Positions 1 to 64,000 of a DNA stretch of 64,000 nt are shown here, piece by piece. The notes beneath the pieces are model-generated. The model saw only the letters and a program-made list of their open reading frames with translations, was not told the DNA's origin and did no database searches. The position numbers and the translations under genes are program-made. The stretch's first letter is position 1, and every line of letters begins with the position of its first letter. Location: assembly GCA_946403295.1 (NCBI GenBank), contig CAMIZL010000011.1:1-64000 (forward strand), in the 5' to 3' direction. Origin of the DNA: an uncultured Clostridia bacterium. Lineage in GTDB: Bacteria > Bacillota > Clostridia > Lachnospirales > Lachnospiraceae.

Positions 1-50
1 ACGTACGGTGCTGTGAGAGGACGGCGGTTAGTCACCGCCTCCTACTCGAT
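1..50 (+). mobile_element. 3' end of a group II intron (domain V 3' half and domain VI)
   Basis: The window opens inside a sequence matching the usual 3' end of bacterial group II introns: the 3' arm of domain V (ACGTACGGT), the CTGTGAGAGG connector, and a domain VI hairpin with GGCGGT pairing to ACCGCC, ending CTCCTACTCGAT. The intron boundary is placed after position 50 by family knowledge. The reverse-transcriptase ORF and 5' end lie outside the window. No gene can be assigned to the 3' exon between 51 and 141. Confidence 0.75.
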
Positions 51-141
51 TATCGGCTCCGTACTTGATTGCGAACGGGTTGTTGATACCTTTATACTTC
101 TCGAAAAATCTCAACTTGAACTTATGGAGGAAGTCCGTAAG

Positions 142-717
142 TTACGTCTTCTTTTTACTTATTTCGTTCATAATCGTCAGGCTGTATTTCAATAATCGAT
201 TGTCTTTTCCATCAGGAATTATGCTTATTGCTTTGGCAAATAAATAAAGAATGATATAACCGATCACTACACCAAGGAAATTGCAGATTACATCGGTAAT
301 GTCAATTACACGCGTCGTGAAACCTCCTGTTAATACACATTCCGCCAATTGTAGCAACTCAATTCCTAACCCTAAAATAAATCCGACTAATGATATCTTT
401 TTCAAAGTCCTGATTTTAGAAATGAACGGAAAGATAATGGTGAATGGAATCGTCATCAAAACATTAAGAAGGTCGGTCATACCAACTCCTCTTCGAAAAG
501 GGATGAGATTAACACTTGAGGAAAGATTCGCCGGAAGGCCTGTCATAATTATTGGAAACAGCGTCAGTTTTATTAACGCCATTATGTAAATGAAAAATAC
601 AGTACTGAAAAAATAAAACGGTTTTGAGGGATTTTTGGTTCTGCTGATAACGAGGCAAATGATTATATACAGCACACTTCCTAACAGTACCGTCAGCAAA
701 TCAAAGTCAATGATCAT
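142..717 (-). CDS. VanZ-like membrane protein
   Basis: A 191-residue protein with about five hydrophobic segments (roughly residues 5-22, 35-55, 85-103, 108-128 and 143-165). It has the VanZ-family hallmarks NLIPF after the second helix and DITDVICNFLGVVIGY in the last helix. VanZ is linked to teicoplanin resistance, but most VanZ-like proteins in Clostridia have no proven role. The ATG at 717 is chosen because GGAGATAATTTT precedes it; longer in-frame versions run into the upstream regulator. It lies 11 bp after the MerR gene and is probably co-transcribed and controlled by it. No van resistance genes are nearby, so a glycopeptide role should not be assumed. Confidence 0.8.
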   Translation of the reverse strand: MIIDFDLLTVLLGSVLYIIICLVISRTKNPSKPFYFFSTVFFIYIMALIKLTLFPIIMTGLPANLSSSVNLIPFRRGVGMTDLLNVLMTIPFTIIFPFISKIRTLKKISLVGFILGLGIELLQLAECVLTGGFTTRVIDITDVICNFLGVVIGYIILYLFAKAISIIPDGKDNRLLKYSLTIMNEISKKKT

Positions 718-728
718 AAAATTATCTC

Positions 729-1538
729 CTACTCTACCGGCACTACGAGACGATAGCAGAAATCTTCGGGGGAAATATCTCTTCCGGCAAAGGGCGCGAC
801 AAGCCCCATGAATCTTGCCGGACCGATGGGACGGATATTTCTCTTTTTGACTTCGGACCAGAATTTTTTGCATATGTCATCGATTATCGTATAATTCCCG
901 TACGCAAGCAAAGAAAACGCGCGGACCGCGGGGACATGGACAACATTCGGATTATCGGTTTTTGACGGTTCGATCGGGATATAACCTGTTATTTCCGGTG
1001 GCTCGTTGGAAACAACGACGCCGTTCTTAAAATCATCGGCGCTTGTTCCGAACAACGGCTCGGGAGAGACGTGAAATCCCGAAAGAATACATTCCTCAAT
1101 CAATGTGTAATAGAATGATTCCGAGCTATCAATGGAATTCGGCTTTGATTTAAGACTGTAGCAGCAAACCTCCGGCAGATCGATGAAGGAGAAATAGTAG
1201 TTCTGCTTCTTGACGTATCTGAGTTCGAATTCTTCCAAAACTCTGTGCATGCGGCTTATCCGCTGTTTTTGTTCCCTGATAAATTCCTTCACATCACATT
1301 TTTGCGCGAACAAATCGGCGATCTCGAAGCGAGAAAGGCCGAGCGTCTGCAATGCTTTGTATTGCGTCACTTCCGTAACGTTAACGGAGTCATAATACCT
1401 GTAGCCGCTGTCGGGGTCGATCCTGTGAGGCCTTAAATAGCCGCTTTCCTCCAGGCGAAGGATAGACGAGCGGCTTACACCGCATATATCTGAAAATTCT
1501 TTTATCGTAAATAATCTGATCTTTTCCGGGATTCGCAT
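729..1538 (-). CDS. MerR-family transcriptional regulator with C-terminal effector-binding domain
   Basis: 269 residues. Residues 8-50 form a MerR winged helix (FTIKEFSDICGVSRSSILRL followed by the SGYRYYD wing). A dimerisation helix follows at about 75-115. The C-terminal half looks like a GyrI/BltR-type effector-binding domain as in multidrug-responsive MerR activators. GAGGTAAAAAA precedes the ATG. It is the first gene of a two-gene unit with the VanZ-like gene, so autoregulation or control of that membrane protein is likely (inference). The inducer is unknown. Confidence 0.85.
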   Translation of the reverse strand: MRIPEKIRLFTIKEFSDICGVSRSSILRLEESGYLRPHRIDPDSGYRYYDSVNVTEVTQYKALQTLGLSRFEIADLFAQKCDVKEFIREQKQRISRMHRVLEEFELRYVKKQNYYFSFIDLPEVCCYSLKSKPNSIDSSESFYYTLIEECILSGFHVSPEPLFGTSADDFKNGVVVSNEPPEITGYIPIEPSKTDNPNVVHVPAVRAFSLLAYGNYTIIDDICKKFWSEVKKRNIRPIGPARFMGLVAPFAGRDISPEDFCYRLVVPVE

Positions 1539-1923
1539 TTTTTTACCTCGCTTGACTTGTTCGTCGGTGGACAGGTTAAACTATATCGCTTTAACCGAAG
1601 GCTGTCAAATTTTCGCTTCTTCCGCTTCAAAATTCTTTAATTGTTCGGGCCTCAAGCCGCAAAACACTTGCGAAAGACATCGAATATTTGTCATAATGGT
1701 TTCAGACAAGTATTACCATACCGGTGAAAAAAGTAAGCAGTGGCCCCCGGAGACCGGGGGTGGACAATTATTTAGGGTACGGGAAACAAGTAAGAGGCTC
1801 GAGGACCGGGTCTGGGCAAATTTTATGGGTGCGGGAAGCAAGTAAGAGGCTCGGAGACCGGGTCTGGGCAAATTTTTTATAGTTGAGAGCAAGTAAGAAA
1901 ATATAAGAATTTGGGAGCTGTAT
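1539..1923. other. Intergenic region between divergent genes, part repeat array
   Basis: 385 bp between the MerR gene and the acyltransferase gene. The right half (from about 1735) is a 51-bp tandem array. The left half should hold the MerR promoter, but I could not identify convincing -35/-10 boxes. No protein-like open frame is supported. Confidence 0.6.
1735..1898. repeat. 51-bp tandem repeat array, about 3 copies
   Basis: The word CAAGTAAG recurs at 1788, 1839 and 1890, a 51-bp period. Each unit holds a GAGACCGGGTCTGGGCAAATTTT-like core in which CCGG-AGA-CCGGG can form a short hairpin. The same family with a 53-bp period recurs at 3119-3280. The last copy ends about 25 bp before the acyltransferase start. 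Confidence 0.85.
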
Positions 1924-2853
1924 ATGACATCGGACTTGAATGAATTTGAGAAGAACAGTGCAAAATGGGATGTGTTTCGTAAAGAAAACAAGTCTTTAAG
2001 ATATCTTTTGAGCAATGATCCGGAGAAGACCGTCTCGAAAGCGGGGATAGTGCTTCGCAGGCTCATATATCCGTTCGTGCGGATGCTTGGCAGACCAATG
2101 TCGGGAGTTAGGGGTGTGCTCTGTCATGCCGAGCCGCTTCCGAAAGGACCGAAGATATATGCGATAACGCACACATATTCGCGAGAGGATGTCGTGTGGG
2201 GGGTAGTATATGCGGGACGGCAGTCACATCTTGTAACAAACGCAAAAAGGGAGCTGATCTATTCGTCCGATGGCTGGGGGTTGTGGGCGTCGGGGATCAT
2301 CCTGGTTGAAAGATATGACAAAGAAAACAGAAAAGCAGTGATAAAGAAAGCAAAGCGCGTGACGGACCTCGGTGGAAACGTGATGATCTTTCCGGAGGGA
2401 ACCTGGAACATGAGTCCGAATCAGGTGGTTCGAAAGATGTGGCCCGGCGTTTACAGGATGGCGCGCGAAAGCAAAGTCCCCGTGGTTCCTATGGGCACGA
2501 TGATGTACGACGGAAAATTCTATCTGATCAGGGGAAAGGCTCTTCAGCTCGGAGAAATGGAGCAAACTGAGGCTCTCACGCTCCTGCGCGATACGCTTGC
2601 CACGATGAAGTGGGATCTCATGGAAAAATACGGGCAGACCACGCGCGAAGAACTTCTTGGAGGGCTTGACGCACAAACCTACTGGCATAACGACATAGAA
2701 GCCTACATTGCCAAGCAGACGATCTACGACCGTGAAGACGAGGAGCACGCCCACTTCGTGGACGAGAGCGACATAGCGCACGAAGAATTCCTTCATCACC
2801 TCGACCGCGTGACCGTGAGAAGGGAAACGGCATTCCTTTTTAAGAGGGGATGA
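1924..2853 (+). CDS. PlsC-family lysophospholipid acyltransferase
   Basis: 309 residues. The acyltransferase fold is shown by THTYSRED near residue 80 (catalytic His of the HX4D box), a GIILVER strand, and FPEGTWN near residue 158 (the FPEGTR glycerol-phosphate binding motif; FPEGTWN is common in clostridial members), followed by VPVVPMG. Family members acylate lysophosphatidic acid or other lysolipids at the membrane. The acidic residue at the X4 position is Glu rather than Asp (HX4E), with Asp one place later. GGGAG lies six bases before the ATG. No operon partner is evident. The exact acceptor cannot be told from sequence. Confidence 0.8.
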   Translation: MTSDLNEFEKNSAKWDVFRKENKSLRYLLSNDPEKTVSKAGIVLRRLIYPFVRMLGRPMSGVRGVLCHAEPLPKGPKIYAITHTYSREDVVWGVVYAGRQSHLVTNAKRELIYSSDGWGLWASGIILVERYDKENRKAVIKKAKRVTDLGGNVMIFPEGTWNMSPNQVVRKMWPGVYRMARESKVPVVPMGTMMYDGKFYLIRGKALQLGEMEQTEALTLLRDTLATMKWDLMEKYGQTTREELLGGLDAQTYWHNDIEAYIAKQTIYDREDEEHAHFVDESDIAHEEFLHHLDRVTVRRETAFLFKRG

Positions 2854-2898
2854 GGAAGGAAAGACAGAGGGATTTGACTAATCATTTGGAGGAAATGG

Positions 2899-3117
2899 GT
2901 GAATTACATGAATAGTATAATTGAATATAAAGGATATCATACTAAGATTGAATTTGAAGCTGAGACGGAAACCTTAAGAGGAAAAATAGAGGGAATCAAT
3001 GATTATATTGATTTTGAAGCAAATACAATCCCCGATATTATAAAGGAATTCCATGCTGCGGTAGATGATTATCTTGATTTTTGTGTGGAAGTTGGGAAAA
3101 AACCCGAGAAGGATTAA
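2899..3117 (+). pseudogene. Truncated HicB-like antitoxin (N-terminal domain only)
   Basis: 72 residues matching the HicB N-terminal partial RNase H-like fold (KGYHTKIEFE..., GKIEGINDYIDFEA, DYLDFCVEVGKKPEK). Family members normally continue into a ribbon-helix-helix or HTH DNA-binding domain right after GKxPEK. Here the frame stops at PEKD and a 53-bp repeat array starts at once. A GTG start is preferred because GGAGG lies six bases before it; an in-frame ATG follows at 2908. No hicA toxin gene flanks it. I read it as a C-terminally truncated orphan, though a short solo HicB-fold protein cannot be excluded. Confidence 0.65.
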
Positions 3118-3118
3118 A

Positions 3119-3280
3119 AGCAAGTAAGGATCCCCGGAGACCGGGTTTGGACGATTTTTTGGGGCGCGGGAAGCAAGTAAGGATCCCCGGAGACCGGGTT
3201 TGGGTAAATTTTTGGGGTGCGGGAAGCAAGTAAGAGGCTCGGAGACAGGGGTTGGACAATTCCCAGGCTTAGAAAGCAGG
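3119..3280. repeat. 53-bp tandem repeat array, about 3 copies
   Basis: CAAGTAAG recurs at 3121, 3174 and 3227 (period 53). The units carry GATCCCCGGAGACCGGGTTTGG, in which CCCGG-AGA-CCGGG forms a hairpin. Same family as the array at 1735-1898. It abuts the stop codon of the truncated HicB gene. Confidence 0.9.
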
Positions 3281-3308
3281 AAAATAAACAAGGGTTTGGC
3301 GAAACCAA

Positions 3309-3461
3309 GTCCTATAGAAAATGAGTGCTCTCGGTGGACCACGAAATTTCGGAGTTTTGGTCCACCGGGGGCATTGATTTCGTATAGGACCAAATTTCCA
3401 ATGAATTGGAAAAAATTGGAAATAAAACCGGTCCACAGAGACCGGAAATTTTCTATAGGAC
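3309..3461. repeat. 153-bp MITE-like element with 14-bp perfect terminal inverted repeats
   Basis: GTCCTATAGAAAAT at 3309-3322 is the exact reverse complement of ATTTTCTATAGGAC at 3448-3461. Inside are three more palindromes: CGGTGGACC (3332) with GGTCCACCG (3359), TTCCAAT with ATTGGAA near 3396-3411, and CCGGTC with GACCGG (3428-3445). Nothing is coded. It could be a small non-autonomous mobile element or a structured RNA. No target-site duplication was confirmed. Confidence 0.65.
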
Positions 3462-3464
3462 CAC

Positions 3465-3710
3465 ATGAAGGCAGGCAGCACACATTTTCAATCGGAAAAG
3501 TGGCAAATCAAGACAACCCGGGCCAGGATCAAGGGAAAACGAAGGCAGGCGGCATACAAATCAAGACAACCCGGGTCCGGATCAGGGGAAAACGAAGGCA
3601 GGCGGCATACAAATCAAGACAACCCGGGCTCGGATCAGGGGAAAATGAAGGCAGGCGGCACACATTTCCAATCGGAAAAGTGGCAAATCAAGACAACCCG
3701 GGTACGAGTA
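3465..3710. repeat. Second 53-bp tandem array with a 21-bp insertion module
   Basis: AATCAAGACAACCCGGG starts at 3506, 3559, 3612 and 3686. The first three are 53 bp apart; the last is 74 bp away because a block reading about CACATTTCCAATCGGAAAAG is inserted. That block also occurs before the first copy (near 3480). The unit is unrelated to the 3119 array though its period is the same. Confidence 0.85.
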
Positions 3711-3777
3711 TCCTCTTGCTTTATCCGCGTCCATCCATTAACATAGTCTTACTGAAAAAAACGAATGAGGACTTGTT

Positions 3778-5310
3778 ATGGAAGAAAGGATAGATAAAAG
3801 AATCTTTTACGAGAAGCTTTGGATGCTTGCGCTTCCGATCGCGTTTCAGAGTTTGATGGGGTCGGCGGTTGCGGCATGTGACGCTTTCATGCTGGGCAAT
3901 ATCGCGCAGAGAGAGATGGCGGCGGTGTCGCTTGCTTCTCAGGTGCAGTTCGTTCAGTTCATGTTTATATTTGCGGTCACCGGCGCCGGATCGATCCTCG
4001 GGGCGCAATATTACGGCAAGGGTGACATGGTGACTTTAAAGAAGATCTTCAATATGATGATCAAATTCAATTTGATCATCTCGATCTTCTTTTTCTACGT
4101 GTGCATGTTTACTCCGGAAGTGCCGATGTATTTTTTTACGTCGGAGCCGGCACTTATAGAACTCGGATGTGACTACCTCAGGATCGCGGCATTCTCTTAT
4201 CTCATCATGGGTATTTCGCAGAGTTACCTGGCTATGATGAAAGTCAGTAACCATGTACCTGCAAGCGTTGGCATAAGCGTTACGGCTGTTTTGGGAAACA
4301 TCTTTTTGAATTACGTATTTATTTTCGGAAATTTCGGAGTTCCCGCCATGAATGCGCGCGGAGCAGCGATCGCGACGTGTATAGCCCGCGGGATCGAGCT
4401 GCTCTTGTGCTTTGCGATCGCATCGAGAGAAGGCCATGTCAGGCCGAATCTTAAAATCTGGCTCGGTATGGGAGGTCTTACCGGAGATTTCCTCAAGCAG
4501 CTCGGACCTCTTTTGGGCGGATCGTTATTATGGGGAGTCGGATTCACTGCTTATACCGCGATCATCGGTCACATGGGTGAAGACGCTGCCGCGGCCAATT
4601 CGGTGGTGGCCGTGATCAGGGAACTGATCTGTTGCGTTTGCAACGGTATCGGTAATGCCGCAGCCATCATGGTCGGAAACGAACTTGGCGGAGGAAATCT
4701 CGCAAAAGGTAAAGCCTACGGTATTAAGCTCAAGAATATTTCATGGGTGATCGGATTTGCGTCTTCGGCGGTTGCGCTGCTTGTCACACCGTGGATCTCA
4801 AGCTTTTTTAAGCTCAGTAGTCAGGCCTCCGGATATCTCAACGGGATGATGATCATCACTGCCGTATATATCATCGGGCGTTGCGTCAATACGATCACGA
4901 TCAACGGCGTGATCGACGGCGGAGGCGATACCTTGTTTGATATGTACAGTCTTTTTGTCAGTATGTGGTTGGTTGCCCTCCCCCTTGCATTTTTGGGCGC
5001 TATTATATTTGACTGGCCTGTTCTCGCAGTCTTTGCCTGCACCTGCCTCGACGAAGTCGGGAAGATTCCGTGGGTTATGGTGAGATTCAGAAAATACAGA
5101 TGGGTGAGAAACCTCACAAGGCAGGTGAGCGACGGGACAAACGAAGCAGGAACCGGACGGTCAGACGGAATCGGTGAAACAGGAATCGGACGGGTAGACG
5201 GAATCGGTGAAGCAGGAATCGGACGGGCAGACGTGACCGGTGAAGCAGGAACCGGACGGGCAGACGGAATCGGTGAAGCAGGAACCGGACGGGGTGATGA
5301 GGAATTATGA
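3778..5310 (+). CDS. MATE-family efflux transporter with repetitive C-terminal tail
   Basis: 510 residues. Residues 1-450 show the twelve-helix MATE/MVF layout, opening KLWMLALPIAFQSLM and SLASQVQFVQFMF, typical of NorM/DinF-like Na+ or H+ coupled drug exporters. Families of this type are about 450 residues; the extra 55 here are an 11-residue tandem repeat (GRADGIGEAGT-like) encoded by 33-bp units. The tail is hydrophilic, poor in hydrophobics and presumably cytoplasmic. GAGG lies seven bases before the ATG. The stop codon overlaps the next start (ATGA), so translation of the transglutaminase gene is probably coupled. Substrate unknown. Confidence 0.85.
   Translation: MEERIDKRIFYEKLWMLALPIAFQSLMGSAVAACDAFMLGNIAQREMAAVSLASQVQFVQFMFIFAVTGAGSILGAQYYGKGDMVTLKKIFNMMIKFNLIISIFFFYVCMFTPEVPMYFFTSEPALIELGCDYLRIAAFSYLIMGISQSYLAMMKVSNHVPASVGISVTAVLGNIFLNYVFIFGNFGVPAMNARGAAIATCIARGIELLLCFAIASREGHVRPNLKIWLGMGGLTGDFLKQLGPLLGGSLLWGVGFTAYTAIIGHMGEDAAAANSVVAVIRELICCVCNGIGNAAAIMVGNELGGGNLAKGKAYGIKLKNISWVIGFASSAVALLVTPWISSFFKLSSQASGYLNGMMIITAVYIIGRCVNTITINGVIDGGGDTLFDMYSLFVSMWLVALPLAFLGAIIFDWPVLAVFACTCLDEVGKIPWVMVRFRKYRWVRNLTRQVSDGTNEAGTGRSDGIGETGIGRVDGIGEAGIGRADVTGEAGTGRADGIGEAGTGRGDEEL
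5130..5297 (+). repeat. In-frame 33-bp tandem repeat in the MATE C-terminus
   Basis: AGACGG-type unit starts at 5163, 5196, 5229 and 5262, exactly 33 bp apart, with a degenerate copy before them. It encodes about five copies of an 11-residue unit rich in Gly, Ala, Glu and Asp. Confidence 0.9.
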
Positions 5311-6770
5311 GAATTAAACGTTTATATGTCCTGGCGGCACTCGTACTGCTGTTCCTTGTGTTTGCCACGCCCGCGGGTGCGAAGGCGGCGCTTAAGCCTT
5401 CCGTGAGGGAAGAAAAAGCAGTGCTTTATACGGATTCGGAGCCGTATGAATTTCATTTCATAAACCTTGATCCCGGAGCGAAGACGACTTTTTCGTCCTC
5501 GAATGAGGCTGTGATCAGGATAAATAAACAAAAGGCAGTTCCCGTCAAGAACGGTAAGGCAACGGTGACCGTGAAGCTAACCCAGAACGAGAAGACATAT
5601 ACGTTTAAGGTAAAATTCACCGTGAAGAAGGTGCCGAAAGAAAAGTCCGCGAAGGACTATAAAAAGCTTGCGAAAAAAACGGTCAAGCGGCTCGAGAGCG
5701 AGATGCTCGATAAGTCGGGAACCATTCTCAACTACGGTGACGGGAAATATTGCACCACGCAGGAAGAACTCGACGAATACATGTACAGAAACACCGGGAA
5801 ATACGCAGCGTTTTCGGTCGTGTTTTCCGACGTTGGGCTCTTTCGCTCAGAGGAGGAATATCTTGCGATGTTCCCGTATCTGACGGAGATCACGATCAAA
5901 AATCCCACGAACTACAGAAACGCAAAGTCGGTGATAGTCTCCGTTAGCAAGAATACCGGTGCATATTCGTCCGAGGAGATCGCAGTCGATTATGCGCTTT
6001 CGGGCGGAAACACGTCATACCTCAGCAAGAGCGAGAAAAAGCTGTATAACAAGGTAGTAAAAGTTGCCGAAAAGCTCAGAAAAGATAATGTATATGAGAC
6101 GGTTAAGGCGATTCATGACTATATCATAAAGAAATGCGAATACGAATTCGATGAGTCAAACGGGGATCGATACAGCCTGAAAAGCGCGGTCGAAGACGGC
6201 AAAACGGTTTGCAGCGGATATACGAAATATTTTTGCTCTCTTTGCAAGGCGCTCGGCATAAACGCGAAATTTGTTATCGGAAGTGCGAGCGGCGAACCCG
6301 GAGATCACGGCTGGAATCTGGTCGAGATCGGGCATAAATGGTACGGGGTCGATGTCACATGGGATGACGGAGGAAAAAACAAGAATGGTAAGAATGTGAT
6401 CAACTACAAATATTTCCTCGTTGCCGACGAGGAAATGAAGAAAGATCACACATGGGACGAAAACCTGTACCCTAAGGCCGTCAGCAAGGACCTCGGGATC
6501 ATTTATTCGAATCTCGAAAAATACCCCGTGGTGAGCGGCAAAAAGGAAGCTCTCGCATATGTGAAAGAAGTTGCGAAAAAGCTTGCCTCGTCAAAATCAA
6601 ATACGGTTTCGCTTGAGTTCAGGGAGATTACGGCATCGAGCAGCGCATTTACCGCGATCAACAAAGAGCTTAATTCCTACAGCCGCTCCCTCGGCGTTCA
6701 CTGGAAGGACTGGGATACCGATACGTCCGGCCCGGGCTGGGTGTATATAATTACACTGTATAAAAAGTGA
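5307..6770 (+). CDS. Secreted transglutaminase-like protein
   Basis: 487 residues. A signal peptide (residues 1-26, cut near GAKA) is followed by a beta-rich, Ig-like region (about 35-107) and a transglutaminase-like core. The catalytic triad is visible: Cys302 in VCSGYTKYFC, His334 in GDHGWNLVEI and Asp349 in WYGVDVTWDD. Such cores in Clostridia act as cysteine proteases or cross-linkers on the cell surface; the substrate is unknown. Its ATG overlaps the MATE stop codon. A terminator-like hairpin follows at 6825. No anchor motif is seen, so it is probably released or held by its N-terminal domain. Confidence 0.85.
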   Translation: MRIKRLYVLAALVLLFLVFATPAGAKAALKPSVREEKAVLYTDSEPYEFHFINLDPGAKTTFSSSNEAVIRINKQKAVPVKNGKATVTVKLTQNEKTYTFKVKFTVKKVPKEKSAKDYKKLAKKTVKRLESEMLDKSGTILNYGDGKYCTTQEELDEYMYRNTGKYAAFSVVFSDVGLFRSEEEYLAMFPYLTEITIKNPTNYRNAKSVIVSVSKNTGAYSSEEIAVDYALSGGNTSYLSKSEKKLYNKVVKVAEKLRKDNVYETVKAIHDYIIKKCEYEFDESNGDRYSLKSAVEDGKTVCSGYTKYFCSLCKALGINAKFVIGSASGEPGDHGWNLVEIGHKWYGVDVTWDDGGKNKNGKNVINYKYFLVADEEMKKDHTWDENLYPKAVSKDLGIIYSNLEKYPVVSGKKEALAYVKEVAKKLASSKSNTVSLEFREITASSSAFTAINKELNSYSRSLGVHWKDWDTDTSGPGWVYIITLYKK

Positions 6771-6824
6771 CGGCAGACAACAGCGTAGCATGAACAGGCG
6801 ATGACGGCGGACAACAGCATAGTA
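6768..6824. repeat. 34-bp direct duplication starting at the stop codon
   Basis: TGACGGCAGACAACAGCGTAG at 6768 recurs with two changes from 6802, 34 bp on. The first TGA is the stop codon of the transglutaminase gene, so the unit begins exactly at the gene end. Confidence 0.7.
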
Positions 6825-6876
6825 CCGACCCCGCATGATCGGGATAAAAAATCGATGATCGGGGGCGGTATTTTTA
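6825..6876 (+). terminator. Probable intrinsic terminator
   Basis: An imperfect stem pairs CCGACCCCG and ATGATCG with CGATGATCGGGGGCGG across an AT-rich loop, followed by TATTTTTA. It ends the MATE-transglutaminase unit. Confidence 0.6.
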
Positions 6877-7027
6877 TGGCAAAACATCCGCCCATATGCT
6901 AGAATAGAAAAAGCGCGGAAACATAAGCGTTTCGCGAAATGAGGCCGAAAAGGGCGGGTCGGTTGAAAGTGCGGTGCGGCTCGCGATCCCTTATAGGCCG
7001 CATCATAAAGGAGGGTTAATCGTTATT

Positions 7028-8140
7028 ATGAAGATCGGATGTGTAAAAGAGATCAAGAACAATGAATTCCGTGTGGGGCTTACACCTGACAACGTTAGGG
7101 CATATGTTGCCGCCGGCCATCATGTATATATGGAGATGGGCGCAGGCGTAGGATCGGGATTCTCGGACAATGAATATGTGAATGCGGGTGCGAGCATCAT
7201 CGACAATGCAGCCGATGTTTGGCACCTCGTTGATATGATGGTTAAGGTTAAGGAGCCTCTTGAGGAAGAATATGCGCTCTTCCATGAGGGCCTCATCCTT
7301 TATACTTACCTTCATCTCGCTGCGGATAAGCAGCAGATGGACGCGCTCCTTGACGGCAAGGTTAAGGCGGTTGCATACGAGACGATCGAAGAAGTCGATC
7401 ACTCTCTTCCCTGCCTTGCGCCTATGTCGCAGATCGCAGGTCGCCTTTCGATCCAGGAAGGTGCCAAATACCTTGAGAAGCGTTTCGGCGGCGAAGGCAT
7501 CCTTCTTGCCGGCGTTCCCGGAACTCCCAAGGCAAATGTTGTTATCCTCGGCGGCGGTACTGTCGGCATGAATGCTTGCAAGATCGCAGTCGGCATGGGT
7601 GCCAATGTTACGATCCTTGACGTTAATCTCAAACGACTTGAACAGCTCGACAACATGTTCGGAGCTCATATACAGACGCTTGTTTCTACTGACAGCAACA
7701 TCGAGCGCGTGGTGAAGGAAGCAGACCTTGTTATCGGTTCGGTTCTTATCCCCGGCGGTTCGACTCCGAAGCTCTTCAAGAAGAAATATCTTCCCGAGAT
7801 GAAGGACGGTGCCGTATTTGTTGACGTTGCCATCGATCAGGGCGGTTGCGGCGAGTCGTCAAGAGTTACAACCCATGACGATCCCGTTTATATCGAAGAA
7901 GGTGTTGTTCATTATTGCGTCGGCAATATGCCCGGTGCGGTTCCCCGTACAAGCACGATCGCTCTTACAAACGCTACCCTTAAGTACGGCCTTCAGATCG
8001 CGAAGGAGGGCCTTGAGGAGGCTTGCAAGAAGAGCGCTGTTGTTGCAAGCGGTGTAAACTGCTACCTCGGCAAGCTCACCAATAAGAACGTCGCAGACGC
8101 TCACGGCTATGAATACACAGCTCTTTCGGACATGATCTGA
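7028..8140 (+). CDS. ald: Alanine dehydrogenase
   Basis: 371 residues, the usual length. It catalyses NAD-dependent, reversible deamination of L-alanine to pyruvate and ammonia in the cytoplasm. The start MKIGCVKEIKNNEFRVGLTP is the family N-terminus, with the substrate Lys/His region MVKVKEPLEEEY and LYTYLHLA. The Rossmann fold shows VVILGGGTVGMNACKIA, with SVLIPGGSTPKLF and DVAIDQGGCGESS following. The ATG at 7028 is taken over longer in-frame options because the family begins here and AGGAGGG lies upstream. It is monocistronic, with terminator-like hairpins on both sides. Dense use of favoured codons suggests high expression. Confidence 0.95.
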   Translation: MKIGCVKEIKNNEFRVGLTPDNVRAYVAAGHHVYMEMGAGVGSGFSDNEYVNAGASIIDNAADVWHLVDMMVKVKEPLEEEYALFHEGLILYTYLHLAADKQQMDALLDGKVKAVAYETIEEVDHSLPCLAPMSQIAGRLSIQEGAKYLEKRFGGEGILLAGVPGTPKANVVILGGGTVGMNACKIAVGMGANVTILDVNLKRLEQLDNMFGAHIQTLVSTDSNIERVVKEADLVIGSVLIPGGSTPKLFKKKYLPEMKDGAVFVDVAIDQGGCGESSRVTTHDDPVYIEEGVVHYCVGNMPGAVPRTSTIALTNATLKYGLQIAKEGLEEACKKSAVVASGVNCYLGKLTNKNVADAHGYEYTALSDMI

Positions 8141-8161
8141 GGAGAGGGATTTCCGTCGGAA

Positions 8162-8187
8162 CCTTTGGGATAGCCAAAGCCTTTTTA
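8162..8187 (+). terminator. Intrinsic terminator of ald
   Basis: CTTTGG at 8163 pairs with CCAAAG at 8174 around a five-base loop, followed by CTTTTTAT. Confidence 0.75.
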
Positions 8188-8314
8188 TGTGGCAAAAAAA
8201 GTGTGTCTGTGGTAAACTGTTAACGGCGTGTGACCCGAATGACAGAGAAACGGGTTGCGAACCGTATTCGAAGCGAATGCTGAATCCAAACGGATGCGGG
8301 TACAGGAAGAGAAA

Positions 8315-9778
8315 ATGAACGAGCAGAACAATGAGATCACGATCAGCCTGGGCGATATGTTCGCGTATTTTTTACATCGCTGGAAGCTTATAGTGGTAGT
8401 TTCTTTAATTCTTATGGTGGGGATCGGAGGTTTTCTGATCTACAGACAATATGAGTCGATACAGAACAAGTACGAGGACGCCACATATAACCAGCTGACA
8501 AGGGACATGACCCAGGAGCAGCTCAGAAGTGTCGACCTCTACTATACGCGTTACAAGACTTATCAGGAAAGAATCCGCGAGAACCAGTTCTATGCCGATA
8601 ACAGCCTTTACATGAAGCTGGATGCGAACAATGTCGGCGTTCTTACCGAGGAGTATCTCGTTAAGACCGATTATTCGGGCGTTATGTCTTCATTCTCGGA
8701 TGTTGCTCTTGATCTTAATGATTATGAGAAGATGGCCAATGTTCTCGGAAGCGATCTTGATGCCAGATATGTCAACGAGCTCGTGAGCCTCTACGGAAGC
8801 CTCGGCCAGGACGCTTATCAGATCGATACCGATAAGGTGGGCGATGTCATAAACGGAAGTATCGGTAATTCCTATACAGGTATCCTTACTTTGAGGATCA
8901 TCGCAAATACGAGAAGTGATTGCGAGGAGCTCGCAAAGATCGCCGACGATGCCATCAGAGAGCATGAGGCATCCCTTAAGGGAGCGGGCATAATGCTTGA
9001 GGTCTCAAGCCTTACCACGTCTTATACCGAAAGATATGATTCAGGTATAGCCGAGTACCAGCGTACCAAGTCGGAGCAGGGCTCGCAGCTCGTTACCGAT
9101 TATTATAATTTCGAGCAGAGCGCAAAATCATCCATGGATGAACAGGAGCGCGCGGTATTTAACTTCATGATTGAAAAGGAACAGGAAGTTAAGGAAAAGA
9201 TGCATTACTTCAGATACGCAGCGATCGGCCTTGTGGTCGGCGGTCTCGTGATTGTGATCATACTTGCCATTAATTATCTGTTCGCACCCGGAGTCAAGAC
9301 GATCGAAGATGCCGGAAATCTCACAAAAGAGAAGGGCATCGGTATCATCGTTCAGGAAACAAAATCGAGGATCCTGCTCGGAAAGTTCTTCCACAGCTGG
9401 GCCAAGAAGATAGAATTCCACGGTGTTACGCAGGTTGCCGAGGAAGAAGCGCTCGCACTTGTATGCGACAGACTTTATAACCTTTGCGAGAGCAGGAACA
9501 CAAAGAAGCTCTTTGTGGCATCCGATGCCGACTGCACCTACACCGGACGCGTGCTCAAGCAGCTCATTGAACTCCTCAAGGCCAAGGGAATAGAAGCCGG
9601 AGCCGGCTCGCCCGTAAGCTCGCTTGAAGCATTGCAAAACCTCAGAGGTTCGGAAGCGGTCGTTATGGCACTTACGATCAAGAACAGTCTTCCGAACGCA
9701 GTAAGAGATGAATATGCGATCTGCGAGGAGAACAACATCCCCGTGCTGGGAAACTTCATAATATACCCTCAGACCTGA
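8315..9778 (+). CDS. Wzz-type chain-length determinant / polysaccharide co-polymerase
   Basis: 487 residues. Layout: a short cytoplasmic N-terminus (ITISLGDMFAYFLHRWK), TM1 near residues 26-47, a roughly 270-residue extracellular helical region with DLDARYVNEL and TRSDCEELAKIAD, TM2 near residues 313-335, then a cytoplasmic domain. This is the polysaccharide co-polymerase plan. The C-terminal domain looks like a BY-kinase fold (FVASDADCTYTGRVLKQLIELL), but I see no Walker A loop, so kinase activity is unlikely. AGGAAGAG before 8315 fixes the start; an upstream TTG frame has no such site. No glycosyltransferases adjoin it. Confidence 0.75.
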   Translation: MNEQNNEITISLGDMFAYFLHRWKLIVVVSLILMVGIGGFLIYRQYESIQNKYEDATYNQLTRDMTQEQLRSVDLYYTRYKTYQERIRENQFYADNSLYMKLDANNVGVLTEEYLVKTDYSGVMSSFSDVALDLNDYEKMANVLGSDLDARYVNELVSLYGSLGQDAYQIDTDKVGDVINGSIGNSYTGILTLRIIANTRSDCEELAKIADDAIREHEASLKGAGIMLEVSSLTTSYTERYDSGIAEYQRTKSEQGSQLVTDYYNFEQSAKSSMDEQERAVFNFMIEKEQEVKEKMHYFRYAAIGLVVGGLVIVIILAINYLFAPGVKTIEDAGNLTKEKGIGIIVQETKSRILLGKFFHSWAKKIEFHGVTQVAEEEALALVCDRLYNLCESRNTKKLFVASDADCTYTGRVLKQLIELLKAKGIEAGAGSPVSSLEALQNLRGSEAVVMALTIKNSLPNAVRDEYAICEENNIPVLGNFIIYPQT

Positions 9779-9797
9779 CAGTCGTGCGAGGCAGGAT

Positions 9798-11492
9798 ATG
9801 CGTTATTATCTTACAGGAAAACAGGCGCGGGACATCGACCGCTACACATCGGAAACAATCGGGACGCCCGGGATCGTTCTTATGGAAAGAGCGGCCCTTG
9901 AGCTCGCCAACGTTATTTCGCAAGCGGTTGAGAAAGGCACGATCCTTTGCGTCGTCGGCACCGGCAACAACGGCGGCGATGCGGTGGCTGCAGCGCGCAT
10001 CCTTAAGAGTCGCGGCCGTAACGCCTATGTCTACGAGGTGAACCCTCTCGGCAAAAAGACGGATTCCTTCCTGCTTCAGGAGAGGATCGCCAAAAACCTT
10101 GGCGTAGAGTTTGTTGAGACTCTCCCCGAAAGTGCTTCCGGGGATGATCTTGCATCTCTTTTTGAAAAATATGACGTGATCGTAGACGGGATCTTCGGTG
10201 TCGGACTCTCGAGAGATATCGGGGGGATGTGTAAGAACGCCGTTGAGGGCATAAACATTGCTTCGGAAAAAGGGGCTTTTAGATCGGTCGTTGCCTGCGA
10301 TATACCGAGCGGCATCGATGCGGACACGGGGCGCGTTATGGGCTGCGCCGTGAAGTGCGATATTACCGTGACTTTCGGCTACACCAAGATCGGCATGTTG
10401 ATAAATGACGGTCGTTACTGCAGCGGAAAGATCATTTGCAAAGAAATAGGATTATATACACCCGCGACCATGGAAGAAGCCAGGGGGCTTTTTGATGTGG
10501 CCGCGGCTTTTGAATTTGACGCACACGATCTGAAATACAGGCTTCCCACAAATGTTCCCGACGCCAACAAGGGAACAAACGGCAAGGTGCTCATTCTCGC
10601 CGGCTCAAGAGAAGTTTTCGGCGCGATGTATCTGTGCACATCGGCGTGCTGCTCTGTCGGAGCGGGGCTTGTAAAAGTTGTGACTCACGATAGAAACAGG
10701 GACCTTCTCATGGACAAGCTCCCGGAGGTAATGACGCTCACATATGGGGACGCTACGGGATGCGAGGATGCGACGGGTCTCCGCGCAGATTTTCTTCGCA
10801 AACTTTCCGAATCCGTCGCATGGGCGGATACGGTTTTGATAGGTCCGGGGCTCGGAACGAATGAAGAGGCACGCGGGCTGCTAACATGCGCGCTCGGTGC
10901 GCTTAAGGAGGGGCAGCGCCTCGTGCTTGACGCCGATGCCCTGAATATCCTTTCGGATAATTCGTCGCGTACCGAGGGCGACGACAGGACTGCCCCCGGT
11001 GAAACTGCGTCCGGCATGTTTAAAGATATTACATCCCGCCTCGGCGCCGGCAATATCGTTCTTACTCCTCACATCGGTGAGGCGGTAAGACTTATGAAGG
11101 GTCTCGGGCGAGAGATGACCGCGGCGCAGATCAAGATGCAGCCTATCGAAGCCGCGCAATGGATCTCAAATGCGACCGGAGCGGTATGCGTTCTAAAGGA
11201 CGCACGTACCGTGGTGGCCGATCCCGCGGATGACGGGGTCATATACATTAATACAACCGGAAATTGCGGCATGTCGAAAGGCGGCAGCGGAGATGTTCTT
11301 GCCGGCATCATGGCAGGTCTTCTTGTCCGTGCACGCCGGAGCGGGGTGACCGCATTTGAAACCGCGTGTATTGCGGTGAACCTGCATGGTCGCGCGGGTG
11401 ACAGGGCGAAGGAACGCCTTGGCGAAACGGGCATGATGGCCGGCAATCTGATAGACGAATTAAAATATGGTAGGATTGATGAACAGCGCTAA
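9798..11492 (+). CDS. nnr: Bifunctional NAD(P)HX epimerase / ADP-dependent NAD(P)HX dehydratase
   Basis: 564 residues, a fused repair enzyme. Residues 1-215 are the YjeF_N epimerase (GTGNNGGDAVAAARIL; VDGIFGVGLSRDI; DIPSGIDADTG), which interconverts R- and S-NAD(P)HX. Residues 225-564 are the ribokinase-like dehydratase (NKGTNGKVLILAGS; LIGPGLG; LVLDADALNIL; GMSKGGSGDVLAGIMAGLL), which restores NAD(P)H using ADP. It follows the Wzz-like gene by 19 bp and may share its transcript. Its 3' end overlaps the convergent lipoprotein gene by 33 bp. Confidence 0.93.
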   Translation: MRYYLTGKQARDIDRYTSETIGTPGIVLMERAALELANVISQAVEKGTILCVVGTGNNGGDAVAAARILKSRGRNAYVYEVNPLGKKTDSFLLQERIAKNLGVEFVETLPESASGDDLASLFEKYDVIVDGIFGVGLSRDIGGMCKNAVEGINIASEKGAFRSVVACDIPSGIDADTGRVMGCAVKCDITVTFGYTKIGMLINDGRYCSGKIICKEIGLYTPATMEEARGLFDVAAAFEFDAHDLKYRLPTNVPDANKGTNGKVLILAGSREVFGAMYLCTSACCSVGAGLVKVVTHDRNRDLLMDKLPEVMTLTYGDATGCEDATGLRADFLRKLSESVAWADTVLIGPGLGTNEEARGLLTCALGALKEGQRLVLDADALNILSDNSSRTEGDDRTAPGETASGMFKDITSRLGAGNIVLTPHIGEAVRLMKGLGREMTAAQIKMQPIEAAQWISNATGAVCVLKDARTVVADPADDGVIYINTTGNCGMSKGGSGDVLAGIMAGLLVRARRSGVTAFETACIAVNLHGRAGDRAKERLGETGMMAGNLIDELKYGRIDEQR

Positions 11493-12368
11493 GTAGCGGA
11501 CAGGTTTGTCTGAGATACCATTGTGGTAGATGAGATTCTCCTTTGTAAAAACGGTACCGGTTTCAAATTCGGTGTCCTCAAAGATATCGATCACAAAACC
11601 GTTGGGGTCGAGGATAAGTCCGAATATATTGTCGGGAGTGGCATCGCTTTCCGACCGGATCTGATATTTTACGGAAAGAGTGTCATCGTCAACGAAGGAA
11701 AGCGACCAGTCGGCGTACCAGGGAACATATTCCTTGAAGCCGTCCTTGACAGAAAGGTTATCCCAGCGGATCTTGCCATTCGGAACACCCTGAGGGCAGT
11801 AGATCTTAAAGACAGAAGTGTTGCCGGGTCCGACATTGCTCAAATAGACGTAGGTGTCACCGATACACTCTCCGTTATCGTCCATTGCGGCAGCGTCACC
11901 GGCTAAGGAGAGCGGTCGGTCATACATGTTTGTAATACCGACGATCAGATACCAATAGCCAAAAGAGTCTTTAAATGCCGTGACGGAAGCGGTTATACCG
12001 GGCATATCTTCCAGGAGACTGTAGGTAACGCCCCAGCTAACCTTACTGAAATCCGAGTCGTCATCGAGATGATCGAAATTGCCCAATGAACCGTCATCGG
12101 GATCCGAAACAGCGATATCGTCTTCCGGAAGAGGAGTGGGCTCGGGTGTAGGGGTGGCCATCGGCTCCGCGGTCGGAAGAGGAGTGGTTATAGGCGTGGA
12201 AGCAGGTGTAGGCACGGCTGTTGGTGAAGGTGTCCCGTTCGATGTGTCGGATGGCTCGAACTCGATAACATAACCGTCGGTTTTCGGTTTTTCATAACTG
12301 CATGAAGTCAGACCGAGACATAAAGAAAGGATCAATACGAAACAAGCGGATTTTTTGATAATTTTCAT
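11460..12368 (-). CDS. Putative lipoprotein with Pro/Thr-rich linker
   Basis: 302 residues. The N-terminus MKIIKKSACFVLILSLCLGL ending LTSC is a lipoprotein signal with the lipidated Cys near residue 23. A low-complexity linker (TPSPTAVPTPASTPITTPLP and similar, about 45-85) leads to a C-terminal beta-rich domain of unknown function, presumably on the outer face of the membrane. I do not recognise the family; a FxLyD-like domain is possible. Its last 11 codons overlap the convergent nnr gene. A -35/-10 pair lies at 12439-12466 on the minus strand. Confidence 0.75.
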   Translation of the reverse strand: MKIIKKSACFVLILSLCLGLTSCSYEKPKTDGYVIEFEPSDTSNGTPSPTAVPTPASTPITTPLPTAEPMATPTPEPTPLPEDDIAVSDPDDGSLGNFDHLDDDSDFSKVSWGVTYSLLEDMPGITASVTAFKDSFGYWYLIVGITNMYDRPLSLAGDAAAMDDNGECIGDTYVYLSNVGPGNTSVFKIYCPQGVPNGKIRWDNLSVKDGFKEYVPWYADWSLSFVDDDTLSVKYQIRSESDATPDNIFGLILDPNGFVIDIFEDTEFETGTVFTKENLIYHNGISDKPVRYLALFINPTIF

Positions 12369-12438
12369 TAGATATATACGCTCCCTAGTGTTTTTTCGGG
12401 TCGTCCGGCAAGGCAGCCGGACGGACCTTCAAATATAG

Positions 12439-12466
12439 ATTGTACCAGACATTTACAAAAGGTAAA
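12439..12466 (-). promoter_or_regulatory. Promoter of the lipoprotein gene
   Basis: On the minus strand TTTACC, a 16-bp spacer and TACAAT lie about 70 bp before the ATG. A GTCCGGC/GCCGGAC hairpin lies in the leader near 12400. Confidence 0.55.
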
Positions 12467-12525
12467 GAGTTATTTATGATTGTTATCATATTTTTTGCAT
12501 CGATGACCAGCGAGGAAGGAATGTT

Positions 12526-13398
12526 ATGAAAATAAAGTGTGATTATTGCGACAGTATGGTAGATGAGACCGAGGGACAGTGTCCGCATTGCGGTGCGCCG
12601 CTCTCGGGCGCGAACAGAACATCGTCGTCGCAGCCCAAAACCATAGAGGAATTGAAACGGTGGTATGAGGCCAGAAATCTTCCGCCGGAAGAAGTGACGA
12701 GATTTTTCATCGGTAAGGATATAAGGGAACCCAAAGCCTTCGGAATCTACAAGAATTCGAACGGTGATTTTGTAGTTTATAAGAATAAGTCGGACGGATC
12801 GCGTGCGGTCCGTTACGAAGGCTCGGACGAGGCATATGCCGTCAATGAGCTCTACCAGCGCCTCCGCTCCGAGATCGAGGATCAGGTCAGAAGAAACAAT
12901 GTGGGCCGCAATTACAGCAGAACCGGCAGTTCCTCAAACCTGTCCGGCAAGGGATGCAACCCCGTGGGGTGCCTGTCCGTTATCTTCAAACATAAAGTAA
13001 TAGCCATCGTCCTGTTTATCGTGTTCATGCTGATCATAGGCGTGATGTTTGGGGATGACATCCCCAAAGGCTATTACAGCTATAACGGTCACGATTATTA
13101 TCGTCAGGATTCGAATTGGTACGTTTATAACGATGCCACCGACAACTGGATGCTCGAGAGTGCCGCTTCAGGCATCTATTCCTACATCACAGGCGACAAT
13201 TACGACGATTATTCGAACAATTCGTTCTTCGGCAGTTCCCTGTTTGAGGACTCCGCTTATTATGATGACAACTCGAGCAGCAGCAGCTCCTGGTACGACT
13301 CCGACGATGATGACGACTGGGACAGCGACTGGTCGTGGGACAGCTCCGACTCGTGGGATTCGGACTGGGGCGGAAGCGACTGGGATTCGGATTGGTGA
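12526..13398 (+). CDS. Zinc-ribbon membrane protein with Asp/Ser/Trp-rich tail
   Basis: 290 residues. The N-terminal zinc ribbon has CDYCDSM then CPHCGAPL (two CxxC pairs, residues 5-26). An unrecognised globular region follows (about 40-115, with RFFIGKDIREPKAFGIYKN), then a TM helix near residues 160-180. The last 60 residues are a low-complexity Asp, Ser and Trp tail with repeated WDSDW. With the ribbon at the N-terminus and a single TM, the tail is probably outside (inference). GAGGAAGGA precedes the ATG. Function unknown; related zinc-ribbon proteins are common in Clostridia. Confidence 0.7.
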   Translation: MKIKCDYCDSMVDETEGQCPHCGAPLSGANRTSSSQPKTIEELKRWYEARNLPPEEVTRFFIGKDIREPKAFGIYKNSNGDFVVYKNKSDGSRAVRYEGSDEAYAVNELYQRLRSEIEDQVRRNNVGRNYSRTGSSSNLSGKGCNPVGCLSVIFKHKVIAIVLFIVFMLIIGVMFGDDIPKGYYSYNGHDYYRQDSNWYVYNDATDNWMLESAASGIYSYITGDNYDDYSNNSFFGSSLFEDSAYYDDNSSSSSSWYDSDDDDDWDSDWSWDSSDSWDSDWGGSDWDSDW

Positions 13399-13423
13399 TA
13401 ACGTCCGGTAATACCGGGGTTAT
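13397..13423. terminator. Bidirectional hairpin between convergent genes
   Basis: CCGGT-AAT-ACCGG flanked by ATAAC and GTTAT fills the 21-bp gap between the zinc-ribbon gene and the EAL gene and touches the zinc-ribbon stop codon. There is no long T-run, so termination strength is uncertain. Confidence 0.5.
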
Positions 13424-15222
13424 TTCAAATATTCCCTCTCAAAAGCATCCATCGGGATCGGCTTGCTGAAATAGTAGCCCTGGATCACTTTGCAACCGAG
13501 CTCGCTGAGCCTGTCGACCTGCCCTTTCTTTTCGGCACCCTCGGCGAGGCACTTGAAGCCGAGCTCTTTTGCGAGCGAGATTATATGCCTTATAACGATT
13601 ATATCCTCTTCCTTTTCATTCTCGGAAGCGACCTTGTCTACAAAGCTCTTGTCGATCTTAAGCGTGTCAAACGGCAGCTCTGTCAGCAGTGAAAGCGAAG
13701 AGTAGCCGGTTCCGAAGTCGTCCATCGAGATCTTGAAGCCCTGCTCGCGAAGCTTGTCCATAAGCGTTATCATGTGATTCTTGTCATCGTAGGACGCACT
13801 CTCGGTGAGCTCGAAGTCGATATATTTGTGGTCGACGCCGTAGTCGTCAACGATCTTTGTGAGCAGTTCCACAATGTTCTTGTTGTAAAGCCTGCTTCGC
13901 GAGAGATTAACGGATATGGGCACGATCTTTTTCCCTTCCTGCTCCCATTTTTTGATCGCTATGCAGACTTTCCTGAGCACGATATCATCGATCTTTCCGA
14001 TTGAGCAGTCTTTCTCGAAGAAGGGAATGAACCTTGCGGGAGAAAGAAATTCCTGATTCTTGTAATTCCATCGTATGAGCGCTTCGGCGCCGACAAGTTC
14101 ATCCGTATCGCAATTGATCTTGGGCTGGAGATAAACGACAAATTCGTCGTTCTCGATCGCCGTCTCAAGGTATGCTTTTATGTAATTGCTCCACGAGATA
14201 TCATCATGCATCTTGTCGGTGTACATGATGATGTCCGTCTCGCTTCTGTTGGTACCGAGCGCCTGCGCCATCTTGCCGGCATCGGCAACGCGGTTACCCG
14301 AAAGGATCGAGCGCTGCATCGGAACAACGCCGCATCTGTAGAATATCTTGTAGTTGGGGTCTTCCTCGAGATGCGAGAGTTCCTCAAAGAAATGTTTGAG
14401 CGTCCGGATCGTCTCGTCCTTGGGCATATCCTTTATCATCATCGCGAAGTTGTCGTTATGGCATCGTGCGCTGGCATAAACGAAATCAGCTTCGTTCATC
14501 GCTTTTACGATATTGCAGAGCACTTTGTTTCCCGCGATATGTCCGTAAACCTCGTTGATCACACGGAATTCCTTGACATCGAAATGGACGAAGGCATAGT
14601 CGTTAATGCCTTTATCCATGGGCATTTCGAGATATGAAACAAGGTGGTTCCAGTTGTAATGATCGGTGATCGGGTCGAAGAAGGATATTTTGTAGAGCAT
14701 CTCGGAGCCGAAGGCGGAAACGTCGTCATTTATGATGCTGTGCGCAATGTCGCGGTCGAGTTTCCACTCGTAAAGCATCCTGATCTTCCTGCAACCCATG
14801 AACACGCTTATGACGCCGGCCTTGGAGCGATCCTTGATCGAAAGGTCGGTGTAGATCCTGTGCGCGTCATTTTGCACGGCGATATTTTCGAAAAATTCCG
14901 TTATGGAATCGCGGCTCATGTCGATCTTTGAATCGATCTCGACCGAATAGAAGAAAGAACCGTCGAGCGTGATGCTCTTGAGGTCCGTGGGATACTCTAT
15001 CCTGTCATCGCCCTCGCGGTACTCGATCCCGATGACTTCGCGCTCAAGCGAGCTCACGAAAAAAACACCCGGGTAGTCGTAAGTACCGAACGCGCCCGAA
15101 TATCTGTTGACCCGCTCGGGCACTTTGTCTTCGTAAAACTCCCTGATCTCTTCATCCGTAGCTTCGGTGTAAAATAGTATCCGCTTGGGTTTGTATAGCT
15201 GATTCAGCTTGTTTATAAACAT
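13420..15222 (-). CDS. Cyclic-di-GMP phosphodiesterase with degenerate GGDEF and intact EAL domain
   Basis: 600 residues. An N-terminal region of about 170 residues is unassigned. A GGDEF-fold domain follows (about 205-330: DYAFVHFDVKEFRVINEVYGH), but the active-site loop reads RCHNDNF in place of GGDEF, so cyclase activity is unlikely. The EAL domain (about 350-600) keeps the signature GAEALIRW, NLSRSRL, the metal motif DDFGTGYSSLS and DKSFV. It should hydrolyse c-di-GMP, possibly with GTP sensing by the degenerate domain. GGAGAGATCAT fixes the start at 15222. The nearby flagellar genes make motility control plausible (inference). Confidence 0.88.
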   Translation of the reverse strand: MFINKLNQLYKPKRILFYTEATDEEIREFYEDKVPERVNRYSGAFGTYDYPGVFFVSSLEREVIGIEYREGDDRIEYPTDLKSITLDGSFFYSVEIDSKIDMSRDSITEFFENIAVQNDAHRIYTDLSIKDRSKAGVISVFMGCRKIRMLYEWKLDRDIAHSIINDDVSAFGSEMLYKISFFDPITDHYNWNHLVSYLEMPMDKGINDYAFVHFDVKEFRVINEVYGHIAGNKVLCNIVKAMNEADFVYASARCHNDNFAMMIKDMPKDETIRTLKHFFEELSHLEEDPNYKIFYRCGVVPMQRSILSGNRVADAGKMAQALGTNRSETDIIMYTDKMHDDISWSNYIKAYLETAIENDEFVVYLQPKINCDTDELVGAEALIRWNYKNQEFLSPARFIPFFEKDCSIGKIDDIVLRKVCIAIKKWEQEGKKIVPISVNLSRSRLYNKNIVELLTKIVDDYGVDHKYIDFELTESASYDDKNHMITLMDKLREQGFKISMDDFGTGYSSLSLLTELPFDTLKIDKSFVDKVASENEKEEDIIVIRHIISLAKELGFKCLAEGAEKKGQVDRLSELGCKVIQGYYFSKPIPMDAFEREYLK

Positions 15223-15411
15223 ATGATCTCTCCGATAAATACACAAAAAATGGTCGTATATCTTGATTAAACGGTTAGGTTTCTCGTTTGCTTTATACTA
15301 ACACAGACGAAGTTGATTTTCAATTATGCGACACGCGTCGGAGAGAGGCGGGCAGAGACACGCTCCCGTCGGAGCGATTTGGTTGAGTCGGCAGTCCTTG
15401 AGGAAATCTTG

Positions 15412-15600
15412 TCAGGAATCTGCCCCGTCGGAGTCCTTCCTTGAGGAGGGGCAGGAATGGCAGCTGCCGCAACTCGCGCAATTTCCGCCGCATCCCGGTT
15501 TTTTTCTGTCTTTTATCAGCACGCGCACGAGGGCCACGACCATTGCGATCAATACGAGGGATACCACTATCGTTCCCCAATTCTCGGCTAACCAGTCCAT
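15412..15600 (-). CDS. FeoB-associated Cys-rich membrane protein
   Basis: 62 residues: one TM helix (about 9-30), then a basic stretch KDRKKPGCGGNCASCGSCHS carrying several closely spaced Cys. This is the FeoB-associated small protein usually found beside the ferrous-iron transporter FeoB; its role in iron uptake is unproven. AAGGAGAATTGTT precedes the ATG. No feoA or feoB lies in the window, so it is displaced from its usual partners. A perfect 20-bp palindrome and a 17-bp repeat array lie upstream. Confidence 0.8.
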   Translation of the reverse strand: MDWLAENWGTIVVSLVLIAMVVALVRVLIKDRKKPGCGGNCASCGSCHSCPSSRKDSDGADS

Positions 15601-15654
15601 AACAATTCTCCTTCGGATTTTTTCGGATTTCGGTTTTATCGGATTTTGGTTTCG

Positions 15655-15727
15655 TCCGGATTCCGGCTTCGTCCGGACTCCGGTTTCATCAGGACTCCGC
15701 TTTCGTCCGGATTCCGGCTTTGTCCGG
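15655..15727. repeat. 17-bp tandem repeat, 4 copies
   Basis: TCCGGATTCCGGCTTCG-like units begin at 15655, 15672, 15689 and 15706, with a partial copy at 15723. Each carries CCGG pairs. The array stops one base before the 20-bp palindrome. Confidence 0.85.
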
Positions 15728-15728
15728 C

Positions 15729-15748
15729 GTGTTAGCGGCCGCTAACAC
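15729..15748. promoter_or_regulatory. Perfect 20-bp palindrome, candidate operator
   Basis: GTGTTAGCGG at 15729 is followed by its exact reverse complement CCGCTAACAC, with no spacer. It lies about 130 bp before the FeoB-associated gene (minus strand) and 300 bp before ugd. The TTAG/CTAA halves recall metal-regulator or LacI-type boxes, but spacing matches none that I know exactly. Confidence 0.5.
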
Positions 15749-15890
15749 CTCTCCTGATAAAATACAACCTGCCGTTCGGATTGTCAAGACATCCGCAACC
15801 ACTGTGTTATACATACCTTCCGTTGCGCGTGCGAGGGACATCCTCATCCGGTGCGTCACTCAAGGACATCCGCAACCGCTCGGTTTTGCA

Positions 15891-15919
15891 TTGTGTTTTG
15901 AGGGCAAAGAATTTATAAT
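15891..15919 (+). promoter_or_regulatory. Likely ugd promoter
   Basis: TTGTGT, 17-bp spacer and a perfect TATAAT (15914-15919), about 130 bp before the ugd start. Confidence 0.5.
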
Positions 15920-16049
15920 TTCTCTATGAATCATCCACAAGCTTCCGGAAGCATACACAAAAACTTTCCCGAACCTCAGGGACAAGGTGGATTTCGCCAT
16001 ATGCCACTTTGCCGATTTGGGTAAGAATTAAACTACAGAGGAAACAGGA

Positions 16050-17363
16050 ATGAAGATTTCAATTGCAGGAACCGGATATGTCGGTTTGTCGCTCGCGGTG
16101 CTCCTTGCGCAGCACAACGAGGTGATCGCGGTGGATATCGATCGCGAGAAAGTGGAAAAACTGAATAAGCGTCAGTCGCCGATCCGGGACGAATACATAG
16201 AAAAGTACCTCGCGGAATATGATGCGAGGGGGCTAAAGCTCACGGCGACAACCGATGCCATAAGCGCATATGCCGCAGCCGATTACGTGATCATCGCCGC
16301 TCCCACAAACTACGATCCGCAGAAGAATTTCTTCGACTGCAGCGCGGTGGAATCGGTGATAGGGCAGGTGCTTGAGAGCAACGACCATGCGATTATGATC
16401 ATAAAATCGACCGTGCCCGTCGGCTACACCATAAAAGTACGCGAGCAATTCGGAACCGACAGGATCCTGTTCAGCCCCGAATTTTTGAGGGAATCGAAGG
16501 CGCTTTACGACAATCTTTATCCCGGCAGGATAATCGTCGGATGCGACGCGGCTTCGCGCAAACATGCGGAAGTATTTGCGAAGCTTTTGACGGAAGGGGC
16601 TCTAAAAGAAGACATAAGCGTTTTGTATATGGGCTTTACCGAGGCGGAAGCCGTGAAGCTCTTTGCGAACACATATCTTGCGCTGCGCGTGTCGTACTTC
16701 AACGAACTTGACACATATGCGGAGCTTAAGGGGCTCGACACGAAGTCGATCATCGACGGGGTCTGCCTCGATCCGCGAATCGGCACGCATTACAACAATC
16801 CTTCGTTCGGCTACGGCGGATATTGCCTCCCGAAGGACACCAAGCAGCTTCTCGCAAATTTCCACGATGTGCCGGAGGTGCTTATCCGTGCGATAGTCGA
16901 CAGCAACCGCACCCGCAAGGACCACATCGCGGACAGAGTCCTTGAATTGTCGGGCGCTTATGATCCCGCCGCGGACGGCGAGCGTCCTGCTGCGAGCGAC
17001 AGATCTCAGCCCGCCGCGGACGGCGAGCGTCCTGCTGCGAGCGACGGATCAGGGCCCGCCGCGGACGGAAAGATACGCCCCGTTACGATCGGCGTTTTCC
17101 GCCTCACCATGAAAGCAAATTCCGACAATTTCAGGCAGAGCAGCATACAAGGCGTTATGAAACGCCTCAAGGCGAAGGGCGCCACCGTTATCATATATGA
17201 GCCGTCGCTTGAGGACGGAACCACATTTTTCGGTTCGCTTGTTGTGAATGATCTTGAGAGATTTAAGGATATGAGCGACAGTATCATCGCAAACCGCTAT
17301 GACACGGCGCTCGACGATGTGAAAGATAAAGTTTATACAAGAGATCTGTTCAGAAGAGATTAG
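16050..17363 (+). CDS. ugd: UDP-glucose 6-dehydrogenase with in-frame repeat insertion
   Basis: 437 residues. It oxidises UDP-glucose to UDP-glucuronate with two NAD+, feeding capsule or exopolysaccharide synthesis. Visible motifs: the NAD loop [40 protein letters not shown], the substrate and helix motif [23 protein letters not shown], and the catalytic Cys in [15 protein letters not shown]. Between the central helix ([16 protein letters not shown]) and the C-terminal domain ([20 protein letters not shown]) lies a 35-residue Ala/Pro/Asp-rich insertion of 15-residue repeats absent from typical members. GAGGAAACAGGA precedes the ATG. Confidence 0.93.
16965..17068 (+). repeat. In-frame 45-bp tandem repeat inside ugd
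   Basis: CCCGCCGCGGACGG starts at 16965, 17010 and 17055, exactly 45 bp apart. It encodes the unit [15 protein letters not shown] and its variants. The repeat sits in the inter-domain connection and keeps the frame. Confidence 0.92.
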
Positions 17364-17364
17364 G

Positions 17365-17413
17365 CCCGCCGGGGGCCACCGGAGGCTGAAGATCAGCCTT
17401 CGGTGCCGGCGGG
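17365..17413. other. Long GC-rich hairpin between convergent ugd and blaR1-like genes
   Basis: CCCGCCGG and CACCGGAGGCTGA pair with TCAGCCTTCGGTG and CCGGCGGG around AGA. The right arm encodes the last codons of the BlaR1-like protein. There is no T-run; it may block read-through from both sides. Confidence 0.55.
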
Positions 17414-19615
17414 GATGTTCTCAAGTCTTACGATCGAGCAATACGAGGGGAAATATGTAAGGGTGAAGTGTGTTTTGCCGTCGGGGAATATGCGCTGCAT
17501 TATGTAGCAATCTTCGTGCTGCAAATATGTTGTCAGGCTGTCGGCCTCAGCACTGCCGAACTGGCTCCAGGAAACGATCGATACGCGGGGATCGCTTTCG
17601 GCATATTTGCCCGCTTTGATGTTTTCGAGATTGTCCGAAGAGTAGAAGGCCTTGAATTCCTCAAACGAATCGAACGTAACGCCGATGTTACTCTGCGTAA
17701 CAAGTTGGCTTCCGTCGCTGTAAACGAGTCGATCGCTGCTTTTCGAGCAAAGCTTGATCGCGATATCTTTAGTATCTTGGGGGTCATCTCCGATGCAGCC
17801 CAGTACAAGTCTTCCGCCGAGAACCTCATCATTATCAAAAACGTAGTTGACATTCATGCCGTCTTCGGTTTCAACGAATATTTCGTTCTTTCCGGATTCG
17901 GCAATCGAAAGCCTGGGCTCATCAGTTTCGGGATCGGGGATCACGTCAAGCATTTCATATTTATCTTTGCCGCTCAGTGAATCGTAGTAAATGTATACCG
18001 ATCCCGAATAGTTGAATGCGTCGTAATCTGTCTCGCCGTTAAAGGGGAAACCGAGGTTTCTGAGATCCGTTTCGAATTCTGCGGTGTCCGTATAGATCTT
18101 CTCACCCACTCCGTCAATGATCCTGTAAGTGGGACCCTGTCCGATCACAATATTATCCTGCTCGGAACGTATGGGAATGCTGAATTCCTTCGATGATTCA
18201 TCCGCGTTGTTCTTTATGACCACAATCTTGGTTACGGAGTCCTGATCCTTGACCGTGAGCTTAACTCTTTTGCCGGAATCGGTCGCTTCGATCCCGGTGA
18301 TCATCTTTGCGTTTTCAAGGTCCGGACCGTCGGAAACCTTGCCCGCCCCGTCCTGCGTCGTGGTTGCGGAGTTGTCCGCACAGGAAGTGAGTATAAACGT
18401 TGCAGTAAGGGCAATGATAAGAACTATGATAGTGGTGAGTTTCGATACTTTTTTATAATTGATCAGGTTTTTTATCCTCATTTTTATCTCCATTCTGCCA
18501 ATAGATTTTTTTGCAAAAGCAGTTGTAAAAACGCGGAAATTGTTGTCGGCGACCGCGTGGTTCACGATCGAAAGGCAGTACTCTTTTCTGATCCTGTCGC
18601 CGAGAATGTCGACAACCTCCTCGTCGCAGCGCATCTCAAGATCGCTCATCGCAAGCCTGAAAGCCAGCCACACGAACGGGTTGAACCAGTGCAGGCAAAG
18701 TAACATAAGCGCAAATGACTTGATCAGCGCATCATGATTTTTTACATGGATGTGTTCGTGAAGAAGCATGTAATCCTTCTCGTTCACGTCGAGCGACGAA
18801 GGCACGCAAATCCTGGGTTTGACAAATCCTATAATGAACGGAGTGTGTATCGTTTCGGACTCCAAATACCTTCCCGAACGTTTAAAGAGGCGGGAAAGCA
18901 CGTGGTTTGCCCGTATAACGCATATGCCCACATACCCCATTATCACGGCTACTCCGACAAGCCAGACCGGAAACGCTACATCCGATACGGAAACATCGGA
19001 TATGCCGGATTCGAGAGCGTCCTTGAGAATAGCGGCATACGACAGTATACCGGAATTCGTCTCCGAACCGGGATCACCTGCGGCTGTGAGGAGTCCGGAC
19101 CGATCTGCGGTTGAGACGATGTCGGTTTGGTTTCCTGCTGCGGAGAGCTCCGCCCGGTTTCCCTCCGCGAGAAGTCCTGCTTGGTTTCCCTCCGCGAGAA
19201 GCCCTGCCCGGTTTCCCTCCGCGAGAAGTCCTGCTTGGTTTCCTGCTGCCGAGCCCTCGCCTGAGTTTTGATATGCGAAGGGCGTTTCGCTTGCGGCAGG
19301 GTCGACCGTGAGCCTTGCGTATTCAGTGCTTGCTTCATAAGCGTTAAGCGAAGCCTCCGGCGCGGTATCGGCGGACTCGTCTTCGCCCGTGGGGTACGCA
19401 AGATTATCAATTATGCTTTGGGGTGCGAGGTTGAAAAGGCTCAGAGGGGTCCTGAAATTAACGGGGCACACGAGCCTCACGGCTACCACGATCCAGAAAA
19501 GGAACATGGCCTTCTTCGGGATCCTCCTAAATACGACCCGGAGCAGGAGAACAAGAAGCACAGCAATGCTTCCGTATACGCTCATTTTCAGAATGGTCTC
19601 GATAAATATCTTCAT
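17393..19615 (-). CDS. BlaR1/MecR1-like membrane metallopeptidase (M56) with repeat insertion
   Basis: 740 residues. The N-terminal half has several TM helices and the M56 zinc site HEHIHVKNHD (residues 286-295), with further conserved DLEMRCDEEVV. After a last TM segment (TTIIVLIIALTATFILTSC) comes an extracellular C-terminal domain of about 320 residues that does not look like the beta-lactam sensor of true BlaR1, so the signal is unknown. A low-complexity insertion at about residues 90-195 contains nine-residue repeats (GNQAGLLAE). It lies 16 bp after the BlaI-like repressor gene. The peptidase should cleave that repressor on signal. Confidence 0.85.
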   Translation of the reverse strand: MKIFIETILKMSVYGSIAVLLVLLLRVVFRRIPKKAMFLFWIVVAVRLVCPVNFRTPLSLFNLAPQSIIDNLAYPTGEDESADTAPEASLNAYEASTEYARLTVDPAASETPFAYQNSGEGSAAGNQAGLLAEGNRAGLLAEGNQAGLLAEGNRAELSAAGNQTDIVSTADRSGLLTAAGDPGSETNSGILSYAAILKDALESGISDVSVSDVAFPVWLVGVAVIMGYVGICVIRANHVLSRLFKRSGRYLESETIHTPFIIGFVKPRICVPSSLDVNEKDYMLLHEHIHVKNHDALIKSFALMLLCLHWFNPFVWLAFRLAMSDLEMRCDEEVVDILGDRIRKEYCLSIVNHAVADNNFRVFTTAFAKKSIGRMEIKMRIKNLINYKKVSKLTTIIVLIIALTATFILTSCADNSATTTQDGAGKVSDGPDLENAKMITGIEATDSGKRVKLTVKDQDSVTKIVVIKNNADESSKEFSIPIRSEQDNIVIGQGPTYRIIDGVGEKIYTDTAEFETDLRNLGFPFNGETDYDAFNYSGSVYIYYDSLSGKDKYEMLDVIPDPETDEPRLSIAESGKNEIFVETEDGMNVNYVFDNDEVLGGRLVLGCIGDDPQDTKDIAIKLCSKSSDRLVYSDGSQLVTQSNIGVTFDSFEEFKAFYSSDNLENIKAGKYAESDPRVSIVSWSQFGSAEADSLTTYLQHEDCYIMQRIFPDGKTHFTLTYFPSYCSIVRLENIPAGTEG
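19131..19258 (-). repeat. In-frame 27-bp tandem repeat in the BlaR1-like gene
   Basis: Units of 27 bp (TTTCCCTCCGCGAGAAGTCC-like on the plus strand) repeat about four times and encode GNQAGLLAE and GNRAGLLAE in the loop before the peptidase domain. Confidence 0.88.
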
Positions 19616-19631
19616 GCGAGTATCCTCTCAG

Positions 19632-19997
19632 TCACTTGTCATCCAGATGTTCATTAATAAGATCTATCAATTCGTCGGCGTCCTCACGTGTGAGTCGACC
19701 GTTTCCGAGAAAAGCACTGACAAACGCCGAGAGAGATCCGCCAAAGCTTCGCTCAACAAGATGATTGCTCTCAAAGCGCTGAACGTTACTGCGATCAACA
19801 ACATACGAAACAACGCTGTCCTCGTTTTTCACGAGCCCCTTGTCGATCACTTTATGAAGCATCGTGTAGGTGGTCGACTTTTTCCAGCCCTGCTTTGCCT
19901 CGCAAAGTTTCACGAGCTCGCCGGAGCCGAGGGGAGCGTTATCCCAAATGATGTCCATGATCTTGAATTCGCTCTCGCTGAGTGTCAGTTCTTTCAT
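19632..19997 (-). CDS. BlaI/MecI-family repressor
   Basis: 121 residues, the family length. The winged helix reads LSESEFKIMDIIWDNAPLGSGELVKL then KSTTYTMLHKVIDKGLV, with the dimerisation tail LLAF-like region at LSAFVSAFLGNGRLTREDADEL. Members bind as dimers to dyad operators and are cut by their partner M56 peptidase. Two near-identical dyads lie 110-155 bp upstream and are the likely operators. No beta-lactamase gene is in the window, so the pair may regulate itself and other loci. Confidence 0.9.
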   Translation of the reverse strand: MKELTLSESEFKIMDIIWDNAPLGSGELVKLCEAKQGWKKSTTYTMLHKVIDKGLVKNEDSVVSYVVDRSNVQRFESNHLVERSFGGSLSAFVSAFLGNGRLTREDADELIDLINEHLDDK

Positions 19998-20108
19998 ACT
20001 TATACTTCTTCCTTTCGATTTGTTCGGGTATTACCGCGGTCAAACAACCCTGCGCACAGGTCGCAGATCACTGTAAAACGATGCATGTCCGATATTACGG
20101 GCATACCT

Positions 20109-20151
20109 GGTCTACAACTCTAGACCTGAGGACAGTTTACAACTATAGACC
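20109..20151 (-). promoter_or_regulatory. Paired BlaI-type operators
   Basis: GGTCTA-CAACTC-TAGACC (20109-20126) is a perfect dyad. A second, GTTTA-CAACTA-TAGAC (20135-20150), lies about 26 bp, or two and a half turns, away. Both share TACAACT and sit upstream of the blaI-like start, overlapping where its promoter should be. Confidence 0.65.
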
Positions 20152-20304
20152 AAACATGTCAACCCCTAAATCAGCCATTCTTCCGTACATGTTCAAATCA
20201 GCGTCGCTTTTCGCAGTGAAAGTCTATAATTGCGCAGAAAGACGGCGAGGCGGGGAAGGTAGCAAAGAGTGTAACTGACGCGTCTTCTGAAATTCTTATA
20301 TTCA

Positions 20305-20333
20305 TTGACATGGGTACGAAAAACAGATACGAT
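20305..20333 (+). promoter_or_regulatory. Promoter of trxA
   Basis: TTGACA, 17-bp spacer and TACGAT (20328-20333), about 80 bp before the thioredoxin start: a near-consensus sigma-A promoter. Confidence 0.75.
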
Positions 20334-20415
20334 GAGGATACACATATTCCCGAGCGGGTTGCTGCCCGGCGAAGGGAAATGATGTCTGAGAAAGAAAGAA
20401 GAGAGGTGACTTGAG

Positions 20416-20730
20416 ATGGAAGTAATGCATATCAATTCGGAGAATTTCGATGAACTCGTTTTAAAGTCGGATGTCCCTGTACTAGTAGATTTCTGGGCTC
20501 CCTGGTGCGGACCTTGCAGAATGCTCGGACCCGTTATCGAGGAAGTGGCAGCGGAGGCTGACGGTTTCAAGGTTGGAAAGGTTAATTGTGATGATGAGGA
20601 AGAACTTGCCATGAACTATAGGGTTGCCTCCATCCCTTGCCTGATCCTTTTCAAAAACGGTGTCGAGGCAGGAAGAACACTCGGAGCCATGCCCAAGGAA
20701 AAGGTGCTTGCGTTCGTGAAAGACAATTAA
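20416..20730 (+). CDS. trxA: Thioredoxin
   Basis: 104 residues, the normal size. The redox motif WAPWCGPCRM is at residues 27-36, with the conserved cis-Pro in VASIPCLILFKNG and a C-terminal helix. It reduces cytoplasmic protein disulfides with electrons from thioredoxin reductase, which is not encoded here. An extra Cys (SIPC) next to the cis-Pro is notable. AGAGGTGACTTGAG precedes the ATG. The last 30 bases of the gene are duplicated just downstream, and a strong terminator follows. Confidence 0.95.
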   Translation: MEVMHINSENFDELVLKSDVPVLVDFWAPWCGPCRMLGPVIEEVAAEADGFKVGKVNCDDEEELAMNYRVASIPCLILFKNGVEAGRTLGAMPKEKVLAFVKDN

Positions 20731-20829
20731 AAAGTCAAAAAGGAAACCTGGCAAATAAGAGTCTAAGGTGCTTGCATTCGTGAAAGACAATTAAAAAAGT
20801 CAAAAAGGAAACATGGCAAATAAGAATCT
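20701..20829 (+). repeat. 64-bp tandem duplication of the trxA 3' end
   Basis: AAGGTGCTTGC at 20701 recurs at 20765. The unit contains the last ten codons of trxA with the stop, plus 34 bp of flank. The second copy differs by a few bases and is not translated. Confidence 0.9.
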
Positions 20830-20860
20830 AAAGAGCGCATTAAAATGAAATTCGGAAGAA

Positions 20861-20896
20861 AAGCCGGTAACTGTCGTAGTTACCGGCTTTTAGTTT
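20861..20896 (+). terminator. Intrinsic terminator of trxA
   Basis: A perfect 12-bp stem (AAGCCGGTAACT with AGTTACCGGCTT) around a five-base loop, followed by TTTAGTTT. Confidence 0.9.
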
Positions 20897-20904
20897 ACTT
20901 GTAA

Positions 20905-21024
20905 TGGTCGCGCTCTGACGGGTGAAAGACCCAAGTGCGTGTCGTGGTCGCGCTTTGACGGGTGAAAGACCCGAGTGCGTGTAATGGTCGCGCTTTGACG
21001 GGTGAAAGACCGAGTGCGCGTGAC
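20905..21024. repeat. 40-bp tandem repeat, 3 copies
   Basis: TGGTCGCGCT starts at 20905, 20945 and 20985, 40 bp apart. Each unit holds a GGGT-GAAAG-ACCC stem-loop. The array fills the gap between the trxA terminator and the convergent permease gene. Confidence 0.9.
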
Positions 21025-21028
21025 ATTG

Positions 21029-21814
21029 TCAATGAATGTTCTTCTTCGGGTAGGTCAGGTATGCGGCGGCAACGCATGCTCCGGCGATCAAAAATCCGAT
21101 CAGGATCTTGGGTAGGTCGAGCGAGCCGTCGCTTATGATCTGCGAGCCTTCGCAATATGCGAATGGCGTGATGTATCTGAGGAACTCCGCGGGTTCGGCG
21201 ATGTTCGAAATAAGGTTGAGTATATAAAGGATCGCCGAAATTCCGAGGCCGATTCCGATGCTGCCCCGCCTTATGAATGCCGATACGCCAAAGCAAATGC
21301 CCGCGATCTCAAGCGTCAGCAGAAGATATGCGACGTGAATGAGGATGAGTTCGGTCAGGGGGATCGGTTCTCCGATTGCTGCGATCGACACGAGCACGAT
21401 CAGGAAGATCGCGATATTCATTTCGAAAATTCTGCAGATAACGCTGAGAAACTTCCCGGTCATTATCTTCACGCGGCTTAAGGGGTGCGTAAGCAGGAAT
21501 TCCGATGTTTGCATGCGTTCTTCCTTGCACAGAAGGTCTACGGCGCAAAGTGCCGCGAAAAAGGCTCCGCCGAGGCCGAGGATCGAGCCGCACTCAACAG
21601 AATAAAAGCCGATGAGTGTGCCGACATTAAGCTTGTCCATGCCGAACGCTGCCGTAAATGAGCCCATGGAAGAGAAGAGCTCGTTTATCGAATCCATTTC
21701 CGCTTTCATTTCCGGATAAAGGAAAACACACACCGCAAGAAGGAACATGATAGCGGCAGTCCAGATAATGAAGGATTTTCTGCCTTGTCTGAGTTCATGT
21801 TTAAAGATCGTCAT
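21029..21814 (-). CDS. ABC-2 type transporter permease
   Basis: 261 residues with about six hydrophobic segments, opening MTIFKHELRQGRKSFIIW and ending with a helix before YPKKNIH. It resembles the ABC-2 permeases that pair with a separate ATPase for drug, antibiotic-peptide or lipid export. AGGGAGGAAAAC fixes the start at 21814. It begins one base after the stop of the ATPase gene upstream and is certainly co-transcribed. A one-permease, one-ATPase cassette implies a homodimeric exporter. Substrate unknown. Confidence 0.85.
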   Translation of the reverse strand: MTIFKHELRQGRKSFIIWTAAIMFLLAVCVFLYPEMKAEMDSINELFSSMGSFTAAFGMDKLNVGTLIGFYSVECGSILGLGGAFFAALCAVDLLCKEERMQTSEFLLTHPLSRVKIMTGKFLSVICRIFEMNIAIFLIVLVSIAAIGEPIPLTELILIHVAYLLLTLEIAGICFGVSAFIRRGSIGIGLGISAILYILNLISNIAEPAEFLRYITPFAYCEGSQIISDGSLDLPKILIGFLIAGACVAAAYLTYPKKNIH

Positions 21815-21815
21815 G

Positions 21816-22736
21816 TCAGTTTTCCTCCCTTCCGTATGATCCGGTATTCGGCCCCGTGCTTTCTTTTGCATCGTTCCCGTAGAAGTGCAGGAAGATCTCG
21901 TCGAGATCCGGATCGGTGATGGTGAGGTCCTTTACGTTGCATCCCGCAAGTTTTCCGATGAGTGCGTTGATATCGCCGCTGTACAGGAATGATTTTGTTT
22001 CTCCGTTAACGCATATGTCTTTGATCCCGGCCAGCCCGTCTACATTTACATCGCCGCTCAGAGATATGCGTTTGGCGTTGCTCTGTCCGAGTGCTTCGAC
22101 GCTGTCGCAAGCGATCAGACGACCCTCGCGGATGACGCCTGCGCGATCGCAGTTGCGTTCGATCTCGGGAAGAATGTGGCTTGAGACAAAAACTGTCGAT
22201 CCTTCTTTGTTGTATTCACGGATGATCTCGAAGAACTCGTGCTGCATAAGCGGATCGAGGCCGCTTGTGGGTTCGTCGAGAATGAGAAGCTCGGGCTTGC
22301 TCTGAAGTGCCGTTACGATCGCGACTTTTTTGCGATTTCCGAATGACAGCTCGTCGACTTTGCGATTCACATCGAGTTTAAGTCTGTCGCAAAGCGCTGC
22401 GGCTGTTTTCGAGCAATCCGTTTTTCTGAGATCCGCCGAGAATTTGAGAATGTCTTTGACTTTCATTCCGGGGTAGAATAACGCTTCCGAGGGAAGATAT
22501 CCGACTCTTTTGAGGATCTCTTCCTTTTGAGTTACGACGTCAAGTCCGAAGATCTTCGCGCTTCCCGAGGTCGGGAAGATGAGTCCGAGGAGTGTCCTGA
22601 TCGTCGTCGATTTGCCGGCTCCGTTCGGTCCGATGAAACCGAACCATTCGCCCTGCTCAACGGTCAGTGTTAAGTCCACGATCCCGCGGGCTTTTCCATA
22701 TGACTTTGTGAGGTTTTTGGTTTCGATTACATGCAT
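21816..22736 (-). CDS. ABC transporter ATP-binding protein
   Basis: 306 residues. Walker A is GPNGAGKST (about residue 36), the signature is LSFGNRKKVAIVTAL (degenerate LSGGQ, as in many ABC-2 exporters), and Walker B is LLILDEPTSGLDP, then SSHILPEI. The C-terminal extension of about 80 residues is typical of BcrA/CcmA-like ATPases. It drives the downstream permease. No regulator is adjacent. Confidence 0.92.
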   Translation of the reverse strand: MHVIETKNLTKSYGKARGIVDLTLTVEQGEWFGFIGPNGAGKSTTIRTLLGLIFPTSGSAKIFGLDVVTQKEEILKRVGYLPSEALFYPGMKVKDILKFSADLRKTDCSKTAAALCDRLKLDVNRKVDELSFGNRKKVAIVTALQSKPELLILDEPTSGLDPLMQHEFFEIIREYNKEGSTVFVSSHILPEIERNCDRAGVIREGRLIACDSVEALGQSNAKRISLSGDVNVDGLAGIKDICVNGETKSFLYSGDINALIGKLAGCNVKDLTITDPDLDEIFLHFYGNDAKESTGPNTGSYGREEN

Positions 22737-23175
22737 ATGTTTTATCCTTTCGTGAAACTGTGTTGTTGATGCAATTGTAACTTAGTTGCGAACGTTTAGA
22801 AAGACTTTTTTTGGTGTGAAAATGCGGGATATTTTTGTTAAATTGCAGTTGACAAATGCTCTTTTATTTGAAGACCTCGCTTTTTACGGGCTTCCGGGGA
22901 GGCGAATATTTTCAGGGAAACGGCCGGGCTAGACCAAATATGCGTTAAGTGCTATCATATAAGGCCGAAGAGAGCGTACATATAAAGACCGCGCAGAGTT
23001 GGGATATACAAAAATGCACGGAGTTGAGGTATACAAAAACGCACGGAGTAGAGATATACAAAAACGCGCGGAGTTGGAATATACAAAAACGCACGGAGTT
23101 GAGGTATACAAAAACGCGCGGAGTTGGGATATACAAAAAAGTTATACATTAGGTACGAAGAGAGGTGAGTGCTGC
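22737..23175. other. Divergent intergenic region with 25-bp repeat array
   Basis: 439 bp between the ABC ATPase (minus) and the radical SAM gene (plus). The left part is AT-rich and should hold the ABC promoter; the right part is the array at 22996-23145. No gene is supported. Confidence 0.6.
22996..23145. repeat. 25-bp tandem repeat, 6 copies
   Basis: GAGTTGGGATATACAAAAA-like units start at 22996, 23021, 23046, 23071, 23096 and 23121, exactly 25 bp apart. There are no unique spacers between copies. The last unit ends about 30 bp before the radical SAM start. Confidence 0.95.
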
Positions 23176-24321
23176 TTGGATATATCGGAATGTCATTTGT
23201 GTCCCCGTAATTGCGGCGCGAACCGAAACATAAACCTGAGCCGCCCCTGCGATGAAAGCAGTGCACGCGAGGAGAAAGGTAAGAATCCCGGCGGTGAAAG
23301 CAGTGCACGCGCGGAGAAAGGTAAGAATCCCGGCGATGAAAGCAGTGCCCGCGCGGAGAAGAGAAAATACGGATTTTGCGGTGAGAGCGGCACCATAAGG
23401 ATATCGCGCGCGGCGCTTCATATGTGGGAAGAGCCGGTGGTGAGCGGGACGCGCGGCAGCGGAGCGGTCTTTTTTACGGGATGCAATCTTCGCTGTATCT
23501 TCTGCCAGAACGCGGCGATAAGTGAAGGCGGAAGCGGCCGTGAGGTAAGCGCCGGAGAACTTGCGGACATATTCGTTTCGCTTGAGGCGCAGGGGGCGCA
23601 CAACATAAATCTTGTGACACCCACTCATTTTATACCGGGGATCTGCGAAGCGATCGCGATCGCAAAAACGAGGGGGCTGAGTCTTCCTTTTGTATATAAC
23701 ACGTCGGGATACGAATCGGTCGAGTCGCTTCGCATGCTTGACGGACTTATAGATGTATATCTTCCCGATTTCAAATACATGGACGTCAGGAAAGCGGCCG
23801 CATATTCTAATGCACCCGATTATCCCGAGGTCGCAAAAAAAGCGATCGCCGAGATGTTCAGACAGGTCGGAAAACCCGTGATAGAGGGTGAAGGCGCTGG
23901 CACCGAAGAAAAAAAGAACTGTGAAAACGAGAAAGATGGCGCTGGCGCCGCGGAAAAAAGAACCTGTGGAGCAGCGAAGGAAGGCGCGGCTCTTATAAAG
24001 AAAGGACTTATAGTCCGGCATCTGGTTCTGCCGCTCGGGGTGAAGAATGCGTGCGCGGTGGCGGACTATCTCGCGGAGGAGTACGGAGACAGCATATACG
24101 TCAGCATCATGAATCAATATACGCCGCTTTACGATGTGCCGGGGGCGCTTCGCGAGGAGCAGAGGAAACGGCTCGAGCCGTACGGCGAGCTGCACCGGAA
24201 AGTGACAAAGCGCGAGTATGACAGGGTTGTCGAGCACTGCCTTGAACTCGGCCTCACGAATGTGTTCATTCAGGAGGACGACGCATCGGGAGCTGATTTC
24301 ATACCGGCTTGGAACGAGTGA
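23176..24321 (+). CDS. PflX-like radical SAM protein (PFL-activase homologue)
   Basis: 381 residues. An N-terminal cluster CHLCPRNCGANR is followed by the radical SAM motif CNLRCIFC (Cys103, 107, 110), ARTIFICIAL-free core elements INLVTPTHF, VYNTSGYES, DVYLPDFKYMD and LIVRHLVLPLG. This is the COG1313 group, homologous to pyruvate formate-lyase activating enzymes but of unknown substrate. Two low-complexity inserts break the fold at loops: 14-residue repeats (ESSARAEKGKNPGD) before the CGESG segment, and an Ala/Gly/Lys/Glu-rich stretch near residues 235-275. A TTG start is chosen: AGAGGTG lies eight bases upstream and the family begins at this point. Longer frames only read the 25-bp repeats. 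Confidence 0.85.
   Translation: MDISECHLCPRNCGANRNINLSRPCDESSAREEKGKNPGGESSARAEKGKNPGDESSARAEKRKYGFCGESGTIRISRAALHMWEEPVVSGTRGSGAVFFTGCNLRCIFCQNAAISEGGSGREVSAGELADIFVSLEAQGAHNINLVTPTHFIPGICEAIAIAKTRGLSLPFVYNTSGYESVESLRMLDGLIDVYLPDFKYMDVRKAAAYSNAPDYPEVAKKAIAEMFRQVGKPVIEGEGAGTEEKKNCENEKDGAGAAEKRTCGAAKEGAALIKKGLIVRHLVLPLGVKNACAVADYLAEEYGDSIYVSIMNQYTPLYDVPGALREEQRKRLEPYGELHRKVTKREYDRVVEHCLELGLTNVFIQEDDASGADFIPAWNE
23251..23361 (+). repeat. In-frame 42-bp tandem repeat in the radical SAM gene
   Basis: GATGAAAGCAGTGC-like units start at 23251, 23293 and 23335, 42 bp apart, and encode ESSARAEKGKNPGD-type repeats between the N-terminal Cys cluster and the catalytic domain. Confidence 0.92.
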
Positions 24322-24330
24322 CGTTTTATG

Positions 24331-24476
24331 CAGCAAGGCGACAGCGTCACACACGATAGGGAAGAAATGACGGCAGAGGTAAAATGACAGCGCCACACAC
24401 GATAGGGAAGAAATGACGGCAGAGGTGAAATGACAGCACCACACACGACACGGAACAAATGACGGCAGAGGTAATA
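24331..24476 (+). repeat. 46-bp tandem repeat supplying a ribosome binding site
   Basis: CACACACGATAGGG-like words recur at 46-bp spacing (24355, 24401, 24447). Each unit ends ATGACGGCAGAGGT. In the last copy this AGAGGT lies seven bases before the next gene's ATG and serves as its ribosome binding site. Confidence 0.85.
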
Positions 24477-24478
24477 TA

Positions 24479-25072
24479 ATGGACGAACGATTTAAAAAGC
24501 AGGTGGATTTCGCACTTGAGATCGATAAGGAGAAGAATATCTTCAGGCAGACGCACCTGTCGGGGCACGGCCGCAACGAAAATGATGCGGAGCACGCCTG
24601 GCACATGGCGATCATGGCGTATCTCCTCAAGGAATATGCCAACGAGCCCGTAGATATATCGCGGGTCATGATCATGTGCCTCATCCATGACATCGTTGAG
24701 ATCGATGCGGGGGACACTTACGCCTATGACCCCGCGGCCAAAGAAACACAAAAGGCAAGAGAAGAGGCTGCCAAGGAACGCATATTTTCACTCCTGCCCG
24801 ATGACCAGAAGGCAGATCTGACGGCACTTTTCGAAGAATTTGAAGCCGGCGAAACCCCGGAAGCAAGATTCGCGAAGGCAATGGACAATTTCCAGCCTTT
24901 GATCCTCAATAATTCAAACGGCGGAAGCGACTGGAAGGAGCACGGCGTGAGCGCATCCCAGGTTTACGGACGTCAAAGCACGACAAAGCCCGGATCCGCG
25001 ATCCTTTACGATGTAACGGACAAGATAATCAAAGACAATGTGACGAAGGGAAGTTTGAAAAACGATCTTTGA
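24479..25072 (+). CDS. HD-domain hydrolase (YfbR-like)
   Basis: 197 residues. Metal ligands of the HD fold are visible: His in ENDAEHAWHMAI, the HD pair in MCLIHDIVEIDAGD, and a later Asp in AKAMDNFQPLI. This HD_3 group includes 5'-deoxynucleotidases such as YfbR, so a nucleotide phosphatase role is likely but unproven. The start is set by AGAGGT in the preceding repeat unit. It is followed after 34 bp by the HMA peptide gene. Confidence 0.85.
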   Translation: MDERFKKQVDFALEIDKEKNIFRQTHLSGHGRNENDAEHAWHMAIMAYLLKEYANEPVDISRVMIMCLIHDIVEIDAGDTYAYDPAAKETQKAREEAAKERIFSLLPDDQKADLTALFEEFEAGETPEARFAKAMDNFQPLILNNSNGGSDWKEHGVSASQVYGRQSTTKPGSAILYDVTDKIIKDNVTKGSLKNDL

Positions 25073-25106
25073 TCAAAAATAAAAATACAAACAGGAGGAT
25101 TTTATT

Positions 25107-25334
25107 ATGTATAAAACAACAGCAACGGTAGAAGGAATGATGTGCAATATGTGTGAAGCACATGTTCAGGAGGCTGTCAGAAATGCGTTTGACGGCGCCA
25201 AGAAGGTGAAGGCCGATCATAAGAAGAATCAGCTTTCGTTCGTGACAAAGGAAGCACCCGATATCGAGGCGCTCAAAAAGATCATAACGGATACCGGTTA
25301 TACATTCGTGGGCGCGGAGACATCCGAGGACTGA
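25107..25334 (+). CDS. Heavy-metal-associated (HMA) domain peptide
   Basis: 75 residues, a single ferredoxin-like HMA domain with the metal motif GMMCNMCEAHV (CxxC). This is the CopZ-like or mercuric-binding fold; it binds Cu(I) or a similar soft metal and hands it to a P-type ATPase. No such ATPase or metalloregulator is in the window. AGGAGG lies nine bases before the ATG. A terminator follows at 25395. Confidence 0.88.
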   Translation: MYKTTATVEGMMCNMCEAHVQEAVRNAFDGAKKVKADHKKNQLSFVTKEAPDIEALKKIITDTGYTFVGAETSED

Positions 25335-25394
25335 GGGATGATAAAGACATCAGGTGATAAACATCCCGAAACATATAATTGCATAGAAAGAGCT

Positions 25395-25424
25395 AAAGAA
25401 CTCCCGGGGCGGGAGTTCTTTTCT
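25395..25424 (+). terminator. Intrinsic terminator
   Basis: AAAGAACTCCC pairs with GGGAGTTCTTT around GGGGC, followed by TTCT. It ends the HD-HMA transcript. Confidence 0.88.
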
Positions 25425-25426
25425 AT

Positions 25427-25530
25427 ATGCGGAAGGGTTTACATGCGCATGAGGAAGCGGCTTTACTTGTATATGCGGAAGGGTTTACATGCGCATGAGG
25501 AAGCGGCTTTACTTGCATATACGGAAAGGT
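25427..25530. repeat. 46-bp tandem repeat, about 2.3 copies
   Basis: ATGCGGAAGGGTTTACATGC starts at 25427 and 25473, with a partial copy at 25519 (period 46). Confidence 0.9.
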
Positions 25531-25620
25531 TTTTACCTGCTTGTCAAGAAAAAGAATTCAACAGTATTAATAAAAAATTTTTAAAGATATTAAAAAAATC
25601 TAAAATAATTTAAGTACATA

Positions 25621-25648
25621 TTGACTTATAGTTCCAATCGGATAAGAT
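25621..25648 (+). promoter_or_regulatory. Promoter of the fatty-acid synthesis cluster
   Basis: TTGACT, 16-bp spacer and TAAGAT, about 75 bp before acpP, in AT-rich DNA. Confidence 0.65.
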
Positions 25649-25722
25649 GACAGTAACAAGAGGTGTTAAAGAAATTTTAATTAAATTTTTCAATCAATTT
25701 CATTTTTAAGGAGATTTAAAAC

Positions 25723-25950
25723 ATGTTTGACGACGTAAAAGAGATCATCGTAGAGACACTTGGATGCGCAGAGGATAGCGTAACAATGGATGCCAATCTT
25801 TTCGATGAACTTGGCGCTGATTCCCTTGATGCCGTAGAGCTTTCACTTGCGATCGAAGAGAAGATCGGAGTTTCCATCGATCAGGAAGCCATGGTAAACA
25901 TTAAGACAGTGGGAGATATCATGGATTACATCGAGAACGCCAAGAACTGA
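25723..25950 (+). CDS. acpP: Acyl carrier protein
   Basis: 75 residues. The phosphopantetheine site is the Ser in ELGADSLDAVELS, with the acidic helix II and the C-terminal VGDIMDYIENA. It carries the growing acyl chain between Fab enzymes in the cytoplasm. AAGGAGA lies eight bases before the ATG. It is the first gene of the cluster; a 230-bp gap with a 42-bp repeat separates it from fabH. Confidence 0.97.
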   Translation: MFDDVKEIIVETLGCAEDSVTMDANLFDELGADSLDAVELSLAIEEKIGVSIDQEAMVNIKTVGDIMDYIENAKN

Positions 25951-26010
25951 TCGCCACCCGGGGAAGAAACATTTCGAATACGGAAGTAACACTTCGGGCA
26001 CATAAACATT

Positions 26011-26137
26011 AAGAGGCCGCAAAACTATCGGCTGCAAAGAAACCGAAGCGGTAAGAGGCCGCAAAACCATCGGCTGCAAAAAAACCGAAGCGGTAAGAGG
26101 CCGCAAAAACATCGGCTACAAAGAAACCGAAGCGGGG
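26011..26137. repeat. 42-bp tandem repeat between acpP and fabH
   Basis: AAGAGGCCGC starts at 26011, 26053 and 26095, 42 bp apart, each followed by AACCGAAGCGG. Although 42 is a multiple of three, it is not within any protein-like frame. Confidence 0.9.
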
Positions 26138-26181
26138 AACCGCTTTATGACGAAAGCATAATATATCAGAGGACAACGAAT

Positions 26182-27105
26182 ATGACCGGAATCAAGATTC
26201 TTTCAACGGGCAGCTGCGTACCCAGACGTGTCATGACAAATGACGACCTTGCGCAGATCGTAGAGACAAGCGATGAATGGATCCAAAAGCGTACCGGAAT
26301 GAGCGAGAGACATTTTGTAGGCGAGGGCGAGGATATGACTTACCTCTCCGAGATGGCTGCTCGCGAGGCGATTGAGCGTTCGGGCATCGATAAGTCCGAC
26401 ATAGGGGTTATAATTGTAAGTACGGTTTCGGGAGAATACTATTCGCCTTCGACGGCGTGCCTTCTTCAGAGCAGACTTGGCCTTGTTCATGACCTGGTTG
26501 CTCTTGATGTGAGCGCGGGATGTTCGGGATTTATTTTCGGACTCGAGACGATCAGAGCGCTTATGCTGGCGAGAAACGCAAAAGCAGGCCTTATCGTCGG
26601 AGCGGAAGTGCTTTCGAAGAAACTCGACATGACGGACCGCACGACATGCGTGCTCTTCGGAGACGGTGCCGCAGCAGCGGTTGTTGCGCTTGACGACAGA
26701 CCTTATTATTCGGAGATCGGCGTTGACGGCGACGAAGAGATGATCAATATCAAGGTTTCCGACGGACATATCCATATGGACGGCCAGGGAACATATAAAT
26801 TCGCCGTAAAGACCGTGCCGGAAGTGATCGAGAAGGTTGTCGAGAAGGCGGGACTTACATATGATGACATCGACCATTATGTACTCCATCAGGCGAACCT
26901 TCGTATCATCGAGTCAATCGCGAAGAAGGTAAATCAGCCCATGGAAAAATTCGTGGTCAACATCGAAAAATACGGCAATACCTCCGCGGCCAGCGTGGGA
27001 CTTGCACTTGATGAAGCATATAAGACAAATCGTATCAAAGAAGGTGACAGAACGCTTCTGTGCGCATTCGGCGCGGGGCGTACATGGGGAACCGTGATAA
27101 TCTGA
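26182..27105 (+). CDS. fabH: Beta-ketoacyl-ACP synthase III
   Basis: 307 residues. It condenses acetyl-CoA with malonyl-ACP to start each fatty acid. The catalytic triad is visible: Cys in VSAGCSGFIF, His in LHQANLRIIESIA and Asn in YGNTSAASV; the C-terminal GAGRTWG closes the active site. Length and motifs are standard. AGAGGACAACGAAT precedes the ATG. fabK follows after 10 bp. Confidence 0.97.
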   Translation: MTGIKILSTGSCVPRRVMTNDDLAQIVETSDEWIQKRTGMSERHFVGEGEDMTYLSEMAAREAIERSGIDKSDIGVIIVSTVSGEYYSPSTACLLQSRLGLVHDLVALDVSAGCSGFIFGLETIRALMLARNAKAGLIVGAEVLSKKLDMTDRTTCVLFGDGAAAAVVALDDRPYYSEIGVDGDEEMINIKVSDGHIHMDGQGTYKFAVKTVPEVIEKVVEKAGLTYDDIDHYVLHQANLRIIESIAKKVNQPMEKFVVNIEKYGNTSAASVGLALDEAYKTNRIKEGDRTLLCAFGAGRTWGTVII

Positions 27106-27115
27106 GAGGAAAATA

Positions 27116-28048
27116 ATGCTTATAAATGAACTTACGGGTACGAAGTACCCTATCATACAAGGCGGTATGGCGAATATCGCAACAGGTGCCTTCGCAGCTG
27201 CTGTTTCCAATGCGGGAGCCCTCGGGCTCGTCGCTTCGGGCGGCATGAATGCGGAGGCTTTGCGCGAGCAGATAAGAGAATGCAGGAGCCTTACGGACAA
27301 GCCTTTCGGCGTAAATCTCATGCTCCTTAATCCCGACGTGGACAACATCGCAAAGATGCTCGTAGAAGAGAAAGTCGGATTTATTACCACGGGTGCGGGC
27401 AATCCCGTAAAATATATGGAAGCCTGGAAGTCGATCGGCGCAAAGGTATTTCCTGTGGTTGCTTCGGTCGCACTTGCAAAGATCGCGCAGCGAAGCGGTG
27501 CTGACGCAGTTATCGCAGAGGGCGGAGAGTCCGGCGGACATGTCGGTGACATGACGACCATGACGCTTCTGCCTCAGGTTATCGATGCTGTTGATATACC
27601 CGTTATCGGAGCGGGCGGTATCGCGGACGGCAGACAGATGGCTGCTGCCATGATCCTCGGCGCGTGCGGTATCCAGATCGGCACATGTCTACTCGTTTCT
27701 GAGGAATGTCCCATTCATGACAATTACAAACAGGCGCTCATAAAGGCAAGAGACAATTCGACCACCGTTACCGGTCGCAGCCAGGGTGCTCCCGTGCGTA
27801 TCATAAAGAACGATATGTCACGAGAGTATTTAAAGCTTGAAGCTTCGGGAGCAACGAGAGACGAACTCGAGAAGATCACTCTCGGCGGTCTGAGGCGCGC
27901 AGTCGTCGATGGCGACGTTGTGAGAGGCTCCGTAATGGCGGGTCAGGTCTGCGGGCAGTTAAAGAGCGTTCGTCCGGTTGCGGACATCATCGATGTCATG
28001 TATAATGAAGCGGTGCAATTGCTCGGCCGCGCACAGGATCTGCTTTGA
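27116..28048 (+). CDS. fabK: Enoyl-ACP reductase II (flavoprotein)
   Basis: 310 residues, a TIM-barrel FMN enzyme of the nitronate monooxygenase superfamily. Motifs: PIIQGGMANIATGAFAAAVS, the FMN-binding EGGESGGHVG and VPVIGAGGIADGRQMAAAM-like stretch, and GTCLLVSEECPIH. In this cluster it catalyses the NAD(P)H-dependent last reduction in elongation, in place of FabI; FabK enzymes are insensitive to triclosan. GAGAGGAAAATA precedes the ATG. fabD follows after about 60 bp. Confidence 0.95.
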   Translation: MLINELTGTKYPIIQGGMANIATGAFAAAVSNAGALGLVASGGMNAEALREQIRECRSLTDKPFGVNLMLLNPDVDNIAKMLVEEKVGFITTGAGNPVKYMEAWKSIGAKVFPVVASVALAKIAQRSGADAVIAEGGESGGHVGDMTTMTLLPQVIDAVDIPVIGAGGIADGRQMAAAMILGACGIQIGTCLLVSEECPIHDNYKQALIKARDNSTTVTGRSQGAPVRIIKNDMSREYLKLEASGATRDELEKITLGGLRRAVVDGDVVRGSVMAGQVCGQLKSVRPVADIIDVMYNEAVQLLGRAQDLL

Positions 28049-28109
28049 TCGGCAAATATATGCGAGGAAACGGATGCGACCGGAAATCGCATCTCAAGAG
28101 GGGATAGAT

Positions 28110-29060
28110 ATGAAGATAGGATTTGTTTACGCGGGCCAGGGAAGTCAAAGCGTTGGCATGGGACATGATTTCTATGAGGAATCGCAGCTGTTCCGCACAA
28201 CACTTGACAACGCGGCGGAAAATCTTAAAGACGAGCTCGGACTTGATATAAAGGATCTTTCTTTTAACGGTCCGCTCGAAAAGCTTTCGCTCACCGCCTA
28301 TACACAGCCCGCGATGGTTGCGTTTGCGGTCGGTGTGACGAAGATGCTCGAATCGGAAGGCATAACCCCCGAGTATGCGCTCGGACTCAGTCTCGGAGAA
28401 TACTCCGCGCTTTTTGCCGCGGGAATTCTTTCGGAAGAGGATGTTGTAAAGCTCGTTGCAAAACGCGGCCGCTTCATGACGCAGGCGGCGGAAGGACTCA
28501 AAGTCGGCATGGCTGCGGTCCTCGGACTCGAACGCACCGTTATAGAAGAGTGCTGTGCGAGAGTGAGCGGCGAGACGGGAAAGGTGGTTTCACCCGCCAA
28601 CTACAATTGCCCCGGTCAGATCGTTATTTCGGGCGATCTCGAGGCAGTCGAGAAGGCTTCGGCAGAGCTTAAGGAAGCGGGAGCCAAACGTGTACTTCCG
28701 CTCAATGTCAGCGGTCCTTTCCACACAACGCTTATGAAGAGCGCCGGAGATCTCCTTGCCAAAGAGATGCAGAAGATCACATTTAACCCCGGAAGAGTAC
28801 AGGTGGTGTACAATGCGATCGGAAGAACAAAGAATGAAGACGAGACTGTTCCCGCGCTTCTTGAGAAGCAGGTACAGTCGTCCGTATATCTTGAAGATTC
28901 CATCAGGTTCATGTATGAGCAGGGAGTCGACACCTTTGTTGAGATCGGTCCGGGCAAGGTCATCAGCGGTTTTATAAAGAAGACACTCACCGATGTTAAG
29001 ATCATGAACATCGAAAAGTCCGAAGACCTTAGAGCGGTTGTAACAGAGCTGAGACAGTGA
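28110..29060 (+). CDS. fabD: Malonyl-CoA:ACP transacylase
   Basis: 316 residues. It loads malonyl groups from CoA onto ACP. The family start FVYAGQGSQSVGMG is followed by the nucleophile Ser in GLSLGEYSAL (GHSLG box with Leu for the first His), Arg in AKRGRFMTQAA, and catalytic His in SGPFHTTLM. AGAGGGGATAGAT fixes the start at 28110, which agrees with the family N-terminus; earlier in-frame codons overlap fabK. Confidence 0.95.
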   Translation: MKIGFVYAGQGSQSVGMGHDFYEESQLFRTTLDNAAENLKDELGLDIKDLSFNGPLEKLSLTAYTQPAMVAFAVGVTKMLESEGITPEYALGLSLGEYSALFAAGILSEEDVVKLVAKRGRFMTQAAEGLKVGMAAVLGLERTVIEECCARVSGETGKVVSPANYNCPGQIVISGDLEAVEKASAELKEAGAKRVLPLNVSGPFHTTLMKSAGDLLAKEMQKITFNPGRVQVVYNAIGRTKNEDETVPALLEKQVQSSVYLEDSIRFMYEQGVDTFVEIGPGKVISGFIKKTLTDVKIMNIEKSEDLRAVVTELRQ

Positions 29061-29078
29061 GATTAAGAGGAGAAAACG

Positions 29079-29804
29079 ATGAGTATTGCTTTGGTTACCG
29101 GAGGCAGCAGAGGGATCGGGCGCGTTATCGCGCAGACTCTTGCCGAAAAAGGTTATGACGTAGCGGTCTGCTATGCGGGAAACGAGGCTGCCGCAAAAGA
29201 ATGTGTTGCGGCATGCGAAGCTGCAGGCGTTCGCTCGATGTGTGTTAAGGCAGATGTCAGCAAGCAGGAAGATGTTGACGCAATGTTCGCAGCGGTCAAA
29301 GAACAGCTCGGCGCGGTAGATGTGCTTGTTAACAACGCAGGCATCACGCGGGACAATCTTATGATCCGTATGAGCCTTGACGATTATGAGGCAGTTCTTG
29401 ACACAAACCTCAAAGGAGCTTTCCTTTGTACAAAGGCAGCCATTAAAGATATGATGAAAAGCCGTAAAGGCAAGATCATAAACATTACTTCGATCGTCGG
29501 GGTCACGGGAAACGCCGGACAGACCAATTATGCCGCCAGCAAAGCCGGGCTTATCGGACTTACCAAGTCCGTGGCACGCGAGTATGGAGGGAAAGGCATA
29601 TGCGTTAATGCCGTAGCACCCGGATTTATCGAGACCGAAATGACGGGAGTCCTTCCCGAGACTGTTAAGAATGATTATCTTACGAGAATTCCTCTCAAGC
29701 GATTCGGAGAGCCGAAAGATGTCGCAAATGTTGTGGCATTTCTTGCGAGCGCAGATTCGGATTATGTGACGGGGCAGGTCATAGAAGTGACGGGCGGAAT
29801 GTAA
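29079..29804 (+). CDS. fabG: 3-oxoacyl-ACP reductase
   Basis: 241 residues, a classical short-chain dehydrogenase. The NADP site is TGGSRGIGR, then NNAGITRDNLM, and the catalytic Ser-Tyr-Lys are in INITSIVGVTGNAGQTNYAASKAG. It reduces beta-ketoacyl-ACP to the hydroxyacyl form. GAGGAGAAAACG precedes the ATG. It is 18 bp after fabD and 76 bp before fabF. Confidence 0.97.
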   Translation: MSIALVTGGSRGIGRVIAQTLAEKGYDVAVCYAGNEAAAKECVAACEAAGVRSMCVKADVSKQEDVDAMFAAVKEQLGAVDVLVNNAGITRDNLMIRMSLDDYEAVLDTNLKGAFLCTKAAIKDMMKSRKGKIINITSIVGVTGNAGQTNYAASKAGLIGLTKSVAREYGGKGICVNAVAPGFIETEMTGVLPETVKNDYLTRIPLKRFGEPKDVANVVAFLASADSDYVTGQVIEVTGGM

Positions 29805-29880
29805 GAAAGATTCAAGGCTACGGGAACCGTGGTTCGAGGAAAAACGGTCGAAAAGTCCGGCCGCCAAGAGGAGTATTGAT

Positions 29881-31116
29881 ATGAGAAGAGTGGTAATTAC
29901 AGGAATGGGTACCGTGAACCCGCTTGCGAACAACGTGGCGGAATCATGGGAAAGCGTGAAAGCCGGAAAATGCGGTATCGGACCCATAACCAGATTTGAT
30001 ACAACAGATTTTAAGGTAAAGCTTGCGGGAGAAGTAAAGAACCTTGACAGAGTAGAGATCCTCGGCGTTAAAGAAGCAAAGCGAATGGATATGTACTGCC
30101 AGTACGCTTTCATAGCCGCTATGGAAGCGGCAGAGGATTCGGGCATTAATTTCCCTCCCGAGGATGCCGATCGTTGCGGATGTATCATTTCGTCAGGTAT
30201 CGGCGGACTTTCGACCATCATTGACGAGGAGTGCAAAGGCGGCGAGAAAGGATATAAATTCATTTCTCCTTATTTCATTCCCATGGCCATCAGCAACATG
30301 GCAGCAGGTCAGATCGCGATCAAATACGGCCTTAAGGGCATGTGTACCGCTGTCGTAACGGCTTGCGCAAGCTCAAACAATGCGATCGGAGATGCATTCC
30401 ACAGGATCCGTTACGGATTTGAGGATCTCATGTTCTGCGGCGGCGCCGAGAGCGTTATTCTTCCGCTTGCCGTAGCCGGATTCCAGTCGATGAAGGCGCT
30501 CAGCACAAGCGAGGACCCGAACCGTGCTTCTATCCCTTTTGATAAGGAACGCGGCGGTTTTGTTATGGGTGAAGGCGCGGGTGTGCTTGTTATTGAGGAA
30601 CTCGAGCATGCGCTTGCACGCGGAGCACATATATACGCCGAGATCATCGGATACGGAACGAATTGTGATGCTCATCACATCACGGCGCCCGCACCCGACG
30701 GAGAAGGCGGAGCAAAATGTATGGAACTTGCCGTTCGCGACGCGGGTATCAGACTCGATGAGGTAGATTACATAAACGCTCACGGAACAGGAACATCACT
30801 CAATGATTCGGGCGAGACACGTGCGATCAGAAGAGCGTTCGGCGATCATGCCGACAAGCTTATGGTAAGCTCGACGAAGTCCATGACCGGTCACCTTCTC
30901 GGTGCGGCCGGTGCGGTGGAGGCAATCTTTACATCACTTGCCCTTAAGAATGATTTCGTTCCGCCCACAATAAATTACAAAGAACCCGATCCGGAATGCG
31001 ACCTCGATATCGTACCCAACGAGGGACGCAACCGTAAGATCAACATCGCTCTTTCAAACGCACTCGGCTTCGGAGGCCATAATGCGAGCATCGTATTTAA
31101 AAAATATGGGGAGTGA
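29881..31116 (+). CDS. fabF: Beta-ketoacyl-ACP synthase II
   Basis: 411 residues. It performs the elongating condensations. The triad is Cys in VVTACASSNNAIGDA, His in INAHGTGTSLNDSGE and His in SMTGHLLGAAGAVEA; GFGGHNAS closes the fold. AAGAGGAGTATTGAT precedes the ATG. It is the only elongating condensing enzyme in the cluster. Confidence 0.97.
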   Translation: MRRVVITGMGTVNPLANNVAESWESVKAGKCGIGPITRFDTTDFKVKLAGEVKNLDRVEILGVKEAKRMDMYCQYAFIAAMEAAEDSGINFPPEDADRCGCIISSGIGGLSTIIDEECKGGEKGYKFISPYFIPMAISNMAAGQIAIKYGLKGMCTAVVTACASSNNAIGDAFHRIRYGFEDLMFCGGAESVILPLAVAGFQSMKALSTSEDPNRASIPFDKERGGFVMGEGAGVLVIEELEHALARGAHIYAEIIGYGTNCDAHHITAPAPDGEGGAKCMELAVRDAGIRLDEVDYINAHGTGTSLNDSGETRAIRRAFGDHADKLMVSSTKSMTGHLLGAAGAVEAIFTSLALKNDFVPPTINYKEPDPECDLDIVPNEGRNRKINIALSNALGFGGHNASIVFKKYGE

Positions 31117-31201
31117 TGCAGTAACATCCGAAAACTGCCTGCGATTCTTATAGGGAGATAAGCGCGGGACAGAAAAAAAATAAAAGGGGAGCAAAAGGGA
31201 A

Positions 31202-31630
31202 ATGACACTGGATTCAGTTCAGATTCAAAAGATCCTGCCGCACAGATATCCGTTCCTTATGGTGGATAAGATAACGGAATGCGAGCCCGGGGTCAAAGCA
31301 AAAGGCATCAAATGCGTTACCGCCAATGAGATGCAGTTCATGGGACACTTCCCCGGACGTCCTGTTATGCCGGGAGTTCTCATCATCGAAGCACTTGCTC
31401 AGGTCGGAGCGGTCGTGCTTCTCACACAGCCCGAAAACAAGGGTAAGATCGCCTTCTTCGGAGGCATCAAAAATGCAAGATTCAGAAAGCAGGTAGTTCC
31501 CGGTGATGTTCTGGAGCTCAGCTGCGAGATCACTGCCATGAAGGGTCCCATGGGCCGCGGCGAGGCGACCGCTACGGTCGACGGTCAGGTGGCGGTACAT
31601 GCTGAGTTTTCGTTCGCACTCGGGGAATAA
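31202..31630 (+). CDS. fabZ: 3-hydroxyacyl-ACP dehydratase
   Basis: 142 residues, a hot-dog fold. The active-site His and Glu are in [23 protein letters not shown], after [11 protein letters not shown]. It dehydrates 3-hydroxyacyl-ACP to the trans-2-enoyl form. The 85-bp gap from fabF holds no other gene. In many Clostridia accB, accC, accD and accA surround fabZ; none are here. Confidence 0.96.
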
Positions 31631-31665
31631 GGGGCAAAAGCAGCAGAATTGCTTAGGAGTTAAAA

Positions 31666-32121
31666 ATGCTTGAAAAATCGTTGATTGAAGTTCATACCAA
31701 GTTGAAGATACATTTCTATCAGGAAATGTTCAAACGTCTTCATTCGCGCGAGACTTCCCTTTCAACTGTGGAAACCTTCTGCGTGGAAGTGATCTATGCG
31801 CTCGGAGAGCCTACGGTTGCGCAGTTCGCGAAATTCATAAACGTTTCTTCGCCCAATGCGACATATAAGGTCAACTCTCTGATCAAGAAGGGTTATATCG
31901 AGAAGATAAGGTCGGAGACAGACAAGCGCGAATACCACCTTCGCGTCACTGACAAATTCAGGAATTATTATGCTCTCTCGAGCGATTATGTTGACGAGGT
32001 GGTTCGCCGCGCCCGCGAGCGTTTCGAACCGAAGACGATCGAGGAACTTGACACATTCCTTTCGATCATGTCCGAAGAGCTCATGAACGATGTCCCGATC
32101 AATATCGCACCCGCCAAATAA
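31666..32121 (+). CDS. MarR-family regulator (FabT-like by position)
   Basis: 151 residues. The winged helix reads EVIYALGEPTVAQFAKFINVSSPNATYKVNSLIKKGYIEKI then RSETDKREYHLRVTD, the MarR pattern. It lies 35 bp after fabZ as the last gene of the cluster. FabT, a MarR protein that represses such clusters with acyl-ACP as co-repressor, is encoded in the fab cluster of streptococci and related bacteria, so the same role is likely here (inference from context). AGGAGTTAAAA precedes the ATG. Confidence 0.8.
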   Translation: MLEKSLIEVHTKLKIHFYQEMFKRLHSRETSLSTVETFCVEVIYALGEPTVAQFAKFINVSSPNATYKVNSLIKKGYIEKIRSETDKREYHLRVTDKFRNYYALSSDYVDEVVRRARERFEPKTIEELDTFLSIMSEELMNDVPINIAPAK

Positions 32122-32205
32122 CAGGATAGGAGCGGCTTTTTGGGACAACACAAAGAAAAGCATTAAGAACTTACGGAACAACAAAAGAAAACAGAATTTA
32201 CGGAA

Positions 32206-32246
32206 CAACAAAAGGCACCTCTCTCTCTAAGTGGGTGCCTTTTGCT
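32206..32246. terminator. Bidirectional terminator between the fab cluster and PFP
   Basis: AAAAGGCACC pairs with GGTGCCTTTT around a 14-base loop, with A- and T-runs on both sides. It serves the convergent fab and pfp transcripts. Short direct repeats of TTACGGAACAACAAAAG lie just before it. Confidence 0.88.
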
Positions 32247-32285
32247 GTTATTGTATGTATCGATTGTACACGATCTGTTTTGGGA

Positions 32286-33944
32286 TCAACCCTTCTCAAG
32301 AGCAAGAGTTCTTGTGGTGATGTCACAAACCTCAGCGGGTCCGTAATACTGGATAGCGCCGGGATATGTGAATGCCGTCTTAACCGCCCACTGCTTTCTG
32401 TGCTCCTCGAAGTACTTGAAGGGCTTGCCGTCAAGCTCAACAAGAGCCTTTCTGATAACGGGCTTGTCCTCGCCGTTTCTGCGCTCCATGTTCATCATCT
32501 TGGTGATGGGCATACCGCCTGCAACCCACTCCTCAGCGGGCTTCGAGATGTTCGAAACCTTGGAAAGATATCCGTTGTAGCCGTAGGAGATAAGCATAAA
32601 TGCGTTGTATCCGAGCGAATAGCAGTAATCCGAATCGAAGTTTGAAGGGAATGCGCATCTTCCTTCATAACCGAAGAAGTGATGCTGTGTGTTGAATTTG
32701 CCGTTAAATGTGCCGGCTGCCTTTCTTGCCTTAAGCTTGTCAGCAACAAGAAGAGCGAAGAGCTTCTCTGACTCGATGAGTGAAACCTGAACGTTGCCGT
32801 GAGGATCTCTCTCAAGGAAGAGCTGCTTGCCGATCTCTTCGGGAAGGATGTCAAATACCTTGAGTGACTCTGCCGTAAGACCGTTCTTGATGAATTCGTA
32901 TTTTGAAGCCCAGTCGGGAAGAGCGTTGAACTGTGCCGTCTTCTCGCCTGCAAGGAGCTCGTTGATCTCTGCGATGAGCTTTGAGAATTCGGGAACGAAT
33001 TCAACGATACCCTCGGGGATGATGGCAACGCCGAAGTTCTCGCCGTTTGCGGATCTTGCTGCAACCGAATCGGCGATATCGTCAGCGATCTGTGAAAGGC
33101 TCATCTTCTTTGCGGCAACTTCCTCACCGATAAGGCAGATGTTGGGCTGTGTCTCAAGTGCGCACTCAAGTGCAACGTGAGAAGCCGAACGACCCATAAC
33201 CTTGATGAAGTGCCAATACTTCTTTGCGGAGTTTGCATCTCTCTCGATGTTACCGATGAGCTCGCTGTATGTCTTTGTAGCTGTATCGAAACCGAACGAA
33301 GCCTCGATGTCCTCGTTCTTTAAGTCACCGTCGATGGTCTTGGGGCAACCGATAACCTGAACACCTGTGTTGTTTGCTGCCATGTACTCGGCAAGAACGG
33401 CTGCGTTTGTATTGGAATCATCGCCGCCGATGATAACGATAGCGGTAACGCCGTGCTTAGCGCAAACCTTGGTAACCTCTGCGAACTGCTCGGGTGTCTC
33501 AAGCTTTGTTCTGCCGGAACCGATGATATCGAAACCGCCTGTGTTTCTGTACTGATCGATATAATCATCTGTGAACTCGATGTACTTGTCATAGATAAGT
33601 CCGTCGGGGCCGCCCTTGAATCCGAGAAGAACGTTGTTCTTATCGGCAGCCTTAAGAGCATCATAAAGACCGCAAACTACGTTGTGTCCTCCGGGTGCCT
33701 GTCCGCCGGAAAGGATAACACCTACTACCTGCTTCTTAGCGGGAGCTGTGTTCTTTCCCTTAACGAAGGTGATCTCCTTCTTGCCGTAGGTATTGGGGAA
33801 TTTAGCGCGTATCTTGTCGCAATCGGCTACGCTGTTTGTCTCTTTTCCCTCGCTAACGCCGATGTTCTCTACGCCCGCGCGGAGCATACCGGGAAGCTTG
33901 GGAGCATATGCATAACGCGCTTTCTGAAGTGGTGAAAGGTTCAT
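32286..33944 (-). CDS. pfp: Pyrophosphate-dependent 6-phosphofructokinase
   Basis: 552 residues, the long PFP type. It makes fructose 1,6-bisphosphate from fructose 6-phosphate with PPi, reversibly. PPi use is shown by GGDDSNTNA (Asp where ATP enzymes have Gly) and PKTIDGDL; other elements are SGGQAPGGHNV, MGRSASHVALECAL and FFGYEGRCAFPS. AAGGAGTACTGAC fixes the start at 33944; a longer frame lacks such a site. It has its own near-consensus promoter, and its codon use suggests strong expression. Confidence 0.96.
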   Translation of the reverse strand: MNLSPLQKARYAYAPKLPGMLRAGVENIGVSEGKETNSVADCDKIRAKFPNTYGKKEITFVKGKNTAPAKKQVVGVILSGGQAPGGHNVVCGLYDALKAADKNNVLLGFKGGPDGLIYDKYIEFTDDYIDQYRNTGGFDIIGSGRTKLETPEQFAEVTKVCAKHGVTAIVIIGGDDSNTNAAVLAEYMAANNTGVQVIGCPKTIDGDLKNEDIEASFGFDTATKTYSELIGNIERDANSAKKYWHFIKVMGRSASHVALECALETQPNICLIGEEVAAKKMSLSQIADDIADSVAARSANGENFGVAIIPEGIVEFVPEFSKLIAEINELLAGEKTAQFNALPDWASKYEFIKNGLTAESLKVFDILPEEIGKQLFLERDPHGNVQVSLIESEKLFALLVADKLKARKAAGTFNGKFNTQHHFFGYEGRCAFPSNFDSDYCYSLGYNAFMLISYGYNGYLSKVSNISKPAEEWVAGGMPITKMMNMERRNGEDKPVIRKALVELDGKPFKYFEEHRKQWAVKTAFTYPGAIQYYGPAEVCDITTRTLALEKG

Positions 33945-33997
33945 GTCAGTACTCCTTCTATGTGATTTTATTGGGTTTGAAATAACATTCGCGGAGT

Positions 33998-34026
33998 ATT
34001 GTAGCACAAGTATTTTCCTATGTAAA
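33998..34026 (-). promoter_or_regulatory. Promoter of pfp
   Basis: On the minus strand TTTACA, 17-bp spacer and TACAAT, about 54 bp before the start codon. Confidence 0.75.
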
Positions 34027-34088
34027 GAAGAGACGGGGACAACATGATCAAACCGTTCCACGGTGAAATGTCATAAATCCTTCCTCTC

Positions 34089-34117
34089 TTGAATGAAAGC
34101 AATGATTATGTTATCAT
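34089..34117 (+). promoter_or_regulatory. Promoter of the hybrid histidine kinase
   Basis: TTGAAT (34089), 17-bp spacer and TATCAT, about 110 bp before the start codon. Confidence 0.65.
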
Positions 34118-34227
34118 CATGAAGTAGGAAATGCCCGAAATAATGCGTTTCGTAAATGCTTGTTTATGATTGATCCGTGAACCTCTCGGAAACGTTCACG
34201 GCAGGACATAGCCATAAGGAGGCAGAA

Positions 34228-36630
34228 ATGGATTTTAGCGAACTGATGAAGAATCGATTTGGCGAGCCCGCCATCATTTTGTCAGTCACGGGAGAAAAGA
34301 TTTTGCCGGTAGACATAAACGGCAGATTTCTTCCCGAAATGGGGATGAACCTTGATAAAAATGATTATCTCGCTCACGATTATCTCGAAGCGTTTACCAC
34401 GGACAGTCTGGCTACTTTCAAAAAGGCTATCGCTGATGTTTGCGCAGGCACCGAAGAGATCAGGCTCGAAACGTGGCGTCGTCTTGTTTCGAACTGCTGC
34501 GGTGAAGAGAATATATGCGTCAGAAGCCGTTTGATCGACCTCGGGGTTGAGGACGGAGTGAGGTACATATATGAAGGAGTGCGTAATGTTACGCTTGAGC
34601 ATTACCATCCCGCCGTAGATGTCGATCAAAAGGATCTGTTTGCCAAGACGGCTGAATCCAACAACATATATTATTGGGAATATACGATCGCAACCCATGA
34701 GATGCGCCCCTGTTTCAGATGCATGAGGGATCTCGGACTTCCCGCGGTTGTGAAGAATTACCCCGAACCCGCCATAGATGCCGGAATCTTTCCGCTTGAT
34801 TATGCCGATCTGTACAGAGACTGGCATCGACAGATAGAAGAGAACGGCGTGGCCGGTTTTGAGGGTGTCATCCCGCTCACGGTGGCGAGAGTCCCGTTCA
34901 GAGTCAAGCTTACCACCGAATTCGATGAAAACGGCAAACCCGTTAAGATACTCGGCTCGGCCACGATCATTCCGGAAACCGAAAAGAAGAGAAACGCGCT
35001 CGATGATTCGATCATTTCGACGCTTGCCGGCGAGTACAGCGGTATTTATCTCATAGACCTTGAAAAGGATGAAATGGAAGCCATGATCGAAGATCCGAGG
35101 CTCAAAGGTTTCATTCCGTCAAGATGTTCATATTCGAAAGAAGTGGGCAGGATCATTTCAAAATATGCCCGCTCGGCCGATGAGAATGTCGCGTTCTTTA
35201 CCAATATCAATTTCCTTCGTCGTGTGTTCTTCAAGGATGAAAAGCGCAAAGAGATGAATTTCAAGATAAGCGAGCACGGACCGTGGGCAAGACTTTCGTG
35301 CCGCGCCATAGAATATAACGAAGGCAATGTTACAAAAATGCTTGTCACATATACGCTTCTTGATGACCATCGCTCCCAGAAGCTCGATGATGACCAGACG
35401 ATCGCGCAGCAAAAGAGGGAACTTGAAGCTCGTCAGGAAAAGCTCGTTGAGGCCGTTGACGAGGCAAATCGCGCAAACCGTGCCAAGTCCGATTTCCTTG
35501 CGAAGATGTCACACGAGATCAGAACGCCCATGAACGCCATCATGGGCATGAACGAGATCATCATGAAGTCGCCCGACGTAAACGAAGAGATCCGCGGTTA
35601 TGCGACGGACGCATATCGCGCATCCGAGGGACTTCTTTCCATAATCAATGAGATCCTTGACTTCTCGAGGATCGAGAGCGGCAGGCTAGAGCTTGTGAAT
35701 GAACGTTTCGATCTGGGTGCATTCCTTTTCAGGATGTATAACATGTTCGTTATGCGTGCCGAGGGCAAAGGACTTGCTCTTTCGGTCGAGGCGGCGCAGG
35801 ATCTTCCCCGCTACGTAACAAGCGACGAGAACCGGCTTATGCAGGTACTCAACAATCTCGTGTCGAATGCGGTCAAATATACCGACAGCGGCGTCGTTGC
35901 CCTCAGGGTATCATCGGTTCCCGACGGCGAAACGGCACACCTCATTACTTTTGAGGTTGAGGACACCGGCCGCGGCATAAGGCAGGAAGATCTTTCGAAG
36001 CTTTTCCAGGCCTTCGAGAGGATAGACGTTCAAAACAACCGCAATATCGAGGGAACAGGACTCGGCCTCAATATCGCATACCGTATCGTTGAAAAGATGG
36101 ACTCGAAGCTTGAGGTTGAGAGTGAATTCGGAAGGGGAACAAGATTCTTCTTCACGGTCCGCTTCGAATGCGAGCCGTACGTCCGCATGGGCGATTTCCA
36201 TTCCTGCAACACCGTGACGAGTGGGGAAAACGAAAAGCCGATGTTTGTCAATCCCAACAAGAGGATCCTTGTGGTCGATGACAATATAGTGAATCTCAAG
36301 GTCATCAAAGCACTCCTTAAAGATTCACAGATGACGGTGATAGAGGTGACTTCGGGTGCACAGGCACTCCGCGCCGCAGCTACGCGAAAGTTCGATCTGA
36401 TCTTTATGGACCACTACATGTCGGGCATGGACGGTGTCGAGACGTTGTTCCGTATCAGGGAACAGGCGGACGGCCCGAACCACGACACACCCGTCATCGC
36501 CCTTACCGCCAACGCGATCAAGGGTGCATATGAAAAGTACAGGGAGCTCGGCTTCGTGGATGTGGTATTTAAGCCCACAACCCTTAATGACCTCAACGAT
36601 ATGCTCTGGAAATACTGCGGGGACAATTAG
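34228..36630 (+). CDS. Hybrid sensor histidine kinase with C-terminal receiver
   Basis: 800 residues with no TM segment, so cytoplasmic. An N-terminal half of about 390 residues has PAS-like sensory regions. A coiled coil (IAQQKRELEARQEKLVEAVDEANRANRA is its core) leads to HisKA with the phospho-His in FLAKMSHEIRTPMNAIMG, then HATPase_c (NLVSNAVKYTD, FEVEDTGRGI, GTGLGLNIAYRIVE). A receiver domain follows (ILVVDDNIVN, phospho-Asp in LIFMDHYMSGMDG, ALTANAI, FKP). AAGGAGGCAGAA fixes the start at 34228. There is no separate response regulator gene nearby; output presumably goes through a phosphorelay partner elsewhere. Confidence 0.92.
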   Translation: MDFSELMKNRFGEPAIILSVTGEKILPVDINGRFLPEMGMNLDKNDYLAHDYLEAFTTDSLATFKKAIADVCAGTEEIRLETWRRLVSNCCGEENICVRSRLIDLGVEDGVRYIYEGVRNVTLEHYHPAVDVDQKDLFAKTAESNNIYYWEYTIATHEMRPCFRCMRDLGLPAVVKNYPEPAIDAGIFPLDYADLYRDWHRQIEENGVAGFEGVIPLTVARVPFRVKLTTEFDENGKPVKILGSATIIPETEKKRNALDDSIISTLAGEYSGIYLIDLEKDEMEAMIEDPRLKGFIPSRCSYSKEVGRIISKYARSADENVAFFTNINFLRRVFFKDEKRKEMNFKISEHGPWARLSCRAIEYNEGNVTKMLVTYTLLDDHRSQKLDDDQTIAQQKRELEARQEKLVEAVDEANRANRAKSDFLAKMSHEIRTPMNAIMGMNEIIMKSPDVNEEIRGYATDAYRASEGLLSIINEILDFSRIESGRLELVNERFDLGAFLFRMYNMFVMRAEGKGLALSVEAAQDLPRYVTSDENRLMQVLNNLVSNAVKYTDSGVVALRVSSVPDGETAHLITFEVEDTGRGIRQEDLSKLFQAFERIDVQNNRNIEGTGLGLNIAYRIVEKMDSKLEVESEFGRGTRFFFTVRFECEPYVRMGDFHSCNTVTSGENEKPMFVNPNKRILVVDDNIVNLKVIKALLKDSQMTVIEVTSGAQALRAAATRKFDLIFMDHYMSGMDGVETLFRIREQADGPNHDTPVIALTANAIKGAYEKYRELGFVDVVFKPTTLNDLNDMLWKYCGDN

Positions 36631-36677
36631 GGACCGGTTTCGGACCGTTGTAATAACAAGCGCTCCCCGGATGATGC

Positions 36678-36706
36678 TTGATATCGCCCGGGCGTTTGTG
36701 TATAAT
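36678..36706 (+). promoter_or_regulatory. Promoter of the cobalamin uptake operon
   Basis: TTGATA, 17-bp spacer and perfect TATAAT (36701-36706). Transcription should start near 36713. Confidence 0.82.
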
Positions 36707-36804
36707 ACGGGATGTTGAACAATTGAATATCGTCTGCCCCGACTCTTCCGCCTGTCGCAGTTTCCGAAAAAGTGACCGCGATAAACGGCGTCTCATAAGC
36801 GCCG

Positions 36805-36975
36805 CGCTCGACGAAAGGGGTGGGATGCGTTTCGCGTCCCTGAGAGGAAATCTCGGTGAGAATCCGTGGCAACCATCATTACTGTGATCGGATCGCAGCA
36901 TACAAAGGTCTCAGACAGGCCGAACATACTGCGGTGGTCCGTAAGTCAGAATGCTTGACGTGGCAGACAGGTGCG
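36805..36975 (+). promoter_or_regulatory. Cobalamin riboswitch
   Basis: Conserved core elements are present in order: a GGGATGCG/CGCGTCCC stem, GAGAGGAAATCTCGGTGAGA then ATCCGTGGCAACC, the ACTGTGATCGG strand, and the B12 box AAGTCAGAATGC near 36943. An intrinsic terminator follows 70 bases on. By analogy, cobalamin binding should favour termination. The genes downstream are surface proteins and an ECF transporter, so it controls vitamin capture. Ends are approximate. Confidence 0.85.
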
Positions 36976-37044
36976 GACATTTTGGACAAGGGAAATGTCG
37001 CCCGCCTGACCCATGATCGTTCTTCGTGGGTCTGTTAGGGTGAC

Positions 37045-37079
37045 CCTCTCGTCAAAGCGACGGAGGGTTATTATTTTAC
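37045..37079 (+). terminator. Riboswitch expression-platform terminator
   Basis: CCCTCTCGTC pairs with GACGGAGGG (one bulged T) around AAAGC, followed by TTATTATTTTA, 50 bases before the first start codon. Confidence 0.75.
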
Positions 37080-37127
37080 CGCACATAAAGATTTGGCAAC
37101 AAAAATAATAAAAAGAGGTGCAGTTCT

Positions 37128-37943
37128 ATGAAAAAAACAATCACAATTCTCCTTGCACTCGTAATGGTCATTGCCGCTACATGTACGGCAGTTTCGGCCG
37201 ATGAGGGCACAAAGGTTTATGTTACTATTGCCGATGACAACGGCGAGATCGTTGTTGCACGCAAATCGGTTTCCGTTAGCGACCTTGACGGTGACGGCGC
37301 TGTCACGATAAGTGATGCTCTTGCAGCTGCTCACGCAAAGTTCTATGCCGACGGAGCAGACGGATACGGCACATTTGACAGCGAATACGGCTTAAGCCTC
37401 GGAAAACTTTGGGGCGTTGAGAACGGCGGTTCGTACGGTTACTACGTAAACAACGCTTCGGCATGGAGCCTTGCGGATCCCGTCGCTGAGGGCGATCACG
37501 TATATGCTTTCGTATATACCGATCTCGCTACATGGTCGGATACATACAGCTGGTTCGAGAAGGCTTCCGTTAAGGCAGCTGCCGGCGAAGAGATCACACT
37601 TACACTTAAGTGCTCGGGCTATGACGAGAACTGGAGTCCCGTTGAGAGCGCGGTTGAAGGCGCAAAGATCCTTGTTGACGGCAAGGATACGGGCGTTGTT
37701 ACCGACGCAGACGGCAAGGCTGTCATCACTGTTGCCGACGAAGGCAGCGTGGTTATCAGCGCTACTTCCGACACAATGACACTTGTTCCCCCTGTTTGCG
37801 TTGCCAAGATCGGTGCTGCAGTTCCCGAGCTTCCCAAGACAGGTGTTACATCGACATTTGTATTTATCGGATCCGGCATTGCTCTTATTGCGGCAGGTGC
37901 TGTTGTGATCGCGAGAACAAAGAAAGAGCAGATGTCATTTTGA
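37128..37943 (+). CDS. LPXTG-anchored DUF4430-like surface protein
   Basis: 271 residues. Signal peptide 1-24 (cut after VSA). Residues 27-145 form a DUF4430/transcobalamin-C-like domain: VYVTIADDNGEIVVARKSV, then an EF-hand-like loop DLDGDGAVTISD (residues 52-63), then YGYYVNNASAWSLADPV and DHVYAFVYTD. Residues 148-230 look like an Ig-like domain. LPKTG at 235-239 followed by a hydrophobic helix and RTKK is a sortase signal, so it is wall-anchored. DUF4430 is related to the beta domain of intrinsic factor. Being first behind a cobalamin riboswitch, it probably binds cobalamin or passes it on (inference). AGAGGTG precedes the ATG. Confidence 0.85.
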   Translation: MKKTITILLALVMVIAATCTAVSADEGTKVYVTIADDNGEIVVARKSVSVSDLDGDGAVTISDALAAAHAKFYADGADGYGTFDSEYGLSLGKLWGVENGGSYGYYVNNASAWSLADPVAEGDHVYAFVYTDLATWSDTYSWFEKASVKAAAGEEITLTLKCSGYDENWSPVESAVEGAKILVDGKDTGVVTDADGKAVITVADEGSVVISATSDTMTLVPPVCVAKIGAAVPELPKTGVTSTFVFIGSGIALIAAGAVVIARTKKEQMSF

Positions 37944-37973
37944 TGACTTCGATCATTACGTTCCGAAATATTT

Positions 37974-39830
37974 ATGAAGAATAAGAAAATATTTTTACTC
38001 ATCGTCTGCCTGATAATGGCAGCGTTGTTCGGAAACAATAATGTACATGCGGATACCGTTGATGATGTGAACAACATCATCGGCGGTATTGCCATGTATA
38101 AAATGAGTGAAACCGGTGCCGGATCGCTCGGGGAATGGGCTGACGGAGCCATTTCCGACGGGGCGGGGATCGACAGCGATTCGTTCGCATATGCGTTATA
38201 TAAACTCGGACTTGCCGATGTTTCGACGTATTGCGACTCTTTAGAGCGATATGTTTCGCAGAACACGGTCCGCTCGGCCACGACGCGGCTTAAATATGCG
38301 CTTTGCCTGTGCATGAAAGACCGGACGCACGGGTATATCGCAAAGACTCTCGAGGACAGTATCGGACAACTCGGCATTATGAGCTTCGTTTACGGACAGC
38401 ATCTTGCCAACAACGGAGCGGTGGGACAGGCCTACACGCCCGAGCAGATCGCGCTCGAGATACTCGCGATGCAGCACCCCGACGGCGGCTGGTCCGTCAT
38501 GGGTCAAAACGGAGATGTGGATGTCACCGCCATGGTACTTCAGGCCCTTTCGGGCATCGGGGCCGGGGACGGTTCCGCATCCGGTAGCAATAAAGGAGAT
38601 TCGGAGTCTGCCGTGACGATCTCGCGTCCCGCTTCCGTCGAGATAGCGATCGAGAGGGGCGTCAGATTCCTTTCGGGAAAACAGAACTCCGATGGCGGAT
38701 TCTCGGGCTTCGGAAACGAAAATTCCGAAAGTACGTCGCAGGTCCTCATCGCACTTTCGTCTCTCGGGATCGATGCCGCTACGGATTCAAGATTTATCAA
38801 AGACGGAAATTCGGTCATCGACGGATTGATGAAATATGCCCTTCCGGACGGCTCGTTTGAGCACATATCGGGAGGCGGCAGCGATTCGACCGCGACCTCC
38901 CAGGCCTTTACCGCTTTTGCATCTTACATATGTTTCAGATCGGGCGAGATCTATTATCTGGTCGGATCCCCGAAAACCCGGAGCCTCGTGAGTATCGAGG
39001 CCCTCGCCGTCACATCGGACGACCCGCTTCGAACCACGCCCGGCGCGGACGGTGAGATATCCGCTGCAAGCACAGAGATCACGGCCGGTGCAGACGGTGA
39101 AACGTCCGCTGCAAGCGCAGAGGCGACGCCCGGTGCAGACACAGGGACGACGTCCGCTGCAAGCACAGAGACCATGCCCGCCGCAGACACAGAGATCTCG
39201 GCCGCCGCGGAGACGCGTGAAGAAGCGGGAGATAACATAAAGATCATACTTCTTCTTTGTGTGCTCGGACTTGCGATCGTTTCGTGTGTGCTCCTGCTTG
39301 TGTTCAAAAAGAGGAATCCGAAGAATTTCCTGTTTGTTCTTATAGTTGCCGCAGTGGCAGCAATGTTTGTATTTTTCTCGGATTTTAAGACCGAGAATGC
39401 CTATTATACCGCTGACAACAGGGTCGAAAAAGCAGTCGGGGAGGCCACGATCACGATCAGATGCGACACGATCGCGGGAGAGGGCGATTCGGAATTTATC
39501 CCGAAGGACGGGATCATCCTTGACACAACGACATATGAATTCGGGGAGGGAGACAGCGTCTACGACATACTCGTCAGGGCTGTCAGGGAGAACAAGATCC
39601 ATATGGAGAAGAAAAAAACGGGCAGCGGACCCCGTGACTATTACATATGCGGTATCGCAAACATTTACGAGTACGACTGGGGCGACCTCTCGGGTTGGAT
39701 GTACTACGTTAACGGCGAATCGCCTTCGGTCGGCTGCGGCGCATATACGGTCGAGCCCGGCGACCGCATCGAGTGGCTGTACACACGGGAGATCGGCAGA
39801 GACATCGAAGAGAGTCGGGCCGGTAATTAG
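37974..39830 (+). CDS. Transcobalamin/intrinsic-factor-like membrane protein
   Basis: 618 residues. Signal peptide 1-26. Residues 30-335 show alpha/alpha-toroid repeats of the squalene-cyclase/prenyltransferase type (DGGWSVMG at 170, DGGFSGFG at 240, DGSFEHIS at 292, each before a helix pair), the fold of the alpha domain of intrinsic factor and transcobalamin. A repetitive Ala/Thr/Glu linker (350-415) leads to two TM helices (422-443 and 451-468) joined by KKRNPK, so the C-terminus is outside again. Residues 485-605 are DUF4430: YEFGEGDSVYDILVRAV, GWMYYVNGESPSVGCGAYTV, GDRIEWLYT. Human cobalamin carriers place cobalamin between these same two domains. No clear ribosome binding site precedes the ATG. 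Confidence 0.82.
   Translation: MKNKKIFLLIVCLIMAALFGNNNVHADTVDDVNNIIGGIAMYKMSETGAGSLGEWADGAISDGAGIDSDSFAYALYKLGLADVSTYCDSLERYVSQNTVRSATTRLKYALCLCMKDRTHGYIAKTLEDSIGQLGIMSFVYGQHLANNGAVGQAYTPEQIALEILAMQHPDGGWSVMGQNGDVDVTAMVLQALSGIGAGDGSASGSNKGDSESAVTISRPASVEIAIERGVRFLSGKQNSDGGFSGFGNENSESTSQVLIALSSLGIDAATDSRFIKDGNSVIDGLMKYALPDGSFEHISGGGSDSTATSQAFTAFASYICFRSGEIYYLVGSPKTRSLVSIEALAVTSDDPLRTTPGADGEISAASTEITAGADGETSAASAEATPGADTGTTSAASTETMPAADTEISAAAETREEAGDNIKIILLLCVLGLAIVSCVLLLVFKKRNPKNFLFVLIVAAVAAMFVFFSDFKTENAYYTADNRVEKAVGEATITIRCDTIAGEGDSEFIPKDGIILDTTTYEFGEGDSVYDILVRAVRENKIHMEKKKTGSGPRDYYICGIANIYEYDWGDLSGWMYYVNGESPSVGCGAYTVEPGDRIEWLYTREIGRDIEESRAGN
39046..39205 (+). repeat. In-frame 45/48-bp repeat in the linker of the transcobalamin-like protein
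   Basis: GCTGCAAGC recurs at 39063, 39108 and 39156 (45 then 48 bp), encoding GADGETSAASAEATP-type units between the toroid and the first TM helix. Confidence 0.85.
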
Positions 39831-39870
39831 CTTGAGATCCCGTTACTGAGACAAAAGAAAGGAGGAGGCC

Positions 39871-40752
39871 GTGAAGCCGATAGAAAAATATAATCCTGCG
39901 GTTTTATTCTTATACTTCCTCCTGCTCGCGAGCATCGCCATGTTCGCGACAAATCCGGTGATGGTAGGCATCGCCTTCGCAGCCATGAACCTGACGGCCG
40001 TATCATATACGCGCGACGGGCTGGGGCGGGCATATCTGTTTTTCTTCGTTATCTTCATACTCACATCGCTCGCGAATCCGATCTTCAGTCACAACGGAGT
40101 AACCGTGCTCCTCGTTGTAAACGACAATCCGATAACGCTCGAAGCCGTGCTCTACGGCGTGATGACGGGCATCATGATCCTTTCTGTCCTTCTTCTTTTC
40201 AGGGTCTTCGGAACGCTTATGACCTCTGACCGGCTTCTCTACATTTTCGGTCGCGCTTTTCCGAAGCTCGGGCTTTTGTTGTCGATGACACTCAGGTTTG
40301 TACCGCTGTTCGGGCGACAGAGAAGGAAGATCGAAAACACGCAAAGAACGCTCGGATTATATAAGAATGAAAATGCCATCGACAACATAAAAGGAAAGCT
40401 TTCCGTTTTGTCGGCGATGACGACATGGGGTCTTGAGAACGGGATAGTCACCGCAGACAGCATGAGCGCGCGCGGATACGGAATAAAACGCACGAGAACA
40501 AGTTTCTCGATGTTCAGGTTTGAAAGGTCGGACGCCGTGATGCTCACGCTTATCATCATAAGTTGCGGCTTCATTTTTCTCGGGATCGCGATGGACAGGT
40601 TGAAAACGGATTTTTATCCGCGCATGCAACTGCCGCCGTTTTCGCTCTACGCGATCATGTGTTACGTCATATATGCGGGACTCGCTTTCCTGCCGCTCGC
40701 GGCAAAGATAAGAGACCGGATCATACAAAGAAAAGTATTCGGGCAGGAGTAA
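39871..40752 (+). CDS. ecfT: ECF transporter T component
   Basis: 293 residues, GTG start preceded by GGAGGAGGCC. EcfT is the membrane scaffold that couples two ATPases to a substrate-binding S component. It has about five to six TM helices and the cytoplasmic coupling helices with RFVPLFGRQRRKI and the SARGYG motif (ARG box). It lies 40 bp after the transcobalamin-like gene and 25 bp before the ATPase gene. The cobalamin riboswitch upstream points to a dedicated cobalamin ECF system. Confidence 0.9.
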   Translation: MKPIEKYNPAVLFLYFLLLASIAMFATNPVMVGIAFAAMNLTAVSYTRDGLGRAYLFFFVIFILTSLANPIFSHNGVTVLLVVNDNPITLEAVLYGVMTGIMILSVLLLFRVFGTLMTSDRLLYIFGRAFPKLGLLLSMTLRFVPLFGRQRRKIENTQRTLGLYKNENAIDNIKGKLSVLSAMTTWGLENGIVTADSMSARGYGIKRTRTSFSMFRFERSDAVMLTLIIISCGFIFLGIAMDRLKTDFYPRMQLPPFSLYAIMCYVIYAGLAFLPLAAKIRDRIIQRKVFGQE

Positions 40753-40777
40753 GAGGTGCACGGATGAGGAGCTACAG

Positions 40778-42436
40778 ATGGAGATAATCAGGGTTGAAGA
40801 TCTGAATTTTAAATATGCCGACGGCAAGCAGGCATTAAAGAACATCAACTTTTCCCTTGAGGAAGGTGAGATGCTCTGTTTGTGCGGCCCGACGGGCAGC
40901 GGCAAATCGACGCTTTTGCGTCTGCTGAAACGGGAGCTTTCGCCCCGCGGTGAGAAAAGCGGCAACATCTTTATTTCGGGACGCAGGCAGGATGACCTGA
41001 GCGATCGTGAGGCCGCCACCGATGTGGGATTTGTCTTCCAGCGCCCCGACATGCAGATCGTGACCGACAAAGTATGGCATGAGCTTGCTTTCGGACTTGA
41101 GAATCTGGGCGTCGGGCAGGACGAGATCAGACGCCGTGTGTGCGAGATCGCGGGTTATTTCGGAATGGAATCGTGGTTCGAGCGCAGCACGGACTCTCTT
41201 TCGGGCGGACAAAAGCAGCTCCTCAACCTCGCGTCCGTGATGGTCATGCAGCCCAAACTGCTCATTCTCGATGAGCCTGTTTCTCAGCTCGACCCGATCG
41301 CAGCTTCGGATTTCATCGCCACGATCGGGAAGCTTTGCAGGGAATTCGGCATCAGTATCATAGCCGCCGAGCAGCGCCTCGAGGAGCTCATCCCGGCATC
41401 GGACAAGCTTCTCGCGATATCGGACGGCGAGATCGCGGCGTTCGGAGAAACAAGGGAATGCGTCGGAACGCTTATCTCCAACGAGATCTTTTCCTCTTCA
41501 ATGCCCGCATCCGCAAAAATATACATGAATCTTACGGGCTCATATAAAGAAGAAAGCACGGAGCGTGGAAAAGAGCGGACGGGCGCGGCAAGCGACGGAT
41601 CCGCGACTGCGGGATTTGCGGAACTTCCCTTAAGCGTGGGGGAGGGACGAAGATTCCTCTCGGAATACATAAAAAAGCACGAATGCGCGCCGGAAGTCGT
41701 GAAAGCCGTAGATTTTGCAAAGGCGCCGGAAGCACCGGAGGACGCAAAGACTTCGGAGCATATGAAAAGATCGGAGTTAGCAAAGACGCCGGAAGACGCT
41801 CTCGAATTCAGGGAAGTGTATCTGAAATACGAAAGAAACGGCAGGGATATACTCAGGGCTCTTTCTTTCAAGGTCGGGAAAGGTGAGATATTCTGCATCC
41901 TTGGAGGAAACGGAGCCGGAAAGTCTACGGCGGTCTGTGCCGCGGCGGGACTTTTTAAGCCGTATTCGGGAAAGATAAAAGTGTTCGGAAAAGATATCCG
42001 CGACTACAGGGGGCAGGAACTTTACCGCTCATGCGTGGCAATGCTTCCGCAGGATGTTCAGACCGTATTTGTCTCGGATGACTATAACGGGCGTCATCCC
42101 TACGATCTGTCGGGCGGAGAGCAGCAGCTCGCCGCGCTTGAGATCGTGCTGAAGACCGAACCGAAACTGTTACTGCTCGATGAGCCCACGAAAGGACTCG
42201 ATGCCGGACTTGCGCAGTCCCTCAGAAAGAGGCTTAAAGAGCTTGCCGCCGGCGGGGTAACGATCGTCATCGTTTCACATGATGTCGAATTCGCCGCGTC
42301 AACGGCGGACAGATGCGCATTTTTGTTTAACGGCGAAGTCGTTTCGGTCAGCGATGCGGGCGAATTCTTTACGGGCAATTATTTCTATACGACTGCGTAT
42401 AACCGCATCACGAGAGGGATCCTAAAGAAATTTTGA
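40778..42436 (+). CDS. Fused ECF transporter ATPase (A and A' in one chain)
   Basis: 552 residues with two ABC domains. First (about 1-240): GPTGSGKST, LSGGQKQL, LLILDEPVSQLDP. Second (about 345-552): GGNGAGKST, LSGGEQQL, LLLLDEPTKGLD. EcfA and EcfA' are often separate genes; here a charged linker of about 75 residues rich in Lys, Glu and Ala (KAPEAPEDAKTSEHMKRSEL) joins them. Each half has intact Walker and signature motifs, so both can bind ATP. The fused form suits a dedicated rather than shared module. Confidence 0.93.
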   Translation: MEIIRVEDLNFKYADGKQALKNINFSLEEGEMLCLCGPTGSGKSTLLRLLKRELSPRGEKSGNIFISGRRQDDLSDREAATDVGFVFQRPDMQIVTDKVWHELAFGLENLGVGQDEIRRRVCEIAGYFGMESWFERSTDSLSGGQKQLLNLASVMVMQPKLLILDEPVSQLDPIAASDFIATIGKLCREFGISIIAAEQRLEELIPASDKLLAISDGEIAAFGETRECVGTLISNEIFSSSMPASAKIYMNLTGSYKEESTERGKERTGAASDGSATAGFAELPLSVGEGRRFLSEYIKKHECAPEVVKAVDFAKAPEAPEDAKTSEHMKRSELAKTPEDALEFREVYLKYERNGRDILRALSFKVGKGEIFCILGGNGAGKSTAVCAAAGLFKPYSGKIKVFGKDIRDYRGQELYRSCVAMLPQDVQTVFVSDDYNGRHPYDLSGGEQQLAALEIVLKTEPKLLLLDEPTKGLDAGLAQSLRKRLKELAAGGVTIVIVSHDVEFAASTADRCAFLFNGEVVSVSDAGEFFTGNYFYTTAYNRITRGILKKF

Positions 42437-42454
42437 CGGAAAGGAGCACGGGAC

Positions 42455-43141
42455 ATGGTAGTTATCGGGAATTCTGCAATCCGGAAGATCCTTAGGATCC
42501 TTATACCCTTTTTTGCGGTGCCGGCTGCGGTTCTTGCGGGCGTCTATGTGTTTGAGGACAAGATGTATGCCTATGTCTCACTCCTGATCACGATACTTTC
42601 GGTCGTGCTCTTCATCAGCGGATTTGAGCGACGCGAGACGGGCTCGAGGCGCATGGTCATCGTTGTTGTGATGACGGTCCTTGCGGTGGTAGGCCGCTTT
42701 ATCCCGGTCATCAAACCGGTTGCCGCCATAACCGTTATTGCGGGCGTATATCTCGGCGGCGAATCGGGCTTCCTTGTGGGAGCGATCACGGCCGTGATCT
42801 CCAACTTCTTCTGGGGACAGGGCCCGTGGACTCCGTTCCAGATGTTTTCGTGGGGACTCATAGGACTCGGTGCCGGGATCTTCGGAAAGTATCTTAAAAA
42901 GAATAAGCCCCTTCTTTACGCATACGGCGCGATCTCGGGGGTCCTTTTCTCGGTCATAATGGACGTCTGGACCGTTCTGTGGAACAATGAAGACTTTTCT
43001 TATGACGCTTATCTTGCCGCGATCGCATCGGCGGCACCGATGACCGTCCTCTACGCAATTTCCAACATTATCTTCCTTATACTCTGTTTTGATACTATCG
43101 GAAAAAAACTGGACAGGATCAAAACCGTGTACGGGATATAA
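42455..43141 (+). CDS. ECF transporter S component, predicted cobalamin-specific
   Basis: 228 residues with about six TM helices. The segment GGESGFLVGAITAVISNFFW followed by GQGPWTPFQMFSWGLIGLGAG is the pattern of S components predicted for cobalamin (CblS/CbrT-like). It is the last gene of the operon, 18 bp after the ATPase gene with AAGGAGCACGGGAC before its ATG. Specificity is inferred from the riboswitch and partner proteins; residues that contact the ligand cannot be seen in sequence alone. Confidence 0.82.
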   Translation: MVVIGNSAIRKILRILIPFFAVPAAVLAGVYVFEDKMYAYVSLLITILSVVLFISGFERRETGSRRMVIVVVMTVLAVVGRFIPVIKPVAAITVIAGVYLGGESGFLVGAITAVISNFFWGQGPWTPFQMFSWGLIGLGAGIFGKYLKKNKPLLYAYGAISGVLFSVIMDVWTVLWNNEDFSYDAYLAAIASAAPMTVLYAISNIIFLILCFDTIGKKLDRIKTVYGI

Positions 43142-43168
43142 AAATATTGGCGATAATCTAAATTTTGC

Positions 43169-43197
43169 TTTTCATTAGTAAGACCTTGTGATACAAT
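43169..43197 (+). promoter_or_regulatory. Promoter of the diguanylate cyclase
   Basis: TTTTCA, 17-bp spacer and TACAAT (43192-43197), about 75 bp before the start. Confidence 0.55.
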
Positions 43198-43270
43198 AAA
43201 ATAGCGAAAGAACATTTTGCTTTTTGTGACGATGTTTGCAGTTCGTGAAAAAACGTGTAGAGGGATGATT

Positions 43271-44743
43271 ATGTACGAAGTTCTTGTATGGTTTCAGGGA
43301 TTGAGCATTCCCATTGCCTTCCTGACAATGCTGGTGTTTTTTCCGACGTGGAAGAACAGGATCCATGCATATCTGTTTATTTTCACGCTCTCTGTTACCG
43401 TGAATAATCTGGGCTACTTTTTGGTAATGATAGCAAACAACCCGGATGATGCTTTGTGGGCCACAAAGATCGAATATCTGGGAAAGTTGTTTATTTCCGC
43501 TGCCCTTTTGTTCTTCATGACCGAATACACGGGTGCACGCATTAGCGAATATACAAAGAGGACCGTCGTGATCATCCACGCGATAATAGGCGTTTTTGTC
43601 TTTACGTGTGAGCATCATACGATGTATTACGAGAACGGCCCGCAGTTTCGTGAGGCATGGACAACGGAGGGGCTTTATCCCCATATCGTTCATGAACACG
43701 GAATCTTCTATTATATATACGTTATGATGGTTGCCGGCTATTTGATCTTCTCGATCGTTTCGGCAGTCAGGCAGCTCCTCAATGAGCGCAGACGTAAAAG
43801 AAAAGTGCAGACAGCGATCATCATTGCCTGCGGTCTTGTTATGGTTGCCGGAATGGCAGTTTATTCGACCGGGATCCTCGGCGGATATGACGCAACCGTT
43901 ATCTCTTACCTCATCTGCCTTGTCCTTATGATCATCGCTACGATCAAGTATGACCTGATCGCGGCGCTCGATGCCGTTAAGAATTATATCGCCGACAACA
44001 TGACCGAAGGAATCGTGGCTGTCGACACCGAAGGCGCGATCATTTACAACAATGTTATTTCCGAACGCATATATCCGACGCTCAAAGACCGCGACGAAGG
44101 CGTCATATCGCAGCTTATAGAGGCGATAGATAAGGATGAAGTCATAAACATTAAGAAAAATTATTACAGAGTCGAGCAGAGCGAGCTTACGAACGAGCGC
44201 AAGAGCCTCGGCAAGCTTTACGTGATCGACGATATTACGATCGAATACAATCATAACAAGGAACTCAAGCTCCGCTCCATCACCGATGGCATGACGGGTC
44301 TGTTAAACCGTACGGAGACGCTTCGCCGCATCGAGGAATCGATGAATGCGAACGGGGTTGCCCTCGTTATGATCGATATCGATAATTTTAAGATGGTCAA
44401 CGATTCCTTCGGACATGATGTCGGCGACACCGTTATCAAGGGAGTTGCGAACATCATGCTGAATCTTACATATACAAATCCGAAGCTTTCGGCAGGTCGC
44501 TGGGGCGGCGAGGAGTTTATGCTGGTTATGCCCGGGATCCAAATCGACGAGGCTGTGGAGACGGCCGAGAAGATCCGTATGGAATTTGCGAAGACGGAAT
44601 TCCAATACGCGGGATTTAGGACTGTCAGCCTCGGAGTGACCGTATATGCCGAAGGAGACGATGCGGACGGTTTCTGCAAGAGGGCTGATGAGGCGCTCTA
44701 TATCTCCAAACAGGAAGGCAAGAACAAGGTGACCATAAAATAA
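43271..44743 (+). CDS. Membrane diguanylate cyclase
   Basis: 490 residues. About seven TM helices (residues 1-225) form a 7TM sensor of the histidine-kinase N-terminal type, followed by a PAS-like segment (about 235-320: VDTEGAIIYNN) and a GGDEF domain (325-490). The active site is intact: MIDIDNFKMVNDSFGHDVGD and GRWGGEEFMLVMPG (GGEEF). It makes cyclic di-GMP and may oppose the EAL protein at 13420. GAGGG six bases before 43271 decides between two nearby ATGs. An RxxD inhibitory site is not obvious. Confidence 0.92.
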   Translation: MYEVLVWFQGLSIPIAFLTMLVFFPTWKNRIHAYLFIFTLSVTVNNLGYFLVMIANNPDDALWATKIEYLGKLFISAALLFFMTEYTGARISEYTKRTVVIIHAIIGVFVFTCEHHTMYYENGPQFREAWTTEGLYPHIVHEHGIFYYIYVMMVAGYLIFSIVSAVRQLLNERRRKRKVQTAIIIACGLVMVAGMAVYSTGILGGYDATVISYLICLVLMIIATIKYDLIAALDAVKNYIADNMTEGIVAVDTEGAIIYNNVISERIYPTLKDRDEGVISQLIEAIDKDEVINIKKNYYRVEQSELTNERKSLGKLYVIDDITIEYNHNKELKLRSITDGMTGLLNRTETLRRIEESMNANGVALVMIDIDNFKMVNDSFGHDVGDTVIKGVANIMLNLTYTNPKLSAGRWGGEEFMLVMPGIQIDEAVETAEKIRMEFAKTEFQYAGFRTVSLGVTVYAEGDDADGFCKRADEALYISKQEGKNKVTIK

Positions 44744-45138
44744 TGAAAACGTGTAGTTTATCATTTCTTGCCGTCTGTGATGACTGAAGTTCACAAAAAG
44801 ATGATTCGATATCAAATTCACACTTCTCGTTTATTGTTGTCGAAATTCGTGTTGACACGTGTTAATCGGCGCAAAATGAGGAGTTTTTTTATTTAAATAT
44901 TTGGAACGTTTATGACGCGAAAAAATTGAAAAAAACGCGGTTTGACACGAAAAAGAATAAAAAGATAGCAATATTTGATAAGTCGAGATGTAAATTAGAT
45001 TGGTAAATCCGAAAAAATGTCATATAATGTGAATTATGATAGGCGGTTTGGAAAGTTTTCGAACCGAAATGTTTTAAAATTGTGTAGCTTAATACTTGAT
45101 AAAAGTAAGAGCTGATTTATTGAAAGGTATACGGGTTT
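44744..45138. other. AT-rich intergenic region before the GH43 gene
   Basis: 395 bp, much more AT-rich than its surroundings. It holds a good promoter at 45000-45028 and a leader of about 100 nt. A second -35-like TTGACA lies at 44942 without a clear -10. No gene or riboswitch core is seen. Confidence 0.6.
45000..45028 (+). promoter_or_regulatory. Promoter of the GH43 gene
   Basis: TTGGTA, 17-bp spacer and perfect TATAAT (45023-45028). Confidence 0.7.
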
Positions 45139-46128
45139 ATGGCTAAGCAGAGAAGACCTTTAGTGTCGCACATCTTTACGGCTGATCCTTCAGCACATGT
45201 TTTCAATGACAAGATCTACATCTATCCTTCTCATGATATTCCTCATGATGCGGAAGACAATGACAACGGTGACGAGTACCGCATGGAAGACTACCATGTT
45301 CTTTCACTTGATAACCTCGACGCAGAGTGCGTTGACAACGGAGAAGCTCTTCATATGAAGAACATTCCCTGGGTTAGCAAGCAGATGTGGGCTCCCGATG
45401 TAGCATTTAAGAACGGAACATATTATCTGTATTTCCCCGCAAGGGATAAGGACGGCATCTTCAGGATCGGTGTTGCATCATCGACTTCTCCTGTCGGACC
45501 TTTCGAGCCCGAAGCAGATTATATTCAGGGAACATACAGCATTGACCCCGCATCATTTATTGATGATGACGGAAGAGCATACCTCTACTACGGAGGACTT
45601 TGGGGCGGACAGCTCGACAAGTGGACCAAGGGCTTCTTCGATGAGAAGGCCGGCCAGCTTGAGGGTGATATCGATCCCGAGCGCGACGCGATCGGACCTA
45701 TGTTCTGTGAGCTCGCTGATGATATGAAGTCGCTTAAGGGTGAGCCTCGTCATTTACAGATCCTTGACGAGAACGGCAATCCCATCAAAGAAGGCGACGA
45801 GGACCGCAGATATTTCGAAGGCCCTTGGATGCATAAGTTTAACGGTAAATATTATCTTTCATACTCGACAGGAACAACACATTATCTTGTTTATGCCGAG
45901 TCCGATAAGCCCGAAGGCCCCTTCACCTACAAGGGAAGGATCATGGAGCCTGTACTTGGCTGGACCACACATCATTCGATCGTTGAGTATCATGGTGAGT
46001 GGTATCTCTTCTACCATGATTGCGAGCTTTCAAAGGGCATTAATCATCGCAGAAACGTTAAATATACCAAACTCGATATCGCTCCCGACGGAACGATCAA
46101 GACGATCATTCCCTATGAGAACGAATAA
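45139..46128 (+). CDS. Glycoside hydrolase family 43 (xylosidase/arabinofuranosidase-like)
   Basis: 329 residues, a single five-bladed propeller with no signal peptide, so cytoplasmic. Catalytic acids are in TADPSAHVFNDKIYIYPSHD (general base Asp), YSIDPASFIDDDGRAYLYYG (pKa-modulating Asp) and YFEGPWMHKFNGKYYLSYS (general acid Glu). Related enzymes release xylose or arabinose from imported oligosaccharides. It has its own promoter and terminator. Codon use is strongly biased, as in highly expressed genes. Exact sugar specificity cannot be told. Confidence 0.92.
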   Translation: MAKQRRPLVSHIFTADPSAHVFNDKIYIYPSHDIPHDAEDNDNGDEYRMEDYHVLSLDNLDAECVDNGEALHMKNIPWVSKQMWAPDVAFKNGTYYLYFPARDKDGIFRIGVASSTSPVGPFEPEADYIQGTYSIDPASFIDDDGRAYLYYGGLWGGQLDKWTKGFFDEKAGQLEGDIDPERDAIGPMFCELADDMKSLKGEPRHLQILDENGNPIKEGDEDRRYFEGPWMHKFNGKYYLSYSTGTTHYLVYAESDKPEGPFTYKGRIMEPVLGWTTHHSIVEYHGEWYLFYHDCELSKGINHRRNVKYTKLDIAPDGTIKTIIPYENE

Positions 46129-46152
46129 AACGATCGAACACATGCATACCAT

Positions 46153-46188
46153 AAGCGCCTGAGAAATATTCTCAGGCGCTTGTTCGTT
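46153..46188 (+). terminator. Intrinsic terminator of the GH43 gene
   Basis: A perfect 13-bp stem (AAGCGCCTGAGAA with TTCTCAGGCGCTT), three-base loop, then GTTCGTTAT. Confidence 0.88.
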
Positions 46189-46272
46189 ATCTGAACATGA
46201 CAATAGTCATGTTGAAACCACCGGGTATTCGTGATATAAGAATAGAATACCTTACAGTACAAGGAAGCAAAC

Positions 46273-48768
46273 ATGAAAAAACAAAAAGAAACAACAATAA
46301 ATAAAGACCTCAAAACCGCTCTGGCCGAGCTGCTTTCGGGGCGCGACGCGCGCGGCATGTCAGGGGAACCGCTTTCAGGGCGCGACGCGCGCGGCATGTC
46401 AGGGGAACCGCTTTCAGGGCGCGATGCGCGCGAGATATCGGTCGATATGATAAGAAACGTCGCTCTGTTCGATCTTTCGGACGAAGGCACCTATGTTAAG
46501 GGATGCGTTTTTCTTACGGACACATATCTCGGTATCGTCAGCGGACCCGAAGAACCCCTGCCCGAAGGTCAGGGCAGAAAGCGCGGAAAGGCTCCGGAGG
46601 TTATCGGCGGGCCGGCACAGGGACTTCCCTCACGCATAGACCGCATTTCGTTCATCGAACTTAAGAGCATTGATGACGTAAGGGCCGAAAGACTTTTCGC
46701 ATCGAGCCTTCTCACCGCTGTTGTCGCAGGTAAGGATACGTTCGTTGCGGCCTTTACCGGAATCCATACTCCGGAAATGAACACATTCATAAAGGAAGTA
46801 AAAGCGGTTCTCGGTAGCGCTGCCGGGGGCAGGAAAGCCGAAGAGGACAATGAAACTCCGGACGGGCGGCGTCCGGGCAAAGACACGGGCGACGCGAACA
46901 TAAAAGTCGAAGGTGCCGAAGAAAACCAAAAGAAGGACGTAAAAAGCGAACCGGGCACGGAAGATGCCGCACCCGTCACAAAGAAACGTACGATCTTCTC
47001 GAGAGTGTTCAGATATTTCCTGAAATACAGGATTTCTGTCGTCGTGCTTTTCTTCACATATCTTGCGTCGGCACTCATATCGATCATATGGCCTTACCTT
47101 TCGGGAAAAGTGCTTTATGACGGCGTTATCGGAAAGAACGATGAGTTTTTGGCGGACTTCGGACTTGAAGGCGAATATATGCTTGCGCTTCTCGTTCTTG
47201 TCATCTGCATGTTCGGAGCGAGAGTGCTCCAGCATGGGGTTCAGATATTGCAACAATACCTGGTCGCGAGGGTTGCCGCAAAAACCGTAAGAGATATCAA
47301 ACAGGATATATTTTCGTCGATGGGGGATCTGTCGCTCAGATTCTTTACAAGCAAGCAGACCGGCGGACTTATGACGCGTGTACGAAGTGACGCGGACAGG
47401 ATCATAGATTTCTTCCTTGACGGATTTCCCTTCCTGTTCATTCACTCCACAACCATAATCGTTACATTCATTGTAATGTTCAGACTAAATTGGCAGCTTT
47501 CGCTGCTTGCTGTCGTGCTGCTGCCGGTGCTCGTTATCCTGAGCGTTAAGCTCAAACCCGCGCTCTGGACCCTTTACGGCAAACGCCACCGCGCAGAGCG
47601 ATCCATGACAAGCAAAGTTAACGACAATCTCACCGGCGCACGCGTTGTCAAAGCGTTCGGCCGCGAGGATGAGGAGGCAACCGGTTTTTCAAAGAAGTCG
47701 GGCTCGCTTGAGACGGCCGAAGTCGACATAGTTCGTTACAACAACCGATTCACGATCCTTTACAACATGGTCAGCGAGATCTCGAACATATGGGTCTGGA
47801 TCGTCGGCGTTCTTCTTGTCATTGAGACAAAATCGATCGATCTCGGTGTGCTCGTGACGTTTGTCGGATACATCGGATCCCTTAACGGACCCATGAATTT
47901 CTTCTCATATATATTCCGTGTATGGACCGACAGCATTAATTCCGCGCAGCGTATGCTCGAGATCATAGACGCGGTGCCCGATATCAGGGAAGCGGCCGAT
48001 CCCGTACATCTTCCCGAACCTCGCGGAGAGATCGAACTTGAGCATGTGACCTTCGGCTATGAAGCTTTCAGGCCTGTGCTAAAAGATGTGTCGTTACATG
48101 TACATCCGGGCGAAGTGCTCGGAATAGTCGGACGTTCGGGAGCCGGAAAATCAACGCTCGTCAACCTTATCTCGAGGCTCTATGACACGGACGAGGGTAC
48201 GATCAAGATCGACGGTCACGACGTGCGCGACCTTGCTTTTAAGGATTTAAGGCGAAGTGTTGCGATGGTATCGCAGGATACATATATATTTATGGGATCG
48301 GTTGCGGACAACATAGCATATGCGGATAAGGAAGCTTCGCGTGACGACATAATACGTGCGGCAAAGCTGGCGGGCGCGCACGATTTCATAAGCGCGATGC
48401 CTGACGGATATGACACGATAGTCGGCGCCGGCGGCAAAGATCTTTCGGGCGGCGAGCGTCAGCGACTTTCGATAGCGCGTGCCGTTCTCGCGGATCCCAA
48501 GATCCTCATACTCGACGAGGCAACGTCGGCCGTGGATACAAAGACCGAGCAATTGATAGAAAGATCGGTTTCGCTCCTTGCCGAAGGCAGAACGACGATC
48601 TCGATAGCACACCGCCTGTCGACACTCAAAAACGCCGACAGACTCATCGTCATCGACGGCGGACAGATAGTCGAAGAAGGAACTCATGACGAACTCATGG
48701 AAAAGGAAGGCATCTATCACATGCTTTCGAACCTGCAGACGGGATTTTTGTCGCTTGAGGACATTTGA
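46273..48768 (+). CDS. ABC transporter, fused permease/ATPase, first half of a DUF1854-linked pair
   Basis: 831 residues. Residues 18-58 are 13-residue repeats (LSGRDARGMSGEP). A folded N-terminal domain (about 55-180; YVKGCVFLTDTYLGIVSG, ISFIELKSIDDV) resembles a PH-like domain, then a charged linker (185-240). The exporter TMD (about 245-550) and NBD follow, with GRSGAGKST, LSGGERQRLS and ILILDEATSAVD. Standard half-exporters are about 580 residues, so the N-terminal 240 are extra. AGGAAGCAAAC precedes the ATG. The partners at 48976 and 49579 suggest a heterodimeric exporter. Confidence 0.88.
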   Translation: MKKQKETTINKDLKTALAELLSGRDARGMSGEPLSGRDARGMSGEPLSGRDAREISVDMIRNVALFDLSDEGTYVKGCVFLTDTYLGIVSGPEEPLPEGQGRKRGKAPEVIGGPAQGLPSRIDRISFIELKSIDDVRAERLFASSLLTAVVAGKDTFVAAFTGIHTPEMNTFIKEVKAVLGSAAGGRKAEEDNETPDGRRPGKDTGDANIKVEGAEENQKKDVKSEPGTEDAAPVTKKRTIFSRVFRYFLKYRISVVVLFFTYLASALISIIWPYLSGKVLYDGVIGKNDEFLADFGLEGEYMLALLVLVICMFGARVLQHGVQILQQYLVARVAAKTVRDIKQDIFSSMGDLSLRFFTSKQTGGLMTRVRSDADRIIDFFLDGFPFLFIHSTTIIVTFIVMFRLNWQLSLLAVVLLPVLVILSVKLKPALWTLYGKRHRAERSMTSKVNDNLTGARVVKAFGREDEEATGFSKKSGSLETAEVDIVRYNNRFTILYNMVSEISNIWVWIVGVLLVIETKSIDLGVLVTFVGYIGSLNGPMNFFSYIFRVWTDSINSAQRMLEIIDAVPDIREAADPVHLPEPRGEIELEHVTFGYEAFRPVLKDVSLHVHPGEVLGIVGRSGAGKSTLVNLISRLYDTDEGTIKIDGHDVRDLAFKDLRRSVAMVSQDTYIFMGSVADNIAYADKEASRDDIIRAAKLAGAHDFISAMPDGYDTIVGAGGKDLSGGERQRLSIARAVLADPKILILDEATSAVDTKTEQLIERSVSLLAEGRTTISIAHRLSTLKNADRLIVIDGGQIVEEGTHDELMEKEGIYHMLSNLQTGFLSLEDI
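46332..46445 (+). repeat. In-frame 39-bp tandem repeat at the ABC N-terminus
   Basis: GCTTTC starts at 46332, 46371 and 46410, 39 bp apart, encoding LSGRDARGMSGEP units. Confidence 0.9.
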
Positions 48769-48783
48769 GGAAGATGCGCACGT

Positions 48784-48946
48784 GATCGGCAACCCGGTAG
48801 CCGGAAGAAACGTAAAGGCCCGGTACATACAGATCGGCAACCCGTTTGACGTAAGGAACGTGAAGAACCGGTGCATACAGATCGGCAACCCGGTTGCCGG
48901 GAAGAAACGTAAAGAGCCGGTACATACAGATCGGCAACCCGGCATC
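48784..48946. repeat. 48-bp tandem repeat, about 3.4 copies
   Basis: GATCGGCAACCCGG starts at 48784, 48832, 48880 and 48929. The best units hold CGGCAA-CCCGG-TTGCCG stem-loops. The array starts 16 bp after the ABC stop codon and ends 30 bp before the DUF1854 gene. Confidence 0.9.
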
Positions 48947-48975
48947 CGAACAGCAGAAAGGATTTAGTGTAAGAT

Positions 48976-49491
48976 ATGGAAGACAAGAATATAAATCTCA
49001 ACTTTTTTGAAAGCGAGGGAGGGTTCCTCGGGGCAAAGCTTGAAAGCAGGGACGCCGGTCACGCACCGGAAGGGTCATGCGGGACCTACGACAGAGTACG
49101 CGCGGTCAGGCTGTTTCCTTTCACGGATCCCGCGAAATATATCTCAATCCGTGTCGGAAACGAGACGGGTGAGGAACTTGCGGTCATCAGGGATATCGCG
49201 CAACTCAGCCCCGATCAGCAGGAGCTCATCAGGCGCGATCTGGAACTTAATTACTTCATGCCCGTGATAAATAAGATCATCTCGATCAAAGATGAATACG
49301 GATATGCATATTTCCATGTGATGACCGACAAAGGTGAAGTGAAATTTACCATCAACATGGGCGGAAACAACGTGACAAAGCTCTCGGAGACCAGGCTTCT
49401 TATCACGGACATCAATGAGAACAGGTTCGAGATCCGCGATATACACGCCCTCACCCCTTCCGAGCAGAGAAAACTTGATCTGTTCCTGTGA
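48976..49491 (+). CDS. DUF1854 family protein
   Basis: 171 residues. The core VRAVRLFPFTDPAKYISIRV, EELAVIRDIAQLSPDQQELI, YFMPVINKI, GYAYFHVMTDKGEVKFTINM and LLITDINENRFEIRDI matches DUF1854. This family usually lies beside ABC exporters and, in some Proteobacteria, cyanophycin genes; no cyanophycin gene is here. It is cytoplasmic with no TM. Its place between two half-transporters points to a regulatory or assembly subunit (inference). The ribosome binding site is weak (AAAGGA, about 14 bases upstream). Confidence 0.85.
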   Translation: MEDKNINLNFFESEGGFLGAKLESRDAGHAPEGSCGTYDRVRAVRLFPFTDPAKYISIRVGNETGEELAVIRDIAQLSPDQQELIRRDLELNYFMPVINKIISIKDEYGYAYFHVMTDKGEVKFTINMGGNNVTKLSETRLLITDINENRFEIRDIHALTPSEQRKLDLFL

Positions 49492-49578
49492 TCCGGTGCG
49501 AAAGGTTTACGGATCCGCGAGACGTAGCCGGAACACAGACTCCTACATATAAACAGTAAGATATAAAAGGAAATTGCC

Positions 49579-51759
49579 ATGATCTTAAATTTTGAACTTC
49601 CGCAGGACTTGCGGAACCTCATCGAACTCGCCGACGGCGAAGAGATTTATTACACGCTTCCCATCGATATCGACGAGCATTCGATATATACGCGGGATTC
49701 GTTCCTCGTGGTCACGAACAGGACGATCGATGTGATCATGCACGGGAAGATCGAAAAAAAGCTCGCGATAGCGGATTGTAAAAACGCGAAGGCGCATGCG
49801 CACGTCGGTCAGGGGCTTCTGACTGTGGATCACAATGGGACGCTCACCTTGATCGCGCGTTATACGCATGGGCATATGGCCCGTTACGCATATATAGCAA
49901 GAGGCATAAACATTCTTGCTTCCGGACGAAGCGAGCATGTTGAGAGCAATGAATATGAGGCGGCCTGTCCGAAATGCGGGCGCGCTATCCCGGGTACGGC
50001 ACGCTGCCCTCATTGCAGCGGCGAGAATCGTTTCTTCGGAACGCTCAAAAGACTCGCAAAGCCTTATATCCCGCAGTTCCTCGGCATCGCGGTGCTTATG
50101 GTCCTGGCCTCGGTCACAACGCTTGTTAACCCCGTGATCCAAAGACATCTCGTAGACAACGTGCTCCTTGACGAGAATCCTTCGAAGTCGGCGGCTTTTC
50201 TGTGCCTCGGCGGCATATTCGCGATGAGTGTCGGAATAGTGTTTGTGAACGTTGCGAAGAGTTTTTATTCGACAAAGCTCGGCGCGAGGATCTCAAACGA
50301 TATGCGTAAGAGTTTGTTTGACAAGCTTCAGGCGGCTCCGCTTTCTTACATAAACGACAGGCGCCCGGGCGAACTCCTCAACCGCGTCGTGCAGGATACA
50401 CGTGTCATCAGGGAGTTCATGGAAAACAGCTTTTGCAACCTGGTGACGGTGGCGTTCATTTTCGTGTGCGATGTGATCTTTATGTTGTCGATAAACGTTA
50501 AGCTTGCGCTTATGGCGTTTATCCCCGCGCCCCTTGTTGTTGTGCTGATAATGCTCTTCAGAAAGAACATACACCGCCGTTTCCATCTTCAATGGCATAA
50601 AAACGATGATATCAGCAGTAATCTTCAGGATGTCATCTCGGGTATGCGCGTCGTTAAGTCTTACGGAAACGAGAAGGAAGAGTCGGAAAAGTTCCTCAGG
50701 TTCTCGAACGAATATTGCCGCGTGCAGATACGTAACGAGTGTTTTTGGGCGGTATTCAATCCGATGCTTAACTTCCTCATGGGTGCGGGCATATTCATTG
50801 TTGTATATTTCGGAGGAAGCAATGTGCTGGCCGGCGAGATGACGACCGGTGAGCTTATCCAGTTTATGACATATACGCAGCTGTTATACATGTACCTCAA
50901 TTGGATGACGAACCTTCCCAGACAGCTGACTTCGCTTATCAGCAGCCTTGAGCGAATCGATGACATACTCGCTTTCGACCGCATACCGGACCACGAAAAC
51001 GGAGTTGTCGGCGAGATCAGGGGACAGGTTGATTTTGAGAAAGCAACATTTGGCTACAGGTCATACAAACCGGTGCTTGAAGGAATCGAGCTGCATGTCA
51101 GACCGGGCGAAAAGATCGGTATCGTCGGACCTTCGGGGGCGGGAAAATCAACGCTTATAAACCTGCTTATGGGGCTCTATGAAGCCGACGACGGACTCTT
51201 ACTGGTGGACGGCAAAGATATACGTACGCTTGACAGAAAGAGTTTCCACAGTCAGCTCGGAGTTGTTCTTCAGGAAACATTCCTTTTCTCGGGAACGATC
51301 CTCGAAAACATTCGCTTTGCGCGTCCCGACGCCACTTACGAAGAGGTCATCGAAGCAGCCAAAACGGCCAATGCACATGACTTTATCTGCCGTACACCCG
51401 GCGGTTACGATACATATGTCGGCGAAAAAGGTTACAATCTTTCCGGAGGAGAGCGTCAGCGCATCGCGATCGCGCGCGCGGTGCTTGCGAAGCCTTCGCT
51501 TCTTATACTCGACGAGGCGACTGCGAGCCTTGATACCGAGAGCGAATATCTTGTTCAAAATGCACTTTCAAAGCTTACAAAAGGCAAGACGACATTCGCG
51601 ATCGCACACAGGCTTTCGACGCTTAAGGATTGTGACCGCTTGATCGTTATCGACGGTCACACCATAAAAGAGGTCGGCTCGCATGAAGAACTGATCGCCG
51701 CAAAGGGGCTTTATTACGAACTGCTGACTGCGCAGCTGCAGATGCAGAAAGGAAGTTAA
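49579..51759 (+). CDS. ABC transporter, fused permease/ATPase with zinc ribbon, second half
   Basis: 726 residues. An N-terminal PH-like domain (about 20-118: SFLVVTNRTIDVIMHGKIEK, GQGLLTVDHNGTLTLIARY) is followed by a zinc ribbon CPKCGRAIPGTARCPHC (about 132-148), the exporter TMD (160-460) and the NBD with GPSGAGKST, LSGGERQRIA and LLILDEATASLD. It appears to pair with the ABC protein at 46273. Both halves have consensus Walker B Glu. AAAGGAAATTGCC precedes the ATG. Substrate unknown. Confidence 0.88.
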   Translation: MILNFELPQDLRNLIELADGEEIYYTLPIDIDEHSIYTRDSFLVVTNRTIDVIMHGKIEKKLAIADCKNAKAHAHVGQGLLTVDHNGTLTLIARYTHGHMARYAYIARGINILASGRSEHVESNEYEAACPKCGRAIPGTARCPHCSGENRFFGTLKRLAKPYIPQFLGIAVLMVLASVTTLVNPVIQRHLVDNVLLDENPSKSAAFLCLGGIFAMSVGIVFVNVAKSFYSTKLGARISNDMRKSLFDKLQAAPLSYINDRRPGELLNRVVQDTRVIREFMENSFCNLVTVAFIFVCDVIFMLSINVKLALMAFIPAPLVVVLIMLFRKNIHRRFHLQWHKNDDISSNLQDVISGMRVVKSYGNEKEESEKFLRFSNEYCRVQIRNECFWAVFNPMLNFLMGAGIFIVVYFGGSNVLAGEMTTGELIQFMTYTQLLYMYLNWMTNLPRQLTSLISSLERIDDILAFDRIPDHENGVVGEIRGQVDFEKATFGYRSYKPVLEGIELHVRPGEKIGIVGPSGAGKSTLINLLMGLYEADDGLLLVDGKDIRTLDRKSFHSQLGVVLQETFLFSGTILENIRFARPDATYEEVIEAAKTANAHDFICRTPGGYDTYVGEKGYNLSGGERQRIAIARAVLAKPSLLILDEATASLDTESEYLVQNALSKLTKGKTTFAIAHRLSTLKDCDRLIVIDGHTIKEVGSHEELIAAKGLYYELLTAQLQMQKGS

Positions 51760-51781
51760 TAACACGGTCGAAAGACTTCCC

Positions 51782-51822
51782 GGAAACTCGTCACTCAAAT
51801 AGATGACGAGTTTCCTGTTATA
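51782..51822 (+). terminator. Intrinsic terminator of the ABC-DUF1854-ABC cluster
   Basis: GGAAACTCGTCA pairs perfectly with TGACGAGTTTCC around a ten-base loop, then TGTTATAT. Confidence 0.85.
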
Positions 51823-51856
51823 TATCAAATACTTGCGTTTTATGGCAAATTTCTCT

Positions 51857-51884
51857 TTGAAAAATATCCCGTGTCGTATATAAT
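51857..51884 (+). promoter_or_regulatory. Promoter of mbl
   Basis: TTGAAA, 16-bp spacer and TATAAT (51879-51884), about 60 bp before the start. Confidence 0.7.
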
Positions 51885-51945
51885 ATCTCTGTGGGCGAAT
51901 TTTTTAGTCGCCCCTTAGGGGATGTTTGAAAGGAGTTATTTGTCA

Positions 51946-52932
51946 ATGCTTGGAAGTGACATCGGAATAGATCTCGGTACGGCCAGCGTACTCGTGTACA
52001 TAAAAGGAAAGGGTGTTGTGCTCAAAGAGCCCTCGGTAGTGGCTTTTGACAGAGACACCAATAAGATCAAGGCAATCGGAGAGAACGCAAGACTTATGCT
52101 CGGTCGTACACCGGGTAACATTGTAGCGGTCAGACCCTTAAGACAGGGCGTTATCTCGGACTATACCGTTACGGAGAAGATGCTTAAATATTTCATTCAA
52201 AAGGCGGTAGGAAAGCAGCGCTTCCGTAAGCCTGTCATAAGCGTTTGCGTACCGAGCGGCGTTACCGAGGTAGAGAAAAAAGCCGTTGAGGACGCTACTT
52301 ATCAGGCAGGTGCCCGTGAAGTTGCGATCATCGAAGAGCCTATCGCTGCCGCTATCGGTGCGGGGATCGATATTTCGCGTCCCTGCGGCAATATGATCGT
52401 CGACATCGGCGGCGGTACGACCGATATAGCAGTTATCTCACTCGGAGGTACCGTTGTCAGCACATCTATCAAGATAGCCGGCGATGACTTTGACGAAGCA
52501 CTCGTCAGATATATGCGTAAGAAGCACAATCTTCTCATCGGTGAGCGTACCGCGGAAGATATAAAGACAAACATCGGATCGGCGTACAGACGTCCCGAAA
52601 CGGTAGCAATGGATGTCAGAGGCCGTAACCTCGTAACGGGTCTTCCCAAGACTATCTCGGTAACATCTGAGGAGACGGAAGAGGCACTCAAGGAGACTAC
52701 GTCCCAGATCGTAGAAGCTATCCACAGCGTTCTCGAGAAGACGCCGCCCGAACTTGCAGCCGATATCGCGGACCGCGGCATCGTCCTTACCGGAGGCGGA
52801 TGCCTCCTCTACGGACTTGAGGAACTCATCGAGGAAAAGACCGGTATCACTACCATGACAGCGGAAGATCCCATGACGGCCGTAGCGATCGGCACGGGTA
52901 AATACGTGGAGATGTTCAGTTCAAGAAAATAA
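51946..52932 (+). CDS. mbl: MreB-like rod-shape protein Mbl
   Basis: 328 residues. An actin-fold ATPase that forms filaments under the membrane and guides lateral wall synthesis. Motifs: SDIGIDLGTASVLVYIKGKG, VSVCVPSGVTEVEKKAVEDA-like phosphate region, MIVDIGGGTTDIAVISLGG and GIVLTGGGCLLYGL. The start at 51946 matches the family N-terminus; an upstream ATG would add eight residues overlapping the ribosome binding site AAAGGAG. The following flagellar rod genes reproduce the B. subtilis order mbl-flhO-flhP, which favours Mbl over MreB. Confidence 0.93.
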   Translation: MLGSDIGIDLGTASVLVYIKGKGVVLKEPSVVAFDRDTNKIKAIGENARLMLGRTPGNIVAVRPLRQGVISDYTVTEKMLKYFIQKAVGKQRFRKPVISVCVPSGVTEVEKKAVEDATYQAGAREVAIIEEPIAAAIGAGIDISRPCGNMIVDIGGGTTDIAVISLGGTVVSTSIKIAGDDFDEALVRYMRKKHNLLIGERTAEDIKTNIGSAYRRPETVAMDVRGRNLVTGLPKTISVTSEETEEALKETTSQIVEAIHSVLEKTPPELAADIADRGIVLTGGGCLLYGLEELIEEKTGITTMTAEDPMTAVAIGTGKYVEMFSSRK

Positions 52933-52940
52933 GTACACTA

Positions 52941-52979
52941 TGGGTTCGCCACAAGACAGGATTTATGTGACGAACCCTT
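52941..52979 (+). terminator. Possible terminator after mbl
   Basis: GGGTTCG and CACA pair with TGTG and CGAACCC (one mismatch), then TTGTC. The short T-run makes it weak, and it may let some transcript into the flagellar genes. Confidence 0.5.
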
Positions 52980-53134
52980 GTCAGATAAAGAGAGTGTTCG
53001 GCAGTTAAGTATCGGGTGTTTTTTGCCGATAAAAAAGAGTGAAAGCACATTCTGCCGCAGTCAGAAAGAAGAAACCCCGCACACAAGGAAGATCAAGGAG
53101 GATCTTTGCCGGCGGTTTCAAAACGAGGAAATAC

Positions 53135-53908
53135 ATGCTCAGAAGTCTTTATACCGGATGGACCGGTATGTACAACGAACAAAAGAGACTTGACGTCATC
53201 TCAAACAATATGGCGAATGCGACAACGGTCGGATTCAAAAAAGAGGGCGTTACAAGCCAGAGCTTTAAAGACCATCTTGCGATCAAGATCCGCGACGAGT
53301 CGGAGGATTGGAAGCAGCGCAGGATCGGCGATCTTGCCCCGGGCGTAAAGATCGGTGAAGTTTATACCGACTACGCGCAGGGTTCTTTGCGTGAAACAAG
53401 CAATCCCTACGACCTTGCCATGGACGGTGACGGATTCTTTACAGTGAGGATCACAGACCGTGAGGGCAGGGACCATATCCGTTATACGCGTGCCGGGAGT
53501 TTCCACATGAGAGAGGACGGTTATATCACCGACGTTGACGGCAACCACCTTCAGGGTGAGTCCGGTGATGTGCAGGTTCCGGTGGATGCACGTAAGGTCG
53601 TCATAGACACCGACGGAACTATCTATGCGGACGGTGAGCCCATAGACAGACTCGTGATCCGTGACTTTGAAGATTATGATTATTTCAAGAAACACGGTGA
53701 CACATATTATGAGCCTGTTCGCGGCGCGACCGAGAAAGACGCCACGGGTTCGGTACGTCAGGGCTACACAGAGCAGTCGAATGTCAATGTTGTATACGAG
53801 ATGGTAAACATGATCGCGATCACCCGGGCATATGAAGCCAACCAAAAGGTGATCAAGAGTGTTGACAGTACGATAGAACTTGCGGTTTCTTCAGTAGGTA
53901 AGGTGTGA
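53135..53908 (+). CDS. flhO: Flagellar hook-basal body rod protein (FlhO/FlgF-like)
   Basis: 257 residues. It has the flagellar rod N-terminus LYTGWTGMYNEQKRLDVISN with NNMANATTVGFKKEGV, the central GDGFFTV domain and the C-terminal heptad region NVNVVYEMVNMIAITRAYEANQKVIKSVD. It is exported through the flagellar type III system and builds the rod or hook base. GAGGAAATAC precedes the ATG at 53135; longer in-frame starts lack a site. It is paired with the gene at 54004. Confidence 0.9.
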   Translation: MLRSLYTGWTGMYNEQKRLDVISNNMANATTVGFKKEGVTSQSFKDHLAIKIRDESEDWKQRRIGDLAPGVKIGEVYTDYAQGSLRETSNPYDLAMDGDGFFTVRITDREGRDHIRYTRAGSFHMREDGYITDVDGNHLQGESGDVQVPVDARKVVIDTDGTIYADGEPIDRLVIRDFEDYDYFKKHGDTYYEPVRGATEKDATGSVRQGYTEQSNVNVVYEMVNMIAITRAYEANQKVIKSVDSTIELAVSSVGKV

Positions 53909-54003
53909 TCGGTCTGACGCATATATGATCACGTCGGATTTTACGGCAAGAGCTTAAAGCATCCCCGGCTTTGAAGCGGGGATCATAAGATCAGGAGGTT
54001 TAC

Positions 54004-54822
54004 ATGATTAGAGCATTATGGACAGGCGCATCGGGAATGACGGCGCAGCAGACGAGTCTTGATAATATCGCAAACAATCTTTCCAATGTAAATACAGCAG
54101 GTTTCAAAAAGCAGACGACCGAATTCTCGACACTTCTCTATCAGAAGTTGCAAAGAAAGGTTACCGACAACAACGGTGACCCCAAACCCGTAATAGGACA
54201 GGTGGGACTCGGCGTCAGGGTTTCGGGCCTCTCACAGATCTTTACTCAGGGTGCCATGCTTGAGACCGGCAGAAAGTACGATTTCTGTGTTGAGGGCGAG
54301 GGCTTCTTCAGAGTTCAGCTTCCCGACGGAACGATCGGCTATACGCGTAACGGTGCGCTTCAAACTTCCATGACGGCCGAAGGTGTTGCCCTTTGTACGG
54401 CGGAAGGCTACAGCATCCTTGACGATGCGGGCCAGCCCATCATCTTCGGACCCGAGTACGATATGGCAAAAGTGAGCACCGATCAATGGGGCAATTTCAC
54501 ATATCCCGACGAAGAAACAAACGTTGCGATGAATATCGGCGTGAAGATAAGCATGGCACAGTTCAACAATCCCGCAGGTCTTGACAAGATCTCGGGCAGC
54601 ATGTTCCGCGAGAGCGAGAACTCCGGAGTTCCGAGACTTGAAGCAGACGATCCGCTCCTTACAACAAGTAAGATCCACTCCGGATACCTCGAGGGTTCGA
54701 ACGTCGCAACCGTGGACGAGATCGTAAACCTCATCGTAACGCAGAGAGCGTACGAAATGAACTCAAAAGTCATCACCGCATCGGACGAAATGATGCAACA
54801 GGCAAATAATCTGAGATCCTAA
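54004..54822 (+). CDS. flhP: Flagellar hook-basal body rod protein (FlhP/FlgG-like)
   Basis: 272 residues. N-terminus IRALWTGASGMTAQQTSLDN then IANNLSNVNTAGFKKQ, central GEGFFRVQLPDGTIGYTRNG, and C-terminus SNVATVDEIVNLIVTQRAYEMNSKVITASDEMMQ define a distal-rod FlgG/FlhP protein. TCAGGAGGTTTAC precedes the ATG. The 95-bp gap from flhO holds an ATCCCC/GGGGAT hairpin. Confidence 0.93.
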   Translation: MIRALWTGASGMTAQQTSLDNIANNLSNVNTAGFKKQTTEFSTLLYQKLQRKVTDNNGDPKPVIGQVGLGVRVSGLSQIFTQGAMLETGRKYDFCVEGEGFFRVQLPDGTIGYTRNGALQTSMTAEGVALCTAEGYSILDDAGQPIIFGPEYDMAKVSTDQWGNFTYPDEETNVAMNIGVKISMAQFNNPAGLDKISGSMFRESENSGVPRLEADDPLLTTSKIHSGYLEGSNVATVDEIVNLIVTQRAYEMNSKVITASDEMMQQANNLRS

Positions 54823-54977
54823 GGATTATTTTTCGCTGATCTGCGAGTCAGAATGATTTGACGAAAGCTTGCTTTCAGGCAAATCATATATGACGAAGCA
54901 GACACTGCGAAGCAGTAGTCCGCCCCAAGACATGAGCGAGTAGTGAGCGAAGCGAACGGATTGCGAATGAGATCGGG

Positions 54978-55036
54978 GCGGCGCGAAAAGTAATCCGTAA
55001 GGATTGCAAATTGCGGATGCGAAAAGTAATCCGTAA
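54978..55036. repeat. 41-bp direct duplication before the rod-binding gene
   Basis: GCGAAAAGTAATCCGTAAG occurs at 54978 and again at 55019. The second copy lies just before the ribosome binding site of the next gene. Confidence 0.8.
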
Positions 55037-55049
55037 GAAAGGGGTACAT

Positions 55050-55418
55050 ATGTCTTTATCAGTCAGTTCGGATATTACGGCGGTTATGGACCGCTACAAT
55101 AAGCAGACCGCGGCGAACTCACGTGCGGACAGTCTTGAGAAGTCCCTTAAGGGTGACCTCTCGAATGCCAGCGACGAGGAGCTCATGAATGTCTGCAAGA
55201 GCTTTGAGGCGTACTTTCTCGAGCAGGTGCTCACCGATGTGAAGGAAGCGATCGTTCCGAAGCAGGAGAAGGAGAATCCCTACCTCTCGATGTTCGGAGA
55301 CAAGCTCTATGAGGAGTATTCCAAGATGATCGCGGACAGCGGAGACCTCGGGATCGCACAGAAGCTTTTTGATGCCATGAAGAGAAATACCCCCGGTATT
55401 AAACCTATTGAAGAATAA
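55050..55418 (+). CDS. Rod-binding protein (FlgJ N-terminal domain)
   Basis: 122 residues. The FlgJ rod-binding core is visible: EELMNVCKSFEAYFLEQVLT, YLSMFGDKLYEEYSKMIADS and LGIAQKLFDAMKRN. It lacks the C-terminal muramidase of enterobacterial FlgJ, as is usual in Firmicutes. It acts as the rod cap or assembly scaffold. AAAGGGGTACAT precedes the ATG at 55050. It completes the flagellar group with flhO and flhP. Confidence 0.88.
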   Translation: MSLSVSSDITAVMDRYNKQTAANSRADSLEKSLKGDLSNASDEELMNVCKSFEAYFLEQVLTDVKEAIVPKQEKENPYLSMFGDKLYEEYSKMIADSGDLGIAQKLFDAMKRNTPGIKPIEE

Positions 55419-55545
55419 TGACGGATTCTCCTGTCGCGTATGTTCTCCCGAAAACGCCGGCGCTTTGATCGTTTTCGGAAAGATATACGGGCTCGGAGGA
55501 TCCTGTTTATGAGCGGCTACAGACTGTAAGAGGAGAAACATACAT

Positions 55546-57789
55546 TTGAGAGAATTAGAGGGCACCGTCAGCAGTATTGTTTTCCGCAACCCCGATAACG
55601 GTTATACCGTGTTCGAGCTTGCGGTATCCGGAAAAGATCAGCCGGTCACCTGTGTGGGTGGCTTTTCTTTTATTGCTGAAGGCGAGTGCCTTAGGATAAG
55701 CGGCCGCGATAAGCATCACCCCGTTTACGGTGATCAGATCGAGGTCGTTTCTTATGAGGACATAGAGCCGTCTGATGCCGCGTCGATGGAGAGGTATCTC
55801 GCGAGCGGCGTCATAAAAGGCGTGGGCCTCAAACTCGCATACAGGATAGTTCAGGCGTTCGGTGACGATACTTTCAGAGTGATCGAGGAAGAACCCGAAG
55901 CACTCATAGACATAAAAGGGATCAGCGCGAAGCTGGCCCGTGCGATAAGCGAATCGTTCGAGGAAAAACGCGGTATACGTGATCTGATGCTGTTCCTTCA
56001 AAAGTACGGGATCAGCAACAGTCTTGCACTCAAGATCCATAAAGAATACGGTCACGAGGCGAAAAAGCTGATCCTTGAAAACCCATACAGACTCGCGGAA
56101 GATATACAGGGAGTGGGTTTTAAGACTGCCGATGCGCTTGCGATGAACATCGGGATCGAGAAGGACTGCGAACACAGGATCCGGGCGGGGATACTTTACG
56201 AACTTTCCGTCGCGGAGGGCGCGGGACACACGTATCTGCCCGCTGACATGATAGTCGGCGCGGTCAGCGAACTGCTCGGAGTAGATGAGCTTTCGGCACA
56301 AAGAGCTCTTGACGAGCTTACGGTTGAGGGACATGTAATAGTAAAAGGTCCGGGGATCACAGAGACCGAGGAACCCGGAAAAGTCTACCGTGCTCCGTTT
56401 TACTATATGGAACTCGGTGTCGCACGCATGCTCCTTGACCTTGACGCCATGGACCGGTTCGGCGGAGAGATCTCGGATGCCGAATTTTCAAAAATGCATA
56501 TGGAGGACGATGTTCACCTCGACGATCTCCAGAAGAGAGCGGTCCGTGAAGCATATAAGCACGGAGTTTTTATCCTCACGGGTGGACCCGGTACCGGAAA
56601 AACGACGACCATACGCGCCATGATCTCTTATTTCGAGAGCAAAGGGCTGACGATCCTGATCGCCGCCCCCACGGGACGCGCCGCAAAAAGGATCACCGAA
56701 ACCACGGGACGCGAAGCGCTCACGATACACAGATTGCTGGGCTGTCAGGGCGTTCCGGACGACCCAGCAGGCGGCAGAAAAGGTCGGTTTACATTTGAGA
56801 AGAACGAGGACGAGCCACTTGAGGCGGACGCAGTCATAATCGATGAGATGTCAATGGTCGATCTTCCGCTTATGCATGCGCTCCTTAAAGCTGTCTGCCC
56901 CGGCACGCGACTTATCCTGGTGGGCGACGCGAACCAGCTCCCGAGCGTAGGCCCCGGAAATGTTTTAAAAGACATCATCTCTTCGCACAGATTCAATGCG
57001 GTTTGCCTGACTCATATTTTCCGACAGGCGATGGAGAGCGATATCATAGTCGGAGCGCATATGATCAACCGCGGAGAGATTCCGAAACTCGATAACAATT
57101 CAAAGGACCTCTTTATGATGGAGAGGCTTTCTTCGGGTGAGATACGCGGAGTCATCGCAAATCTGGTCGGAGGCAGACTCGCACGCTATGTCGGCGAGGA
57201 TGTTTTTGACGTGCAGATCCTCACGCCCATGAAAAAGGGCGACCTCGGGACCATAAACCTTAACAGCCTTCTTCAGCAATATCTTAATCCACCCGAAGAG
57301 GGACGCAGGCAAATGGAATACCACGACATCATCTTCCGCGAAGGCGATAAAGTCATGCAGACAAAGAACGATTACCATCTTGAATGGGAGATCAGGGAGC
57401 ATGGCTTTGTTAAGAGCACCGGAACAGGCATCTACAACGGAGATATGGGCAGGATCAGACAGATCAATACATTTGCCCAGCATATCCTGATAGAATTCGA
57501 CGACAACAGATTCGTTGAATATCCGTTCTCACAGCTTGAGGAACTCGAGCTTGCTTATGCCGTGACGATACATAAATCACAGGGCAGCGAGTATCCCGCA
57601 GTTGTCATCCCGCTTCTTTCGGGACCGGCTCAGCTGTTCAACAGAAACATACTCTATACGGCCGTCACTCGCGCGAAAAAGTGCGTTATCATCGTCGGCA
57701 GCAGACAAACCGTCATAAACATGATCCATAACGAAAACGAGCAAAAAAGATATTCGGGACTCAAGGAATGCATCATCGAGATGAACTGA
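55546..57789 (+). CDS. recD2: ATP-dependent RecD-like helicase (RecD2)
   Basis: 747 residues. The RecD2 N-terminal domain (OB-fold start LEGTVSSIVFRNPDNGYTVF and tandem helix-hairpin-helix elements ending IKGISAKLARAI) precedes the SF1B helicase core: Walker A GGPGTGKTTT (about 353), APTGRAAKRI, DEMSMVD, GDANQLPSVGPG, and C-terminal YAVTIHKSQGSEYPAVVI. It is a 5'-3' helicase that works without RecBC in repair and mismatch correction. The start is TTG, nine bases after AGGAGA, and matches the family N-terminus. Confidence 0.94.
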   Translation: MRELEGTVSSIVFRNPDNGYTVFELAVSGKDQPVTCVGGFSFIAEGECLRISGRDKHHPVYGDQIEVVSYEDIEPSDAASMERYLASGVIKGVGLKLAYRIVQAFGDDTFRVIEEEPEALIDIKGISAKLARAISESFEEKRGIRDLMLFLQKYGISNSLALKIHKEYGHEAKKLILENPYRLAEDIQGVGFKTADALAMNIGIEKDCEHRIRAGILYELSVAEGAGHTYLPADMIVGAVSELLGVDELSAQRALDELTVEGHVIVKGPGITETEEPGKVYRAPFYYMELGVARMLLDLDAMDRFGGEISDAEFSKMHMEDDVHLDDLQKRAVREAYKHGVFILTGGPGTGKTTTIRAMISYFESKGLTILIAAPTGRAAKRITETTGREALTIHRLLGCQGVPDDPAGGRKGRFTFEKNEDEPLEADAVIIDEMSMVDLPLMHALLKAVCPGTRLILVGDANQLPSVGPGNVLKDIISSHRFNAVCLTHIFRQAMESDIIVGAHMINRGEIPKLDNNSKDLFMMERLSSGEIRGVIANLVGGRLARYVGEDVFDVQILTPMKKGDLGTINLNSLLQQYLNPPEEGRRQMEYHDIIFREGDKVMQTKNDYHLEWEIREHGFVKSTGTGIYNGDMGRIRQINTFAQHILIEFDDNRFVEYPFSQLEELELAYAVTIHKSQGSEYPAVVIPLLSGPAQLFNRNILYTAVTRAKKCVIIVGSRQTVINMIHNENEQKRYSGLKECIIEMN

Positions 57790-57799
57790 GGAATCTTAA

Positions 57800-57912
57800 G
57801 GTTCGGGATATTATGCATCACCGGAATGAAACGAAAAATGTCTTCAGATTCGGGATATGCATCACCGGAATGAAACGAAAAATGTCTTCAGGTTTGGGAT
57901 ATGCATCACCGA
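57800..57912. repeat. 44-bp tandem repeat, about 2.3 copies
   Basis: ATGCATCACCGGAATGAAAC starts at 57813 and 57857, with a partial copy at 57901 (period 44). The array begins about 10 bp after the recD2 stop. Confidence 0.88.
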
Positions 57913-58020
57913 AGCGGGGTGAGATATCTCAAATTCAAAATGTAAACTTTCAGAATTGTCGGTTAAAAATGATATATTTGTGAAAAGTAACAAAAAAATT
58001 GCAAAAAGCGAAAAAATTGC

Positions 58021-58049
58021 GTGCAATACAATGATAAACATGTTATAAT
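58021..58049 (+). promoter_or_regulatory. Promoter of the comF-yvyF-cheX-cheY group
   Basis: GTGCAA, 17-bp spacer and perfect TATAAT (58044-58049), about 60 bp before the comF start. Confidence 0.6.
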
Positions 58050-58109
58050 TATGCAAAGACGAAAAGCGACTCATTGTTCACATGGATAAACGTATCCGGG
58101 AGGTCATTA

Positions 58110-58835
58110 TTGAAAGAGGGATTGACACATTTTTTATTCCCGAGAAAATGCCCCGGATGCGGGATAGTTCTTCCTGCGGGAGAGCTTGTCTGCAGTGAAT
58201 GTGCAAATGAATTTACATTGATAAAAGAACCGACCTGCCTGTTGTGCGGGCGCGCGATCGAGTTCGGCTCGGGAGAGTTGTGCTACACATGCACTAACTC
58301 CGACAGAAGCAATGACTTCGGTATATCGATCTTCTTCTATGACGATCTGATGAGGAAGGCGATGAGTGATCTGAAATTTCACGGACAGACGGATAACACG
58401 GACTATTTCGCAGCAATGGCTGTCAGCCGTGCGGGTTCAAGGATCAGAAAATTTAATCCCTGTGCCCTGATCCCTGTTCCGGTTCATAAAACGCGACTCA
58501 TGGAGCGCGGATATAATCAGGCGGAAATTATTTCCGCAAAGATCGGGGAGATGCTCGGTATCCCCGTTATTTCCGACCTTCTGATCCGGGCACGAAAAAC
58601 CGATTATCAAAAGAATCTCGGAAGGCAGATGAGAAGGCGTAATCTCTTTGGCGCTTTTTCCTATAATAAGGAAAAGTATCCGGGAAGCAAGATAGAAACC
58701 GAGCTCGCGCGGGTTATGCTCGTGGATGACATCTACACAACCGGCAGCACGATGGAGAGTTGCGCGAGGATGCTTAAGGAAGCCGGCGTTTCCGAGATCG
58801 GACTTTTGAGCATCGCGATCGGTGCGGGTAACTGA
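58110..58835 (+). CDS. comFC: ComF-family phosphoribosyltransferase-like protein
   Basis: 241 residues with a TTG start after GGGAGG. An N-terminal double zinc finger (CPGC, CSEC, CLLC, CYTC) precedes a type I PRTase fold: ALIPVPVHKTRLMERGYNQA and the PRPP loop VMLVDDIYTTGSTM. ComFC proteins take part in DNA uptake and processing in competent bacteria. The next gene is yvyF, the arrangement found in B. subtilis, which supports the name. A longer frame from 58074 lacks a binding site. Confidence 0.9.
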   Translation: MKEGLTHFLFPRKCPGCGIVLPAGELVCSECANEFTLIKEPTCLLCGRAIEFGSGELCYTCTNSDRSNDFGISIFFYDDLMRKAMSDLKFHGQTDNTDYFAAMAVSRAGSRIRKFNPCALIPVPVHKTRLMERGYNQAEIISAKIGEMLGIPVISDLLIRARKTDYQKNLGRQMRRRNLFGAFSYNKEKYPGSKIETELARVMLVDDIYTTGSTMESCARMLKEAGVSEIGLLSIAIGAGN

Positions 58836-58936
58836 TCCGCATGCCCCCGGCCCTAAAGGGGTAGCAGGACTTTTGCAGCATATGCGTTAAAGTATCGTGT
58901 CACGAACACGTGAAAATATAAGGAAGGAGTGATTTT

Positions 58937-59347
58937 ATGGAAGTCAGATCATGTAGAGGTTGCGGAAAGCTTTACAATTACCTCGGACCCAGCACACCTG
59001 CTTGCCCCGCATGCATGGCGGCGATGGAAGAAAAGTTCCAGGTTTGTAAGGAATATATCAGGGAAAACCCCGGCGCCAACATTCAGAAGGTGTCTGAGGA
59101 AACCGACACACCCATTAAGATGATCAAGCAGTGGGTACGTGAGGAGCGCCTTACCTTTGCGGAAGGTTCTGTTGTGGGAATCGAATGTGAGAGTTGTGGT
59201 GCCAGTATTCTGACAGGAAGGTACTGCCCGGCATGCAAATTTAAGATGCAGCAGACTTTCGCCAATGCTTCCAGAAAAACTCCCGACCCCCGGCAGGCGC
59301 AGACAAAGAATGACAGGGACAACAAGATGAGGTTCCTTGACAGGTAA
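58937..59347 (+). CDS. yvyF: YvyF-like flagellar operon protein
   Basis: 136 residues. Two zinc-binding pairs at the N-terminus (CRGCGKLYNYLG, CPAC) and two near the C-terminus (CESCGASI, CPAC) flank a helical, HTH-like region (NIQKVSEETDTPIKMIKQWV). This is the YvyF/TIGR03826 flagellar operon protein; function is not established. AAGGAAGGAG precedes the ATG. In B. subtilis flgM comes next; here a CheX-like gene does. Confidence 0.87.
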   Translation: MEVRSCRGCGKLYNYLGPSTPACPACMAAMEEKFQVCKEYIRENPGANIQKVSEETDTPIKMIKQWVREERLTFAEGSVVGIECESCGASILTGRYCPACKFKMQQTFANASRKTPDPRQAQTKNDRDNKMRFLDR

Positions 59348-59360
59348 GGGGTGATATACT

Positions 59361-59843
59361 ATCGAAATCAATGACCGCTTCATAGAGGAGACGATTCGTT
59401 CGGTCTACGCGGCAGTCACGAAAACGGTTGCGCAGATCGATCTGAAAGAACCTCCGCCTCGTAAGAAGAGAATCGAGGCTCCGATTTCAGTGGTCGTTCT
59501 GTCAAAAGGAATCTTTAAATCAAGGGTTGTGAGCACTTTCCCCACACAGCTTGTTGATGAGATCGTAGACAGGATGAGCCACAACAGTCCGTTATCACCG
59601 GAGGACAGGGATGCGTATTTTAAGGAATACATAAACATGTGCTTCGGAAGATTTATCTCTCAGATAAACAATGAAACGGGAAGAGCATCCAGATTTGTCA
59701 TTCCGGTAATGATCCGCGGACTGTACCGCACACCGCAGGACAACGTCTTCACCGACACGGCACGTGTCGATTTCGGAAGTGACTACGGAAGCGTTAATAT
59801 GGTCGTTTCGTATGACATTTTACCGGAGCATTCCAGTAATTAA
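59361..59843 (+). CDS. CheX/CheC-like phosphatase with probable AUC start
   Basis: 160 residues if read from ATC at 59361. The N-terminus NDRFIEETIRSVYAAVTKTV and the later EYINMCFGRFISQIN (the ExxN active-site helix) fit the CheX/CheC family, which dephosphorylates CheY-P. The frame is open back to a TGA at 59352 and holds no ATG, GTG or TTG before GTG at 59490, which would cut off the first helix and strand. GGGGTGA lies exactly six bases before the ATC, and the length from there is normal for CheX. The cheY gene follows. A frameshift or sequencing error near the 5' end is the alternative. Confidence 0.7.
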   Translation: MEINDRFIEETIRSVYAAVTKTVAQIDLKEPPPRKKRIEAPISVVVLSKGIFKSRVVSTFPTQLVDEIVDRMSHNSPLSPEDRDAYFKEYINMCFGRFISQINNETGRASRFVIPVMIRGLYRTPQDNVFTDTARVDFGSDYGSVNMVVSYDILPEHSSN

Positions 59844-59914
59844 TTGACAGGAACAGGGATACGTTTGACATGAAGTCGATCCGGTCTACCCGGATTCGCA
59901 GAGAAAGGACAATT

Positions 59915-60280
59915 ATGAAGAAGATTCTCATTATCGATGATTCGCCGTTTATTTTTAAAGAGGTTTCGGCAACACTTGAGGGGCTCGATTACGAGATAGT
60001 CGGACATGCAAAGAGCGGAGAGGAAGGTCTCAGCATGGCCAAAGAACTCAAACCCGATATCATCACGCTCGACATCGTTATGCCCGGAATTGACGGGATC
60101 GAAACAGCGCAGAAGCTTATCGAGACAGATCCCGCCATCAAGATCGTTATGCTCAGCTCATTATGCGATCATGATACGGTCAGCGAAGTTGAAGAGCTCG
60201 GTCTTAAATATCTTGTTTCCAAGCCTATAGAAAAAGAAGTCCTCATTGAAACACTCGAGAAAGTGTGCAATGAAGACTGA
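59915..60280 (+). CDS. cheY: CheY-like single-domain response regulator
   Basis: 121 residues. Acidic pocket in KILIIDDSPFIF, phospho-Asp in PDIITLDIVMPGIDG, switch Ser in IVMLSSLCD and Lys in YLVSKPIEKE. As in chemotaxis CheY, it should move between a CheA kinase and the flagellar switch. AGAAAGGACAATT fixes the start at 59915. It lies 70 bp after the CheX-like phosphatase, its likely partner. Confidence 0.88.
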   Translation: MKKILIIDDSPFIFKEVSATLEGLDYEIVGHAKSGEEGLSMAKELKPDIITLDIVMPGIDGIETAQKLIETDPAIKIVMLSSLCDHDTVSEVEELGLKYLVSKPIEKEVLIETLEKVCNED

Positions 60281-60284
60281 TATG

Positions 60285-61142
60285 TCACTTTAGTCCGGTC
60301 AGCTTTATGCCTGAGGGATCCTGAGTGATCTTGCCCTCTTTCATGAGATGACCGACAGCCCGTTTGAATGAATTCTTTGACATACCGAAAGTGCGTCTTA
60401 TGACGTCGGTATCGGTTTTGTCGTGAACGGGCAGGAAGCCTCCGGGCGCCGAGCCGAGCCGTCCGAGGATGAGCTCGCAATCGGCATATATCTGAACATG
60501 TGAAGGATCGCGCATGGCAAGCACAAGCTTTCCGTCCGGAAGGACGCGCGCGACACGCAATCTGATCTCGTCCCCGATATTGACGTCGGTAACGAGATCT
60601 TTTTTTGGTATAAGAGCGCGATAGGTGTTGTCGACGGCAACATGCGCGCCTTCGTCGCGACCTGTCTCATATACACGTCCGAGAACTCTGTCGCCTGTTT
60701 TGTAGGGCGAATCGTTTTTAAGATATTTATATAGTTTCATGGTCGCACACAAACGGCCGGATTTGTCGATATAGAGCGCGACGAGAACTTTGCTGCCCTT
60801 GCCCGGACGCCTGGTCTGTTCTCTGTACGGCAGAAAAAGATCTTTCTTAAGACCCCAGTCGAGGAAAGTGCCGAGCTGAGTTACTTCCTGACAAGTAAGG
60901 ATCGCAGTCTCGCCGAGGGTGATGAGCGGACGCTTCATGGTCGCCACGGGTCTGTCCTCTGAATCGAGGTAGATGAAGCACTCCATGATGTCGCCTTTAT
61001 CAAGACGCGCGGTCATCTCGCCCTTGGGGAGAAGAACTTCGCCGGTGATCCGGGTGTTCGGGGAAGGTTCGTCATCGATGACATAAGCGCCGTGGGGCGT
61101 CATGCGCGCAATCTTTACTATGTTGATCTTTCCGAGTTCCAT
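60285..61142 (-). CDS. cvfB: S1-like RNA-binding protein CvfB
   Basis: 285 residues. An N-terminal S1-like domain (KINIVKIARMTPHGAYVID, EVLLPKGEM), further S1-type domains (LGTFLDWGLKKDLFLPYREQ; GDRVLGRVYETGRDEGAHVA) and a C-terminal winged helix (MSKNSFKRAVGHLMKEGKI) match CvfB/YitL. CvfB binds RNA and affects virulence gene expression in staphylococci; its role in Clostridia is unknown. It converges on cheY with a 4-bp gap. Confidence 0.92.
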   Translation of the reverse strand: MELGKINIVKIARMTPHGAYVIDDEPSPNTRITGEVLLPKGEMTARLDKGDIMECFIYLDSEDRPVATMKRPLITLGETAILTCQEVTQLGTFLDWGLKKDLFLPYREQTRRPGKGSKVLVALYIDKSGRLCATMKLYKYLKNDSPYKTGDRVLGRVYETGRDEGAHVAVDNTYRALIPKKDLVTDVNIGDEIRLRVARVLPDGKLVLAMRDPSHVQIYADCELILGRLGSAPGGFLPVHDKTDTDVIRRTFGMSKNSFKRAVGHLMKEGKITQDPSGIKLTGLK

Positions 61143-61233
61143 ATCGTTTTCCTTTCCAAACAGTCCGGTCGAAGCATCTCAGATCGCAGTATCGAAGATC
61201 ATTGAAGCTCGCGCCTCCCGAGTCAGCAGCACG

Positions 61234-61262
61234 ATTATATCACAAAGGCTGAAAAGTGTATA
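61234..61262 (-). promoter_or_regulatory. Promoter of cvfB
   Basis: On the minus strand TATACA, 17-bp spacer and perfect TATAAT, about 90 bp before the start. Confidence 0.65.
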
Positions 61263-61280
61263 TACTGCCTTTAAAAGGTA

Positions 61281-61308
61281 TTGCGAACATAGTAAATGTA
61301 TGTAATAC
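61281..61308 (+). promoter_or_regulatory. Promoter of the CPBP protease gene
   Basis: TTGCGA, 16-bp spacer and TAATAC (61303-61308), about 50 bp before the GTG start. Confidence 0.5.
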
Positions 61309-61359
61309 TTAAAGGCGGTGTTTTTAACGCCATACAATAAAAGAAAAGAGGGTCTTGTT

Positions 61360-62520
61360 GTGGAGAAAAGAGATTTGCAACCTGTCGGCTTAGAATCAAA
61401 GCTGGCCGGAATATGTTTATGTCTTACATTTTTATTTGTTGTGGTATTGTCTGAGGCGGGAGTTTTTTTGGCCATTAATCCTTACTGGCTCAGGTTGTCG
61501 GTCATTGAGGCCGTGACGCTGGTGCCTACATTTGTTTTCCTTTACATGGGAAAGGATCAATATGTACCGATGCTGAGGATAAAACCCGCGAAAATACGGG
61601 TGATCTTAATGGCTGTCCTTGTTGAGATCTGCATAACACCGCTCATCGGGCTTGCAAATATGATCACTACTTTGTTTACTCCGAACGTTGCGGAGACGGC
61701 GATAGACGTGAAATCGGTAGATACACCGTACGTGATGATGGTCATAGCCATGGCGGTCTGCCCCGCGATCTTTGAAGAGCTGGCATCTCGCGGGATCTTG
61801 TTGAGCGCATTTAACCGTTCGGGAAGAAAAGGCGCGGCTATAATATATACCGCGTTGTGTTTTGCGCTTTTCCACGGAAACTTCAATCAAATGTGCTACG
61901 CATTTATCGTCGGAGTTGCCACATGCGTGGTGGTTGAGGCGTCGGATTCGATCCTTACGTCCGTGTGCATGCACTTTTTCACAAATTTCTTTTCCATAAC
62001 GTTTATGTATTATATGAAATACGTCGATGTAGCCGAGACGCAAACGCAGGAATTATTCGGAAGCAGTCTCGGAACCGCCGTAGATCCGCAGATCCCGGAG
62101 GAATATTTGGAGGCGATCACCACTGCGGGTACGATCGTTGGAATCATACTTGTTGTCGTACTCGCATTTTTCGGTCTGGTAGCGGCGTACAGACTTGTCG
62201 GCAGCATCGCTAAAGCTTCCGGCAGATATGAATATATGAAATCCGTTATACCTCAGGTCTGGGTTTTCAGGTTTAAAAGCGTAAGCCGCGAGCGTCTGGA
62301 AGAGCGGATAAGACGTGCGGAAATGGCAAAAAAGACAGAAGGGGATGCGACATCGGTGCCTGCGGATGGTGCTGTGAATACGACGGTGCCTGCGGACATT
62401 TTGGCGGACATGCCAAAAAGGAAGATCATGAATCCTTTCCTGGCTCTCGGTATTGTGCTTTGGATAGCATACGCCATCCTTTACGAACTGGCTGTTCACG
62501 GAGTATTTAACAAACTTTAA
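61360..62520 (+). CDS. CPBP-family intramembrane metalloprotease
   Basis: 386 residues with about eight TM segments. Active-site motifs of the CAAX/Abi family are present: EELASRG (EExxxR), FALFHGNFNQ (FxxxH) and HFFTN (HxxxN). Members act as membrane proteases in bacteriocin immunity or membrane protein processing; substrate here is unknown. After the core a cytoplasmic segment with charged residues and two VPAD repeats (about 330-360) precedes a final TM helix. GTG at 61360 is chosen because GAGGG lies eight bases upstream. Confidence 0.87.
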   Translation: MEKRDLQPVGLESKLAGICLCLTFLFVVVLSEAGVFLAINPYWLRLSVIEAVTLVPTFVFLYMGKDQYVPMLRIKPAKIRVILMAVLVEICITPLIGLANMITTLFTPNVAETAIDVKSVDTPYVMMVIAMAVCPAIFEELASRGILLSAFNRSGRKGAAIIYTALCFALFHGNFNQMCYAFIVGVATCVVVEASDSILTSVCMHFFTNFFSITFMYYMKYVDVAETQTQELFGSSLGTAVDPQIPEEYLEAITTAGTIVGIILVVVLAFFGLVAAYRLVGSIAKASGRYEYMKSVIPQVWVFRFKSVSRERLEERIRRAEMAKKTEGDATSVPADGAVNTTVPADILADMPKRKIMNPFLALGIVLWIAYAILYELAVHGVFNKL

Positions 62521-62560
62521 TTGCGCGGGTTTTTATTAAAATAATTCATTTAAATATGGC

Positions 62561-62589
62561 TTGCAAAAGGGTTTTTTTCAGAGTAATAT
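62561..62589 (+). promoter_or_regulatory. Promoter of the GMP synthase gene
   Basis: TTGCAA, 17-bp spacer and TAATAT (62584-62589). Transcription would start near 62596, just before a structured leader. Confidence 0.72.
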
Positions 62590-62600
62590 ATCAGAAGTCA

Positions 62601-62663
62601 AAAGACATAAGTCTTCGGAATCTCGTAAACCGGCGAAGACCGAAGCGGTTATGAGATGTCTTT
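62601..62663 (+). promoter_or_regulatory. Structured mRNA leader with competing stems
   Basis: AAAGACAT (62601) pairs with ATGTCTTT (62656) to close a 63-nt domain. Inside, GTCTTCG can pair with CGAAGAC, and ATCTCGTAAACCG with CGGTTATGAGAT, but these two stems interleave, so they are either a pseudoknot or alternatives. There is no T-run. It lies 40 bases before the GMP synthase start. No known purine riboswitch core is visible. Confidence 0.45.
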
Positions 62664-62705
62664 GGCGGATATGTGTATGTGAGGAATATCATTAGGAGGA
62701 TTACT

Positions 62706-63683
62706 ATGGATAACAAACGTCCCGACAGCATGGAGAGGATCAATGACACAGCAAAAGCAATGAAGTTTATCGATGAACAGGTAGAGAGTATTAAGAAGAC
62801 TGTCGGTGACGGCAAAGTTCTTCTTGCGCTTTCCGGCGGTGTTGATTCTTCGGTTGTTGCAGCACTTCTTATTAAAGCGATCGGCAAGCAGCTCGTGTGC
62901 GTACACGTTAATCACGGCCTTCTTCGTAAAGGAGAACCCGAGCAGGTTATCAACGTGTTCCGCAGGCAGCTTGATGCCAATCTTGTATATGTTGACGCAA
63001 CAGACAGATTCCTTAACAAACTTGCAAACGTTTCCGATCCCGAGAAGAAGCGTAAGATCATCGGCAGCGAGTTCATCGATGTGTTCGCTGAGGAAGCAAA
63101 GAAGCAGGAAGGTATCAAGTTCCTTGCACAGGGAACGATTTATCCCGATATATTGGAGTCAGACGGTGTTAAGGCTCATCACAACGTTGGCGGACTTCCC
63201 GAAGAGCTTGATTTCGAGCTTGTTGAGCCCGTTAAGTTCCTTTACAAGGACGAGGTTCGTGTGGTAGGTAAGGCACTCGGCCTCCCCGACAACATGGTTT
63301 ATCGTCAGCCTTTCCCCGGACCCGGACTTGGTGTTCGTTGTACAGGTGCCATCACACGTGATCGTCTTGAGGCAGTTCGCGAGTCTGATGCGATCCTTCG
63401 CGAAGAGTTCGCAGCAGCAGGCCTTGAGGGTAAGGTATGGCAGTACTTCACGGTAGTTCCTCCCATCACCTCGACAGGTATCAAGGACGGCAAGCGTACA
63501 GAGGATTGGATCGTTGTGATCCGTGCGGTCAACTCCGTTGACGCAACAAGCGCAACCATCGAGCCTATCCCTTACGAGCTCCTCGGCAAGATTGTAAACC
63601 GCATCATCACCGAAGTAAAGGGTGTCAGCAGAGTCGCTTACGACCTCAGCCCCAAGCCCGTAGCAACGATCGAGTGGGAATGA
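62706..63683 (+). CDS. guaA: Stand-alone GMP synthase ATP-pyrophosphatase subunit
   Basis: 325 residues, only the synthetase half of GuaA. It converts XMP to GMP with ATP and ammonia. The PP-loop is LALSGGVDSSVVAALL, with VCVHVNHGLLRKGE, the GTIYPDILES signature, QPFPGPGLGVRC and the C-terminal SPKPVATIEWE. The glutamine amidotransferase domain (about 200 residues) that precedes this in most bacterial GuaA is absent, and no such gene adjoins it. It resembles the split archaeal arrangement. AGGAGG six bases upstream fixes the ATG. Codon bias is strong. Confidence 0.92.
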   Translation: MDNKRPDSMERINDTAKAMKFIDEQVESIKKTVGDGKVLLALSGGVDSSVVAALLIKAIGKQLVCVHVNHGLLRKGEPEQVINVFRRQLDANLVYVDATDRFLNKLANVSDPEKKRKIIGSEFIDVFAEEAKKQEGIKFLAQGTIYPDILESDGVKAHHNVGGLPEELDFELVEPVKFLYKDEVRVVGKALGLPDNMVYRQPFPGPGLGVRCTGAITRDRLEAVRESDAILREEFAAAGLEGKVWQYFTVVPPITSTGIKDGKRTEDWIVVIRAVNSVDATSATIEPIPYELLGKIVNRIITEVKGVSRVAYDLSPKPVATIEWE

Positions 63684-63696
63684 TTAACGGAGACTA

Positions 63697-63744
63697 AAAA
63701 GGTCTTGTTGAGCTAATGAATAGCTTAGCAAGGCCTTTTCTTTC
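63697..63744 (+). terminator. Intrinsic terminator of guaA
   Basis: AAAAGGTCTTG and AGCTA pair with TAGCT and CAAGGCCTTTT around ATGAA, then CTTTC. Confidence 0.85.
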
Positions 63745-63864
63745 GGCCCATATGTTAACCGGTTGAAACCATTTATAGGCGATTTAGTCAAATAAATCCT
63801 GTGGAGGAACTTTTTCAAACAGCAAAATGCAACTTGGGATTTCAGAAAAGAGGAACATGGAGCG

Positions 63865-64000
63865 ATGGTAAGTATGACACATTATATGAACTTATGGGAC
63901 GATTCTTTCCAGGCAATCAAGGAAGGCCGGAAGACCGTCGAAATGCGCTTATATGATGAGAAAAGATCGATTATCAGTGTTGGCGATATTATTGAGTTTA
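63865..64000 (+). CDS. ASCH-domain protein, 5' part only
   Basis: The first 45 codons before the window ends. MNLWDDSFQAIKEGRKTVEM then RLYDEKRSIISVGDIIEF is the start of an ASCH domain, an RNA-binding beta-barrel related to PUA. The ATG at 63865 and another at 63874 are both possible; the nearest ribosome binding sequence is AGAGGAAC or GGAG. It follows the guaA terminator and is transcribed separately. Confidence 0.75.
   Translation, partial: MVSMTHYMNLWDDSFQAIKEGRKTVEMRLYDEKRSIISVGDIIEF

Follow-up and report, generated by a model that had tools for sequence, protein, structure and literature searches.

The locus lies in a window of 64,000 nucleotides, which is the whole stretch of DNA that was analysed, and comprises a promoter, a leader RNA, an intrinsic terminator and five genes, here named P1 to P5, that run in the same direction with short gaps of 30, 40, 25 and 18 bases in the ORF list of the window (Table 1). 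Such a five-gene array had been proposed in the initial annotation and was confirmed by the ORF coordinates and the Pfam matches. In some relatives further genes are interposed in the P4/P5 or P1/P2 gaps, including genes for a metallo-beta-lactamase, DUF218, an esterase, a nucleoside hydrolase, DUF3842, Peripla_BP_2 and others; these recur in few genomes and were rejected as parts of the operon.

Table 1. Features of the operon and its leader region in the window.
Feature	Position	Strand	Description and basis
Promoter	36678..36706	+	Sigma-70 type, TTGATA-17-TATAAT, just 5' of the leader RNA
Cobalamin-riboswitch-type aptamer	36796..36985	+	Divergent short class; leave-one-out covariance model
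Intrinsic terminator	37039..37077	+	Hairpin with a U-rich tail, 3' of the aptamer and 5' of P1; folding energy compared with shuffles
P1	37128..37943	+	Secreted protein that carries a signal peptide, a possible DUF4430-like domain, an Ig-like stretch and an LPXTG anchor; Pfam and hydropathy
P2	37974..39830	+	Signal peptide, alpha/alpha toroid, low-complexity linker, membrane hairpin, C-terminal DUF4430
P3	39871..40752	+	EcfT (CbrV-like); PF02361 29.5 bits, cut-off 25
P4	40778..42436	+	Fused EcfA-EcfA' ATPase (CbrU-like); ABC_tran and NCBIfam match
P5	42455..43141	+	ECF S component (CbrT-like); PF12822 over cut-off

The promoter shows 11 of 12 matches to the sigma-70 consensus, in agreement with its earlier assignment, and 4 promoter-like sites were found on both strands of 36600-37200 compared with a mean of 0.6 in shuffled sequences. 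The leader RNA had been described as a cobalamin-riboswitch core. Measured by the Rfam threshold this did not hold, as the element scores 17.1 bits with RF00174 at 36811-36976, under the gathering score of 31.5, and none of the Rfam families attains its own gathering score at any place in the window. Across the own genome RF00174 gave no match at E <= 0.001; in a search at E <= 10 the window element was the best candidate there (E 0.038), followed by one at 2.9. The assignment stands by homology: a covariance model built from eight relatives with the window excluded detects the element with 136.9 bits (E 2.6e-31), as the sole match in the 64 kb at E <= 1, and the elements of three relatives (G013, G023 and G005), which occupy the same place and align with that of the window, pass the RF00174 threshold at 47 bits. 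It was further found that 14 of 27 base pairs changed on both sides, compared with 6.0 in shuffles. Matches of the window to the Rfam families symR and CrcZ were taken as chance. The terminator, also claimed earlier, was verified as a hairpin within 37036-37081 of -20.4 kcal/mol (z -4.6), a value equalled by 0 of 200 shuffles, which a simple terminator scan had missed, probably because of a bulge.

Within 24 genomes of the genus, a riboswitch-type element is located 5' of P1 in 18 of 21 P1 loci, a count that leaves out a second fetch (L089) of the G018 locus, and in 15 of these 18 the toroid and DUF4430 gene follows on the same contig; at three P1 loci (G020, G010 and G019) no element was found. 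Twelve of the 13 RF00174 matches over cut-off in the 24 genomes precede a P1 homologue by 54-466 nt, distances that are approximate because P1 starts were set by a simple start-codon rule. Of 22 relative loci, 20 encode EcfT no more than 860 bases from P2, and the remaining two end at contig edges. P1 lies immediately 5' of P2 in 16 of the 22; it is 3.8 kb away in G018 and does not lie on the fetched stretch in the five others. In G009, riboswitch and P1 are on one contig and P2 and the ECF genes on another, which has no RF00174 among the matches listed.

The co-occurrence search proposed with the initial annotation was carried out at two levels: P2 was found in 23 of the 24 genus genomes, and in 150 Lachnospiraceae genomes DUF4430 lies within 10 kb of 34 of the 38 S component sites outside the window. 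RF00174 lies upstream of at least 19 of these 38 sites, of which 24 were newly checked, 10 were read by eye from the riboswitch and DUF4430 listings (among them G146, with its riboswitch about 13 kb from the S gene) and four (G057, G007, G104 and G123) stood outside the riboswitch check. The newly checked loci have RF00174 upstream in 9 of 24 cases and no such element in 15, and no other riboswitch family was listed for the 24 at E <= 0.05. Conversely, 25 of 113 DUF4430 sites, the window's own excluded, are located up to 10 kb downstream of, and on the same strand as, one of the best 150 riboswitches, which were selected with stricter filters; two sites lie near such a riboswitch in another arrangement, and 54 of the 113 are in genomes with one of these riboswitches. 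Twenty riboswitch-DUF4430 loci were fetched, one for each of the 21 genomes that have co-located sites except G146, and nine carry DUF4430, EcfT, EcfAA' and the S component together. In Collinsella, a DUF4430 gene is preceded by an element that resembles AdoCbl-II (32.9 bits against 36.5). Taken with the covariation and the upstream elements in the genus, this linkage gives good support to control of the operon by a leader RNA of the cobalamin-riboswitch type, as had been suggested.

The assignment of P3, P4 and P5 to EcfT, a fused EcfA-A' and an S component was borne out by Pfam matches over cut-off, CbiQ/EcfT (PF02361) in P3, ABC_tran (PF00005) in P4 and PF12822 in P5. In P4 the ABC_tran match is broken into three stretches, which we interpret as two ATPase domains, and the best NCBIfam match of P4 is an ECF ATPase equivalog with 290.7 bits, under the cut-off of 315. 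Judged by sequence, this is a group I ECF set, with EcfT, two ABC ATPase domains and the S component encoded together. The best solved relative of P5 is CbrT (6FNP; E 5.6e-7 with the single sequence and 4.7e-18 with the profile), and the next solved chain in the profile search is 4hzu at E 0.008. In the own genome MetH adjoins MTHFR. In the genus, 23 of 24 genomes encode a B12-binding domain, and none of the 24 encodes CbiC, which was present in 7 of 14 in the control. This pattern fits corrinoid salvagers, and with CbiC as marker the host apparently cannot build vitamin B12. The own genome also encodes one FecCD permease with sub-cut-off similarity to BtuC, a possible second importer. That the ECF module imports corrinoids, as claimed at the outset, is well supported by an S component nearest to CbrT, by B12-binding domains in the absence of CbiC and by the family-wide riboswitch linkage.

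For P2, the description as a membrane protein with toroid and DUF4430 was substantiated. The C-terminal DUF4430 is matched over the Pfam cut-off (E 2.5e-17) and occurs in 21 of 21 P2-type proteins scanned; the toroid is under the Pfam cut-off, its best profile matches being squalene-hopene cyclase-like, and hydropathy places a two-helix membrane hairpin at about residues 424-469 between the two domains. The P2 alignment has 21 rows, one for the window, one for L. curvatus and one for each of 19 of the 23 P2 frames in relatives; the partial frames L073, L078, L080 and L088 were excluded. PF01122, which we take to be the eukaryotic cobalamin-binding toroid family, is absent from the 10 families that match the window P2 at E <= 1 and from the first 25 of 75 families for the other P2-type proteins. 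Animal B12 carriers contain an N-terminal toroid. P2 resembles transcobalamin, intrinsic factor and haptocorrin in having a toroid followed by a DUF4430-type C-terminal domain, and differs from them in the membrane hairpin between the domains and in the absence of a sequence match: neither P2 nor the P2 profile nor the DUF4430 profile matched the transcobalamin or intrinsic factor structures. On the kinship of DUF4430 with transcobalamin asserted earlier, DUF4430 is described at the C-terminus of animal transcobalamins in the available part of PMC4350170. Structure matches of the DUF4430 profile, at E 0.49 and worse, were taken as chance. Cys588 of DUF4430 was considered as cobalt ligand and dropped, because Ala, Ser or another residue stands there in several DUF4430 proteins; the position is also not Cys in the DUF4430 protein of the L. 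plantarum cobalamin plasmid.

P1 had been described as an LPXTG protein with a DUF4430-like domain. The anchor was confirmed over the Pfam cut-off (LPXTG E 5.5e-6) and is matched in 9 of 19 P1 homologues, which were aligned from 19 of the 21 P1 loci (L071 and L085 excluded for an uncertain start or contig end). Pfam DUF4430 is found in 0 of these 19 at E <= 0.1, and a profile-profile comparison gave a collinear match with E 0.0067 and a probability of 5.7% (unrelated control 0.25), which hints weakly at a DUF4430-like domain. AlphaFold models from two-row alignments (mean pLDDT 39 for P2 and 42 for P1) were set aside.

A close known system is the cobalamin ECF transporter ECF-CbrT (CbrTUV; Rodionov 2009; Santos 2018, PMC5997447); the names CbrVUT (CbrTUV) are used after Rodionov 2009 for the set of an L. 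plantarum plasmid in the available part of PMC6722938. The window operon is similar in its own EcfT, fused EcfA-A' and an S component nearest to CbrT; in contrast, it adds a riboswitch of the cobalamin type and the surface proteins P1 and P2, with the substrate predicted. The plasmid also carries DUF4430 beside its related ECF set, and cobS is about 4 kb off across a transposase gene. For L. delbrueckii, unlike here, a single ECF module is predicted to serve eight S components, CbrT among them (PMC5997447, in part). An extra surface protein was anticipated for L. rhamnosus, where K8Q211 is listed as "additional lipoprotein component of putative cobalamin ECF transporter" (PMC9963975, available part), an annotation name in a table that is compared here by name and not by sequence. 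The DUF4430 protein LGG_02295 of L. rhamnosus is listed there apart from K8Q211 with unknown function, and its gene neighbours rtpR (PMC9963975). The Bacteroides protein BtuG is a surface lipoprotein of Gram-negative cells that works with BtuB, as stated in the available text of PMC6143338; it is alike in placing surface capture ahead of an importer, by analogy and not by sequence or fold. The initial annotation knew of no characterised example. The ECF part corresponds to CbrVUT (PMC6722938), the lipoprotein component is already an annotation name (PMC9963975) and an L. sakei heme ECF system is reported, each seen in the accessible parts of the sources. Among the matches listed in the open-access literature there was no bacterial toroid and DUF4430 cobalamin binder; Rodionov 2009 and Verplaetse 2020 might describe one. 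As for rtpR, we take it to be the B12-dependent ribonucleotide reductase.

Sequence comparison establishes the riboswitch type, the operon, the ECF type, the conserved linkage, a B12-dependent methionine synthase and the lack of CbiC. We read the locus as a corrinoid salvage operon in which riboswitch-controlled ECF import is combined with surface capture and hand-over by P1 and P2, and give this reading a probability of about 0.72. At low intracellular cobalamin the leader RNA would leave the terminator unformed and the operon would be transcribed, the RNA thus presumably acting as an off-switch. EcfT and EcfAA' with the CbrT-like S component would then import cobalamin or a precursor. P2 would sit in the membrane by its hairpin with toroid and DUF4430 both outside, and we infer that P2 and the wall-anchored or secreted P1 bind corrinoid at the surface and pass it to the S component.

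It is also conceivable, if unlikely, that the ECF part imports corrinoid and that P1 and P2 do not bind it, being structural, adhesin-like or assembly proteins or binding a B12 carrier protein. Toroid and DUF4430 indeed occur in surface-type proteins outside ECF operons, at a Vescimonas locus with dockerin proteins and at L099, and P1 is not always beside P2. However, P2, or split toroid and DUF4430 proteins, accompany ECF genes across genera, and DUF4430 genes also stand downstream of cobalamin riboswitches at loci whose fetched stretch lacks this ECF set (L090-L097).

Less probable still is that the operon imports heme or another tetrapyrrole, its riboswitch serving only as a link to methionine or tetrapyrrole status. 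An operon of L. curvatus shows the same order (LPXTG-DUF4430-EcfT-EcfAA'-S), with the toroid in the LPXTG protein and DUF4430 in the next protein, and has no cobalamin riboswitch in the 16 kb examined; its S component is 54% identical to L. plantarum CbrT, and therefore S homology does not fix the substrate. We take the L. sakei heme ECF genes to correspond to this operon. Heme ECF systems exist, LhaSTA (PMC7299338) and one reported for L. sakei (cited in PMC7299338 and PMC7872071), as given in the available parts of these papers. Against heme speak the cobalamin-type riboswitch at most genus P1 loci and at many other family S sites, MetH without CbiC, and CbrT as nearest solved S component. 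That the leader resembles RF00174 by chance and that cobalamin does not control the operon, for which the low RF00174 score of the leader could be cited, is hardly credible given its conserved place, its covariation, the leave-one-out detection and the three same-class members over threshold.

Returning to corrinoid capture, it is possible, and put forward here tentatively, that P2 is a true membrane-anchored bacterial relative of intrinsic factor and transcobalamin that binds corrinoid between toroid and DUF4430 and delivers it to the S component. If so, ECF transporters would have in P2 a capture step not found described in the literature searched, and the animal B12 carriers might be related to this bacterial protein or derive from it. 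The S component is described as the substrate binder of ECF transporters in the available part of PMC5997447, a picture that would change with a dedicated capture layer outside the cell, built on the domain plan of the animal carriers. Under the capture reading DUF4430, which by its name is a domain of unknown function, would acquire one; this reading also bears on the origin of animal B12-binding proteins. Physiologically, such a layer would help to explain the competition for B12 among Gram-positive gut and rumen bacteria.

The operon is likely, with a probability of roughly 0.85, to serve corrinoid import under a cobalamin-type riboswitch. The layout described in the initial annotation was borne out: behind a near-consensus promoter, found by promoter scan, come first a structured leader and then a terminator hairpin, and the five genes that follow are encoded on one strand with intergenic gaps of 18-40 bases. 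Pfam and NCBIfam searches returned for the five products an LPXTG protein (P1), a protein with C-terminal DUF4430 (P2), EcfT, a double ABC ATPase and an ECF S component, with a weak match below the cut-off for the toroid of P2. The genome of the window, which lies on contig C11, comprises 2.39 Mb and is 99% complete; its sole relative among the named genomes is a metagenome-assembled genome labelled Lachnospiraceae, and the 'RUG' in its name presumably stands for rumen. On either side of the operon are genes for a hybrid histidine kinase and a GGDEF protein, and both hold these positions in the close relatives L061, L062, L063 and L067. Further downstream, the N-terminus of an ABC exporter repeats a short peptide in tandem, the copies being near-identical.

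Coordinates of the operon and neighboring features in the window
Feature	Position	Strand
Hybrid histidine kinase	34177-36630	
Promoter	36678-36706	
Leader RNA, cobalamin-riboswitch type	36796-36985	
P1, LPXTG protein	37128-37943	+
P2, toroid and DUF4430 membrane protein	37974-39830	+
EcfT	39871-40752	+
Fused EcfA-EcfA' (EcfAA')	40778-42436	+
ECF S component	42455-43141	+
GGDEF protein	43274-44743	
ABC exporter	46273-48768	
Tandem peptide copies in exporter	about 46333-46434	

The RNA class of the leader is decided by its relatives. In the window the Rfam cobalamin riboswitch family RF00174 scores only 17.1 bits, below the gathering score of 31.5; the candidate is the best in the whole genome (E 0.038). 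The riboswitch that had been proposed thus misses the Rfam cut-off in the window, but relatives exceed it at the same place. Among the 24 genus genomes 13 RF00174 matches lie over the cut-off, 12 of them preceding a P1 homologue by 54-466 nt, and six further elements, the window's included, occupy the same position below it. Counting both, 18 of the 21 genus P1 loci carry such an element, while none was found upstream of P1 in G020, G010 and G019. A leave-one-out model built from eight relatives, with the window excluded, recovers the window element with an E-value of 2.6e-31 and nothing else in the 64 kb at E <= 1. Two clearly different alignment classes of cobalamin riboswitches, a short one including the window and a longer one, occupy the same site before P1 in species of one genus (L034-L053). 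For the short class, with the structure derived from the same alignment, 14 of 27 pairs changed on both sides, compared to 6.0 in shuffles; paired cells make up 95.7%, as opposed to 84.0% in shuffled and 30-49% in slid alignments.

P2 follows downstream on the same contig in 15 of the 18 element-bearing P1 loci, in G018 after 3.8 kb containing DUF3842, Peripla_BP_2 and Na+/H+ antiporter-type genes (L079:5465-9255). In G007 and G015 the contig ends or P2 lies elsewhere. In G009 one contig (C179, L084) carries the riboswitch and P1, the latter followed by two purine-synthesis-type genes (IMP cyclohydrolase, AICARFT), and another (C146, L070) carries P2 and the ECF genes. The close relative G020 keeps the whole operon, with a short kinase-P1 gap devoid of the riboswitch (L067:7700-7900).

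The ECF part is of an already known kind, the CbrT-type sets. Against solved structures the S-component profile matched CbrT (6FNP) at 4.7e-18, the next chain at 0.008; 6FNP is the cobalamin transporter ECF-CbrT (PMC5997447). A related ECF set resides on pMF1298-5, a plasmid of L. plantarum, where roughly 4 kb with one transposase gene separate it from cobS; the authors describing this plasmid name CbrV, CbrU and CbrT and, also on it, NrdJ, CobA, CblT, CblS, CobS and CobC (PMC6722938).

The rival substrate is heme. An L. curvatus operon has the gene order of the window operon, and an Rfam search of this locus found no cobalamin riboswitch. We take the heme ECF importer of L. sakei to be an operon of this L. 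curvatus type. For L. sakei, both PMC7299338 and PMC7872071 cite an ECF system that imports heme. Since the L. curvatus S component shares 54% identity with L. plantarum CbrT, and about 30% with that of the window, S-component homology alone does not settle the substrate, and riboswitch and metabolic context carry most weight in assigning corrinoid.

P2 homologues occur in 23 of the 24 genus genomes. In 20 of 22 relative loci EcfT lies at most 860 bases from P2 (the other two are truncated by contig ends), the S gene follows in the same orientation in 14 and is divergent in one, and P1 directly precedes P2 in 16. Hydropathy of P2 indicates a signal peptide and, at 424-442 and 451-469, a pair of membrane helices with a basic loop between them; by the positive-inside rule, toroid and DUF4430 would therefore both be outside the cell. 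DUF4430 is present in all 21 scanned P2-type proteins, and the toroid of the P2 profile matches squalene-hopene cyclases. L. curvatus encodes toroid and DUF4430 separately, with the toroid as part of its LPXTG protein; this suggests that the two domains work together. For P1, the LPXTG anchor noted initially was recovered and is matched in 9 of 19 homologues, but its DUF4430 likeness is a weak profile match alone. That P1 and P2 capture corrinoid at the surface and hand it over to the transporter is, judged from sequence, plausible and somewhat favored. Among annotation names there is already one for a lipoprotein belonging to a cobalamin ECF transporter, and an L. rhamnosus DUF4430 gene adjoins rtpR, both according to PMC9963975. 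No earlier description of a toroid-DUF4430 capture protein was found in the open literature searched, a coverage outside which many journals lie.

Across the family, 76 of 150 genomes contain DUF4430 and 131 contain RF00174 (E <= 0.01). Apart from the window's own there are 113 DUF4430 sites, and at least 25 of them stand no more than 10 kb downstream of RF00174 on the same strand, counted against the best 150 RF00174 matches, and two, one of them also among the 25, are near it in another arrangement. DUF4430, EcfT, EcfAA' and S occur together in 9 of 20 fetched riboswitch-DUF4430 loci. In L090-L097, cobalamin riboswitches precede small DUF4430 proteins (open frames of 135-159 aa, one of 251), with a lone, weakly S-like protein in 6 of the 8 loci; such loci may represent a simpler second form of the system. 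The proposed co-occurrence held: S orthologues are found in 38 of the 150 genomes, and 34 of 38 non-window S sites have a same-strand DUF4430 no more than 10 kb away. RF00174 lies upstream of at least 19 of these 38 (34 looked at), namely ten already listed and 9 of 24 newly fetched sites, the other 15 having no match over the cut-off. At phylum level the S profile matches 90 of 299 genomes, by profile alone and irrespective of gene context. In the actinobacterium Collinsella an AdoCbl-II-like element (32.9 bits, cut-off 36.5) precedes a DUF4430 gene; in the C. aerofaciens plasmid record (L111:3269-8243) the element stands upstream of two DUF4430 proteins, one of them of 1,264 residues and carrying several DUF4430-type stretches, with no ECF genes annotated beside them.

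As for other import routes, the genome of the window encodes one FecCD permease with sub-cut-off similarity to BtuC, distant from RF00174 candidates and adjoining nitrogenase-like genes, and FecCD over the cut-off is absent from 5 of the 24 genus genomes, some of them incomplete. This locus (L133:2994-6923; contig C1, about 275993-279922), with permease and ABC ATPase directly followed by NifH/CfbC-like and nitrogenase component 1-like proteins, by its predicted gene content pairs a nitrogenase-like cluster with a transporter of its own. The only B12-binding-domain match in the genome of the window is a methionine synthase of 817 residues that combines homocysteine, pterin and B12-binding domains and adjoins MTHFR. 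The domain is found in 23 of the 24 genus genomes and CbiC, the marker by which corrin ring synthesis was judged, in none of them (7 of 14 named genomes as control); therefore the genus appears to salvage corrinoids.
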